This document shows, in pieces, positions 1-64,000 of a stretch of 64,000 nt of DNA. The notes under the pieces were generated by a model, which was not told the origin of the DNA, did no database searches, and saw nothing but the letters and a program-made list of their open reading frames with translations. The stretch covers positions 38,198,191-38,262,190 of the forward strand of contig NC_088302.1 of NCBI RefSeq assembly GCF_032854445.1, given 5' to 3'. Both the position numbers and the translations under genes were made by a program. Position 1 is the stretch's first letter; every line of letters begins with the position of its first letter. The DNA is from Liolophura sinensis (Eukaryota; Mollusca; Polyplacophora; Chitonida; Chitonidae).

Positions 1-1080
1 TCGAGGTAGACTGGAACAAAGATACCATATAGTTTCTTTCCATTGTGCAGTAGACATTCGTGTATAATTATTAGCCCATATATATATGTACGTACTTGCA
101 TGCCGGTTATACGTACAGCATGATTCTTTTTCGCATATTGGCAAGATGTTTGATCAAGCATATTTCTGGGGGCATTATTCTGTTTAGGCTGATATAATCA
201 TACTTTTTGTGAAGCTGTGCAAATTGTCGATCCAACCAATGAACTTTTGCCTACATACTTATTTTCAAAAGTTGTATAAATTGCCATGATAATTGCTTTT
301 TCATATGCGAAATGGTCGAGGATTTTAAGGTACAGCGTGTGCCTATACCATATGGCGATGAAGCAGTGTCCAGTTTCTTAAAACACAAGTCAATCAAATC
401 AGTCTGTCAAACCTATTTCTTCAAAGTGGTAAATCTAGCTTTTCTTTTCTCTAAACAGCGCTTACAGGGATACAGTTCAACTTGCGAGAAAACCTATGGA
501 AAATGAGAAAAGGTACAGACATATAACGTTGCCATGATATTTAAGTCTATCCAGCGCTATAATACATTTAAATGACGGTTCACAATCTTAACTCATGGTA
601 TCCAAATATAAGAATTCAACTCACATTCCCATTAAGTCTTGCTGTAGTAAAAAAGAAAAACGACAGTGGAATCTGGTGTTGATTTATTTATTTGTTTGTT
701 GTTTAATGCCAGACTAAATGATTTTTCACTTTCCAGTTATACAATGGCGGACTGTTTTATGAGCAGTCGAAAGTAGCTGGTGTAAACCACAGACCTTTGG
801 AAAGATACTGACAGAATTTCTCATGTCACTAACAGATGCACACCACATTGTTGGGAAGATAAGTGGTCTTTAGCGAACGTTTTACTGCATGCGCCAACAG
901 CCAAGGTCACCATAATTGACACCATGCTCCCACAAGTGGTGTGCAGGGTAATGTAGAAATTCCCTTTCCAGTGTCAGCTTTGAACCCGCACCTCGTGCAT
1001 GTGTTTTAACGATTGAAATACAAGGGATGAATGGACATTGAGGATCATCTATTATGACAGGTGACAACATTTCAAATACA
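1..1080. other. No feature recognised
   Basis: AT-rich sequence with no exon, repeat unit or element that I can name. Open frames at 312-506 (+) and 882-1070 (-) are short, without homology signals. Confidence 0.5.
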
Positions 1081-1100
1081 TCAGAACTCCTGTCATTGCT

Positions 1101-1143
1101 GGATCACGAAGCGATCTTGAAGTCCAAGATCGCTTCCTGATCC
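1101..1143. repeat. Hairpin: 18-bp inverted repeat, 7-nt loop
   Basis: The arm GGATCACGAAGCGATCTT (1101-1118) is followed by a 7-nt loop and then AAGATCGCTTCCTGATCC (1126-1143). The arms pair at 17 of 18 positions. It could be a MITE end, a small transcribed hairpin or a chance foldback; nothing nearby decides this. Confidence 0.8.
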
Positions 1144-1458
1144 CGGAGCCATGACTAAATGCTGAGGATCTATAGCGTACAGGCGTGGTGGGTTTGAACT
1201 ATGGCACTGCACATGCTCCATTTAACAAAACGACTGTTATGTTGACATATGAATACCATTTATGGATACGTTACCCAGATCGCGTTTTTTTATTTTTTTT
1301 TTTTATATATTTTTTTTTATATTGTATTAATAAAGATATAATGTGTAAATATGATCTGATAACCTTTGAATCTGTAACATAAATGTGTATGTGATATCTG
1401 TATATATACGACAAAGCATGCATTTACATGTAGCTGCTGTGGTGCATAGTTCCGTTCT

Positions 1459-1522
1459 GCTCGTCGTCATATGACTGAAAAATTATTGAGTACGACGTTA
1501 AACCCCAAGCACTCACTCACCG
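1459..1522 (+). mobile_element. SINE family A, 3' tail fragment
   Basis: Contains GTCGTCATATGACTG, then GAGTACGACGTTAAACCCC and AAGCACTCACTCAC. The same tail ends the near-complete copies at 14670-15012 and 31143-31497. Only the tail survives, consistent with 5' truncation during reverse transcription. Confidence 0.75.
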
Positions 1523-1555
1523 TTCTGCAAAGCGGTCGTCGGCCTACATGCAATA

Positions 1556-1728
1556 AGTTGGTAGTAGTTATAGTTGGTAACAATGCTAGTTACAGTGTTC
1601 TAGTAGTTATAGTCGATGACAATACCAGTTACTAGTGACAACGTTCTAGTAGTTATAGTCAGAACAATGCTAGTTACAGTGTTCTAGTGGCTATAGCCGG
1701 TAACAGTGCTAGTTACAATGTTCTATAA
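1556..1728 (+). repeat. Tandem repeat, about 39-bp unit, 4+ copies
   Basis: The unit begins TAGTAGTTATAGT and continues through AACAATGCTAGTTACAGTG before the next copy. Copies differ at several positions and in length. No coding potential. Confidence 0.75.
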
Positions 1729-2250
1729 TTGCGTTCTGCCAGTGTGTGTTCTGGACATCATATGTTAGCCTGTATTCAAGGCGTCATGTGGGGTCGAGTC
1801 TGTAAGTAGACCGATCGCAAGGTGTTGAATCATTCTGACGCACACTATTTTCAGCCCATGAATACCCAGGTTCTACACTGAAAACATTATGTTGTACATC
1901 TGCTCCACGATTATTGCTCATTTGAGCACGTCCATTTACGGTCATGCCGTTTCAAAGTAATATTGTGATCACGCTGCTTGAACCTAGGCGTCCTGTCTGA
2001 CATTCGCATACCACTTATATATACCATGAAGGAGCTTTCTGTTTCTGAAATGTTGACGTAAAACACCAGTTCCCAAAGGAATGTTTCAGAAATAATAAAA
2101 AAAGAAATAAAAAAAAAAAATAAACAGAACTGATAACTTGTAAGAGACAAGCCGTCGTCAGTTTTCATTGATGTATATGGAAGACAGTATATTTTCTATA
2201 TAAGCATGAATATAATTCAAATTTCTAACTCTTAGTGCTTGAAGAACTTT
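1729..2250. other. No gene recognised; A-rich run
   Basis: Holds an A/AT-rich run near 2093-2125, but no exon or element that I can name. The minus-strand frame 1911-2168 runs through the low-complexity tract and is not credible. Confidence 0.5.
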
Positions 2251-2365
2251 AATGTTGAATACATATATAGCTACCTCGGTCGCGCTTTGACTCCACCTGT
2301 TCATAATAGTACCATACTGATGCAATGAACATGACAGCTTATACAGCCCCTATCCCCATGTTAAG
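2250..2365 (+). repeat. Dispersed repeat D, copy 1
   Basis: GTTGAATACATATAT followed by TCGGTCGCGCTTTGACT and a TTCATA stretch matches 22397-22450 at most positions in the same order. The right part, with a GCCCCTAT-type motif, is weaker. Two copies are too few to classify it. Confidence 0.5.
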
Positions 2366-3838
2366 CTAAAAGCTCATCGATTACCTACCGGTATGTCCTA
2401 GATCTCTGTTCACTTTAAAAAAATTTAATTGGTTAATCTGTAGGCTCCCTGTGACGTTCTAAAAATTATAATGCCACCAGAACATGGGATTTACGATGTA
2501 ACTTGCGATATAAGATATAAAGAAAATTGTTGTGACCGTTGTCCTCTTTTCTAATCTCGCCAGTTTAACTTGGCTCCCATGAAAATGTTGTCTTCGTTAT
2601 CAAGGACCTATATCAGAGCTTTATCCATTATTTCAATAACTACTGTCGTTTTTTTATTACTTCCCTATGTTTAGTGGTACTAAATACAGCAATTCCCAAA
2701 TTCTTCAGAGTTCAACATTAAGAGCTATCGTGCACTGTGTATGATTGCCCATATAAACCTATCTAATGGCTACTGTACCATATTGCTATGTGCATGAACA
2801 TTGTATCTTCATCAAGTATAAAGCTTCTATCTATATTTTTTTTAGTACCAAGTATATCAAGAAGGCATTTATTCACGCATGTCTTTCATGTGCTAATAAA
2901 ATCACTGTTTTTATGTTCAAGCCAACCCACATGTGTAAACTGTCTTTGGTTTGTGTGTACATGTTCATGTGTGTGTATTTTCTCATATATCACCTGTGGA
3001 TGTTTTGAATAGCCATGTCAATGTCCATATCACTTGCAGGTATCTCAATGATAATTGCTTTTTTTTTCGGTGTGGTCCTGTGTGGTTTTAAAGAAAGGTG
3101 TACAGGGTACAAAGTTTTAGAGTATACAGATAGCGAAGCCCTCAATCGATCCAAATATTCATAAACAGAGAAACGCAGTACTCTAAGATAAAGAGCTTTT
3201 TCCCCCTCAAACGTCGTGTTTCGAGGGCTATAATTTTCTGGCCGTTTTATTGAGATGTCAGCTGAAGAAAGGCTGACCGGTGAACAGCCCTTGCTTGTCC
3301 TCAGAGTGACCGGCCCACTGGTCATTCACAGAAACTGACCCTTGTCCGCTCGAGACTGGATTACAGTCAGATCAATGCATTAAACACTTGAGCACGCAGT
3401 TTCGTTGTTTTCTGTTAGCTTTTCCCATCGTCATAGAAAATGGATTTAAATTAACTTGTCAAAAACCATGCCATAAATAATAAGTTGCCATCGTCAAGGT
3501 ATTTGCTTTTATGTAGTTCTGCACTTTTATGAACTTTGACAGAGAACTGCTAAAGCTCATTAATTGAAACCTAAGCCTATAATTTTCAGATGAGACATCT
3601 GAAATATTAGCGGGATTTGATTAGTTGTTTGGTTTTTGTTGTTGTTGTTCACCATCACGCATTGAGGGCAATTCTCACATCAATGAATCATGCCTTAGCT
3701 GTACACTGCAGCAACGCCTGGAGGGAGATTCTCTGCGTGTGACCTCTGAATACATTACTGTAGACAGTAAATTTTATAATTTCCATCTCCGTGTTCTCCA
3801 GAAACCCGTTCAATCATCTCAAACAATTTTTAAATGCC
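2366..3838. other. No gene recognised
   Basis: AT-rich with T-runs near 2836 and 3060. The 111-codon minus frame at 2990-3325 has no recognisable domain or splice signals of quality. A TTG-triplet run sits near 3634-3648. Confidence 0.5.
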
Positions 3839-4005
3839 GACATCAGTGGGATGTCTTTCACTTAGGATACCTTCCAGTAGCTTGCGGATGGTCTTGGGTT
3901 TCCACAGGGCTTTGTCCGGCTTCCTCAAAACAAAACACTGTCCGCCGTCGAATAAGTGAAATATTACTGTCGTAAAACACTCATCAAATAAATAAATAAG
4001 TAATA
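3839..4005 (+). mobile_element. SINE family B, 3' half (plus orientation)
   Basis: Shows the family B middle (CTTGCGGATGGTCTTGGGTT), a TCCGGCTTCCTC box, a CCGCCGTCGAATAAGTGAAA stretch, and the tail AACACTCATCAAATAAATAA. The tRNA-like head is missing. The open frame 3625-3975 runs across it and is not a gene. It lies tail-to-tail with the next copy. Confidence 0.8.
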
Positions 4006-4011
4006 GTAAAA

Positions 4012-4283
4012 AAATAAATATTTATTTATTTGATTGGTGTTTTGCGCCGTACTCAAGAATATTTCACTTATACGACGGCGGCCAGCATTATGGTGGGTGG
4101 AAGCCGGGCAGAGCCTGGGGGAAGCCCACGACCATCCGCAGGTTGCTGACAGACCTTCTCACTTACAGCCGGAGAGGAAGCCAGCATGAGCTGGACTTGA
4201 ACTCACAGCGACCACATTGGTGAGTGGCTTCTGGGTCATTACGCTGCGCTAGCGCGCTAACCAACTGAGCCACGGAGGCCCCA
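4012..4283 (-). mobile_element. SINE family B, full-length copy (minus orientation)
   Basis: Read on the minus strand it starts GGGGCCTCCGTGGCTCAGTT with GGTTAGCGCGCTAGCGCAG (tRNA-like A-box region), followed by GTGAGTTCAAGTCCAGC (B box). Then come the conserved body, TATAAGTGAAATATTCTTGA, the sequence GTACGGCGCAAAACACCAAT and an AT-rich AAATAAATA tail. This is a tRNA-derived SINE with polymerase III promoter boxes. It is the best-preserved copy of the family here. Confidence 0.9.
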
Positions 4284-4342
4284 ATAAATAAATATTAATT
4301 TCGTATCTAAATACATATTGTCTTTGTTTTTAAAACTGCAGT

Positions 4343-4615
4343 TAGGCCTCCTTGGTCGCGTTGGTTAGCATGCCAGCCCTGCGCAATGACCCAGAAGCCT
4401 CTTGCTCATTTGGTCGCTATGAGTTCAAGTCCTGCTCATGTTGACTTCCTTTCCGGCCGTATACGTACTAAGGTCTTCCAGCAACCTGCGGGTGGTTGTG
4501 GGTTCCCCACGGGCTTCAACCGGTTTCCTCCCACCAGAATGCTGACCGCCGTCGTATAAGTGAAATATTCTTGAGTACCCTACGGCGTGAAACACCAATC
4601 AAATAAATATATAAA
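4343..4615 (+). mobile_element. SINE family B, full-length copy (plus orientation)
   Basis: The tRNA-like head (TTGGTCGCGTTGGTTAGC), B box (ATGAGTTCAAGTCC) and body with CGGTTTCCTCCCACCAGAAT lead into GTCGTATAAGTGAAATATTC and a tail CACCAATCAAATAAATATA. It is head-to-head with the copy at 4012-4283, 60 bp apart. The body is diverged enough to make it a separate insertion rather than a recent inverted duplication. Confidence 0.9.
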
Positions 4616-6000
4616 ACTGTAACTGCAATAGACATAAAGGCGTCCTTTAATACAGGTAGAACTGGTACCGTAAAGGTAGAAATAGTACCGTATAGAGAGC
4701 CCATCGTCTTGATAATGTATTCTATTAACAAAAACTTGTATTACCGAGTATATGCGCGTCTTATACTTCGTTGGCCCAATTGCATAAAGGCGCTCAGTAT
4801 CTACATATAGTTCACATCATAAACAGTTCAACTTACTTAATGCATATGCAAGGCTATTATGTCATTTTTTACTGTGCAGAGTGGATATTTTTTTCCTTTC
4901 ATTCCTCTATAAATAAGCTTGAGGGGGCTGGGAAAGTCAGGGTGTCCCTACAACGCAGAGGCATAATAGTTTATATATAGGCCTCTTATCCAGCGATCGT
5001 TTCGTTGAATAAGCAAGGAGGGGTGTTTGAAATAACAATATACCAGAGTGAATTGAGTAATATAACTTTCTAACTGGTACATTCTTACCGCTAACAGATT
5101 CAGTGGTTGTGGAACCGGGCGAATCAAATTGGCTGGTGAATATACTAAATACATGAGGGTGTGTGCCTACCAAGTTTGCATTAGATAAAAAATGTATCAC
5201 GACAAACACTAGCTTCTGTTCAGTTTCGAATACAGGTATGTAGACGCATCTGTAAACACCCATCTGCTTTCGTCCCATGTCGTTTCCACAAAATCTTTAC
5301 GCAAACAGGAATAGGTGTTGAATTCTGATAAAATCTGCTGGGCAAACTACAGCTGTGGACGTGGACAAAAGACTGCAGTCTGTAGACATGCGCGTCGTGT
5401 CACCTTGTCCCCGTTTTCCGGTGACATGGAGTTTGAAGAATAGCACATTTAAGACGAGTGTGGTTGTACAATACATATTTCTGTTATCTGGTCTCCTTTT
5501 CAGACTAAGTTTGTGCAAGATTTAACTGGTAGTCTATCTGTAAATATTTTATCAGAATAATTTCGGTTTTTTAAATCTTCGCGTTTAAAGTGCACCATTA
5601 AGCAAAATGTTCGCGTATATTTGCATACCTTCCGCGCAAATAATCCACATGCAGAAGCGGATTTTTTGCACCTTATTTCTGTATGTTTCGGGCATTGTTA
5701 TCACGATTTGGTCTAGAATGTTGTCAAGGTTTAGAAAATGTCTCCCGTATCTATACAGCAGACCAGCGTAGATAAAATATTAGGTATCTTTCCTTTGTCG
5801 TTTACCTACGTTAGTAAAGATAGGGCTTACTTGAATTCCCGTATGTGTCGTAAGGCTATGGGAAAAGCATGGGGCAATTTGTCAAGACTTTACCTACATC
5901 TTCATGTTTTCAAGCATGGCTATGCAGGAGATTTAGGTCAGTTATATAGTCACGTAAGACAGTTTGCCTTCATGGTTAAATCTAGTCACTAACCCAACCC
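4616..6000. other. No gene recognised
   Basis: The minus frame 4937-5278 (113 codons) has a plausible acceptor near 5237 and a GTAAG donor near 5092, but no domain or homology signal that I recognise. It is left as unassigned. Confidence 0.45.
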
Positions 6001-6007
6001 AATCATA

Positions 6008-6060
6008 TACGAGAAACATTCTTCAGTAAAACACCACCACTAAAATAAATCAATCAATAT
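6008..6060 (+). mobile_element. Possible SINE family B tail remnant
   Basis: GAAACATTCTTCAGTAAAAC, then ACCACCACTAAAATAAATCA, resembles a decayed family B tail (GAAATATTCTTGAGTA, AACACCAATCAAATAAAT). Short and diverged, so tentative. Confidence 0.4.
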
Positions 6061-7774
6061 TACACTCATGTATAGCTTTCCAATACACATAAATTATAGT
6101 GTAAAATGACACCCATAGTCCGAATTTCTTAGATAACATCAATACGTTTACAATCCGGAATGTTAGTAAAATTGCAAATAGTATTGCACACATTAAATTA
6201 GACGAGCCTTGTTGATTTGAGGCTTTCTACAAGAGAAAGGATTAACCCCGGGAGAGTGTGTGGGTGGGGAACAGGTACGGGTGTCACCGCCGCAGTTGTT
6301 CTTCAACCCACTAGCAGAGTCGCCTACCTGTAACAACATTAAGTCCTTCTTTCAGTCGTGATGTGAATTTGGTATTCTCGGAACAGCGATTGATGTGACC
6401 GTACATTTTATTGCCTTAATTTGGCACTGGTCAAAATGACATAAGGGAAGAGCCATAGGAGTGGGGTTGGGATTTTAATTGTGGGAGTTTTACACCTGTG
6501 GAAGTATTTATTAAAAAGATTACCCAGTTTTTCTATCGCGCATACCAATCTATACTCTTAGGCTATTCAGCAAGGTATTGAAGGCTGAAATATAAATATT
6601 TGTCCATGCGCTTAATAGATTATGTGTAATAAAATGACCATAAACTGCGTTAATTAAGTTGTTCTTCAACACCCGGGGGTGATAAAGATTTCCGACTGAG
6701 CGGAGGCGCAATATGTCACCTGGATAAAAAAGGTATCTTCAAGAAGGTATTTGAAGGTATTTCAATAGTTATTGATAAGACACAGATATTCAATTTTAGA
6801 TTATTTTTTTCTTTAGTCCAGGTTGTATACATATTTGTAACTAGCTAATTAATTTCAGGGCTGACTTGGTTTTGTTTGGTTCAGTGGTTGCACATATAGC
6901 GGATTGTTTTAATGAATATTTAATCGTCGCATCCCTTTAGCTTTCCATCACAACTATACACGGTCGCGTTGTAACACTACAAGACATATTTCACGTGATC
7001 CCGGTCAACTGGTTTCGCACGTGTCTGCCAATATATTTGCTGAAGTCATACATAACATTGATAGCAAAATCAAGAGCCCAGATCCCTAAAACACTTTGAA
7101 GCCATGTTAGCTTCGTGTTTGTCCATCTCTTTATTTAAATTCACCAACAGTATTTTGTGACGTATGCTCTTAATACACGAGCAAAAAAGGCAGACTTTTA
7201 ACTTACCGAAGTCTACGGTAGAATGCTCAATCTCCATATATTAAGAGAATATTAAGAATTTAACAGTGAAAAGTTACTCAAAGAATCACCCAAAATCCAA
7301 AATATTCAGCAATCAGCCAGTCTTCGAACAAAACTCAAACAGAAACCAAACGTTATTTCTTTCAAACATATTCTTAAACAAGCCTCTTCCAGAATCTGAT
7401 GTTGTGAAACGTCCAACTTCCATGACAACCAGAATAATAAGTAGATTGTCACCCATGAGCTTTTGCCACAACGTCGTCCAACGGCAAGTGTACTAAACAC
7501 GTGCATTATTTCATGGAGAAACTCAACACAGTAGACACACTGTGAATTGCTAAGCCAACATTTCAATTTTACCTGATTCTTCTTACGTTGCATTTCTTGT
7601 AACTCTTACTTGGTGAAGAATATGTTCCAAACTGTCAGGGTTTACAGCCCCTTTAATAAAGTATAAATAAGTCGTACGGCATGGAGAGAAAAGCTAAAGC
7701 AGTTACATTGTGATGGCTGGCAATTGGTCACACGTAACCGGTGAAATACGTCCTCTTAAAAATTTAAATCAGTC
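6061..7774. other. No gene recognised
   Basis: AT-rich sequence without recognised exons or elements. Two overlapping opposite-strand frames at 7266-7593 show no domain and are probably chance. Confidence 0.5.
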
Positions 7775-7980
7775 AGAGTTTTCTTCTAACTGTTCATATA
7801 AATGATTAAACAGCAGCAAATTAAACGCACTCTAACACCATGGTTTAAGCAGAATTAGGTAAACAAAATGTAGTGATGATCATTGTATTTTATTAGACGT
7901 CACTAGTTTAGAATTACTTAAAAATGCTGTGCTGTTGTCACATTTAACATACAGTCACATTAAACAATGCAAAGGGATGG
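7775..7980 (+). repeat. Dispersed repeat C, copy 1
   Basis: Contains ACACCATGGTTTAAGCAGAA, an AAAATGTAGTGATGAT stretch, TTATTAGACGTCACTAG and GTTGTCACATTTAACATAC. The same blocks in the same order occur at 35215-35375 and partly at 23817-23895. No tRNA-like head or terminal inverted repeat was seen; class unknown. Confidence 0.6.
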
Positions 7981-10900
7981 GAAATGCAGTTGAGAACGAT
8001 GGAAACAGAAAATACTTTGGGATTAGGCTTGCACGAGAAGGTTAGATTTTCCTCAAGTGGGATAAAATAAGTGGTTTTAAGGACACATGTGTGGGATTAA
8101 ACCACAAAAATGTTACATGTCGACCTAGGTGATGCTTATACCCCCACAGATCAAATGAGGGTGAGAGGAGAGGCCACGCGCCAGTGCTTCCGTACCAGTA
8201 ACCTTGGCCCTGTCCAGCGATAGCAGGCTGTTTCAGTGACCTGCATGGTCCATCCTGCCTGCTTTAGTTACCTGGTCCATCCCGTGTTAATTAGCCTCTA
8301 GAAGATGACTCACCTGTCGACCAGCTCCAGACATCTTACCTGTGTACATAAGAGTATACAGGTGTGCCGTGAGGACTGCCCAATCATTTCTTACCTTACA
8401 CAAACCCGCTCTACCTGTTGCGGAGACCGCCTGTGGCATACTTTAATCGACTTATCTATATAAATCATCTAAACCGTTTACCAGCTGTTTTCTAACTGCC
8501 AAAACGTAAAAAAATGATAAACAATAAAAAAAAAATTGAAAAAAACTGTTTTCACCCAATTTTTGTGGTAAACAAAGTTATGCCCGTAAATGTCATGCTC
8601 AGTTCACTTTCCTCCATGTCTTCATGCTTCTTGGGCTCTTCCCATACGGGACAAATTTAATGTGAAATTTATACCTGTTTAGTTTTGCTAGTCCTAATGC
8701 CGGATTTGGTATCGTTAGCCCATAGCTATCAAAGCCCCAATACTGAATACTGAGAGAGGGGGAAGAAATCCCCATAGCCATTCATCTAGCAGAACATGTT
8801 CACTAATAAAAAATTATATCCTGTAGACCGATGAACTTGCCAGGTCATGTGTGAAAATGCCACTGATGCTCCTATCGCATGCCTCTATATAAGCAAAAAG
8901 TGCAAAACAGAAAATAAAGCTTAACGGGGAAAAAACGAAGGCGACAACAAACGATAAGTGGAAGTTTAGGACATTTTGCCTTATAAGCAGTAGCAACATG
9001 ACAATGTCAGAATGAGCTCGTTTCGTGAATGTAAAGATTTGTTGGTGAGGATAATTTACTTTGATGATAGCTCCAAAATTTTTCACAGTGTAAGTAATCT
9101 GCTCAACAATGTTTTGTTATATTTATGCTACATTTTTATACTGTAGACAGCACACACCGTCATGGTGGTAATTTGTGCTAATAAATTAGCTTAACACCGT
9201 ATATAAGTGTATGTCCTAGTATCTATATAGAATGTTGAGAAAAGCTGGAGGATTCCTAGCAACGGAGAAACATATGGGCTGGGAGCAAGGGTTCTCTACT
9301 CCACTCCCCAGCTAACCTACTTCATCCCTTCAGGTGTGGTATGTAACACGGGTCAGGTTCCCCGGGAGACTCTCTCTTAACTTGACTGAATTTCACTGTG
9401 TACACGAGGGTCGTTAGAGGCTGTTAAAGGCCAGTCTCTCAGCCCGGGTAAATGTCAATCCGTAAGTCTAGAATGTTACGGAGCGGCTTGTTGGATGTTA
9501 GGTTTCGGGTTGTGTCATCTGACTCTCCTTTCCGCATAACCTTAACTCGGAACCAAACGGTTTGCTATTTAGACAAGGATTACAGTTCCCCCGTTTGACA
9601 GCACACGGAATGAACCACGCCTCCCAGTAGTCTCTAGCTAGAGCTCAGGAAATAAAAAAAACAAAGAACCCAGCAGGCCTAATAAAGAGCTATTAAGTGA
9701 GAATCGCGGTAAAAGCTTGCAACAGAAGGAAGTCAGAAGCCGAAATAAACAAGAAACTGTGCAAGACTTTAATGCCGTATTGAATGGTCATTGTAATAGC
9801 GTTCTGTTAGAGCACTTACAAGAACAGTTAGAATGCAACCCTAACTGAGGTTTATGTAAATTGACAAGAGGCCGTACTTCACCAGTAACGTGTGACTATT
9901 TGCCAACTGTCATCAAACTGTCGTCGCTACTCTGGTTTAATAATTTTATCTGCAGAAGAAATTTTTTGTCAATTTTCTGATATAAATGAATATTAACATA
10001 CACAGTCTTTTATGTGACATTTGTCAAAGCCATCTTCCCGATCTGGTTATGTATAGGCATGTATGGATTGTATACATGTATATATACATTTTTAATTGCA
10101 CAGGAATTTGCAGATTTCCGCGCTCTTATTACCCGTGGGGCCCTAGTGACAGCGTCGACGACGCTTCTGTAAGGTATGTATACTTGTACATCACACAAGC
10201 GAAAGTCCGTCAGTAACTTACCAAAGGTCGATGGTTTAATTCATACACTCCATTTTCTCTGCCCCTATAAAGTGATAGCCATCTTATAAGTTAAACAATA
10301 ATTAGTCAATCAGTCAATTAGTCGTTAGTGTATGAAATATCTCAGAAATTATTTGCCCGTAAACTTGAGGACATGAAAGAGTAGTCGATGTGATCCAAAA
10401 CAAATATAGGTGCTAAATGCGTCATTGTCGCACTGTGGCCATACAAGACAAATACAGCAATAGGTGAATCCTTATAACACTCTTCACATATGAACAGGTC
10501 AAATTGTAACATGTTTTGTTTGTGGCAGGTACAAAAAAAAATTGCCTTAAGCACGAGAGGCCACCAAGAAGCTGGAAAGCATGACGCCGTGCATGTTACG
10601 GCTGGCTTAATTAATTCTGTCTCAGTGGGCAAATGAAGATTGACAGATTATCCAGCGAATTTAATAGGTTTAATAGAAGAGATTGTAGGATTAAGAGCAG
10701 CTTGACCTTCGGGACGTCATGATTCTCTGACCGACTTCACAGGCCACACTTTTACAGTTAAACTTTTGGATGGACCGAGAATAAAAGACATGCACAATAG
10801 GTATTTATCGGCAGGTCAGTGCAAGCAGGTTTTCTAAATCCAGGGACCCCATTCTCTCCAGAGGACCACAAAACTGAACCATTACAAGCGGGGGAGTGTT

Positions 10901-11524
10901 TTCACAATTGAATGAACAATCTGAAATATGCGCACTGTGGTGTTTTCGTCCCACTCATGTTGCCTGAGATGAAAGCTTCTAATGGGATAGACGCACTCCT
11001 TCTTATTTATACATTTGTTTGTACCCGATATGTATTACAGCCGGTAGTACTGGTCTTGGGTACAGGATATGTTAGGGGGAACCTTCCAATAGCAGATAAT
11101 CACAGATAATTGCCGTGCCGCTTTGATGCGTACTTGTTATTACCTATAGGCAAAAGCTCGAACTTTCGCGAACATTCTGGCTGAGGTTGACGATAACCAC
11201 AAGCAATTTGTTTTTGTTTTTGGTGGAGTTTCGTGACTAGACGTCGTCACGTAAGAAAATGTTTATGCTGAAACCGGATTTTTATTGGTTCTGTAAAATG
11301 CTGCATAATAATTTAGAGTTTAACTATCTGTACGTACTGGGGAAAGTTTTATGTCGCACATAAGTCTGTAAAGCGGAATTAAGTGTCTTGAGGAATCCAT
11401 CTACATTCTACCTCAAAATCGTGTCGTGGTTTCTCGTGTGGTAAAGCTTTACACGACTTAGTCAGGGCAGCCGAATATATTCCATAGTCTTTTACAAATG
11501 TAAATTGCTTTTCTTAAATTTGTT
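7981..11524. other. No gene recognised
   Basis: Holds a C+G-richer patch at about 8145-8430 and another at about 9240-9620, neither with a recognisable exon or promoter. The frames at 8814-9086, 9986-10216 and 10342-10632 are not credible genes. Confidence 0.5.
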
Positions 11525-11600
11525 TACTTATTTCATTCAGCTCTGTATACTCAAGAATATTTAACTTAAATGATGGGAGTTGGGTTCATGGTTGGAGAAT
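11525..11600 (-). mobile_element. SINE family B tail remnant
   Basis: TTTATTTCATTCAG, then TACTCAAGAATATTTAACTT and AAATGATGGG match the minus-strand form of the family B 3' end (compare 4021-4080). It is decayed and lacks the head. Confidence 0.55.
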
Positions 11601-11794
11601 ATCGATCGTGTAATTAAATTATTTTGAGTAATGATTGAAACATTCGTCATTCTGAAGTAAAAAAGAATGTATAGTTGCACGTATCACTACATCACAGCAA
11701 TATGGTTCGGGATGTGGGATCATTACAAAAAAGTAATTTTTTTGCCATTATACCCTTCTAGAAGACAACCCTCCTGTGGTCAGGAGTGCTGTTT

Positions 11795-14142
11795 GGTGTT
11801 TCAGTCAGCGTTGTAATGTTGACTGATGCTTCAGCCAACGTTGTAATGTTGCTTGATGGATAAGCCTGTGTTGTAGTGTTGGTGAATGTTTCAGCCTGTG
11901 TTGTTCCATAAATGAATGTTTCAGCTTGTGTCGTTGTGTGATTGAGTGTTTCAGCCTGTGTTGTTCTGTGATTGAATGTTTCTGCTTGTGTTGTTCTGTG
12001 ATTGAATTTTCAGCCTGTGTTATTCTGTAAGTGAATATTTTAGTCTGTGATTGAATGTTTCAGCCTATGTTGTCTGTGATTGGATGTTTTAGCCTTTGTT
12101 GTTCTGCAAGTGAATGTTTCACCTTGTGTTGTTCTGTAAGTAAATGTTTCAGCCTGTGCTTTAGTGTGATTGAATGGTTGAGCCAGTGTTGTTCTGTGAT
12201 TGAATGTCTCAGCCGGTCTTGTTGTGTGATTGAATTTTTCAGTCCGTATTGTTCTGTGATTGAATGTTTCAGTATGTGTTGTTCTGTGATTGACTGTTTC
12301 AGTACGTGTTGTTCTGTGATTGACTGTTTCAGCATGTGTTGTTCTGTGATTAAATGTTTCAGCATGTGTTGTTCTATGATTGAATGTTTCAGCATGTGTT
12401 GTTCTGTGATTGAATGTTTCAGTATGTGTTGTTCTGTGATTGACTCTTTCAGTATGCGTTGTTCTGTGATTGAATGTTTCAGTATGTGTTGTTCTGTGAT
12501 TGAATGTTTCAGTATGTGTTGTTCTGTGATTGACTGTTTCAGCATGTGTTGTTCTGTGATTGAGTGTTTCAGCCTGTGTTGTTCTCTGATTGACTGTTTC
12601 AGTATGTGTTGTTCTGTGATTGAATGTTTCAGCATGTGTTGTTCTGTCATTGAATGTTTAAGCATGTGTTGTTCTGTGATTGAATGTTTTAGCATGTGTT
12701 GTTCTGTGATTGAATGTTTCAGCATGTGTTGTTCTGTGATTGAATGTTTCAGTATGTGTTGTTCTGTGATTGAATGTTTCAGTATGTGTTGTTCTGTGAT
12801 TGACTGTTTCAGTATGTGTTGTTCTGTGATTGACTCTTTTAGCATGTGTTGTTCTGTGATTGAATGTTTCAGTATGTGTTGTTCTGTGATTGAATGATTC
12901 AGTATGTGTTGTTCTGTGATTGACTGTTTCAGTGTGTGTTGTTCTGTGATTGACTGTTTCAGTATGTGTTGTTCTGTGATTGAATGTTTCAGTATGTGTT
13001 GTTCTGTGATTGACTGTTTCAGCATGTGTTGTTCTGTGATTGACTGTTTCAGCATGTGTTATTCTGTGATTGACTCTTTCAGTACGTGTTGTTCTGTGAT
13101 TGAATGTTTCAGCCTGTGTTGTTCTGTGATTGACTGTTTCAGCATGTGTTGTTCTGTGATTGAATGTTTTAGCATGTGTTGTTCTGTGATTGAATGTTTT
13201 AGCATGTGTTGTTCTATGATTGAATGTTTCAGTATGTGTTGTTCTGTGATTGAATGTTTCAGTATGTGTTGTTCTGTGATTGACTCTTTCAGTATGCGTT
13301 GTTCTGTGATTGAATGTTTCGGCATGAGTTGTTCTGTGATTGAATGTTTCAGTATGTGTTGTTCTGTGATTGACTGTTTCAGCATGTGTTGTTCTGTGAT
13401 TGAGTGTTTCAGCCTGTGTTGTTCTCTGATTGACTGTTTCAGTATGTGTTGTTCTGTGATTGAATGTTTCGGCATGTGTTGTTCTGTGATTGACTGTTTC
13501 AGCATGTGTTGTTCTGTGATTGACTGTTTCAGCATGTGTTGTTCTGTGATTGAATGTTTCAGCATGTGTTGTTCTGTGATTGAATGTTTCAGTATGTGTT
13601 GTTCTGTGATTGAATGTTTCAGTATGTGTTGTTCTGTGATTGACTGTTTCAGTATGTGTTGTTCTGTGATTGACTCTTTTAGCATGTGTTGTTCTGTGAT
13701 TGAATGTTTCAGTATGTGTTGTTCTGTGATTGAGTGTTTCAGTATGTGTTGTTCTGTGATTGACTGTTTCAGTATGTGTTGTTCTGTGATTGAATGTTTC
13801 GGTATGAGTTGTTCTGTGATTGACTGTTTCAGTATGTGTTGTTCTGTGATTGACTGTTTCAGTATGTGTTGTTCTGTGATTGAATGTTTCAGTATGTGTT
13901 GTTCTGTGATTGACTGTTTCAGCATGTGTTGTTCTGTGATTGACTGTTTCAGCATGTGTTATTCTGTGATTGACTCTTTCAGTACGTGTTGTTCTGTGAT
14001 TGAATGTTTCAGCCTGTGTTGTTCTGTGATTGACTGTTTCAGCATGTGTTGTTCTGTGATTGAATGTTTTAGCATGTGTTGTTCTGTGATTGAATGTTTT
14101 AGCATGTGTTGTTCTGTCATTGAATGTTTCAGCATGTGTTGT
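11795..14142. repeat. 30-bp minisatellite, about 75 copies, with an 840/900-bp higher-order repeat
   Basis: The unit carries the core TGTTGTTCTGTGATTGA plus ATGTTTCAG and a variable CATG/TATG. Copies left of about 12040 are degenerate and of uneven length; the rest keep an exact 30-bp register. Variant units recur in blocks: 12361-12900 matches 13201-13740 at a distance of 840 bp, and 12961-13200 matches 13861-14100 at 900 bp, a two-unit insertion making the difference. Because 30 is a multiple of three and the unit lacks stops, long frames run on both strands (12055-12897 and 12904-14193 plus; 12658-14304, 12060-13055 and 13059-13955 minus). They encode decapeptide repeats such as MCCSVIECFS, HILKHSITEQ and RTTHTETFNH. 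These are by-products of the repeat. Confidence 0.95.
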
Positions 14143-14669
14143 AGTCCTCAGACGAGCAGAAATCCTGTGGGTGCAAAGTCTGAGCTTTGTTAGCCGTGAA
14201 TACAAGTGCAAACAGCGTCTGGTGATGTGTCGGGTTGCGTCAAGCCCTGTACAGTGGCCACACGTTCCGTCAACAGAGGCTCTAGCTTCTGACGTATATG
14301 ACACTTTGAATGGCGTAATACAGGATCAAGTTACACCGTTTAAAAATTCTTCAACAGATGCACTTTTAAATGCCACATGCTTCCATGTAGCTATTGTAAA
14401 CTACGCCTGTGGATTTAGAGTAACAAAAACTGCGTCTGCCTTTCTTCGAGTTTTTTTTATTATTTGGCTCATCGCACAATAAGTTACAGTAGGGCGTATA
14501 ACTGTGTTGTTTGCACACCTCTGGGATCTATAGTTATTCTTTTGTAGGTTTGTGCAGATTTGCATAAAAATTAATAGGGTTTACACCTGCTTGTGTAAGG
14601 CACTGTAAAGCGTTAGTTATAGTTATTCCACTTTAAGAACACGCCCCGGGATCACGACAGATCTTTACT
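14143..14669. other. Unique sequence flanking the minisatellite
   Basis: The frame 14090-14482 (+) starts in the last repeat units and continues into unique sequence; no domain is recognisable. Nothing else is seen. Confidence 0.5.
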
Positions 14670-15012
14670 GGCCCCGATAGTACAGTTCGTAGAGCGTCCG
14701 CTTAGGGAGCGGTAGATCCAGGATCAATCCTGGGTCGAGTCACACCTAAGACTTTAAAAGTGGAAGTTGTAACTTCCTTGCTTGGCGTTCAGCATGAAGG
14801 GGATAGTGCAACGACTGGTTGACCCGTACCAGTATAATGACTCGGGCTGGGCTACTTACTTGCTTCTTTAAGGCGTCTCAGTGAAGCAGCACTAGATAAG
14901 AGCCGTGGAAATCTGTCCACATTACATGCACCCTAAAGGATTCCTTCGTCGTCATATGACTGGAAAGTTGTTAGTTACGACGTTAAACCCGAAGCACTCA
15001 CTCACTCTCTCA
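14670..15012 (+). mobile_element. SINE family A, near-complete copy
   Basis: The head GTACAGTTCGTAGAGCGTCC is tRNA-like, and GGATCAATCCTGGGTCGAG acts as the B-box region. The body has AAGTTGTAACTTCCTTGC, GCGTTCAGCATGAAGGG and GTCTCAGTGAAGCAGCACTA. The end is GTCGTCATATGACTGGAAAG, a GACGTTAAACCCG stretch and a CTCACTCACTC tail. It aligns along its whole length with 31143-31497. A tRNA-derived SINE mobilised by an unidentified LINE partner is the likely origin. The CACT/CTCA tail is, as I recall, common in mollusc genomes. Confidence 0.88.
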
Positions 15013-16147
15013 CGAAACGATCTTAGACTTAAGTAAAAATTTTAATCATTAAACTTGGTATTTCACTTTCCGTTATTTTTGCTAAAATTTGTTTTACAAT
15101 AACTTACCAAGAATTTACGATGTCAAGCTCTGTTTTGTCGTTCTTACGCAAGACATAACAATTTTAAAGCATCTTTTAAAAGCCCGTTGACCTTTAATAC
15201 TATCATTAGGCTATTCACAAATGATCAACTCTGACAAACAGTGTATATATAATTCTTCATGGCAAAATACACGTTCCAAATTACGCATATTGAGGAAATT
15301 TATCAAGATTGAAAAATGAGACAAACGTGAATTATGAAATTTTTAAAAAGTCAAGTGTGCATGTTTGGCTTAGTTTCCTTTTTACTTTAAAATATTTGGC
15401 GCCTATAGGCCTATAGAAGTAAAAACACTAGGTTTGGCGACAAACTTTACAAATGCCATCTACCGGGGAAAATATGCTGTTGATGGCGCCAATCATTTAC
15501 ATATATACATGTACAGGCTTATGATTATGGAGGTTTGGTAAATGTGACATACGCGTCTGTGTGTTCGTGCTGTAGTAACTAGCCTCAGTGACAGAGGAGC
15601 GACTGGCTGCGGTACGGAGACAACCGGGCTAACAATGGGGTAATGTTAGGGGGGTTCACAGACGGGATTGGCTGACTCTCGAGACCTGGCTGTTTTTCTC
15701 AGTCCGCCAATCATATACATCATCCCATTAGACATCCGGACCATCCCTAAAGTCCAACTTATTCCACGAATGTATCAGAAAAAAAGAAGCCATTGTTATA
15801 TGCATAACCCATACATGCTAAGTTAACACGTTAAGCCGCGGAGAAAAGGAAATTTTAACAAGAAAACAAAGCTTTTGGGAATGCTACACATGGCGTGAAA
15901 AGCTGGAAAGGTCAATCTTCTTACTTATCTTGACATACTGACATTTTGCGGAAGAGGGACTTTTTGAAAAGTGAACTTAGGGTTTAATGCCTCAATCCAG
16001 ACATATCCGTTCCAAAACAAGATACAGAGCATGGGTCTGTGGGTGCAAGAAGTCACTATATATTGTACGTTGTATAGTCTCAACTATCACCATTTGCCTT
16101 TAAAATCAAACCATTTAAAACCAAAATCATTTTATATTTTCTCTCGT
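15013..16147. other. No gene recognised
   Basis: AT-rich with a CpG-containing patch at about 15550-15690. No exon is supported. Confidence 0.5.
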
Positions 16148-16268
16148 GGGAAGGTCTGCCGGCATCCTGTGGATGACCGTGGGTTACCCAGGGTTCTATA
16201 CGGTTTCATTTTGCCGTCGTCGTATAATAATTTTCTTACGGCCTAAAACACCAATGAAATAAATAATA
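16148..16268 (+). mobile_element. SINE family B, 3' half
   Basis: GGGAAGGTCTGCCGGCATCC, GGATGACCGTGGGTTACCC, then GCCGTCGTCGTATAATAATT and the tail AAAACACCAATGAAATAAAT. The head is absent. Confidence 0.75.
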
Positions 16269-16395
16269 GTTACTATCTTATATGGTATCTTACCTTAGTT
16301 ATCTTACCTTGTAATACCTTACCGTAGTTACTTCACCTTAGAATATTATACTATCGTTACCTTAGGTTAGTTCATAGTTACGTTCATTTAACTAC
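16269..16395 (+). repeat. Irregular short tandem repeat of TTACCTTAGTTA-type units
   Basis: About eight copies of a 14-20 bp unit containing TTACC or TCACC and TAGTTA, directly after a SINE tail. The array may have grown from the SINE's AT-rich end. Confidence 0.55.
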
Positions 16396-16984
16396 ATATA
16401 AAAAGGACAAACACGGGCAAGTCTGCAGCAGTCTTCTTTAATTCATTTTGTCTCACATTTGTTTGTTTGAAGCGTTTCACAGTCTTACTAAAATGTTAAA
16501 AAAAATGTTAGTAAGTCTTTAAAAAATTACTACAAGCGCTTTTAGGAAGACTATACTGTTGTAAGAAGAGCTGACAAGTGATTATTACCAAATGACAGGG
16601 CAAAAAGTGGAGTTTTCTTTGTTGGGCTTAACAGATGACAGATGACAAGAAAAACAGTTGTTGTTTTGAGGGCGACAAGTGTCCAGGCCTACCTGCGATA
16701 TCTCTGTACTACTCGTGCCGGTGTAGTTTACAGAACAAAACTGTCGTTTGTTGCGACATTTAATAGAGATGTGTCTTTGGAAGTGAATAACGTGACTTAA
16801 ATGAAACGTGTTAATTAACGTTAAGGGAAAGACAAGGTAAAACTGTACAAGGTAAACAACGCAACTTGCTTTTGTCGTAGAAAGTGTAATCAATCAATAA
16901 AGGAACAATGGAAAGCAAATTTAATTTTGGGTCTATTTTTCGTAAAATCTTAATTCACAGAAAGACAAGTTATATGATTGATAG

Positions 16985-17140
16985 CTTATAATGCGAAAAG
17001 TTTTGGGTGTGATAGTTTACACAGAGACAAGTCGTATGTATAATAATTTATATAAACATTGTGTGATAATTTATCATGTTTGTAGAGACACAAGACGTGT
17101 GTGTAACAATTTATATAAACATAAGTTTTATGTGTGATAA
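16985..17140. repeat. Tandem duplication, about 64-bp unit, 2+ copies
   Basis: GTGTGATA, an AGAGACAAG or AGAGACACAAGA stretch, and AATTTATATAAACAT recur twice in order. The minus frame across it (16986-17204) reflects the repeat. Confidence 0.6.
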
Positions 17141-18281
17141 AAAAGGAACAGAAAAAAGAGAAAAGAACGGCAGTATCGCTAAAGGTGACAACAACAACAC
17201 TCAATTATTAAAGATTATCGTAGTATTCATCAGATTCCAGATCTGATCCCGGCACGCGATGTTATCCGCCCCGTTATGTAACAGCACATGTTTGGATATG
17301 TATGTGAGGTACAAGTACAATACAGATTACAAAGGGCAAAGGCATTTCTGTCATTGAGCAGAATGTAACAATAGTTTGTTTGTTTTCCTCATCAGAGGGG
17401 CACACGCGTCGTATAACATCGTGTAGAAGGAGCTGAACCCAAGGAAATATTTGTGTCAAATAACTGGAATGTCTTCTCGTTCTGTTTTTCTGGACGATTT
17501 TTAAAGACATTTTTTTGAAAGCCTCGGATTTGTGTAGGTGTTGGTGTTTATTCGAAGAAAACAAGAAACGGTGCCGTTAACCACACGCCCTGTTTATCTA
17601 CTTAACATTTCGCTCAGGGTCTCGATTTAATTAAGATATGATCAGTTATAGAGAAGTGTTGGGAAAAGGAGATTAGTTGTAAGATATGCAGAGATAAAAT
17701 AATTGACGTCCGTTTCGTTGTGAATAGCTCTGGCGATTTGAAAAGTTTTATGTAGATGGAGCGCCTACACTAGAGAAATTGTCCTGAATACAAACGATAG
17801 CAAACCAAACAAACATCGTAGAAGATACGCACTTCTTGAATTGTATCAGATTTCGATAACAGCTTATTAAATTTCGCTTACACTTTTAAAACAAGAAACT
17901 GTTAGTTTCTTGTTGAAGATCCCATTGTTCTTCCATTGGCCCACTAATGCCACTGGCTAGATGATGAATGGGGAAACCTTGACTTGGTGACTACTACAAG
18001 GTCGGCCTACCCTGCAAGGTATAGTGGTAAACAAAGAATGTGTATGAGAAATAAACACAGAGAATGACTTTGTTTATCTTTAAGTGATAACTATATTATA
18101 TGCAAAACTTAAGACCTTTATCAAAATTTATCGAAACTGGAGACGATGAATAAACGGAGGAAAGTACTAAAAAGTATAAGAATAGTGAAGATGTGAATAC
18201 AATTCGAAAATACACAAAGCAGAATCAAGTTTCAACAACATGTCGTCACTTCTATATAAAACCACAAGTTACGTCAGATTC
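17141..18281. other. No gene recognised
   Basis: AT-rich sequence. The minus frame 17274-17564 shows no domain that I recognise. Confidence 0.5.
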
Positions 18282-18390
18282 ATTTTTTTTTTATTTATTT
18301 GATTGATGTTTTACGCCGTACTCATGGATATTTCACTTATACGAAGGCGGCCAGCATTATTGTGAGAGGATGCATAGGTTATCTTGGATG
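18282..18390 (-). mobile_element. SINE family B, 3' end
   Basis: Poly-T and TTATTTGATTGATGTTTTAC, CGTACTCATGGATATTTCAC, then TACGAAGGCGGCCAGCATTA, all as in 4021-4095. The match fades after about 18390; ACGCCCGCAGGTCC near 18447 may be a further piece. Confidence 0.8.
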
Positions 18391-20944
18391 GGAATTGGGA
18401 GGAGCATTACAGTAGACATTGCTCTTCTCAGGTGAGAAACATGTAACGCCCGCAGGTCCTTCTAACTATTTGCTACCATGGTTGCATGTATTTAAATGGG
18501 GCAGAGCTATTATCTTCAATCCAAAGACAGTTGTATAGGGAAGATTTCCTTTCTATTCTCACCCTATATTGTATGATCTACACTCCTATACCATGTATCA
18601 GAGCCTATTAAGGACTTAAATCCTGAGTTTATATTTGAAGACATCTACCTCAGACACTGTACAACAAATGTGTTTACAAGGAAACGGACCCCCCTGTGAT
18701 TGATTATATCTTGGTTTCTAATAAAGATATTCTGAATTTATATTGTGCTCTGGTGATTGTTAGGGATAGAAATGTATAAAAATGTTTTCTAACAAACATA
18801 CACATACATCCCTTTGATTCCGTGTAATTAAAAACGATCAGAGTGGATTAAAACGCAAAATGGAACTGATATCATGCAGCACAGCGTTTTCCAAAGCAAG
18901 TATCTTGGAAATGTGACTCGGGACTTCCTCATGACTAGTAGCCTACATTATATGGTACAGGATTTCGATACTCTGCCGGGTAATTGTTAATGGCATCTGC
19001 CGGGAAGCACCTAAAATTTCCTTTTGAATATTTTTACTTCCTGATTTCGCTGACGATCTGAAAACGCCAATCATGTGTTGTATATAAATAGTTAGAGACA
19101 GATCACTCATCACTATCACTCATAAATCACGTATGGATACTCCACCCTGTTACTTATCGCAATCGTAAACAAGGATTTTGTGGACTTTTCCCTCTAATTA
19201 TGTTAGATTTGCTTAACGTTCAATCACTTGTGGCGGAGTAAATTAGGTATATGATACTACCTTCAGGGTGATGTTTTAGACATTTCTGCTCTATCCATGA
19301 AAACATCAATATATATAGGCCGATCATCACCTTCTTAATAAAGCACTAGGTTTATGTCAAAAGTTCCGCTATATAGAAGCCTGTGCAATTTTATTTTTCA
19401 GAACAGTTAACATGGTTAGAATACATAGAAATAGTAGTACCTAAGTGTAGGCACATACATATTCATCCCATTCAGAACTTGAACCTGCTTGCTGATTAAC
19501 ATTTTCTTTCCAGTTGACCTATGAATTACCTGCCAGCATCGCTTTACTGGTTTCAATTACCCCAGTACTTTTCAGTGTGTTAATCGACTGTAAAATCTTA
19601 ATATACTTCTGACTGAATGTCGCACGTAAGTAACGCCTTTAGGCATGCCAGTCTTAAGTCATATAGATGAGATGTATGTTTAGTATTCCAGTAAACATAA
19701 TGACATCAGTAGCTAAGGTAGTTAAATGACGTGAGACTTTAATTATATCTTTGTTTACATTTAATTCATCTTTTGTCAGTTATATTCTTTGTGCAAAGCC
19801 AACATTGAATGTTTTAATTTGATTTTCTTCTAGAATTGCAGTTAAGAAGATTCTTTATGTATGACTTATGTTTGTCAGCCAATTGGCGGCAAGACAGGTC
19901 AGCGCTAGGGCGAACTGAATGCAGGTTAAAGAATAATCAGCAGATCATGGTCAAAAACTAAAAAGAATGATAAGTAGGTTAAGGAAGAATTAGCAGAACG
20001 AGATAGAGTTAAAGGATAATGACCGGAATATGCAGATTAAATATAATTATTAGAGAAAGTGGGTTGGTAGATGTAGTAAGCGAAATAAACAGGCCATGTG
20101 ATAATAAACAGATTGAGCATTGTGAAAAATAAAACCAAAACCAAATGTTTAAAGACTTATGAGTGGACAAAGCAGACGAATGCGTTTGAGAGTTCACGAG
20201 TATCAAAAAAGGCCTTATGGTAAAGGGTAAAGCACGTGTATTACACCCATCAGCAAAATGTCAAGACTTGTTCCTTAATGCACGCTGTCCGTAAACCTTT
20301 ACATGGTAGTGATGGTTGCCCAAAGCGGTATCATATCCAACTGTAATCACTCCACGAGACTCTCATTTACAACGACAATATACCGTTCAAAGTGAATCCT
20401 GTAGCTCATTCACCATGTTTATAGAGGATAGCTCATTTATCTTATACAGCCTCAGACCATAAACTAATAATAAAGGATAGGCATTTGTGTATCTCTGGAG
20501 TAATTCTTCAACACAGATCCATTGTCCTTTCAGCACATTGACTGTACCCAGGTATTGGGCACTTAATCAGTCTCCGAGGAGCAAGCTAAGAAAGGGAATC
20601 TAAGGAGCAAGTTAATTGTTAAAACTAAAACGTTATACGAAATGTCTTTTAAAGTAGCGAGGGACAGAGATAATTAAGCACTAAATATTTTTTTGTGCTG
20701 AATGAACACCAAAATAACATCATGATAAGTTAACAAACTTTCTGCCATAATGATAACATGTATTGTTTTATCATCTGATAATCGTTATAGATCGAAGCTG
20801 ACGTAAGCACTAAACTATAGCTGTAAGATGTAAGATGCAATTAGGGCAGATAAAGTAAACAGTGACCAAAACGAAACAAATGGACAAATGCTAATTGGCT
20901 ATTGGTCAAACATTATCAGTTACAGTTCTATATTAGATTTGAGT
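18391..20944. other. No gene recognised
   Basis: AT-rich sequence, nothing supported. The minus frame 20009-20206 lies in A/G-rich sequence and is not credible. Confidence 0.5.
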
Positions 20945-21133
20945 TTATACTCAAGAATATTTCACTTACACTACGGAGGTCAGGAAATCGTGGGGAATCC
21001 TGGGGAATCCCACACCATCCGCGGGTTACTGACAGACCTTACCAAATGCGATCGGATAGGAAACCACTGTGGCGAGAGGCGCCTGGACCATGTGTTGCTC
21101 TAGCACGCTAACCACTTGGCCATACAGGCCGCT
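20945..21133 (-). mobile_element. SINE family B copy, tail-less, with small internal duplication
   Basis: TACTCAAGAATATTTCACTT, the body CACACCATCCGCGGGTTACT, and a head that on the minus strand gives CGGCCTGTATGGCCAAGTGG and GTTAGCGTGCTAGAGCAAC. GGGGAATCCT is repeated in tandem near 20993-21008. The AT-rich tail is missing. The two overlapping open frames here lie within the SINE. Confidence 0.8.
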
Positions 21134-22390
21134 GTTTCATGTGACATTTACAAAAGCGCTCATAATGGCTATGTAGTTACATAAGAGAGTTATACAATAC
21201 ACATATACTTATACAACACAGATACAGTAAACTTTACCGCGCTTCGGGCGTTTCGCAAAGAACAGCCCATTCTACTCCAAACGCATAAACGGATTGAACT
21301 TAATTAATACTTAGATTTATCATCTGGAACCTGCCATGTTTTGATTTTTATGTCAACGATTAAATTTCGGTCGTAAGCTTTAATTAATAGACTCGTTTCG
21401 GTTCACGTCGATGTAAAAACCCTCATATTCAAGTTTCGGCACGTTTTATACTTGCTAGTATAGTCAATATGGACTTACATCTGATATGGGAAATAAGTGG
21501 TCTTAAATATATATTGGAGCACTGGGAATACAGTTGTTTCCACTTTGATCCGGTTTAGAATTTCAAGATGGACTGATTGTGGCTTTTTCATCAGAGGCGA
21601 CCTGGAGACATAGTTAGCATTGTTTAGTGTAAGTAGTATTTGTGAAATGCAATTCTGTTCTGTCTAGACATTGCGTTGTTGTCCTAGGTAACGAGGAATA
21701 ATCGTGGCTATACGGTGCCATTTTGTTGCTCACAAACACTATATGTCTGCTTTTACGTGTACAAAACGATAATAACCTTTGGCAATGGCTATGTCTCTGT
21801 GTGATTTGACTAAAGCTAAGTGTTTATACCTGCCAAGGAGATCATTCCATGATGACGCCCTTAGGCTGCACCAATCAACTCATCTGGTGAACAACCCCCC
21901 CAATGTAAAGCCTTTAAAGGTTATTCACTAATTGTCTTGTTTTGATAAAGTATATTTATGTAATAATGTATTATTGTATATATTAAATATACACAATTAA
22001 TATTGTACCATTTCTATGATTTAATCGCACACTGAAGTTTGAATATTCTAAACATTGTTCTGGTGAGATGTGAATACAATAAATCATTTCAAGCTGTAAG
22101 GATGAGTGTAAGCAAGATTTACATATGGAATCAACAGATCAGTATATTGCTAAATTTGGTAAAACAACCCTTATAATCAGTGGAAAAGTCCGTTTAAAAA
22201 ACCATACCTCGACACAAACATTCGTATACCAGCCGTCGGCAAAAGACGGACGTCACAGGTCAATAATCGCAAGCCAATTCCTAAAGCAACGCTTAACAAA
22301 GTATGCAAAGGTTGAAATTAGGATGGAATCATGCAGAGATGATGTTCTAGGAGAATGAGTGAAATCAACATTCAAATCCTGTACCTTGTT
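21134..22390. other. No gene recognised
   Basis: AT-rich. An ATTA/TATT-rich low-complexity patch lies at about 21950-22010. The frame 22125-22358 has no recognisable domain. Confidence 0.5.
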
Positions 22391-22507
22391 GTTGAGTTGT
22401 TGAATACAAATATGTATCTCAGTCGCGCTTTGATTGCAACTGCTCATATATCCAACGTGGCGACCTAATTCAACCCGACGAATATACAATCCCATAGCCC
22501 CTTTAAA
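22391..22507 (+). repeat. Dispersed repeat D, copy 2
   Basis: GTTGTTGAATACAAATATGT, TCAGTCGCGCTTTGATTGC and TGCTCATATA parallel copy 1 at 2250-2365, followed in both by a CCCATAGCCCC- or CAGCCCCTAT-type motif. Confidence 0.5.
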
Positions 22508-23770
22508 GACATATCATAACGGTTTTAAAAAAAACTTTTATAAAAAGTTGTTTTTGAATCTTAAATTTTTTTGTCTCGAGGATTTGGATCCAGTCCTGGC
22601 CAGTGTGGAATTGCTCAAGTGGGTGGACCAAATGTCGGGTCTCAAAGTCTTTAGAATCATGACGGTATCGTAATTGGGCGTTGCTATAAACACAAATTAA
22701 CGTGCAAACACGTGTCAAATATTGATCAATGCGTGGTGCGTATCTGTTTTCCCTAGTCTTCTTGCATACTGATAGTCTCGTATACTTTGCATCTATGGTG
22801 TTTTAGTCACATGTAAATCGGGTAAAATTTCTTTTGACTCATAACCAAAGGTTGAAGGTTGGCAATAATGGTTGAGGGAAAATATTTACAAATGAACAGC
22901 TGAAAAACTGTGTCAAAGAATTCATGAAGACGCTTGTCAATTTGCCAAAAAGTCTTCATTTAGAAAAAAAAACTTTTTTGTCATCAGGCTTTGGTCAGCA
23001 GGCAGTGTTGTGTGTGGATCCACCCAATCGTTTAACCTGGAGATTAGCCAGCTGTTTAATAACACACGACACTGCGACTACAGCATAAAACGATTTATAC
23101 ATCTGCTCTAGGTGGTTATACTATAAGTGCTATAGAAAAAAAGCAACAATCACTTATCAAGTCACACGGGGTCGTAATACCTGGCATAAATAGTATGTTA
23201 TATATTAGATACGGTATTACAATCGCATTAATCTTGTCGGGCTCTACCATCGTGAATTTCCTGTCAGAGCTCATCCCTAAAGATTGACGGCGTCTATACA
23301 ATATTCCCGTAGTCAAGACCTCAAGAGACGCTTTTTAACCAGTAAATTTAAATGCACTGCAGGTCATATTTTGAATATTAAAGAACCAGGTATTCAAATA
23401 GCTCGTTCCAAGCTATTCGTTCTATTAAAGATCAGGCATTGAGCACAATGACTGTATGTCTGCTGCACTGCTACCATTGTTAATTAGTCTGAAAGGATGT
23501 TCGAGAAATAAATTCGCAAACGGTGCGCATGGATTAACACCAACTCTTGACTCTACCAGCTAAAATGTACTAAAGTCTATTTTACAGCCCAAATGCAATG
23601 GCTAAGAATGTTAGTAGCTTGCATCCAAGACACATCTTGCATTTTCAAAACGGCACAACTGTTTAAATCTGTAGTAAAGTGTGTACATGTATTTCCAGAT
23701 ATGACATCAAAGACTACAGCAGCGAGAGTAAAACCAGAGCAGAGACAACAGTGTGACGGCACATGGTGAA
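22508..23770. other. No gene recognised
   Basis: AT-rich, with short overlapping frames on both strands (22434-22718, 23116-23316, 23577-23807) and no domain signal. Confidence 0.5.
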
Positions 23771-23900
23771 ACTGTCCATATAAATGCTTCGATAGTAAAT
23801 ACTTCAACGCCCCTTTTCAGCATGGCTTAAGGCTAATTAGGTGATAAAATCCAACTACTTTGATGACAATTTATTAGACGTCACATTACGAATTTGCCCG
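23771..23900 (+). repeat. Dispersed repeat C, copy 2 (shorter)
   Basis: TCCATATAAATG, then GCATGGCTTAAGGCTAATTA, and ATTTATTAGACGTCAC match the first part of copy 1 (7793-7903). The right half has diverged or is absent. Confidence 0.5.
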
Positions 23901-25873
23901 GAAATCGTCATTATAATGGCAATAATTAACTATTGACTGCACAACTTTGGACTGAATTATTTCTGGCGGGATCTGTTCCCCATGGTGTTAAAGTAGTTTA
24001 AAGGCTACAGCCTTACGTAAGTGGGGTTATCAGATACTTCATGAGGTGTGGTATTTTCCACTGACCGTCAGTTTCCTCAGTCTGTAAACTCGGACGCTGA
24101 CATATAAAAAGTATCAAAATATCCTTTCGTCAAATATCAATTAAAGAAACTCAACCAAATAAACATATTACAGAGTTACGCTAGTCATTAATAAACATGG
24201 ATGTTACTTAGTAGAACATCAAAAGACTTGAAGGTTGCGTGATGTTAGTCCACCTGTGTGACCCTTGTGGCTAGCTTTGGGTCAGACAAAGATATGCTAA
24301 GCTTGTCTTATATTGGTGGCCATTTTGGCGAGATTTCTTGCACAATTTTGATCCTAGAAACTTTCAAGCCCAAACAGCTATATAACTATAGACTTCTATT
24401 CATTTATATGCCAACCATTTAAAAAAAATCTGTCTATCGAAAGTGTGAAATCAACTACAGCAGAAAAACAGCGAGTTAAGGTGAATTTGCATCCAGATTT
24501 GAACAATTATTTGCAGAATACAGTGGGATTCAAACTGGAATTTTCAGAAAAAAACATATCCAGATTCAGAAACTATCAAACCATTGTAAGAAAAATGTAT
24601 GACCAAATTCAATGAAATATGGTCTTACAACCGCGCTGCTTTGTTGAATTTCGACAAAAATAATAATATGCAAAACTGAGATATGACTGCAAATACAAGA
24701 GGCGGAGTGCGAGTTCATGACTATATCATTGTTAGTTCCTGGGTGCGTTCGTTATATCTGTTCAAGTAAACACGCCCAAGGTATTATATGCACACAATCA
24801 AGAAAAAACTTCCATGACTTAAAGGGCTTTTTAATTATTATTGTACATCCCGGGGGAAAGCCGCACACAGGGTGTAAGTTTATGTATGTATGCCTTAATA
24901 CATTGGGAATTTTTGCTGTTGTCATTTTGCTATCTGAAGTTTTTAACCTCATTTCCGGCTTGCGTCAGTGTTCCTTGAGAACGTTTTAGATTCTAAACAG
25001 GTAATAATTTTAACATACATACGTGTATTTAAATCATCAGCGATCAGATTATCACAAGAATAGGTGAGGGGAAGATTAGGTAAGTATTCGGTTAGAGTGT
25101 CTTGTCAATATGAATCACTAAGATGCCTTATATTCTTCCTCGTAAACAGCTGACGTGTATTCAAATTTTATGACTCAACAAAATATTTGGTGTCATATTG
25201 TTGAAGCTAGCAATGAATAGGGCTATGGGTGAAATGTCAGTATGTAAGATGATAGCGCCGGTATCTGTTCGACAAAGAACATGGGCGCAACTCGACAACC
25301 CTAGTCACTGTGAAGCATCCACTTAGGTGTAAAGAATACCAGTAAACATACATTAATATGATTTATGCTATTGACGTGTCGCAAAGGCATCCTGGCACAA
25401 CAGCGTTCATACAATAACAGACAAGATAGCTGAGGCGGAAACCATGCGTGGAGCCGGAGCGGGTCTATCATTCGGTATGTCACCGCCAGAGTGCGCTGTG
25501 CCCAGGTATGTCGGCTACCTGCCAGAAACCGTTCTACTCCCAAATCGCCTTCATTAATTGCTGCCAGTTTAATTAGCCGAAATTCAATCCTCATAAAAAG
25601 GCCTTCCAGATTGCTTGCGATGTCAATTTGAGAAATGATTAAGACCATGAAATCTATACAAAACAACCCACGGTGCGATAAATTAAAGCCATAGTGGGCA
25701 GTTGATAAACACCAAGGTGTTTAATGATTACATTTCTGACAGGTTAGCTTTATCATAGGGTATCAGGTAAAAAAAAATAAACAAACCCAAGTATAGTAAC
25801 AATATTCAAACAAATATGAACAGGTAATCCCCTTTAGAATTGTTATTTCAGTTTCCAAAGATTCGGGTCATAA
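23901..25873. other. No gene recognised
   Basis: AT-rich sequence. The 121-codon minus frame 25301-25666 lacks any family motif that I know, as do 24717-24989 and its antisense. Confidence 0.5.
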
Positions 25874-26278
25874 GTCATCTTCTCATGACCCATCTACTCA
25901 TGACCCACCTACTCATGACCCATCTACTCATGACCCATCTACCCATGATCCACCTACTCATGGCCCATCTACTCATGACCCATCTACTCATGACCCATCT
26001 ACTCATGACCCACCTACTCATGACCCACCTACTCATGACCCATCTACTCATGACCCATCTACCCATGATCCACCTACTCATGACCCATCTACTCATGACC
26101 CATCTACTCATGACCCATCTACTCATGACCCATCTACTCATGACCCATTTACCCATGATCCACCTACTCATGACCCATCTACTCATGACCCATCTACCCA
26201 TGATCCACCTACTCATGGCCCATCTACTCATGACCCATCTATTCATGATCCATCTACTCATGACCCATCTACTCATCT
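25874..26278. repeat. 15-bp minisatellite, about 27 copies
   Basis: The unit CATCTACTCATGACC is repeated almost perfectly, with variants CACCTACTCATGACC and CATCTACCCATGATC. The variant unit recurs at about 25941, 26061, 26151 and 26196. The register is divisible by three, so both strands are open: plus 25840-26286 gives HLLMT repeats, minus 25875-26306 gives a WVMSR pentapeptide repeat. Neither is likely to be a protein. Confidence 0.95.
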
Positions 26279-26575
26279 GCTCATGACCTACCCGCCCATG
26301 AACCAACTGTTCATGATCCGCAAGAAGCCAATTTAACCCAACTTATTATCCACCTACTCATGGCCCACCTGCTCGTGACCCAACGGTTCATGACCCACAT
26401 ACTCATAACCCATCTACTCATGACCATCTATTCTACTTATGATCTAGCTGCTCATGGTCCACGTGCTCATGACATATCTACTCCCGACGAACGTGCTCAT
26501 AATCCACCTACTCATGACCCGCGTATTCATGGCGTATCTACTCATGAGCATTCTACTCATGACCCTTACTCATGC
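26279..26575. repeat. Degenerate flank of the 15-bp minisatellite
   Basis: ACTCATGACC-like words continue at irregular spacing (CTGCTCGTGACCCAACGGTT, CATACTCATAACCCATCTAC) to about 26575, an older edge of the array. The frames 26360-26635 and 26454-26642 lie in it. Confidence 0.75.
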
Positions 26576-27087
26576 ATTGTGCTCAAAGACCACCGAGATG
26601 AATGTTATGAAGTTATACGAATTGAAAGACCTTAGAATTTGATTCCGGTTATATGGACAATCACGCTTAATTGTTAATATCAGTGGAATTAGTATTCTGC
26701 TGACATGCACAGTGATATCAGATTTTCTGCATCTGCACTCGAACCAGTATTCACCCATAGGCAACAGTGTCACGAAGCACAAAGCGTTGGTGACAGATGA
26801 CAACACTAAATAATGGGCACATTGTCCTGAAACGAATCCATGCCCATCGCCCATATAGACCTTTTGCATCGCAGCAGACAAAAGTAAAGCAGACTTAATA
26901 CACGATTTTCGTGATCTGATATCATAAGATTTTGTCAGCTGAGATAAAATTTCCTGAAATGCTCCCTGCAGACCGAGCTTTTCCCTTTCGTAGAGTTTGT
27001 ATGTGAGAAATTCTGAAAAAATGAACGAATAATTAGAATTTTGTGTATGCTAGTCTCTGTTCTACATACCTTGTTGTAAAATATAGC
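26576..27087. other. No gene recognised
   Basis: The minus frame 26570-26881 (103 codons) starts at the edge of the repeat; no domain. Confidence 0.5.
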
Positions 27088-27217
27088 TGGGCCCAGTTTC
27101 AAGAGGCGGAGTACATTTTTTTATTGTGGATTTGTCGTACGATATTTTGTATGTCACTATTAACATACCATTGTCCTATATGTGCGATTATTGTACATGT
27201 ACGTCAAACTGGGCCCA
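27088..27217. mobile_element. Small MITE-like element with 12-bp terminal inverted repeats
   Basis: TGGGCCCAGTTT (27088-27099) and AAACTGGGCCCA (27206-27217) are perfect inverted repeats bounding 130 bp with no coding capacity. GGGCCCAGTTT-type ends occur in non-autonomous DNA transposons of several invertebrates, from memory. No clear target-site duplication is seen, so the family is not assigned. Confidence 0.5.
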
Positions 27218-28440
27218 ATTCTATTCGATGACAAACACTTGTTCTGTCTCTGCTCAGATTGCATCTCTTACCGTTATTCCCAGATGATATGTGTGTGTGT
27301 GAATAAGTAAAGGTAACGATCGAACACATACTTCCCCAGGCTGCCAGTTAGTCGGATCAGACTACTGGAGAAATATTTAAATGATGGAACACGAGTACCT
27401 CTCAGTACAAATGTTTACAAACTGTTGAATCCCAGGGGTTTTCGTAAATCAGATTACGGTAGTTCTTTTTACAGTGTTATCTGGGCCTTTCACTGAATTG
27501 TAACGTGGTGTGGTACTAGTTTCACCTGTGTGTTTGTGGCAAAGGCTACATACAAACAAACGAAAAAAAGCATCCCCCCAAAATGATATTACATTTTAAC
27601 GGCAATATCTGATTTTTTACAAAAATAGCGTATAAATAAGATCTGAACAAATATTGTTACAAGTTATATGTGTGTTGTCACATGCACGAAATATAAAACC
27701 TACAAAAGATCCTGCTACCGTACTCTATCCACCACGGACTGTAAACATATCGGTCCTGTAGAAAGACACCCGCTTTGTTTTATACAAATAAACAAGTTTA
27801 AGTCAGTATTAGCCAATGAACGCTCCTTGTGAGCCAAAAGCCTTGACTAAAAGAAAACGAACTTTTATTGGCTGAGGTGTTGTCTCTTCATTAATATTCA
27901 TGACCGATATGGAAGCTAATTTGCATGGAAACTGAAAAATTTGGGACGTAAAAGATCTAGACATATGAGAGAGAGCCTCTACATGCAATTCTTAAAGGAA
28001 AGCATAGTTTAGTACATCTGTAAATGGAACAGGGTTATAGCCTTGGCCCCAGGCCCTGTCCACGCTACCATCACTACATGCAGGATTTGCCTGCTCTTGT
28101 TTTCGGTAACTCAAGCCGATCTGGTTATTCATAGTTGTATTTCGGCGACAGTTTATTTCTTATCTGATCTTTTATTTGAAGACAAGACACCATTTTCAGT
28201 CATTCTAGTCCAGTTACGTCTAACAATTTGCAGTTAACATCGCTGCATTCTTTTACCAAATCCGGCTTAAGTGGCCTGAAAGTTGCTGCTATTTTAGCGT
28301 TTACATAAACAGTTAGAACAAAATCCAAATTAGGGTAACTCCACATGGCAGTATTTCACCGGCTTCTTGCGATAATTTGCCAACTACAACACTGTCGTCA
28401 GCTTTTTTATAGCTTTTCCTCAAAATTAAAATCTGTTTGA
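27218..28440. other. No gene recognised; paired CCAAT/ATTGG motifs
   Basis: CCAAT at 27813-27817 and ATTGG at 27867-27871 are followed by CATTAATATTCATGA at about 27889. They could mark a promoter, but no exon follows within reach on either strand. Confidence 0.35.
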
Positions 28441-28905
28441 TTTTCACTCGACATAACTCACTGATACTGTAGCTTTTTCGGCCAGTTAGTATTATATCAA
28501 CATTGTTGACTGGCACTGTAGCTATTCTGTCAGTGAGTAATATATTGACATTAATGACTAGTACTGTAACTTTTTCGGTCATGAAGTATTATGTCGACAT
28601 TTGCTGACCTGACACTGTAGCGTTTTCGGTCAGTGAGTATTATGTTAACATTGTTGAGTGGTACTGTAACGTTTCAGTAACTGAGTATTATATCGACATT
28701 GTTGACTAGTCCTGCATCTTTTCGGTCAGAGAGCATTATATCGACATTACTGGCTGGTACTGCAGCTTTTAGGTCAGTGAGTATTATATCGAAATTTGTT
28801 GACGTGTACCATAGCTTTTCGGCCACTACGTATAACATCGACATTGCTGACTAGTACACTAACTTTTTCGGTCATTTAGTAATATATCTCCATTGTAACT
28901 GACCT
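28441..28905. repeat. Tandem repeat, 48-bp unit, 9-10 copies
   Basis: Each unit contains CAGTGAGTATTATATCGACA, TTGTTGACTGGTACTGTAGC and TTTTCGGT. Copies are diverged with small indels. The minus frame 28313-28582 runs through it. Confidence 0.85.
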
Positions 28906-31142
28906 GGTCAGTCTCTATGGTTCGTCCTGTCAGTGAAGGGTCAGTGTCGCTGCGTTATTTTGTCTGTGTCATCTTAGTTCCAGCAGTGTGCAGGTGTAGG
29001 GACAACCCGGAAGGTCAACAACCTCAGGCTATTACCAACAAAGCAGGATTTCGTGTCACACTGTCGTCCTGCCTAAAGATTAGATTCTTTGCTTTACTGT
29101 GTGAAGGAGTCGGGTTTGTGCAACCAGCCGCGCATGCGGAGCTTAATTCCATTAATTCACCACATGCTTAAAAGCGTATAATACGGAACGGTTTGTTCTT
29201 GAATTATAGACGTATGCTGTCGCTCAAGGATACCAAGACTTAGACCGTTGCTAGGTTAAAAATGATTTTTTTTCCAGAGTTCATCCTCTTGAACAATTCC
29301 ACAATATTCAATCTTATAGTGAGTGACAAAACATCTCCTTAATGGCGTCTCTAAGCTCGACACGTTGGCCGTCAAGCACTAGTACATGTAGTCGTGTAAC
29401 ATGGCGATTTGGCATCTTAAATTTTAAACCCAATAAATGGTCAACAGAAAGAAAAACAAGAACAAAGAAATGAACTGCAAAAACCACATGATTCGACATT
29501 TCTCTAATGAAGTTATTTACAACGAATGTGGCTGGCAGATTGTCTCGTGTAGCAAGTAAAATAATTCATAGCTGTGTCAAAATCCGATTGCACGATGATC
29601 AGCAAAACCAAAAATTTTTATTTTAACTAATCCAAGAAATGTGAAATATCTATCTGATAATTTCAATAAAACATGTTTTTTGAGATGCTATGCTACGTTA
29701 TTGCTGTACAAAAATGTTTGGACAACTTGTACTTTTTCAATCACTAACTAAGTCACGCGAGCCTTCATCCCCATTACGGGATAAGGAACTTTCAAGATTC
29801 CTTTCCTTGAAGGATTCATTGCCTTAGGGGCCTTAGTGGCACGGTACTTTGTGTTATCGACCTTGAAGTTCTCCTGAGAAGGTTTCAATTTCACCAAAAT
29901 GACTCATGCTACAATTTGGAAAGTTTACCAGTAAGTTGCCAAAGATAGGTGGTTTTTGTAATGGACGGATAGGTTGACTTTTCTGCTTTGAAGATTGTCG
30001 TTCAACGTCAGTACAAAGAGCGGAAACGACCTGTAATTAGACTTCTCGGTTATTCTCGGTAAATTATCTAACATTAGGAAATAAAGATGACAACACCTGC
30101 AGCTCAGACTGCAGTTCAGACTGGGGCGTGTTGGTATCACCTTAGACGTGCACTGCCACATGAATGCAGATAAAAAGCCGGCAGGTGGGAAATTTTATAG
30201 TCCTCAGGATCAGAGGGACAGGGTCCTTGTGCTGTGGGTCAGACATCCAATCCGAAGGGTTCGACACCTACCGTACCGGCATTCCACACAAAGATACAGA
30301 AGTTTAACTTAGTTGGTGGTTATCAACTCTGTACAAGGCGGTTGGTCTGGTATTGTAAGGAGTTGATTACCAGTGTGGCTATAGTCTATCACCATGTCAG
30401 TCTGGCCACTTCTGTCCCCCTGTATACTTCCATCGAGCTGTGCTTCCAAATAACTCACCTTTGTCGTCCACTGAACGCCGTCTTGGGGTTTCAAATAAAC
30501 CATAGAACACTACGACAGCGGTACATTATATGATCAAATACCTGAAGATCGCTGTAAAGTTGCAACATGAAAAGAAACATTGCTAGGCAGATTAGGTTTC
30601 CTGTGTTAGTGTTAGGACCCTATCTCCACTCTCAGCGGGGAACGGCGACACCGGATAACATCGGTTTATTCTATCTCCCCACAGTTTTTATATTTAACAG
30701 ACTGAAGAATTCTGAAAACCAGGGCTCTTTTTTTCTGATACAGTATACACCTACGAATACAAAAACCACATTTATACCTTTATAGACTGGATAACGAGGG
30801 CACTGGTGTGTTGCAAACATATTATTCAATGACATCCCCAGTTGAGGACGCAAACATCAAAATTTTGGCATTTACCAATCCCTACATTATGTATCAACGC
30901 CCGATATTATCCGTCATGGATTTGTAAGACACAATCTTGACTTATTGGCCTTAAACATCTTCCATGGACAATTACAGTGGAATCATACTGACGAAATTGA
31001 ACCATTGAACCATTTAGTCAAATAACCCATCCTGTCTGAAAATAGCCACTTGTTTTTTTCCTAATAATATATTACACACGACGGTAAAACGTCGTCCACC
31101 GTGGGTTTTCCATACTCTGATACCATGACGACAAAGTATTGC
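28906..31142. other. No gene recognised
   Basis: Mixed sequence with no supported exon. The frames at 28917-29171, 30234-30533 and 30567-30785 show no domain. The stretch from about 30180 to 30520 is less AT-rich than its surroundings. Confidence 0.5.
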
Positions 31143-31497
31143 GTGGCACTAAAAGTACCACTTCCTTGTACGCTTTTCGGGAGGGTTAGATCCAGGATCA
31201 ATCCTGAGTCGATTCACACCTTAAAAAAGGAAGTTGTAACTTCCTCGCCTGGCGTTCAGCATGAAGGGAATAGTACTACTACTGGTTGACCTGTATCAGT
31301 AGAATGGGTCGGACGGGCGGCTTACTTGCCTTCGGTCAGGTGTCTCAGTGAAACAGCACTAGATAAAAAAGCGGTGGAAATCCGTCCAGCGACAAGGAGA
31401 CACATTACATGCACTCTAAGGATTCCTTTGTCGTCATTTGACGTCGTCAAATTGTTAGGTACGACGTTAAAGCTAAAGCACTGTCTCACTCACTCCT
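31143..31497 (+). mobile_element. SINE family A, near-complete copy 2
   Basis: Shares GTTAGATCCAGGATCAATCC, AGGAAGTTGTAACTTCCTCG and GGCGTTCAGCATGAAGGGAA with the 14670 copy. It also shares GTCTCAGTGAAACAGCACTA, GTACGACGTTAAAG and a CTCACTCACTC end. A small insertion, AGCGACAAGGAGACA, is unique to this copy. The head is more diverged than in copy 1. The frames 31101-31289 and 31326-31568 fall inside it. Confidence 0.85.
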
Positions 31498-33126
31498 GCT
31501 ACACTTACTCCATTCCCCTCAAATTACACGTTATCACGCGAGGCGTCTATAGTCAATTGAAACATTAACCGAGGTATAGGTTGGCTGTATCAAATTAACA
31601 GATAGAAAAGATTCTTTGGAATACAGGATACTTCATATTCCTTTTCCCCCCACCCAGAAAATTTTACTGAAGTGCAGTTTTAGGAGCACGTAAGCGCTGA
31701 TGATCCTTGTTATTGGAATGTCACACCTACATCGCCCGGCTACAAATGGTGGAGAAATAGATACTAGCTGTCTTAGTATGACTCAGAACACATTCGAAAC
31801 TAAGGAACATAGTGAAAACGACAAAAACTGTCAACACTTGACCAATAAGTGGCAAACAGTATTTCACCCACAATGCCATCAACACTTCACAGAAGTCAAC
31901 GATCCCGTAAAATCATAAATCTCGTCTTACTCACTCAATTATAACTTCATCTCGTGATTCAACTCTGATCTGCGGAAGCATACCTTTTCCTGATCATTCT
32001 TTGGAACAGGACCCCTTTTACAAAAATTTATAAATCAATCTTTCGTGTCATGGTGTTTTAATCTGCAAGGATCACTTCATTTTACGTAAGAGTTGAAAGA
32101 AATTTGATATTTTGTAAACAAGGTAAATTATCGTCTACTAGCTATTATCGTCTACTATCCGGGAAGCTGTCGATTTATTACTATTACTTATAGTTGAATA
32201 AGTACCTTAAATTTATGTTATATTTGGAATGGATGGTAACTCTGGATTTCAAATTTTAAATTTGAATTGAAATTTACAAAATTTATGAAAACCCCCTTCT
32301 ATTACAAACCTGTGTGAAAAACATTATTGAAAAATTCCGGTACGAAGTGTATTGTGTCATTTTCAAGTCTGTTCCAATCGCCACATAAGCAAAGTTATAA
32401 AGATATCAATATATGAATATTTTTTAATAAAATAATAAAGTCCAAATTAAATTTATCAAAACAATCCCCCCAAAACGGGAGGATGTTTAAATTGTATGTG
32501 CATACGCTACTGACTGGAAGTGTTATTTTATTCACATAAATTACAACAAGAGACGTGAAAAGACAATTTCCGAAAAGCAATCCAAATTTCCCGAGTACGG
32601 CACCAATCAATCAAATAATCAATAATTCAAGAGACAGATATTTGTACCGTGAACACAGGATACATGCAAATTCCTGGGTGTGACACTTGAGTTCAATCGC
32701 ACTCTCTCCTTAGAACAAAGAAATAACCCAAGTGTTAACGGTAATCATTCTGACAGCAGCCTAGGATTCTCCCTGGGATTAGGGTAACTGGGTGATAATG
32801 CTGTGCGACCTCTAATCCGGGCGTTATAATCCAAACTAACTGTGTGACACGGATCATTCTGAGCGTTGTACCTCTTACCCGTCCTGCTTGCAGGATGTAT
32901 AGCTGATAGAGGCCGCAACGCCACAACGCACGACTTAAGCATAGCTGTACACGTGAGAAAGAAGTTATTACTTCATTATTCAAGTTTATTATTACTTCAA
33001 GTTATTTATTTTTGTTCTTTCTGGCAATTTTTGTTCTTTCTGGCAATTTAAAATTATATTTTAGCTTCCTCCTGTATGTAGATGTGACTTTATAAAGCGA
33101 TAGTTGTTTACTTCAGAATTTGCTAT
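31498..33126. other. No gene recognised
   Basis: AT-rich. A direct repeat TTTGTTCTTTCTGGCAATTT occurs at about 33011-33048. The overlapping frames near 32735-33051 show nothing recognisable. Confidence 0.5.
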
Positions 33127-33600
33127 AAGCATCATCACACATCTCACAAAGTATTCCAAGCATCATCATACATCTTACAAAGTAATACAAGCACCGTCAT
33201 ACATCCTACAAAGTAATATAAGCACCATTATACATCCCACAAAGTAATATAAGCATCATCATACATCTCACAAAGTAATATAAGCACCATTATGCATCGC
33301 AAAAGTAATACAAGCACCATCTTACATCTCAAAAGTAATACAAACATTAACATGTATCTCAGAAAGTAATACATGCATCATCATACATCTCACAAAGTAA
33401 TACAAGCAAAATCATGCATCTCACAAAGTAATACAAGCACCATCGTACATCTCATATCTCAAAAGTAATACAAGCACCATCATACATCTCAAAAAGTAAT
33501 AAAGCACTATCTTACATCTCACAAAGTAATACAAGCACCATCATACATCTCAAAAAGTAATATAAGCATCATCATACATCTCACAAAGTAATACAAGCTT
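33127..33600. repeat. Tandem repeat, about 31-bp unit, about 15 copies
   Basis: The unit is AAGCACCATCATACATCTCA plus CAAAGTAATAC, varying from 29 to 33 bp between copies. Because the length is not a fixed multiple of three, no long frame results. Confidence 0.9.
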
Positions 33601-33745
33601 ATGACTGTTTGGCTCTTAACAAAATTTATTTGGTGTATAACTCACATATAAAGACATTCTCTGCAGCTGGCTGAAAAACATTAGGATCCGTCTTTTTTTG
33701 AAAGAACATTTTTTGAACAATAACATCAAAGCAATGCTACGGAGC

Positions 33746-33875
33746 CAGGCGAGGGTGATGCTTACGCAAACAGTAGACTGGGCGAGGGTGATGCTCAGCC
33801 AATCACTAGATTGGGCAACGGTGATGCTTAGCACACCAGTACACTGAGTTACGGTGATGCTTAGTCCATAAATAG
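33746..33875. repeat. Tandem repeat, 33-bp unit, 4 copies
   Basis: GGCGAGGGTGATGCT, GGCGAGGGTGATGCT, GGCAACGGTGATGCT and GTTACGGTGATGCT recur every 32-34 bp with diverged spacers. It lies only 150 bp from the 31-bp array but is unrelated to it. Confidence 0.75.
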
Positions 33876-35214
33876 ATTTGTGACAACAATATAAAGGACT
33901 CCGACAGATTATTGAAGTTTGATTAGGAACAAACATTGAAAAATATATCCTTTTATTCATACCATACGTATACAGATGAGGAAAGGTATTGCAAATGCGT
34001 GCATTACATATTTAGAACGCATAAGGTGTCAAGTGATTATTGTCTCAGAAACATCCTTACGCTTATAATCTCTAAATTGTTATATAATGTACACTATTGT
34101 TTACGGATTCGAACAGAGAATTGTGTTAGTAGTTTAATTATTGAAGCTTTTACCAATTTTGTTGCCGTTTTCCTGCGGTTAAATCAGTAAAATGCATCAC
34201 GCAATATCAAAGCATGTATTAACACTGTCTTTGCGAAGTTTTAGCCTTAGTTGTTGCTTTGTTGTTGACGTTGACATGAATAAGGCGAACATCTCAAGAC
34301 TACTGAATTTTAACGTACTTTTATGGTAGAAGAAACCTAGACTTAATAATCTCAAGACTGAATCCATGGGTTGTTGTTTCTTCTCTACTAAGTGTTTTGA
34401 GATTTTAGTTGACTGTAAGCTCAGTTTTCGGGACTGGACACCTAATGTCGTGCACTTGATCACCCCTTATATTTGTTTCCCCAATACAGCTTCCCTCACG
34501 AAATACACGTGCTAACCACCTTGTTCTGGCTGAATTGATATATGGTCTTAGTCGTTGTATTTGCGGATATTATTTCGATACCTAAAGAAGTTAAATATTG
34601 TTTGAATCTCCAAAAAGACTGAAATCTGAAGGCCAGGCTTTCTGTTCTAATGACGGTGAGAAAATTCCCCCAAGCCTGCATGGGAAATGTGCACTGGGTT
34701 CATATTTTTGTTTGAGTATGACGCTCGCTGTGCAAAAGGGAATAATAAAGGTGTGGGATTGGTCTGTCCCAGGAGCATGATCGCTGAACCCTAAGTAAAC
34801 AAAGTCTTGCGGTCTAACTACACTGGTCAGTAGCGGAAACACTTGTCCGAGGGATAGGAATTGTTCAGGCTCTGGGCATCGGGACACGCACCTTGCCTCT
34901 CGGCTACGCCTTCAAAGCTTTCTTCTTCCCTGTAGCTTAACTGTAACAAGGACATTCCCCGTGAGGGGCTAAACTTCACAGATAACGGTTAACCTTATTT
35001 TGTTGAATGGATGGAGTTTCCTGTGTGATTTTATACCCGTGTGTCCGGCATGGTCCTGGTCTGGATCTGAAGCATGACCCGATTGGTATCGGCTGTAAAA
35101 GATTACAGCATGGAAAACAAAACCAGAGTGGCGACGACAACGTGATTGTTGCCAAAAAGTCGCACGTAAGCGATAAAATTCGGCCTCTTGTCAATTTACC
35201 TCAGTTAGGGATTG
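33876..35214. other. No gene recognised
   Basis: Short frames on both strands (33936-34190, 34197-34463, 34591-34887), none with a domain or supported splice sites. Confidence 0.5.
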
Positions 35215-35380
35215 ATACAAATCGTTCAAGTGAATGCTTAAGTATTAGCACCATGGCTTAAACAGAATAAAGTAGACGAAATGTCTTGATGTTAATAGCA
35301 ATTTATAGAAGTCATTGGCATGGCGTTACTCAAAATAGTGTACTGTCGTTACATTTAACTGACATTAAAAGGTCCAGATT
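35215..35380 (+). repeat. Dispersed repeat C, copy 3
   Basis: AGCACCATGGCTTAAACAGA, GACGAAATGTCTTGATG, ATTTATAGAAGTCATTGGC and GTCGTTACATTTAACTGACA follow copy 1 (7835-7960) closely in order and spacing. Confidence 0.6.
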
Positions 35381-36217
35381 ACATCCGCGAGGGTGGTAAC
35401 AACACAAAGGTAACAGGAATCTGCAATATGTTACCCGAAACCGGTCCTTGACTATATACATGACAGGTATAATGCACTAGTATATGTTTTAAAATCTTTT
35501 AAGGAAACCTATTACTAAAACATACACTACAGTTTGCTGGTTTCAAATTGAGAACAACTTTTGTTGTGAAGTGCTGTAGTATATATTGCACTGGCGACAG
35601 GAAATACCCACTATTTCAGCAAGACGTTGTAGACTATCTGCCTCGTCTGGTTTCATATCATAAGTGGCTATTGTTTTGTTTTTTTGTTTCCATCATGTTT
35701 TCCCCCAAACAGCCGCCGGTTGATAAGTATATTTGCTGAGCAATGTTTCAAAAGTGTGTCTATAACGTGAGTAGATAATCCATTGCTACTTTCGCATCTG
35801 AAAGTCTATGATTGACTGGTGTTTGTATTTATATATATTTCACATGTTTGCATCAAGTGCTGACACTAGGATATTTATTTTCAACGATATTTATTTTCTA
35901 TATATTAACAGTTTGAAAATGAAACAGAAAGGGGTCAACAGATTCCCGTTATGTCTGAAAAACAAACGCGTCCTGCGTTTCCATTGGTTTTGCCTTAAGC
36001 CCGTAGTTGACCGAGGATTTCCGCCAAGAGTTTCGCAGAAATGTGGAAGATGATACCCGGTCATATCCAGAAAGTTCGTACTGACACAAACAGAAGCTAG
36101 AGAAAGTCTTGATTTTGTACGTCGAAATACATCAAATTTCAAACCATGTCTCCAACTTCATTTTGTGCAAACCCCTTTACATATATCTGCATATTTCAGC
36201 AACTTGTCCTCAGGTGT
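35381..36217. other. No gene recognised
   Basis: AT-rich sequence. The frames 35548-35739 and 35808-36053 show no domain. Confidence 0.5.
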
Positions 36218-36525
36218 CCTTACGGATCACACTTGTGCTCAAATCACTTTATGGATCACACTTGTGCTCAGATATCTTTACATATGACACTTGTTCTCAG
36301 ATATCTTTACGGATCACACTTGTGTTCAGATGTCTTTACAGATGACACTTGTGCTCAGATATCTTTACATATGACACTTGTTCGCAGATATCTTTACGGA
36401 TCACACTTGTGTTCAGATGTCTTTACAGATGACACTTGTGCTCAGATGTCTTTACGGATCACGCTTGTGCTCAAATATCTTTACAGATGACACTTGTGCT
36501 CAGATGTCTTTACAGGAGACGCTAA
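36218..36525. repeat. Tandem repeat, 30-bp unit, about 10 copies
   Basis: The unit is ACTTGTGCTCAGATATCTTT plus ACGGATCAC, alternating with a variant carrying ACAGATGAC. Alternation of the two forms suggests growth by 60-bp blocks. The open frames 36109-36584 read through it in three registers and are repeat translations. Confidence 0.9.
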
Positions 36526-39500
36526 TGCCCAAGTGCCTTCACACAAACGACACACGACTTGGATATTGCCAGTTGATATTGTAGAGACTTCGTCTTGTGA
36601 CTCACGTTTTCTTCTTCCTGGTTTTATCATGCTCTGTCATGACAACGATATATAGCTGGGATAATCTCCAAATTAAGCTAAACCACAATCATTCATTTAT
36701 TCTTCTAACCGACGGCCTTGAGCTGTGTTTGGGTGTCGGCACGGGTGTTTTCACAGGCACATGTCATCTTTATACTGACAACTTTAAAGCGCCGTCTGCT
36801 CAACAAACAGACAGATGATTTATTCCGTGTCAGCTGGGAAACGCTTGCACGAATTTCATGCGTGCGCGTAATTTCCCATACATGATAAATATAGAATGCT
36901 CGAAATATTTTACCTCAGTTCGCAAAATATCCATTATCTATCCAAACTATCTTTAAAGATTTATTTCACAATAAGTTTTAATTTCAAAACTGTTCACTGG
37001 GTTGAAATTGTGACATACCATAAACGTTTATTTTCTTGGACCGATTATACAAAGCCATTTCTAACAAAAGTCAAGATTTTAAAAACCATTTTAAAGCTTA
37101 TTTACCCTTTAAATAAAAAAAAATTACTGCTTCATAAATGTGAGCATAAAACCGATGTGTACAAAATTCCAATTTCCACTACCAAAAACTAAACATTGTA
37201 ACAATATGTTTTTTCACTTATGACTTATGTCTTAGACTTTCTTGACAAAATCGAAAAGTTTAAATTAAAATGTAAGTTATGGCTAAGTCTGACTTAGTCT
37301 TTATTTTCTTGGGTCACCGGTAATTTTTACTGGACATTACTGAAATTACGTTCTACAGTTCTTGCTTCATTTAATAGGGGAGTTTCGAGTTGGAATCCTT
37401 TTATCACTACCCGTACAAAAGTCTTTTTGTACCATCTGATCCGTAAAAATGTTTATTTAAATGAAATAATCTAAACGAAAGCTGCCTAACATCTACGACA
37501 AGTCACAGGGGCCTGAAGAGCATTTTTTTTAGCGTCAAAAGATATCGACTTCCTCATTAGTGTACATCACTCTCCATGCAGTGAAGTTATTGCACCTCGC
37601 TAACCGTGGATCAGTAGAGGCTAGTTGTACAGGTGCATAGTCCCTACCCAGACGATTCGGACAATTAAGCGGCTACTTTTGACCAGATTTGGCTAAGGCC
37701 GGGTGTCGGAGGGTCAAGCGTGACCGGTTGTCGTCTTGTTTGGATGCTTTCATGCTCTGTCTACCATCCATTGTCTGGGTCCTCCTCGTGAGGTTGGACA
37801 ATAGAGTGTGCACTTACAGAGCTGTCGGTGTGACGGTCGGGAAGGCGGACTGTTACCTAGATGCCTCTGGCCAGAGTGTCGACGCCTAAGCTGTGTAACT
37901 TACCGGAACGATGACCACAGTTACAGGCGCCATTAAAAAACCGAGCCAACTGGACCAAATAAAAAGCAAAAAAGCGCCTTATCCAATAAACGGCTTGACC
38001 GCAGGTAAAACCTTAATCTCGTCAGTACATTGGGAATCTGTGTATTGTTACCTGCTTGGGCTGAGATGATTACCTCTTAATTACAGGTGAGACAAGCAAC
38101 TTACGTTTAGTTTTGCGTGATGTACTAGCTGGTATCGGTGCGGTATAATACACACAGTCTTACAGAATCATAATCACATGAATTATCCACGAAACTGAAA
38201 CCTTGATAGGGTGCTTAGTGTTGCCACTCGCTGGAGAGATTAGGACAAGACCTGGAAATGGGAACTGTTCCGACTTGATACGCTAGTACGGGACATCTCA
38301 TATACGCACGGACCTTACTTTATATTGTGTGTCATATTGTGTGTATCTGTATACTTGGGTCACCGCCCCTTTCTTTCTTTACATGGGGTTTAATGCTGTT
38401 TTACACAGAATTTTACACACATCAGGATTAAATGCTGTATCTAAGGACTGTAATGTACTATTCTCCATTGACATCGCCAACATTGCCAACATGCATCCAG
38501 TGACCGATACTCAGTCTATCAGTATTTTTCCAGTTCGTTATTGTACACGCCAAGCGAGAAAGTACCAAAGTGACCAATTCTTAAATCTCTTAAAGTCTTT
38601 AAGTCTATCTATGTCTAATGGGCATTATTGCAATTTTTGACATGGGACGTCCTTATTGGTTGACGGCTGATACACGAATGTCCGTTTCGACTAATAGATT
38701 CCTGGCATCTTGGTGACACATAAGGTGACAAGCCTGGCATTTCAGTCAAAAGCAGACGTTGTCAAAATACCAGATTAGCACTATATATGAACAAAGTAAG
38801 CTTCTTTAGAGCTTCAAACAAAAACTCACAAACGAAAACAAAAATGGGAAATGTTTTCGGATTCCAGCTCTGAAATAACATGTATATCTAAAAGTATTTT
38901 AAAATGTTAACATGTTGCACATGCTAACCCATATACGTCCTATTCAGTACTGGTTACCCTAATGGTGTAATACAGTAGTAGGTGCTGTCTCTTCATCCCA
39001 TCTGTGCCAGTTTTGTTTTGTCTAAGGTTCTTAGTTCAATAGCACGTGATTCAAGTGACAAGCAGACACATCTCACTCAGCTAACCAAGACCTCTATGAT
39101 CCGTTGCCAATCGCCTTTATTCTTGAACGTTTATATGTGTGTAAAAATATACGTATGAATATAATCAACATAAATCGGAGAACCACACAACACGAGCTTT
39201 TCCATGTTTCACTATGTATACCCATATTTCCTGTTTCCGCCTTTTGCTTTCCTGTTTCTAAAGAGTTTTTGACGGTTTTTGTAAGTATATGCTTGAATAC
39301 ATTATCGAATCTTCACATTGCAAATGGGGAATCCGGAAATGTTTACCTTCGTATTCGTCGTCAACTATAGCTGTATCTCGTGGTATATATCTCTTGCCAG
39401 CATAACCTCAAAGACACGAGACATCATTATTATTCCTCACGATTTTACCATGAGATTCTGACATAAAATCTATTTCATAGCAGAGCTGTGAACCAACGGA

Positions 39501-40790
39501 TGTTCACATATTTCGATGCAGTGGAAAGAATAATCTCAGTACAGATTTTGTGTGTTGAAATGAGGAAGCTTTATGCTACGACGCTCAGGGTCTTGCTTTA
39601 TTTAAGTAAAAGTAAACTAAAGTATGAAGTAAGGCTCATCATACAGGCAACTGAAAACTATGCCTCAAAATACTTTCAATTATTTCTTGAGAATTTCTTA
39701 AGACAGTTCAAAGGCATTCAAATACTAAAATACTATGAGAGGCTTTATGAGCCATACTGACGGTATCTAGGAACTCTGATGTTACGTTACCGTTTTTCCT
39801 GATGTTCACTGACAGAAAGGAATTATGTCAGTAATCTTTTATGACATGTCCACATAGTGTGGTTAGTGATGCTTACTTTTTTTAGATTTTTAGATACACA
39901 TTATTATGTATCATGATAGCCTTCCTATAAGACACATCGGATAAACCATCGACATTCGCCTATATACAGGCACACCAAGGTGCAAACAAAGTTCTAAAGC
40001 TAGCACTGTGTTAATGCTTTTTATTGTCCTTCTCAAATGATGACATATTAAAGTGCACAAGTGCGTGAGTGCAATATATGATCAGAGCAGTTTACCTGAA
40101 GTCTGCATAAAGAAAAAGCCATTCTGTATACCCTTATGCATGAATCTGCACCTATTAACCATCATTTCGGGGGCACATTCTTTTACCGTTCACCGGGTGC
40201 CTATCAAAAAGGTCTGTTTTGCAACCAGAGGCGAATTGAAGGAGTTCATTGTTTTAATATGAAAAATATATATAACAAAGACGGTTGTGAAATATGTAGG
40301 TCAGTGGGGTTACGCTTGTCTTATATAGAGAGATGGGAATTAATGTGCTGCTAGTTTAGGGACTGGTTCATTTGGGAGGTGGGGGGAGGGTAGATATAGA
40401 GATAATTATGAATACCAATTGCTCTAGCTTATTAGTAAACATAACATAGATTTAACATGGCTGCCGAGGGATAACAGTTGTCAACGTGACAATAGCAGTC
40501 ATGGATAAAAAGTTTTACCTATGGCAGAAGATCTCAAAAGATTTTAATTACTGAACTTTAGCGTAATGAACTGATCCGGCTAAAACTGAAAGTTAAGTGA
40601 TCTCTGATTTTTGAGAGCATTTCTAGTGGGTTGGGCTAAGAATGGCATCGGCCAGATTAGCGGCTTAGATAGCATCGCGGAATCCCCTTATTACTAATCA
40701 GACTCTCTGCTAATTGGCCAGAACCAGGTAAACAGTGCAACAAAAGTAAATCCCCCAAAAAAACAAAACAAAAACAACAACAAAAAAAAC
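36526..40790. other. No gene recognised
   Basis: Long AT-rich stretch. Related words ATGACTTATGTCTTAGACTT and GGCTAAGTCTGACTTAGTCT near 37218-37302 may be a decayed transposon end. The frames 36896-37192, 38329-38640, 39104-39370 and 39488-39760 have no recognised domains. An A-rich CAAAACAAAAACAACAAC run at about 40760-40790 abuts the foldback element. Confidence 0.45.
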
Positions 40791-41433
40791 GTTGTTTGAT
40801 ATATCCCTCGACATGTACCAGATCGCAATGAACGTGGTATATCAAGGATTAACGTGCAGGTACAGTTTGCGCATGCGCTAATGGGCATGCGCAAACTGAA
40901 AATCGGTCGATTTTGAAAATTTCACTAAAGGAGTCAACCAGATTTTTCACCGCCAGATTTTGATTTCATCAGAGAATTCGTGATTAGCAATCCTGAAATA
41001 TTCGTCCGGGAGGGCACACACCAGAAGAAATCCATGCGGTTAAACGTGACCTGCATCAGGCCTGAGACGCCACCTTCAGGAAGTGTGGTCAGCCATCCCG
41101 CAACGTCGGATCGCACGCCTCATCAATACAATGCAAGTGCCTTGTCGAAATGTGATACAATCTCGTGACAGCTACACACGATACTGATAATTACTGGTCA
41201 TCGAGTGAAAATGATCGAATTCTGTGATAAAATAAAGTATTGCCGTTGAAAAATCTGGTTGACTACTTTTATGTAAATTTCAAAATCAACCAATTTTCAT
41301 TTTGCGCAAACCCATTAGCGCACCAGTGCTCCTGCACGTTAATCCTTGAAATGTCACGTTTGCCGGATCACTGGGAAATTTCGTGCAGAATTTCATTGCG
41401 ATCTGGTACATACCACGGGAGATATCAAACAAC
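40791..41433. mobile_element. Foldback (long inverted repeat) element
   Basis: The left arm, 40791-40949, begins GTTGTTTGATAT and the right arm, 41247-41433, ends with its exact complement ATATCAAACAAC. Inside, TGTACCAGATCGCAATGAA, TCAAGGATTAACGTGCAGG, GCGCTAATGGG and GTCAACCAGATTTTTCA occur in the left arm and, reverse-complemented, in the right arm. A spacer of 297 bp (40950-41246) has no recognised coding region. The arms have diverged, so the insertion is not recent. It is a non-autonomous DNA element of the MITE or foldback kind; no transposase is seen and no clean target-site duplication is visible. Confidence 0.8.
40864..40899. repeat. 14-bp perfect palindrome nested in the left arm of the foldback element
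   Basis: CAGTTTGCGCATGC, an 8-base spacer GCTAATGG, then GCATGCGCAAACTG. The arms pair perfectly. The right arm of the element carries only one half (TTTGCGCAAACCCATTAGCG), so the extra half arose after or during arm divergence. Confidence 0.85.
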
Positions 41434-42324
41434 CGTTCCCTTGAGTGTTATTCAAGGGTGACTCTATTTGTAAAGATACCTGGTTGTATGGCAGACGGAA
41501 GTGGCTGATTCCAGAATATCCCGTTCATACCAAAGCCTTGTGCGTGTTTTATATGGTGTTGGGAGTTAGCACATGTATTAGAATTTTAGTCAGTGCCCTG
41601 TGTACTTGTGAGGACATGTCATCCCTCTGCCCAAGAGCGACCAACCGTAACTCCGCTTGAATTCATCGCTTAATTCTCGGTTACATTTTCTGGTCATGTT
41701 TTGTCGCGAGATCTACTCACATGCTGCATATCCTTGCATAGACATAACGTATCTATACCTGCGTGTGTGTCGCCGTTATCAGCGCTGAGTATGATTTCTG
41801 TGGGTCACTTTCGGTTGCGGTTTCCGTTGGAGGTGCGGCGTTGATATATTACTGACCTTTGCTGGGTAGTTCCGTCAGTTTAGTGTTAACATATAGTACC
41901 TGCAATACTAGGATCATGTCTATAACTCCATTACCTGAGCATGGTACCCGAAAAAAGGTGTGACTGAATATTTACCCTTGGCTGACCCATTTCTTTGGGC
42001 AAACAACACATGCAATATTAAATCAGAGCATTTGCATGAACCAATAACTTATCATCCAGCGACAACTTCATCTACCTTATCTGTTTGCAAAGCGCTTCCC
42101 TCTGTATGTCATTTCAAGATAAGTTGCTTTTTCTCTCAGGTTTAAAAAGGTTTGTTTAAAATTGTCATGGTTTCACTATCGCCACCAGGACCTACCCAGT
42201 TTCCTTCTGGCTTTAGAAACAGGTATTGTCTGGTTTCCTTAGAAGCTGTCCAGTATATCACCTGTATCTTTCATTATTTACTCATTCTGCAACAACGTGT
42301 TTTAAGCCAGGATACTTCTTTGTT
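41434..42324. other. No gene recognised
   Basis: Frames 41445-41660 and 41960-42145 show no domain. Nothing else is supported. Confidence 0.5.
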
Positions 42325-42450
42325 TAATATTTATTTATTAATTTATTTGATTGGTGATACGGTGTTTTACACCGCACTCAAATATATGTCACTTATACGA
42401 TGGCGGCCAGCATTATGGTGCGAGGAAACCGGGTTAGAACCCAGGGGAGT
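42325..42450 (-). mobile_element. SINE family B, 3' half
   Basis: TTTATTTGATTGGTGATACG, ACACCGCACTCAAATATATG, then ACTTATACGATGGCGGCCAG and CATTATGGTGCGAGGAAACC. It matches 4021-4110 with a short insertion near the tail. The frame 42152-42520 crosses it. Confidence 0.8.
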
Positions 42451-42504
42451 AAACCAAAATAGCCTGATTTGTTATCACAGTAAAAATTACCACAGAGGTT
42501 TATT

Positions 42505-42910
42505 TCCTTTATTATTCTGATTAGTGTTACCACAATACTCAGTGATTTTGGATAGCCACTGAATAAATCTGAAAATTTAATAGTCAAAAAAGACTAAATC
42601 TGTATGTGAACAAGCAATATTTAGCGGGCTGTGGGGATTGACTTCTAAAATGACTGTCAGGTATATGGGTTATGGCAACAATGTACAGTTAAAAGAACAC
42701 CATCGCAGCTTTATCAGGCGCATGAGAAAACTCCTGACGTACGGCATATACAGAAGAGCCAGTATAAGGAGATCAATAATGAAAAAACATGCTGACTAAA
42801 TTTATATGTAAGCAAGCAGTTTTTATATCGAGTGTTTCAATACATGTTACTTATAAAATGACTGTCAGGTATACCGGGCATAGGCTTTGGCACCCTTGTA
42901 CAGTCCAGAG
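42505..42910 (-). repeat. Probable decayed SINE-like copies, two spaced about 205 bp apart
   Basis: CTGATTAGTGTTACCACAAT with ACTCAGTGATTTT recalls the family B tail. AAAATGACTGTCAGGTATA occurs at about 42640 and 42855, the second preceded by TTTCAATACATGTTACTTAT. The spacing suggests a local duplication of an old insertion. Tentative. Confidence 0.4.
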
Positions 42911-44274
42911 GATTCATGTGTTTTAATCAAAACAAAATAGGTCTGTGCGTAGTTTTAAGGGCTACAGTGACAGCATCACATTCTTGTAACTCAAACGCCC
43001 CCATGAGAGCAGGTGTGGAAACTTGCCATAGTGCAACAGTCGCGCACTCAACCTTCCATATTCACACGAATTACAGCTAACTAGTATTCGTATCTCACGC
43101 AACTTAAGTAACTTGGGGAACATATATACTTCTTTTCTCCTATTACTTTTTTTCTTGGGTTCTGCTAGATTTTATGTCAACTATTATTATATTGTCTGTG
43201 TAAGATAGAAGTGGAGCGGATAAAGTGTCACAAGGGCTGCTGGGTTAGTTTTACTTATATTACACATAGGCAAACATATTGGGACAGGACCGCTGTTGGC
43301 TATGATAGATGTACATGTAATGTGAAAGTTGACATTCACCAAGTCTTCACGCTTCATGGCTCCTCGGATGACTCATCCTTGGTCGCACTTACCCAGTGTT
43401 AAAAACACGCTGTCCACAAAAGGGACGACTATCTATTAAGTACAAGTGACAATGGGGGCAAGTTTGTTATACTGGTCCATCGGGCAGAAGGTGTCCGTAA
43501 CGAACGCTATGTTTGCTATCCACACCACACCAAACCATATTGATATAGTGTTTTTTTTTGTTCCACATGCCCGTTGCATATCTTTGCATCTTATTACGGA
43601 GTTTTGCATACATGCATTACGATGGAAACCCAGCAACCGAATAACTTGTGACCAGTAGGCCTACTTACTGCGGTACCCTCATTGCCAACTCAGTTCTGCG
43701 AAATAAACAGGACCTTAGGTAAACTGGGTATTTTGTAAACTTAAAAATTTAACATGAGACACCGTCGCCTTATCATATCATGTGTAGGCTTTTGTGTAGG
43801 TTTTTGTGTAGGTTTATAGGTATAGCTATAGACATATATGCATACAAACTGTGTACGAAAAATTCACTTCGTAAAAACAAAGAGTAAGAAACACAACTGT
43901 TATTGCGATTACGAGCGGGCTTCCAGAAGCGTCTAGAACACGGACTGTGAGTAACTGACCACCATCCCAATAACACACAAGCCCTGATTGTGTGGGTGGT
44001 GCGAGAAAGCAGAGCAAACAGTGCAATGCTCGTGGTCAGGCACTGTAAAAGCATCTGTAGGAATTACCGACCCATTCAGGTCACAAACTGGACGGTTTCC
44101 TCTTTGCGAACTACATGCATACAAGAAAAAAAGGGGATGTAGTACATCAAAGACAATGCTAGCGATGTAGTTGTGATTCTATGGATAACCGATTAGCTCC
44201 ACTTATATTCAATCATTTTAGAGACTGTGGCTGGATTGACTGGTTGCTCATATCAGAGATTTACTGACTGTAGG
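42911..44274. other. No gene recognised
   Basis: Overlapping frames on both strands at 43436-43658 and 43773-44170 show no domain. TGTGTAGG is repeated at 43782-43813. Confidence 0.5.
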
Positions 44275-44490
44275 ATTTAGCCAGGATGCCGAAATCCGCG
44301 ACGTGTAATTAGACCGGAAGTCCACCAAGGGTTGACGATTTCCACCCGTGGGAGGGTGCAGACCGTCGTGAACGGCCATAGCCGAAGCATGTGCGACACG
44401 TGCCACGAAGAAACCCTGGGGTGCTAAGTGACCAGGTCACGGAATTGTCGCCACCCTCCCGTAACCTTAACGCCAGGGGTTTCCAGCTAA
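44275..44490. other. C+G-rich island of unknown nature
   Basis: A distinctly C+G-rich block within AT-rich surroundings, with many CpG. GGGAGGGTG (about 44350) and CACCCTCCC (about 44452) are inverted repeats about 100 bp apart. The minus frame 44309-44560 covers it without a recognised domain. It might be a structured element, an old repeat or an unrecognised exon. Confidence 0.4.
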
Positions 44491-45409
44491 TGTGCAGGGA
44501 AGCCTGCATCACTTGTGAAGAACATGAGCATTTCAATAGATAAACTCTAATAACAAACATAAGCGGTTTGGGTTACCATGAATACTCCCGTAAACGGCTC
44601 TCTGCTGACATAAAATGTCCAGCAATTTGCATAGTTACATAGACAAGTTGTTGTAAAAGTACAACATCGTCTCATGACTTTTTTTTTCACAAGCAATGTG
44701 ATGCAAAGGTGAAAATGCCAGTTAAATACACAGAAACATGATGCATCGGTATATGTGCCTTATTTATTATAGATCTATTACATTTATCTTTGTAAAGTAT
44801 TTTCTCTGTCCTGAAATACAGACATGTATCATGTACATATACAGAAGTGTTTAGCAATTTTATGCTGTCTTGGAAGATGAACTGAATTATTGTTTTTTAT
44901 TGTGTGGGGTGGCATGGCAAAGACATTTTTGTACAATACACTGTAACATCTAAGTAACAGCTAGGGTCTACTGCCCTATATACGATTATAGAACCAGAAA
45001 ATGACGGAACAAAAATGCAGGTGTGTTCGTACTGAACTATTGTGAAGGAGACTTTAAAACTGTTAAACTTTTCTGGCGTCAGCATAAATGTTCAAAAGCA
45101 TGTTCACACATGAGACATGTCTTAGTTTAGGGCGATGGACAAAAAAAAAGCTATACGTAAAAAGCAGTTAACATACTTCTCGTTCAAATTCCTACCAGCA
45201 TGCCATCCCAATAACCGTCAGGTTTCTCGATGCCTTCTAAAAATCTCCTTCGAGACAGGCATCGGTTTATTTTCCTCTACAGTTGAATATTACGACCGAA
45301 ATAAAATTTTGATATAAGTGTAAAACTTTTATTGTCTTTGATACGTGATAAAAGAGAAGAAACAATGACAGATGGAACAATAATTATAGAGCCTTGAGAA
45401 TTTCAAATG
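44491..45409. other. No gene recognised
   Basis: AT-rich sequence leading to the INF2 promoter-like region. No exon for the missing first half of the DID was recognised here. Confidence 0.5.
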
Positions 45410-45583
45410 CGTTAAGTTATTGTGCGCATTCACTGATTGGCCACAGCGTGACAGGCAAAGCTCCGCCTCCTGTGTCAACCAGGCAGAACGCTCACCTGAG
45501 CTCTCTTACCTGTGTTAGTTTTAACTTGAATTTCAGTCGCAGCGCAGAGCGGAGGTCTGCGGGAACGCTTTACCTGGTGTAAT

Positions 45584-45646
45584 ATGGCAGTGCTGTGTGC
45601 TTTTTCTCCTGAGGAGGATTTCCAAAAGTTTCCATTTGGAGTTTAA
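45584..45646 (+). CDS. Upstream ORF 1 in the INF2 leader (20 codons)
   Basis: The context AATATGG opens a 20-codon frame ending at TAA 45644-45646, in the same frame as the main ATG. The peptide starts MAVLCAF and ends FPFGV; no function is assigned. If the leader is transcribed as proposed, this uORF would be met first by scanning ribosomes and would reduce or condition INF2 translation. If exon a is internal, it is meaningless intron sequence. Confidence 0.3.
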   Translation: MAVLCAFSPEEDFQKFPFGV

Positions 45647-45649
45647 CCG

Positions 45650-45673
45650 ATGTGTTTCTGTACGGTTTTGTGA
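45650..45673 (+). CDS. Upstream ORF 2 in the INF2 leader (7 codons)
   Basis: ATG at 45650 opens a seven-codon frame (MCFCTVL) stopping at TGA 45671-45673, 18 nt before the main ATG and in the same frame. It starts three bases after uORF 1 ends. A short uORF stopping this close to the main start is a typical arrangement for reinitiation control, but it depends on the leader being transcribed. Confidence 0.28.
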   Translation: MCFCTVL

Positions 45674-45691
45674 GTGAAAAGTGTGCCCGCC

Positions 45692-45758
45692 ATGACTACC
45701 CACACAGGGTTGGATTACATTATTGAGAATAAGGAGTTTACGGACAAGTTTGCCACAG
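45692..45758 (+). CDS. INF2: INF2-like exon a: first coding exon seen (DID segment GLDYIIENKEF)
   Basis: This exon encodes 22 residues plus one base. It starts at ATG in the context CCCGCCATGA, which has a purine at -3, and ends ACAG before the donor GTAGGG. Residues 6-16, GLDYIIENKEF, correspond to human INF2 GIEYILSNQGY in the middle of the DID. The last base joins exon b to make Ala, as in the human SQ-A-LD stretch. The frame is closed just upstream by TGA at 45671-45673, so coding cannot extend left without splicing. Two readings fit. It may be a first exon from an internal promoter, adding MTTHT. Or it may be an internal exon entering at the CACACAG acceptor ending at 45707, whose pyrimidine tract is weak. 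I slightly favour the first because of the promoter-like sequence upstream. Confidence 0.75.
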
Positions 45759-48700
45759 GTAGGGGGACTGATCTAACCGCTATAAGCAGTGTCGCATGAA
45801 CGCCGTATATACCCGTGCTCTGTTCTGGCCCCCATCGGCACGGCGGAACACTGTTTGCTCTTTTCAATACTCGACCACTTTAAAAAGTTCGGAGAAGTTT
45901 GAAACTTTATACTGTATGGTTTACTATCCTTACATGTCCTTCTCCGTGCATGTAAACATACTTAATACGTTTTAAACACCTTGGAAGCCGTATACATTTA
46001 ATATATATTGACAATAGCAGACATATATTAATACAATGACTATATACTTGCAACAGGGAACATTTCTATCTGATCAGATCATTATATACAGACAATTGTT
46101 GTCGAAAAACTTTTCTACAAAAGTATTTCACTAACAATTCATCATCTCTCAACAGTCGGTTCGAAGGAAGATTCTTTATTTAAATGGTAATCTTTGAATA
46201 TCATAGTGGTCATATCCATATGTTGGATTTGTTTAGCCATTCTTTACATTGTCCAATCCCCCTTTTCCGGTTATAGGGACAGAGAAAGGTATCCGGGTAC
46301 AGTTTAAGACACTCTTAAAACCATCCCACACGAAATGAACCACAGACGTGGAGTTCTTATTAAGTAATTAATGTAAAATGACCTTGATGTCGATCGACCT
46401 GTTTGAACACCTGTCGGTGTGGACTCGACCAGGCTCAATTTGAGCTGTAGTTTGGCGTTTTTATTGCGCATGTCTTATAATTCTTCGGCTCCCAAAATCT
46501 ACCGACTTACATAAGGCTCGATCACTGACATCGTGTCCAGTTTAAACCAGATCAGGTAGGGAAGATGGGAAATTCTGATAACTTTTAACAACACGCTAAC
46601 GCTTTCAGGAGATATTAATAGCTAAATATACACAGGTTTGTTAAACCAAGAGAAATAATATTATCCCTTTAGGCATATTGAAAAACTGACTGTTTACTTT
46701 TGCCAATGAACTGAGAGTTCAAGTATGGGGCACACACAGGTCCGGTTAAAGTACCACGAGACGCGTGGAGAAATTGACCGCTACTCGCCAGCGGGTTAGA
46801 AGGCAGGGTAAGCCTTTTTTTTTTACCTTATTACCGTCTTAGCCAATTTATAAGCTGTGTTGATCAGACTTTGGCATACTCCCGGGTCCCACATAAACCG
46901 CCAGGTGATCGCATTAGCCTAGATTTGTTCAAGTGAAGTTACATAAAAAACAGAATACTAACTTATAACATCTGTGGCCTAGCAAGGTGTTATATCCACC
47001 CGTGTCCGCGAGATGCAGTCCTACATAAGCAGCAAGCCTCCAGGTGGACCGATCACAATCCCCCTGTCACTCAATCTCCTTCCTATAGATTCATCTTTAT
47101 TTTATCATTAAGCCAACGTCTTTCGTTCGTTTCTTTTGAAAGTTTATGCTTCTTAAAAAATTCGCTCCTGACGAAGTCGCACATTTTGCCTCATTGTGTT
47201 GATTTTAGAAAGTTTTTTTGAGGTTTGTCTAGAATGTATGATGATACTGTGAAAAGTATAAGTTTCAGCAATACAAGTAATATTGTATAGTATTTGTTTG
47301 CTTCTGAAAATGCTAATTTTGGGGCGAAATTTTGGGTCATTTATAATATATGTATTTATACATCAGAGGCCTGGAGATGGGGTCGGTTCATCAGCAGGGT
47401 GCCCGAACATGGCCCATGTTGACATTCTGGCCCACAGCCTTGTACGTGTGTACCTTGACGTAAAGGAATTCTGCTGCTATAGACAATCAGGGAACTCGGC
47501 TCGCTGTACACTAGATTGTCGTACAAACAACTTGCAGTTATTTTTTATTAAATATTACGTACGGTATTTTTTTACACCTATAATTGTGCAGGGGGACCTA
47601 TTTTCTAGAAAACTACGCACATACTGTGATCAAACTACATTGACTACAACCTGTCACATTAATGAAGGTATATCTACATGCATAGACTCGTAGCCGGTTA
47701 ATAGTTATAGGTTGTATTTTATACGCAGTGTCAGTGGGTAGAGGCTTATTAACCTACGGTGACCTTGTACTTACTGTCCTGCAAAACACATCGTAACTGT
47801 TACACCATTAGCGTTCAGACGTCAGACGTGTCAAACTATAATCACCTTGATGGATACATGTTCATAGTTCCACACGCTTTTGACGGCAGATATACAATTA
47901 CACACTTTGAACGAAACAACGTTTACTTATTCAACAAGTTTTGGACGGCAGATGTGTCAAGTTATACATCTTGAAAAGAGACAACGTTTACCACTTCACA
48001 GGTTTTCGACGAAAGATGTGTCGAATTATGTACTTTGAAAGAGACAGCGTTTACCATCTCAACAAGTTTTCGACCATAAGTGTGTCAAGTTATACACTTT
48101 AAAAGAAACAACGTTTACCAATTGAACAAGTTTTAGACGTTAAATGTGTGAAGTTATACACCTTTGAAGGAAATAATGTTTACCAGTCCTACACGTTTTT
48201 GACGACAGATTTGTAAAATTATAAATTAATTTGAAAAATATGAGTTAACCAGTTCTATACATTTTGATACCGCTGCACCATTATTTTTCAAATGCCTGTC
48301 AGCAAACGATTATTCGAAAGGTTGGCAATGGTGACTGACTTTTCTATATTAGTGTTTAGGCAAACATCATTATACAGCAATTAGGCCCATACAACAAGCT
48401 GACGGAAAATGGCATTGTCGTCGTCAGCGTGTTGTCCTCTGAGCAATGCGCTTTCAAAGTTCCTAAAAAAATCAGACCACCTATTTAGTAAAGGGGTTAG
48501 CACATCTGGCCTGTACTCTCTGGTATTACATAATCTCACAGAGAAAGCCTGTGGGGTAACACACTGTCCAAGTTAGTCCATTATCTTGTGTGGAGTATCC
48601 GTCCATTGTCTGGCCTGTCACAATGACCAGTTTTGATCATGCAGCAGGCTAGTTAGGACACACAAGTCACCTCCTAAATCGGACAATGGCCCTGCAATCT

Positions 48701-51700
48701 TTACTATTGAAGCACCCCTCGAATTCGATAATAAGTACCCCAGTGGCAACGAGCACAAACGATTAACAACTCAAGAAAGATACAAAATGAGTTAGGAGCG
48801 GCATCCCTTGGGGGATTGACACAGGGTCTTAGTTGGCGGGGTCGGCCTTAAGCCCACGGAGTACTATTTTACCGGTTACTAATCACTAATCATCATTCGC
48901 CCTGTTCACATTGGTGATAATGTAATGTTTTGATACGAGAGTAAAGCGAAAAAGCCACACTTTAGTGACTGTGCCAAGCAGCTGTCATTCGGCCACAATA
49001 TCTTGTTATTAAATTGGGCTTTCCAGTTTTTAAAGTTTTTAAATTAACCAGTCAACCCCACATTAGTCCCACATTAAAAACCTGACGAAAATCAGGTTAT
49101 CTCGATGTCTTTTTTGACGTAGTATATCTTTATGCCCCTGCCCACGACACGAGGCATTCTTTTGACAGCGCTGACTTTCTTCGGTGTTGCAGGTTTATTA
49201 AGGTGTCCCCAAATCTAAAGTTCGTTCTACAATGCTTTAACGCGGGAAGGCGTGGAGAACTAGGGGATACTTGGAGAAAAGGTCTTTGTGAATGTGGCTC
49301 AATGTTTGGCAAGAAAACAGAGTCTGTTTGCCAACAGCCACATGAGTCATCATCTTAGCGCGGGGAACTCTCCAATGTGAGGAGGAGCGAAATCAATTTG
49401 AATGCTTTTCAAAGAGGACATGCTTTGGCAAACTTTCGCAGTTTTCATTTCTATCCCGTCTAGAACCTGCGTCAGTGCAGCCAACTCTATAGCAGGCCAC
49501 ACTAGAGACGAATTGCACAGCCCTACCCCGCCATCCATTCAACACACTGAAAAAGCGGGATTTACTTAACTTTCTCTTTTTTTTCTATCATAACCCAACA
49601 AAATTTGCTACGACCTGCATTCTTTCACATGCAACAAACACATTTTCTTTCCGTGCCCTCTGATAACTTTTGACCGTATCCGAGGAGACCTGGGGAGTGG
49701 AGAGGTGCGTGTCTACATGATGAGTGCATCCGTTTCAAACCGCCGTTTAAAATAGAAACATAATGTAATTAACCGTTTCCTAAGTTTTTGGCCCCATCGT
49801 TACACTGCTGAGAGACTGAGAGAAACAGGTCGAACCAGCCTTCCACATAAATAAAACGGAGCCTATTTCTGCCTCTTTACACCCCCCCCCCCACACCCGG
49901 CACAAGCTGGACACCTGATTGGAGTGTTCGTAGGTTGTTTTGTTCACTGTCCTGACATAGTTGTTGCACGCTCCATTTGTTCTCTTGTAATCAGAGAAAG
50001 TGTCCAGGAAAAAGGGATTGTGTCAAACCAGAAAAACAAATCGGCCTTTTGTTCAAATAAATGACTTCACCCCAAACAATAAGAGCACTAATAGGTTATC
50101 CGTGATGTTAAGCAAGGCGGTTATGCTTTTCCCCCCAAGAAGTTAAAAAAAGTAAGAAAAAGAATATATAAACATTCAAAAATACTAGCTGTAAGGTTGA
50201 ATCAGTTTACAATCATAGCCGTGCTATGTGTTGAGATAATAAAAGGATGACTACTTAGGATGATGTGGGAACCTTGGCCGCTATCAATAATTTTGGTCCA
50301 AGCTTTCAAGTCTGGTACTTAATCCCACCTTTGTGATGACGATCTGTGGGCTAACTGCTTACGTAGTGCTCATCTAACACAAGAGAACAATGGTTTGGGC
50401 ATCAGTATCAATTTCTCGTTATGAGGTACTTTAATAGTGGGCACTCACGTAGGAGAAAGCGCGCTATACATTCATCTGTAATATTGCATCAGCTATATGG
50501 TCAGCTGTATGGATAGATCGCAAAATCTGTGGATAGCTAAACATGGAGTCCAGGACAACCAAGGAGTTGACATTGGATGTACAAATGTTTTCGTAATAAA
50601 GGCACTCGGGACTGTGCCATCGGCATAGGCTAATCGAGATCTCGATAATAGGATTCATGTGGATATATGGAGAGACGTCCAGTTTATACAACTTGATTTT
50701 AGCTTGCATCAGACCCATCGCCGTTCACATTGTTACTGTATCTATACACCTGAGATGCTTACATATCACCCCCACTATAATACTAGAAATAGATTTCTTG
50801 TGTAAGTGGAAAAAGACAAATGTGTGGTAAAATATGTTTAGGCTACTGATCTGGAAACGGTACCTGAGTTGTCACATGGTTTCCTTTTGTCATGCCAAGA
50901 TACATGAGAGAACTGTTAGACTTAAGAAGCTAAGGTGATAATTGGTTGGTCATAAGGACCTACCGATCAGGGCATTGCACCTGCCGTTTTGGCGCCACCT
51001 TGAAGAGGTAGTACACGGGAAACGTAGACTAAACCCACTGCCGTGCACCTGTTACATGTAGTTCAGCTTTGAAAAGTAGTCTGCATAAAGAAAACACTTG
51101 ACCGTTACGTAGGGGGTCAGGTGTTTCGTCATTTCTTGCAAGCGTATGTGTTAAATCACAAATCATGGGATATATTATATGTCTTCTTTAGGCCTGTTGA
51201 ATGATACGATTGACTTTTAGCTGTGGTCGGCGCAGTGACCAATTCACCTTATGCGCGAGAAATGAAATATTAACTTGAAATACTCTAATTTTAAAAAAAG
51301 AAACCGTATTACCTCATGTAAAGATTCCAGTTGCGTTTGTTTCAAGACATTTTCTCCGAACCTTCCTTCCGCCATGGACGTGTAAAATGTGTCTACTTCA
51401 AGCCGTTTTTATATATTCTAGGTAAATATGTATGAGCTCCGTATTTGCGACAAAAAATTCACTGCGTTAAAGCAGCATAAGGCTCGTACGAAATCTAGCA
51501 AATAAACAACAAACCGTCTTTGATGTCTCCACTGCAGATGACCCAGGAAAGTCGTCAAGGTGTTTCGAGGATTTCTTCACAGTTTGTTCCCTTAACGCCT
51601 GCTCGCCCTCTGCGATTTGGGTAAAACATGTTAAAGGTTCTGACCGGATATAATGCAACAGACCATTCCGGGCTTTCAATCAAGAACACGCATTTCACCA

Positions 51701-51887
51701 ACCATGATCAGTATTATTGTTTTTAATTGATTTCTATACATTTGATACATTATCTTTGTGAGCATAATTATGCTGGTGGAACAATCTTTATGCGCCAACT
51801 CCTACACATTGGCCTATTGTGTAAATTAAGTAAAAATGGTCTTTGATTCTATTTTACTAACGACCCGTTTCCGTCTGTTTTCTACAG
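45759..51887 (+). other. INF2 intron 1
   Basis: The intron is 6.1 kb, GTAGGG to TTCTACAG. It contains a roughly 65-bp tandem array at 47810-48265, described separately, and a C-run near 49880. The open frame 47283-47693 (+, 136 codons) has no start context, composition or motif that I recognise and is treated as chance. No other coding exon was recognised. Confidence 0.85.
47810..48265. repeat. Tandem repeat, about 65-bp unit, about 7 copies, in INF2 intron 1
   Basis: Each unit has TTTTGACGGCAGATGTGTCA, AGTTATACACTTTGAAA and GAGACAACGTTTACCA in order, with steady divergence towards both ends. The frame 47759-47974 lies in it. Confidence 0.85.
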
Positions 51888-52003
51888 CTCTCGACAAAAG
51901 CAATGTCGCAAGCAAGAAACAAGTGTTTGAGCTATTGTCGGCCATGTGCGTTTACTCAAATCAGGGGTACGCACGCGCACTGGAGGCTTTGGAACACTAC
52001 AAG
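51888..52003 (+). CDS. INF2: INF2-like exon b (DID armadillo helices, KKQVFELL motif)
   Basis: The exon is 116 bp: two bases completing the split Ala codon, then 38 codons, ending in phase 0. The acceptor is TTTTCTACAG and the donor AAG/GTAAGTT, close to consensus. The protein contains KKQVFELL followed by SAMCVYSNQGYA and ends ALEHYK. Vertebrate INF2 has KKQVFELLAALCIYSPEGH and ends ALDHYK at the same places, and the exon has the same length and boundaries as I recall for human exon 3. This is the most conserved stretch of the window. It codes for DID armadillo helices near the DAD-binding groove. The frame stays open into the intron, so the longer open stretch 51836-52060 is not the true coding extent. 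Confidence 0.93.
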
Positions 52004-55000
52004 GTAAGTTTTGTGATAAATTACCAATTCTCACCTGGAATAACTAACACAAATAATTAACACGTTTATCTGCGATTTTTCAACAGGTTGTCAGATGTAT
52101 TTGTCTTCCACTAATCAAATTTCTGAGCGCCCTTAGACAAGTGAAACATTCAGCTCGAATCCAACGCTTGTTGGGGTGGCTGCGGCTTTGAGTCAGGAGA
52201 TTTGTCAGGTAGCTGGCTGAAAGGCCCATGGTTTCCTTCGGTTTCCGCAATCCCTATACCTGACCGCCTGCCTATATGCGAAATATTCTTCAATATTTCT
52301 ACACCAAACACTGATGAAGTTAAATATCCTATTTCGTAACATTTTGCAGGTGTCTATTTAGCTTTTTTGAAACATTATAGTAACAGGTGTACTTGTATAT
52401 GCGGGCTTATACTTAAATTGTGCGATGGTGCGATATCTGGCTGTATGCCAGCCGGCCTTGTATAAACGAGTCGTGACCTTATACAAAGTTAGGAGGATGG
52501 GAATGTTTTCTGCCTGTACCTGCATTCAAATTGGACAGTATGACTCAAAAATTTATGCTTATAATCCTAATTTATATCGAAATTTATGTGTGTGACATCA
52601 CACATTGTCAGCTTCAGTTCCATTGTGTTATTTTCTCCTTTTTGTTTCCTTCCACCATTTTTTCAATGAGCACATTTATAGTTCCAGTAACACTTCTTGA
52701 AATATTGTATCATAAATCAATGGTTCCCCCTTTCACGCTATCACGACGTCCTTGTGCAACGAAGGACATTGTATTTAAAAGTGAAGCTTTCAGACGAGAG
52801 AGCTCTTCATCCATCTCCGTTTGTGGCAAAAAAGTATGTTAGCTTCGTGCGATTTGAAACCTCGCATTCTTCAGGCAAGGTCTATACGCGTCCTTACTGG
52901 ACGTGAGCTTTGGGCCTTTACATTCAGGACAAGAGTCATAAGGCAGTATATCGGAACCAGCTCGCGACAACCAGGGAGAGATAAAAAGGTACGTTCGTCG
53001 CTCTCCCCTATTCCCTTTACATTTTGTAAACTCTGCCGTATGTTTGAACTCTAGCAAGTTTTCAGTGCAGGTTATCGTGAGCCAAAGTCCGATTAAGGAT
53101 GTCGTAAAGTCGTCTTTTTTATATCTACTCACTCACGGAAAGGAAGAACTTAACGAGCTATGAAACTGTATCAAGATTCGAGACGTGTGTGTGAAATGAA
53201 GCCAAAACATGAAGGACGAAGGTAGCAAGAGCTAATGTAGTCTTCGGCACGAGTGGAGGAGTAATGTTGCGTTGTCGGCCATTGTGAAAGCTGTTTATAC
53301 AGACCAAACTGATTTGTGAGGCTTTCATTATGTGGAATTCCAGAGGGACTTAGATCCCATTTCTCCCATGTATATGTCCGTCTATTCATCCTGGCTGTAT
53401 CTCTACAATTGGTTCGGTTATCCACAGCGTGTGGAGAAGAGTGGAGAGGTTACATGCGTTGACTAGGTGACAATGGCCAGGTATAAGGGCCACAGTCACC
53501 ATGCTGTGGACAACAAGAGTTTCAAGTCAAACTATTAATTGTTTGGATAAAAGCCCAATGAACACTGACAGATCTTAAATTCCCGAAAAGGAACTGGAAT
53601 TTCTAGAGAAGTAGTAATTATCAGGATTTCTTGTGATTAGAATTCCAACTCAAACGTCCAATTGTCTGAATTTCGTACGTTCATGTAGTATGCTGTACAG
53701 TTGGTGCTTTGATTATCGTACGACATTGTCATGGTGTTTCAGATACTCACGAGATCATTTCGAGCGATACCGTGAGCTGCACATGCGCGACGGTTGATGC
53801 GACGAGAACACGAGTTAAAAGGAAATGCGGTTATCAAGATATCTTTTAGACCTCCATTAATTAGAACTATTGTTTTCGATTTTCAATCCCAAAATAAAAT
53901 ATCAACAAGGTTATAAATGTCATAGGCTGTTTTTAAATACAAGCTAACAATGTTTGCAGGCAGTGGCTTGACGAGAAATGGCCGAATTACCCATTCTGGT
54001 CTCGTATCTTGCCGCCGTGACAGCCGAGTCTGATCTCAGATGAGTGTATATATCGCCGCGATTTGTCCCGGATGATTTCTATTTGTTGAATATTCATAAG
54101 ATGTCCTATTAATAGTTAATGCGTTTGTAATGTCTGTGTGGATAGAGAGAAATAACAAGTCATACAGTTGCCTGGGGGGCTTATATTGAGAGGTGCAGAA
54201 GGCTTTAGCTAGTGCTTATTTCTACTCGGCGCGTTCCGTGTTCACTAACCTGTCCTGGGAGCAGGTAAATTTGACAGGTGTATTAAGAGGGGACAGGTAA
54301 AGGTCTGACAAGTTCGAGTGACAAATTCACAATTCATATGGCTGACTCACGCTGTCTTTCTTCTCCTGCATTTGGCTGTTGTCATTCGCAACACCGATAT
54401 TTTAAACCTTTTTTGTGTGCAGTAATACTGCAATGTGCACCCTTTTTTTTACATATTTTACTTGTCTATTCCGAGCTCTATTCTATAAATCCAGTATGCA
54501 TATACCTTCCCGCAGGCTACCCTTCACTCGAACCTCCGATCTGGTGTAATTTATTGGCCCACTTATCGGCCTGTATCAATCAGTCAAGATTGACCTTGGT
54601 TTGTCTTCCGGCTAACATTTAGAGTGTCGTTACACCCAGTACTTTAAAAATGTTTCAAACTGGTGCACAAAGTAACAAACAACTTGTGGCAAAAGACAAA
54701 GTTCACCTCTCGCACTGATAGCATTACCCGCCCAGTTATAACAAACATGTCTAGGACAAGGAGAAATGTTGCGGATCGAGAAATAGTGCATGCATTTAAT
54801 GATTTCATTGCAAATTTTGAACTTTTCCAAAAAGACATGATTGTTTCGATACAGCAATGGTTGACAACAATAATTTGTAGTTTTTTTAAACAAATTCTGC
54901 ATCACATTACACAGTGAAATACTGTTTGCGATTTGCAAATGTTAAATCACGTTGTTCTAAAACGCAATGGATCAAAATTGTCATTAGATGTGGAAATTTG

Positions 55001-58000
55001 AAGAACTTTCAGTTATACAAATAAAATCAACCTTTTGCAGAGCTGGATAAGGCCGGATCATGTCTGATCAAAAATATCCCGCACCCCTTAGCCCATTTTA
55101 GCCCCAGGGTCCACGAACCCCCTCCCACCGCCTGAAGTGGTCTGTATATGATGTGCTCTTCACAGCTTATAGATGATGCCTAGATTTGACGAGCGGGTTT
55201 GAAAAGCTGGATTAATCCCGTTGATCGCTCAATTAGATAGCTATTACACGACGAGCTCTCCAGTCGGATGTGGACGTTATAGTGAAATCCCTGGGTAAGC
55301 GGTTGCCAGTGAGTAGATTACCGCAGAACGCGAGATGACGAGCTCCTTTAGGAAGTTGTCGTGAGTTGAGATTTGATCGGGCAATCCAAGTCAATACTTA
55401 CATTTCTTCCAAGGGCTTTAGCCGTGGGCTTGGTCGAGAGCAACAACAACAAGGGCCTGAGAGCAATTAAGCACAAAACAATGGAATAAGAAGAAAAAAG
55501 TTGGGTTGGCCTTCCTAAACTACTTAAACAGCAATTCTCTAGAAGTTCTTTTCTATTTAGGTTGTTTGCCCAGCAGTGAGGGATCACCCCTGATGGGTTA
55601 CACATGAAAGAATAAGGTGCTGACGTTGGTGACTTCCTTATTGCCATCCCTGTATGATTAATGTGCCTAAATGACTTTCTGCAATTATATTCATTACTTT
55701 TGTGTGCTACGCTGGATGATAGTTGCATGCTTTGTAGTAAAAGTTTGACGACCCTTAAATTTGGTGTGGCCAATCTGTTATATACATGCGCAACTCTAGC
55801 CCCTTATGGTTACACCGTCCCGGTAAACCACCCCTGATTCTCTGATCACGGGTACAACTGTTACGGAGGGACGTAAGGTCTAACCCTGACCATTCTTCAC
55901 ATGTGACAGCCCTGTCTCAGCCCTGTTACCATGCTACCGGTCACGGATTAGGCCCACATAAAATTAAGTTGATAGACTTTACAAGTGCACAGCAAAAGTG
56001 TCACCTGAATATCTAGTCACGTGACTTCCTATTGGGTCGTTTTGCCACTCCGACTCCGTAACTGCCCTGACCCTTAATGTTATCTGAAGTGTTGTAATAT
56101 ATCACTCGGACCATATCACGGCATAGGAAGTGCTTCACACCCTTGTAAATAGTTTTACAGATTAATGCCTTGTTTTAAAGTATGGTAGTGTGATAACTCC
56201 CCTCCACCTCGCCCGTGTCCCCCGGGGACCTAGCACTGTCCCCAAGGTTGTATGAGGGTATTGAGATTGACGATAGGGCTTTATCCTATAAGTCCGCTTT
56301 GATCTAACCGCCGAACCTTGGCTGGGATCCTCACGTCTAACTGACGTTTGTCTCTCTTCTCAACTACTTCCTGTTTAAGTCATTTTTCACGAGGTTTGGG
56401 CCAGGTTTTATTCTCTTAAGCGTGCCTTTAATTCCAGTTTCGGTTGAGCAAACTTTAAAAATCAAACATGTTAAATTCAAACAGAGAAGCCGATAGAAGT
56501 CAGCCATGGCAAGTTACAGCGCCCCCTTCAGTCTGCCTTTCCAGGTCTGTGTACTTTTAACACCGCTTTGCGGCATGCTTTGTCTCCGCCATTACCTGTC
56601 CAAGTCCCTCGGATGGCTGCAGCCTGTATTTCGTCGGTTCCCAGCTCCTTGAGTCATAAGAAAGACACTAAAATATAGAAGCGGAATGAGGCGAAGTCTT
56701 TGCACATGTCACAGCGAGAATGGAATACAAAATTATAAATGATTCCCATAGATTTTACCTATATGATAAACCATAGGTCATTTAATACACATGTCAACTG
56801 TGACAGTTGTATTTAAACGATTGGCCTAAGACTTGGCCTAAGTGATGCGAGAATAAACATGTACTTCGGAAAAACATGACAAATTTTCCAATATAATACC
56901 AAATGAACTATAAATATACCCATGTCGACGAATCAGCATACAGTTTTTATATAGTTACCACGTGACTTACGGTTGAAGTTGGGATCTATTCATTGATAGT
57001 ATGTATTCTCATTTGAAATTTGAACGGTAATGAAACGGCGTCAAAAGCCTTACCTTGTGGTTAGAGACCTTTAATCCGATAAAAAGATGATAGATTATTC
57101 ACAGCCAAACCTACAGCTGTTGACACTGCTAACTGAATGCCTTGATTCATGTTGTGTGTTCTACTGTATCCTGTTCTTTAACAGTGTGCCACCCCAAAAT
57201 CTAGCTAGGTAGGCAAGCGGTTTCTACCCATATTTTATATTCTGAATGTTATTTTGCAAGCTATTTCATGGTTGGGCGATTTTCAATGATTTTAATCGTC
57301 TGACCCGGAGAAATATTGTACGGGGCTAAGTTAACACCCTTCTACTTACGCCTCGTATGATGGTCCTTTAAACGTGAGACTATTGCCCAACCATACTGTC
57401 ACGTATTCAACAACCCATCGTACACGGTTTACACGCGTCTTCAAAGAGCGACTTAAATGTATAATCCTCTTAGACGTCTTTAAAATTCAGTGTATTGGAA
57501 ATGATCGTCATTACCTAAGATGCAGAGGAATTTTTTGGTGTCTATACCAACGTACACATCTTGCTGACCCTGTGGTCTTGACATGCCCCTTGCAGTATAC
57601 ATCACAAACATCTTGCTGTTTTGTGTGAATTATTAGTGTGCTAAGCGACAGGAGCGACCACAAACTTTCCAGCTAAAGAAACGAGCCACGATCAAGTTAC
57701 GCGTAGTTAAGTAGACGGGATTATATAGAGTAAGGATCAGTAAGTGGCCCAGTCTGACACCATTGTATAGGCCTACCAAAAACTCTAACACAGGCGCAAT
57801 CGACAATGAAGTTTAGGGCTCGCGGCTTGTCATGTTTCACACCTGACAAAACAAACCGTTGAACTGTTTGGTCAGTCCGAAAATTATCTACTATCAATAT
57901 GTATCCTGCTTTCAACGCGGTGCAAGAGGTCGAAGAAAGCACAAAAACAGAATTAAAATAACATCCTGAACACAAATTACTCTTTGGACAATAACATTCA

Positions 58001-58977
58001 TTTTCACGCAATCAAGGACCCTCGGGGTCATTCCTGCAAAATGGTCAATTTGTAAGTTGCTTTGGTACCCCCAAAGGCTAACACACGTTAGTAATAAATT
58101 GAGAGGAACAATAACAGTTTTAAGGATTTATTCGGGCATTAATTTGTTTATAAATGTATTTTTATTTTGGTTTCACGTTGTTTAAAGTGGACACAGTCAT
58201 ATAGGAGTAAAGGCGAACTATCAAGTATTGGATCAGTGTTAACATGGCCATCAGATTTGTTTTTCCCCAACAAGGGTCGTGTGTTGAGTTAAAAGGATCA
58301 ATGGGTCATGGCTGGGTTTGAACTTGGAGATACAAAAGAAAAGTATGGTAAATCCAGCGCCTCGGGAAATGGTATCTCCAAAAACTAGTGAGCTGAAGTA
58401 TGAAGGCTTTCAACCGATTGGAACCGCTGTTGCAAAGATAAACGCATGTATACGCTTGCCATCTGGTGTGTGCAGCTTGTATTATAACACAGTCATATTA
58501 AGCTACCAGAATATTCGACTAACCCTTCCCATGTGCAGATACATTTTGAATTACATCTGATTGGTATCTTAAGCTTTGCAACAACATCGTGTGAGGATGA
58601 GCAACAAGGTGTCCGCTAACCCGGCTTAAGTCTCGTGATTCTATCATTTGATCACATGATCTCGGTCAATGAAAGGATACAATGAAGTCTTGACTTCTAT
58701 ATATACATGTACGATTAAAGTAGTTATTTTTACCTCTTCTTTTGAACAAGCGACTCAACGATGATGGCAACTGTTTAGTGTATAGCCACCCCTCTCATAC
58801 ATCCCACCGCCTCATAATGCTATCTGAGTATAAAAGTTGTATATAGATATTATTACATTGGATCAGGTGATTTTCTGTTTCCACTCGAAATTTGATGCTG
58901 ACATCTGTTACAGTAAACCTAAATGCGTTTCTTTAGTATTAAATGTATCAATAACGAATTGTTATCTTCTGTTTCAG
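52004..58977 (+). other. INF2 intron 2
   Basis: The intron is 7.0 kb, GTAAGTT to TGTTTCAG. It contains a decayed SINE tail at about 52205-52320, a stretch with few stops in several frames at 54630-54940, and an antisense open frame of 141 codons at 55348-55773. None of these shows a recognised domain. Confidence 0.88.
52205..52320 (+). mobile_element. SINE family B remnant in INF2 intron 2
   Basis: CTTCGGTTTCCGCAATCCC, GACCGCCTGCCTATATGCG, AAATATTCTTCAATATTTC and ACACCAAACACTGATGAA keep the order of the family B 3' half but are heavily decayed. Confidence 0.5.
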
Positions 58978-59137
58978 ACGACGAAAAAATTACGGTACCG
59001 TTTCGGAGTGATTTTGGATGAGTTGAACAAAGAAGAAAGTATATCATACCGAGCAGCTCTGTTGGGCTTCATTAACTGTTTGATAATTTATTCCAAGGAC
59101 ATCGAGGACAGAGTTCGAATTCGTAACGAGTTCATCG
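58978..59137 (+). CDS. INF2: INF2-like exon c (end of DID, RNEFIG motif)
   Basis: The exon is 160 bp: 53 codons plus one base. The acceptor is TTCTGTTTCAG, with a good pyrimidine tract, and the donor is ATCG/GTAAGTG. The product starts TTKKLRYRFGVILDEL and ends RIRNEFI, with the Gly split into the next exon. Vertebrate INF2 reads QYRFSIVMNEL and RTQLRNEFIG at the same positions. The two arginines matching human R214 and R218, which I recall as hotspots for inherited kidney disease and neuropathy, are both present. The exon ends in the same phase as human exon 4. Alternative formin families have diverged RYEF- or QYEF-type motifs here. Confidence 0.93.
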
Positions 59138-60119
59138 GTAAGTGTACTTTGGATCCTCTTTTTCTCATTCCCTATTATTCCATATATCAGTTGTAATGTT
59201 ATTTTGCCTGTGATTTTCTGGTTTCACTCAGCTGCATTGAGATGTACATGTTGGTATATAACGAACAAAGTAAATTACGTGTCACACACGTTTGACCGTT
59301 AGTTAAATTTGTCCACTCACACAAGCTTTAGCCTGACGTTATCTTTTTCTTTGCAACATTCATATATAAACTAGCTTCGAGCTAATCATTGTTGTCTTAC
59401 AGGTAAAGTATGAAAGGTAAAGAAAAAAGTCACTTGTGCTTCATAAATGCACTCAGTAACGCTCATTTACGGGTTAAATTAAATCATGAAACGCCTCGGG
59501 TCTAGTCTTATCTTATAAATAACTGTTGTGATGCCTGCCAACTTACTATGTTCATTTCTATACCTGACTCACTTCATCTTCTTAAGAACGTGTGCAGTTT
59601 TAATTAGCTGAGTACTAAGGTTTATAATTTTCGTGGAAACATCATTAAATTAGACATGCAAGCTGGACAAAAACTGGTGTAGATTAATTTTTTGGTCTGG
59701 TGAATATATATTACGTTTTCACTGTTTCATCAATTCAAACGACATCTCTACGTTACTGGTACGTAAACTCAACCACATCTACGGTAGGCCGTATACTACT
59801 ATATCTGAATATTGAGTAAAACCTCCACACGTGATTGCCAGGAGGTTATCTCACCAAGCTCGTGCGGGTGTGGGCTGTGAATAATTATTACCATGTCACA
59901 GAGATGTATGTGATCTAACACATACCATCCCAGTCTCTCGGAACAATCTGCCGCCCTTTTGTGAAAAACGTCACTTTCAATCATGGTCAAACTAATTTTA
60001 AAAACCGCTACTTGAATACCGAATCACGGCAGACATGAGGATCGGCGAGGAAAAGAATTCTAAAACGTTAAGGTTGAATTTCACAACAGTATTATTATTA
60101 TTTAGGATTTGCACTGTCC

Positions 60120-60250
60120 GGATATAGCACAGATTTTATGTCTAAAAATTGCCTGGGACTTTTTCGGGGTTTGAACCAGCGAAGGCACGTAATCACCAGT
60201 TGTCCCTACATAAGCTGCTGTACAGATCTCGTCGTAGACGTGATTGCCAG
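60120..60250 (-). mobile_element. Possible tRNA-derived SINE remnant in INF2 intron 3
   Basis: The minus strand holds GCTGGTTCAAACCCCG, a good B box (GGTTCAAACC), with TGGTGATTACGTGCCTTC before it. A convincing A box is not seen. It differs from families A and B. A degenerate tRNA pseudogene is equally possible. Confidence 0.35.
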
Positions 60251-61257
60251 TGGAGGGTCGTGTCTGACAGCGGCTGATTAGAGCAGAATTGTGGGATTAA
60301 ACCCATGATTATTGTCCCTTGCGTGAGCTTTGTAAAAATGCAAACGCCTTTTTATCTGCCGGGAAGATGAGGGCGAGTCTCTGTGTAAGAGTAGCGTAAG
60401 GCAAATCCTCAGACAAACTTGGAACAAATTTCGCCAAACTTCAAATCCTGGCAAAAGAGTGTAAAGTCTAGGGTAGAGTGTCTTGACACCCTCAGTTGAA
60501 GGTTAGAGAGCTGCCAGGTGTTACAGGCTATTGTCTCTTGTATTCCATCGACAGTCTGCCTGGTGAGTCCGAGGATTTTGCTGGTCAGCCAATTCGAACA
60601 GGCCACAATTTAATCGATTAAACGGTTAAATCTGTAAATACCCGCTAAGGTGAATGTTTAATTAAATACCATGCCGATAAATACTCAAGCTAATAAGTTT
60701 AGCTCGGAGGCAGATATCTATTTATGATGTTTTTATTTTGGGCTCATTGTTTTTATGCTGTGGCTATTCTTTGTACCTTTGGACATTTCTAACCCATATA
60801 ATTACTTCACTGCCAAAAAAAGTTTGTCTGGACAGGGTCTTGTGTCGCCACTGCATATGTAATTTGCACGCCGCGGGCAGTGGGCCATTAGAACACTGTC
60901 GGAAATCACTGACATTTGAAGATGATTGGGAGGTCAGACTTCTTAATCACTACCAACCTCACTCTTTTACATATTTTCCAGGATAAATATAGATTAAGCT
61001 ATAATCGGAGTGGTTTGAATTCTGGTCATTTTGGACAGTATTGTTCATCGCCATCTTCAGAAAGGGAAAAAAATGCATAAAACGTATTGACATAGAACTG
61101 ATACGACAGCCTGGGTTAAAACCACTCAATGAAGTGTAATGGAAAGCCATTGTTTAACGATTTCTGCCATCAGTTTTAATTCTAAATGCCAAATTCCTGC
61201 GAGTTATTTTTGAAAACTGATCACCCATATGTCGTTTGAGAATTTATCGACTTTATA

Positions 61258-61605
61258 AAACAGAACATGCTGTAGCAGTATGTCATTTGTTACAAACAGA
61301 GAATAAAACTGAGACGTAGCAGTGTATCGTTTGTTACTAACACAAAATAAAATGAAGCTGTAGCAGGGCATCGTTTGTTACCAACACAAAATAAAATGAA
61401 GCTGTACCAGGGTATCATTTGTTACAAAGACAAAATAAAATGCAGCTGTGACAGGGTATCGTTTGTTACTAACACAAAATAAAATGAAGCTATATCAGTA
61501 TTTCATTTGTTACAAACATAGAACTGAACTAAGACGTAGCAGTGTATCGTTTGTTACTAACACAAATAAAATGAAGCTTTAGCAGGGTATCTTTTGTTAC
61601 AAAGT
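61258..61605. repeat. Tandem repeat, 44-bp unit, about 8 copies, in INF2 intron 3
   Basis: The unit contains GAAGCTGTAGCAGGGTATCG, TTTGTTACTAACACAAAATA and AAAT. Two copies carry a variant with ACAAACAGAGAATAAAACTG and AGACGTAGCAGTG, spaced as if a longer block had been duplicated. Confidence 0.9.
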
Positions 61606-62734
61606 CAACTGTCTTTGTTGTAACATGTTGTAACATGTCAACAATGAACCCTCTTTGTCCTTATTCCCTGTTAATGTCCAAGGCTATGTTCGATGAGAAA
61701 TTACCTGTCTCTCTCATTAGTGCTACCTTAAACAGTAATTAACCTGGTGTGGACAGTGGCGTGCAGACGTACATCTCTACCTAGTAACCAGTGAAGACAA
61801 CTGTGCACACAAAATTGTGACCATTGATGTTGTTTTGACGTAGACACACAGGTGTTTTGGTTACGAAGCTGTGGTGAAACACTATTTTGTCTGCGCATAC
61901 GTTCTGTAGAACTCTGTATTCGCACACTTGCCCAGCACGAAAAGATCTTCTTGCACGAATATAATTAACTATATACCAGATCTAATTAAATGTTTGTATA
62001 TGAAATTTTTTTCGTTCTTGATATGGAGATGTATACTTAATGCAACGTGATAAACAGTTGTTTGGGCTTTGATGAACGTAAATAAAGCACTCTTTCACTG
62101 AAACATTTGCTATGTCAATAATACGTCTAATTTATTAATGTGTAAGGAGAGCTGGGCCTCGAAGTTTGACACAACATGACATCGGGACACCACGAAACTC
62201 AAGACAAAGATAAATACAAGTCTAAAGAGCCTAACAGGTGCTCAGTATCGCCCGTGTTCACTCACAGATACTCTACCTTCCTATTGAGTTCCCAACATAG
62301 ATTGTCCATTTCTGTATTGTATTTCTTAATGGTTCACTCTCCGGTAGACCATTACTGGGAGCCAGGCTAAATCCTGTGAGAAATTCACTTCTGCCATAGG
62401 CCGTCTTTTGTTTGCCCTCTTGATGTACTTACATCATAGCCGTGAGAAAGTAACTGGATTATTAAACACAACAATTCAGCAGCGATATCCGATAAAAGCG
62501 TTTTTTTCTCTCGTCTAGGATAGAAGGTCGATGAGAAGATGATGAATATACTATGTACGTGCATACGATACTCAGCTATTTTAATAACGAATACATCGTA
62601 CACTTTTTCCAGCTCTAGTTATTGTATCTAGTAACATTTGTGTGGTTGCAGTACTGACAGCCTATAATTACCGCAACAGCTAAATGTTCTATGTTCGCTA
62701 TCATCCGATTAATTCGATGTTTTCTTTTTTCCAG

Positions 62735-62768
62735 GACTCAAACTTCTAGAGGTTTTAAACCGTCTTAG
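62735..62768 (+). CDS. INF2: INF2-like exon d: 34-bp microexon (LKLLEVLNRL)
   Basis: A 34-bp exon lies between a strong acceptor (TTTTTTCCAG) and a donor GTAAGTTC. Two bases complete the split Gly codon, ten codons read LKLLEVLNRL, and the final AG starts an Arg or Ser codon. Vertebrate INF2 has LQLLDVLARLR immediately after RNEFIG, so order, phase and residues agree. It is too short to be found as an open frame by itself; it was located by continuing the formin alignment. The next exon should encode the ED-rich start of the helical linker. It was not found in 62769-64000 at phase 2 and probably lies to the right. Confidence 0.88.
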
Positions 62769-64000
62769 GTAAGTTCAGCACCACTACGTAGTTTTTATGG
62801 TGTATTTCCCTATTTTTAGGAACTTGACGATATGCCCTACATTGATTTACTTTCCAATTAATGTGAGTATAATGAATTAACTAAGTAACGCGTCCACCTG
62901 TCAACAGCACTACTGGATTACTGGGCCAACAGGGCCCAGCTATTTGGGTTTTAAGCCATCGTGATCAAAAGCAGCCTAACATTTTCAAGTCCAAAGGTAG
63001 CAAACCTCTCCGATGGGATGCGTGTATATTTTGTTCACTGTACTCGTGACATGCAAATAATAGTCTTGACGAGATCTGTGTAAAAAAAGTGTAAAGAATA
63101 AGAGTGTTTATCCAGATGAGAAGTGACATGTGTAGTGACGCGACGAGGCGGGAGTATGTAAGATATCTACCTGCAATGATTGCACAAGCTTTGGATCACT
63201 GTCTACGAATGCATTCTACACAGCCGTCTACAGGTTTCCAAATTCGGGGCTCTGCGCACCGTGGACTCCAAAAAGCACAAGCGGAGAAAATGGATGGGAT
63301 TGTCAGTTAATAGCGAGACTCACGCAAGCTTAAAGGAGACAAAAAAACCCTTATCACAAGAGCTATTTCTTTGAGAGTTGCCAGAGCGCCAGCGTGCTAA
63401 GTTGTCATCTGGTTTAAGAAGGGGTAACATAACTTTAAATTTGCCAAATCGCCTGGGTAAGTTCAGCTGGGTCTGTTAATTCAACTCGACTGTCACAGCC
63501 ATTGCGTTTTCTCGTTGAACTTCGACCTCCGTTAATTGGGCAATGTCTGGTATGATTATCTGGGTACATGTCAGAGTTACTCTTGAATCAAATCTCTGCT
63601 ATAGACCCGTCGGCATGTTTCTCAACCTTGAACCTTAACAAACGCCCTTAGCAAATAGATTCGCAATAAACGCACTCTTCAGTGCCATTTTAGGTAACTC
63701 TAAAGCCTTCCAATTAACTGGACCCACGTCTCTTTCAGTGCAGATGGTGTCCGGTTTCCTCCATAAGCCTGTGGATGTGCATACATTATGGCTGCCGCGG
63801 ATGTCCTTACGCCATGTTCTATAACACTAACTTTGGCAAAACCCACTAAAACTTAATGTCTTGGATTTCCTCACATTCCTTATTGACCTTAAATATTTAC
63901 ACAAAATATCAGGGCACTAGATTTTATCGATGCAGTCTTTGAACTTTTTGTTTAACTTTGTTTGATGTCCACGCCACCTCCTGACATCTTGTCAAAGACT
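62769..64000 (+). other. INF2 intron 4, start (runs off the window)
   Basis: Sequence after the GTAAGTTC donor. Candidate acceptors at about 63113, 63690 and 63739 were tested in the required phase; each gives a stop within a few codons or no formin-like residues. GTGTCCGGTTTCCTCC near 63750 resembles the middle part of SINE family B and may be a small remnant. Confidence 0.7.

Follow-up and report, generated by a model that had tools for sequence, protein, structure and literature searches.

According to the available text of the sources cited here, the G domain is absent from some INF formins, and from others the DID and the DD are missing as well (PMC5628938), and DAD/WH2-like motifs generally accompany a DID (PMC5047451). 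In mDia1, the DAD binds ARMs 2 to 5 of the DID (PMC11589041). Human INF2 loses its activity when the WH2/DAD, or the hydrophobic part of it, is deleted, and three of its WH2 leucines have been named, at positions 976, 977, and 986 (PMC12871907); because the INF2 WH2/DAD is needed for activity itself, retention of a DAD helix need not indicate inhibition and does not call for a complete DID. Caenorhabditis elegans EXC-6 is a formin related to INF2 that has no complete N-terminal DID (PMC5148669), Drosophila Form3 is an INF-type formin in which the DID-DAD pair is incomplete (PMC12045603), and FHDC1 (INF1) is an INF-subtype formin in which FH1-FH2 is followed by a long tail (PMC10985548). No INF formin that combines a partial DID with a DAD was found in the available text of the literature examined. 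The matches listed included no formin DID removed by an alternative promoter; a review by Hegsted and co-workers may mention one.

The gene considered here has its first recognizable exons in a 64,000-nucleotide stretch of the 609-Mb genome of Liolophura sinensis (the window, G000:C8:38198191-38262190; positions to its left and right are given in the same frame). It resembles mammalian INF2 in its FH2 domain, in the C-terminal half of the DID (the C-half; 45 of 93 residues identical), in the alanine of LLSAMC, on which INF2 A149 falls, and in a DAD/WH2-like motif that aligns with the INF2 WH2/DAD. The glycine of GIEYIL corresponds to human INF2 residue 114, in a numbering for which the second chain of the alignment was taken to carry its own numbers and in which an alanine stood at 149, as expected. 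Unlike mammalian INF2, the window gene has no equivalent that could be found of residues 1 to 113, which hold the CaM-binding extension and the first part of the DID, so that its predicted product has the C-terminal part alone and no complete N-terminal DID. Compared with EXC-6, in which the DID and dimerization regions are wholly absent according to the available text, it keeps much of the DID and a DD-like exon; compared with Form3, which is described as having a DID and no DAD, it has a DAD-like motif together with its partial DID. DID-less INF formins are already known in the form of EXC-6, of which the partial DID described here appears to be a variant. As a lead only, the FH2 domain was identical to an approximate FHDC1 reference at 93 of 200 positions in the blocks compared; FHDC1 is not known to have a DID. 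Our preferred reading, which we consider on balance probable, is that positions 45692-45758 are the first coding exon of a 5'-truncated INF-like paralogue that has a partial DID and has kept the DAD helix.

Three coding exons were recognized on the forward strand of the window. Exon 1 (45692-45758) encodes MTTHT followed by GLDYIIENKEFTDKFAT and ends in phase 1 at CACAG|gtaggg; its translation from ATG 45692 to the donor after 45758 is MTTHTGLDYIIENKEFTDKFAT. Exon 2 (51888-52003) follows ttctacag and carries the equivalent of INF2 A149, and exon 3 (58978-59137) follows tgtttcag and encodes TTKKLRYRFGVILDELNKEESISYRAALLGFINCLIIYSKDIEDRVRIRNEFIG, within Drf_FH3. The frame is maintained across the phase-1 junction of exons 1 and 2 and the phase-0 junction of exons 2 and 3, and the two introns measure 6.1 and 7.0 kb. 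When the three exons were joined, Drf_FH3 was matched above its cut-off, and Drf_GBD was matched only in the last 44 of its 188 positions, at 20.4 bits and below the 30.1-bit cut-off; this restriction implies that the window protein enters the DID late. The 17-residue block of exon 1 is identical to the paralogue at 54.1 Mb in 5 of 17 positions and to INF2 in 4 of 17; however, the same block of that paralogue is also identical to INF2 in just 4 of 17. On the forward strand of 184 kb, 4,421 stop-free blocks of 17 codons are followed by a GT; scored against those of human INF2 and the 54.1-Mb paralogue, the block of exon 1 ranked first (35.0; runner-up, 13.0), and no other block among the top four also ends in G|GT. 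By these comparisons, exon 1 is a clear match.

Further exons, past the end of the window, were placed by comparing open frames with those of the paralogues. Downstream of the DID, a match to the post-DID exon of the 54.1-Mb gene (E, 2e-7) at about 84.19 to 84.33 kb is probably the dimerization region. The FH2 exons lie between about 89.9 and 96.4 kb, with FH2 matches at C8:38288099-38294573, and are preceded by an open frame at 89384-90184. Typed against solved structures only, with no tree, the FH2 domain was nearest to INF2 (E, 2.4e-50; 175 bits; best DIAPH1 match, 3.7e-23 and 85.7 bits), and on these matches it is classed as INF subtype. The long last exon, whose C-terminal frame is open for 1,358 codons, carries the DAD/WH2-like CIVDMLLADVRSGFANRKTG at about 97.1 kb. 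A search with this motif gave four matches, every one of them to INF2, and aligned it with the INF2 WH2/DAD (E, 0.0072); within LLADVRSGFANRKT, two of the three WH2 leucines (976, 977, and 986) are kept and the position of leucine 986 is an Asn, a difference from mammalian INF2, as is the end of this frame, SSVQAK, which has no CAAX box. No Pfam domain was found in the last frame. The corresponding DAD-like motif of the 54.1-Mb gene is CIIDKLLGDIRKGTKLRK, and among the four stretches searched, which covered the 49.98- and 50.05-Mb genes in part, the DAD-like pattern matched only these two genes.

Three sister genes with INF-like DIDs share the chromosome of the window gene. A search with the C-half at an E value below 1e-4 recovered these three genes and the window gene with its duplicated copy, and no others (10 of 12 matches), the two leftover matches having E values of 3.8 and 5.2. 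Exons encoding an INF2-like N-terminal half of the DID (the N-half) were recognized at 49.96, 50.04, 54.10, and 54.11 Mb, all on C8; the 54.10-Mb N-half, joined to its own C-half, matched INF2 with an E value of 5e-61, and the others were assigned by similarity to it, with no tree. Counted by the DID, with FH2 matches on other chromosomes left untyped, the predicted INF-like formin genes in this genome are at least four. In each of the four N-half exons, the ARM region and the counterpart of the GxxxL/GLDYII block lie in a single uninterrupted open frame; a phase-1 donor was read directly in three of them, and in the 49.96-Mb exon the translation suggests one a few codons later. The earlier note had remarked that in vertebrates the sequence before GIEYIL continues upstream in the same exon. 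Related sequence does so in all four of the other N-half exons of this genome, and the window exon retains just the last 17 codons of the N-half region. In the gene at 50.04 Mb, copies of the 3' end of exon 3, coding letters included, directly follow the exon (C8:50.046 Mb), several of them spaced by 83 nt.

The 54.1-Mb gene (C8:54.10-54.12 Mb) shares with the window gene the exon borders after the N-half and the DAD-like motif; the C-halves are identical at 51 of 93 positions, and in hand-chosen FH2 blocks it was the nearer of the two paralogues compared (108 of 206 identical). Unlike the window gene, which has none, it carries a pair of N-half exons that differ from each other (54102101-54102394 and 54112271-54112561), both followed by the one recognized exon 2, at 54114751; this arrangement suggests putative alternative first exons that exchange half of the DID.

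The absence of an N-half from the window gene was examined with a profile of the four paralogous exons, run at full sensitivity on every open frame of 25 aa or more between -90 kb and +94 kb. In these 184 kb, which extend 136 kb upstream and 48 kb downstream of exon 1, no N-half exon was found, and the top score was 7.3 bits. When each paralogue was held out in turn, it scored 76 to 88 bits whole, and the background maxima were 7.5 to 8.1 bits, the window exon itself being that maximum in two of the four profiles. With the exons split at one point, the second part alone scored 53 to 62 bits and the first part alone merely 7.7 to 16.7 bits; very small N-half exons could therefore escape detection, and an N-half that is strongly diverged, or divided among several small exons, might be missed. 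Single-query tblastn of the locus with N-half exons (p54b, p49, and p50 included) gave, among the matches listed, E values of at least 0.23, and PF06371 had no match at 38.2 Mb. Within the 184 kb, no N-half exon was found upstream of exon 1, between exons 1 and 2, or downstream, nor was an orphan N-half found on another contig: a genome-wide protein search (E ≤ 10), in which first-look candidates only were scored, returned the same four exons and no fifth. The sequence upstream is gap-free for 120 kb, with no run of five or more N between -75089 and 66054, and the contig gap lies at -75 kb. In this assembly, the window gene is a predicted formin gene without a recognizable N-half DID. The half-DID postulated in the earlier note is thus upheld at the level of the genome, by a search whose control would detect each of the four paralogous exons, intact or divided at the single point used; the N-terminal half, for which that note had proposed a search upstream of 45.7 kb or beyond the left edge, was not found within the 136 kb upstream.

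The region from 45.4 to 45.7 kb is probably a candidate promoter and 5' untranslated region at the 5' end of the gene. On the forward strand, it holds an inverted CCAAT box (ATTGG, 45436-45440), some 99 nt upstream of the presumed start site; a GC-box-like CCGCCTCC (45463-45470), with no perfect GGGCGG; and an initiator-like TCAGTC (45533-45538), in which A45535 would be +1. All three had been proposed before and are present as described. The downstream element claimed along with them is a near match only: GGAAC (45562-45566), located by eye at +28, agrees in four of five positions with RGWYV, the DPE consensus, at the spacing of that element, and the exact motif is absent there. Two upstream open reading frames on the same strand sit between the presumed start site and ATG 45692, one of 20 codons (45584-45646; ATG 45584, with A at -3 and G at +4) and one of 7 codons (45650-45673; ATG 45650). 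The stop of the latter, TGA 45671-45673, closes the GLDY frame of exon 1 18 nt before ATG 45692, which is in frame and in good context (GCCATGA), as had been stated previously.

A CCAAT/ATTGG with a GC-box-like element and TCAGTY occurs at two places in 192,000 bp, one per strand, against a mean of 1.0 in 30 first-order Markov sequences, so that its frequency over this length barely exceeds chance and is not clearly enriched. It is unusual before this exon, occurring within 300 bp in 4 of 5,000 simulated 300-bp pieces of local composition; however, the combination was defined after it had been seen, which makes this local rarity merely suggestive. No TATA[AT]A is present in 45380-45760. The G+C content is raised, with a maximum of 0.497 in the segment that starts at 45550 (2.6% of 3,814 segments are as high), and there is no CpG island, the observed/expected ratio being an unexceptional 0.65 to 0.87 in seven 300-bp segments.

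A promoter supplied by a transposon was considered and rejected: 45400-45900 is single copy in the genome, and no repeat was found abutting exon 1. Six weak partial matches elsewhere to 44200-45450 all fall within about 44.59 to 44.74 kb. At 42313-42457 there is a member of a short, high-copy interspersed repeat, with 78 to 87% identity elsewhere (40 of 2,672 first-look candidates scored). Nor was a neighboring gene recognized directly upstream: ten open reading frames of 91 to 131 aa between 28 and 45 kb, hand-picked from a longer list from which at least one frame of similar length, a repeat at 36.1 kb, was left out, had no Pfam match above the cut-off, the better of two sub-threshold matches being CrtO (E, 0.00044), whose 21 bits fall short of the required 27.3.

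Because no upstream N-half DID exon was recognized to which the candidate promoter could be internal, the term "internal" used in the earlier note is unsupported, and the region looks like the gene's own 5' end. An explanation that would restore an upstream part, and that we regard as rather unlikely, is that 45708-45758 is a 51-nt internal exon, in phase 1 at both ends, with an N terminus, be it the N-half DID or another, supplied by a far, diverged, or unassembled upstream exon; ATG 45692 and the promoter motifs would then be coincidence. The AG at 45706-45707 on the forward strand adjoins the first conserved codon, and the conserved glycine would be restored if an upstream exon ended in G; however, given a GGG codon for that glycine, one A alone suffices to create this AG by chance. 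As an acceptor, the AG is T-poor: its 19-nt tract has 2 T, compared with 8 to 16 in 17 acceptors of the family read by eye beside homologous exon starts in these formin genes, and its 12 pyrimidines lie inside their range of 11 to 17. Its position weight matrix score of -6.3 is equaled or exceeded by 52% of the 3,524 AGs in the window, and 16 of the 17 family acceptors scored 4.3 to 15.7 when left out of the model; the outlier, exon 2 of the 54.1-Mb gene, is a real acceptor that scored as low (-6.1). The gap at -75 kb leaves room for such an exon, yet none encoding the N-half was found within 136 kb upstream or orphaned elsewhere, and a first intron of more than 136 kb would be unusual beside introns of 6.1 and 7.0 kb.

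The internal-exon explanation also draws on the retained C-half and DAD, which suggest a working DID. That the C-half is conserved points either to a role or to a complete DID that escaped notice, and a kept partial solenoid and DAD helix would be easier to understand with a complete DID, which counts against truncation. An upstream exon that encodes no DID sequence may also exist.

It is improbable, in our estimation, that the promoter at 45.5 kb serves a short second form of a gene whose full-length form splices an unrecognized first exon straight to 51888. The two N-half exons before one recognized exon 2 in the 54.1-Mb gene make first-exon exchange at the exon 2 junction seem possible, but no second N-half exon was found in the 184 kb searched, including the 6.1 kb between exons 1 and 2.

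The assembly downstream of exon 1 contains a tandem copy of 14.17 kb: 51890-66054, which runs from exon 2 past the end of the window at 64000, and 66255-80389, after a 200-N gap, are 99.43% identical over 14,174 aligned positions. Both haplotypes were probably placed in tandem there, as a haplotypic duplication, and since it lies downstream of exon 1, the main argument is unaffected. It is highly improbable that the whole gene is a decaying or mis-assembled copy with a truncation of no function, as the gap, the near-identical duplication, and the frame shift in the second exon-2 copy might suggest, since the duplication begins 6 kb after exon 1, the upstream sequence has no gap for 120 kb, the matching FH2 exons have open frames, and the C-terminal frame remains open over 1,358 codons. 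Elsewhere in the window, an extensive repeat array with a strong strand skew occupies 11758-14325, and both of its strands carry long open frames; 25800-26342 is a second repeat block, of the THDPS type, likewise open on both strands.

Returning to the first exon of a 5'-truncated paralogue, it can be supposed that the ancestor had a long first exon encoding the entire N-terminal half of the DID, as in the three sister genes, and that this exon then lost all sequence before the GLDY block. Transcription would start at this promoter and ATG 45692 would be used despite the two upstream open reading frames, the protein thus beginning at the equivalent of human INF2 residue 114. Such a product would be without the calmodulin-binding extension, ARM1, and most of ARM2, and would keep ARM3 onwards, as far as these borders can be placed, together with the C-terminal DID, the post-DID exon with its probable dimerization region, the FH2 domain, and the DAD/WH2-like motif. 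The most likely consequence may be that DID-DAD autoinhibition is lost or weakened; the DAD would then act mainly as a WH2-type actin-binding motif. A partial ARM solenoid exposes core surface and may require a partner.

More tentatively, and with less than even confidence, we propose that the window gene encodes a functional formin with a DAD/WH2 and a C-terminal DID whose N-terminal DID is permanently gone, an intermediate between INF2 and DID-less formins in which the first coding exon is exchangeable. If so, the conserved phase-1 junction would delimit an exchangeable first-exon module, filled by a long N-half in the sister genes, by either of two in the 54.1-Mb gene, and by a 22-codon stub here, and the remaining partial DID would have a non-autoinhibitory role, for example, in support of the dimer, in cargo binding, or in trans pairing with a second formin. 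Human kidney and nerve disease has been linked to mutations in the INF2 DID, which deregulate the formin (PMC11589041, PMC12871907, in their available text). A natural gene with a trimmed DID, if this reading is true, would show which parts of the module are dispensable, and it would bear on the origin of DID-less INF formins and on whether autoinhibition in the family depends on the choice of first exon.
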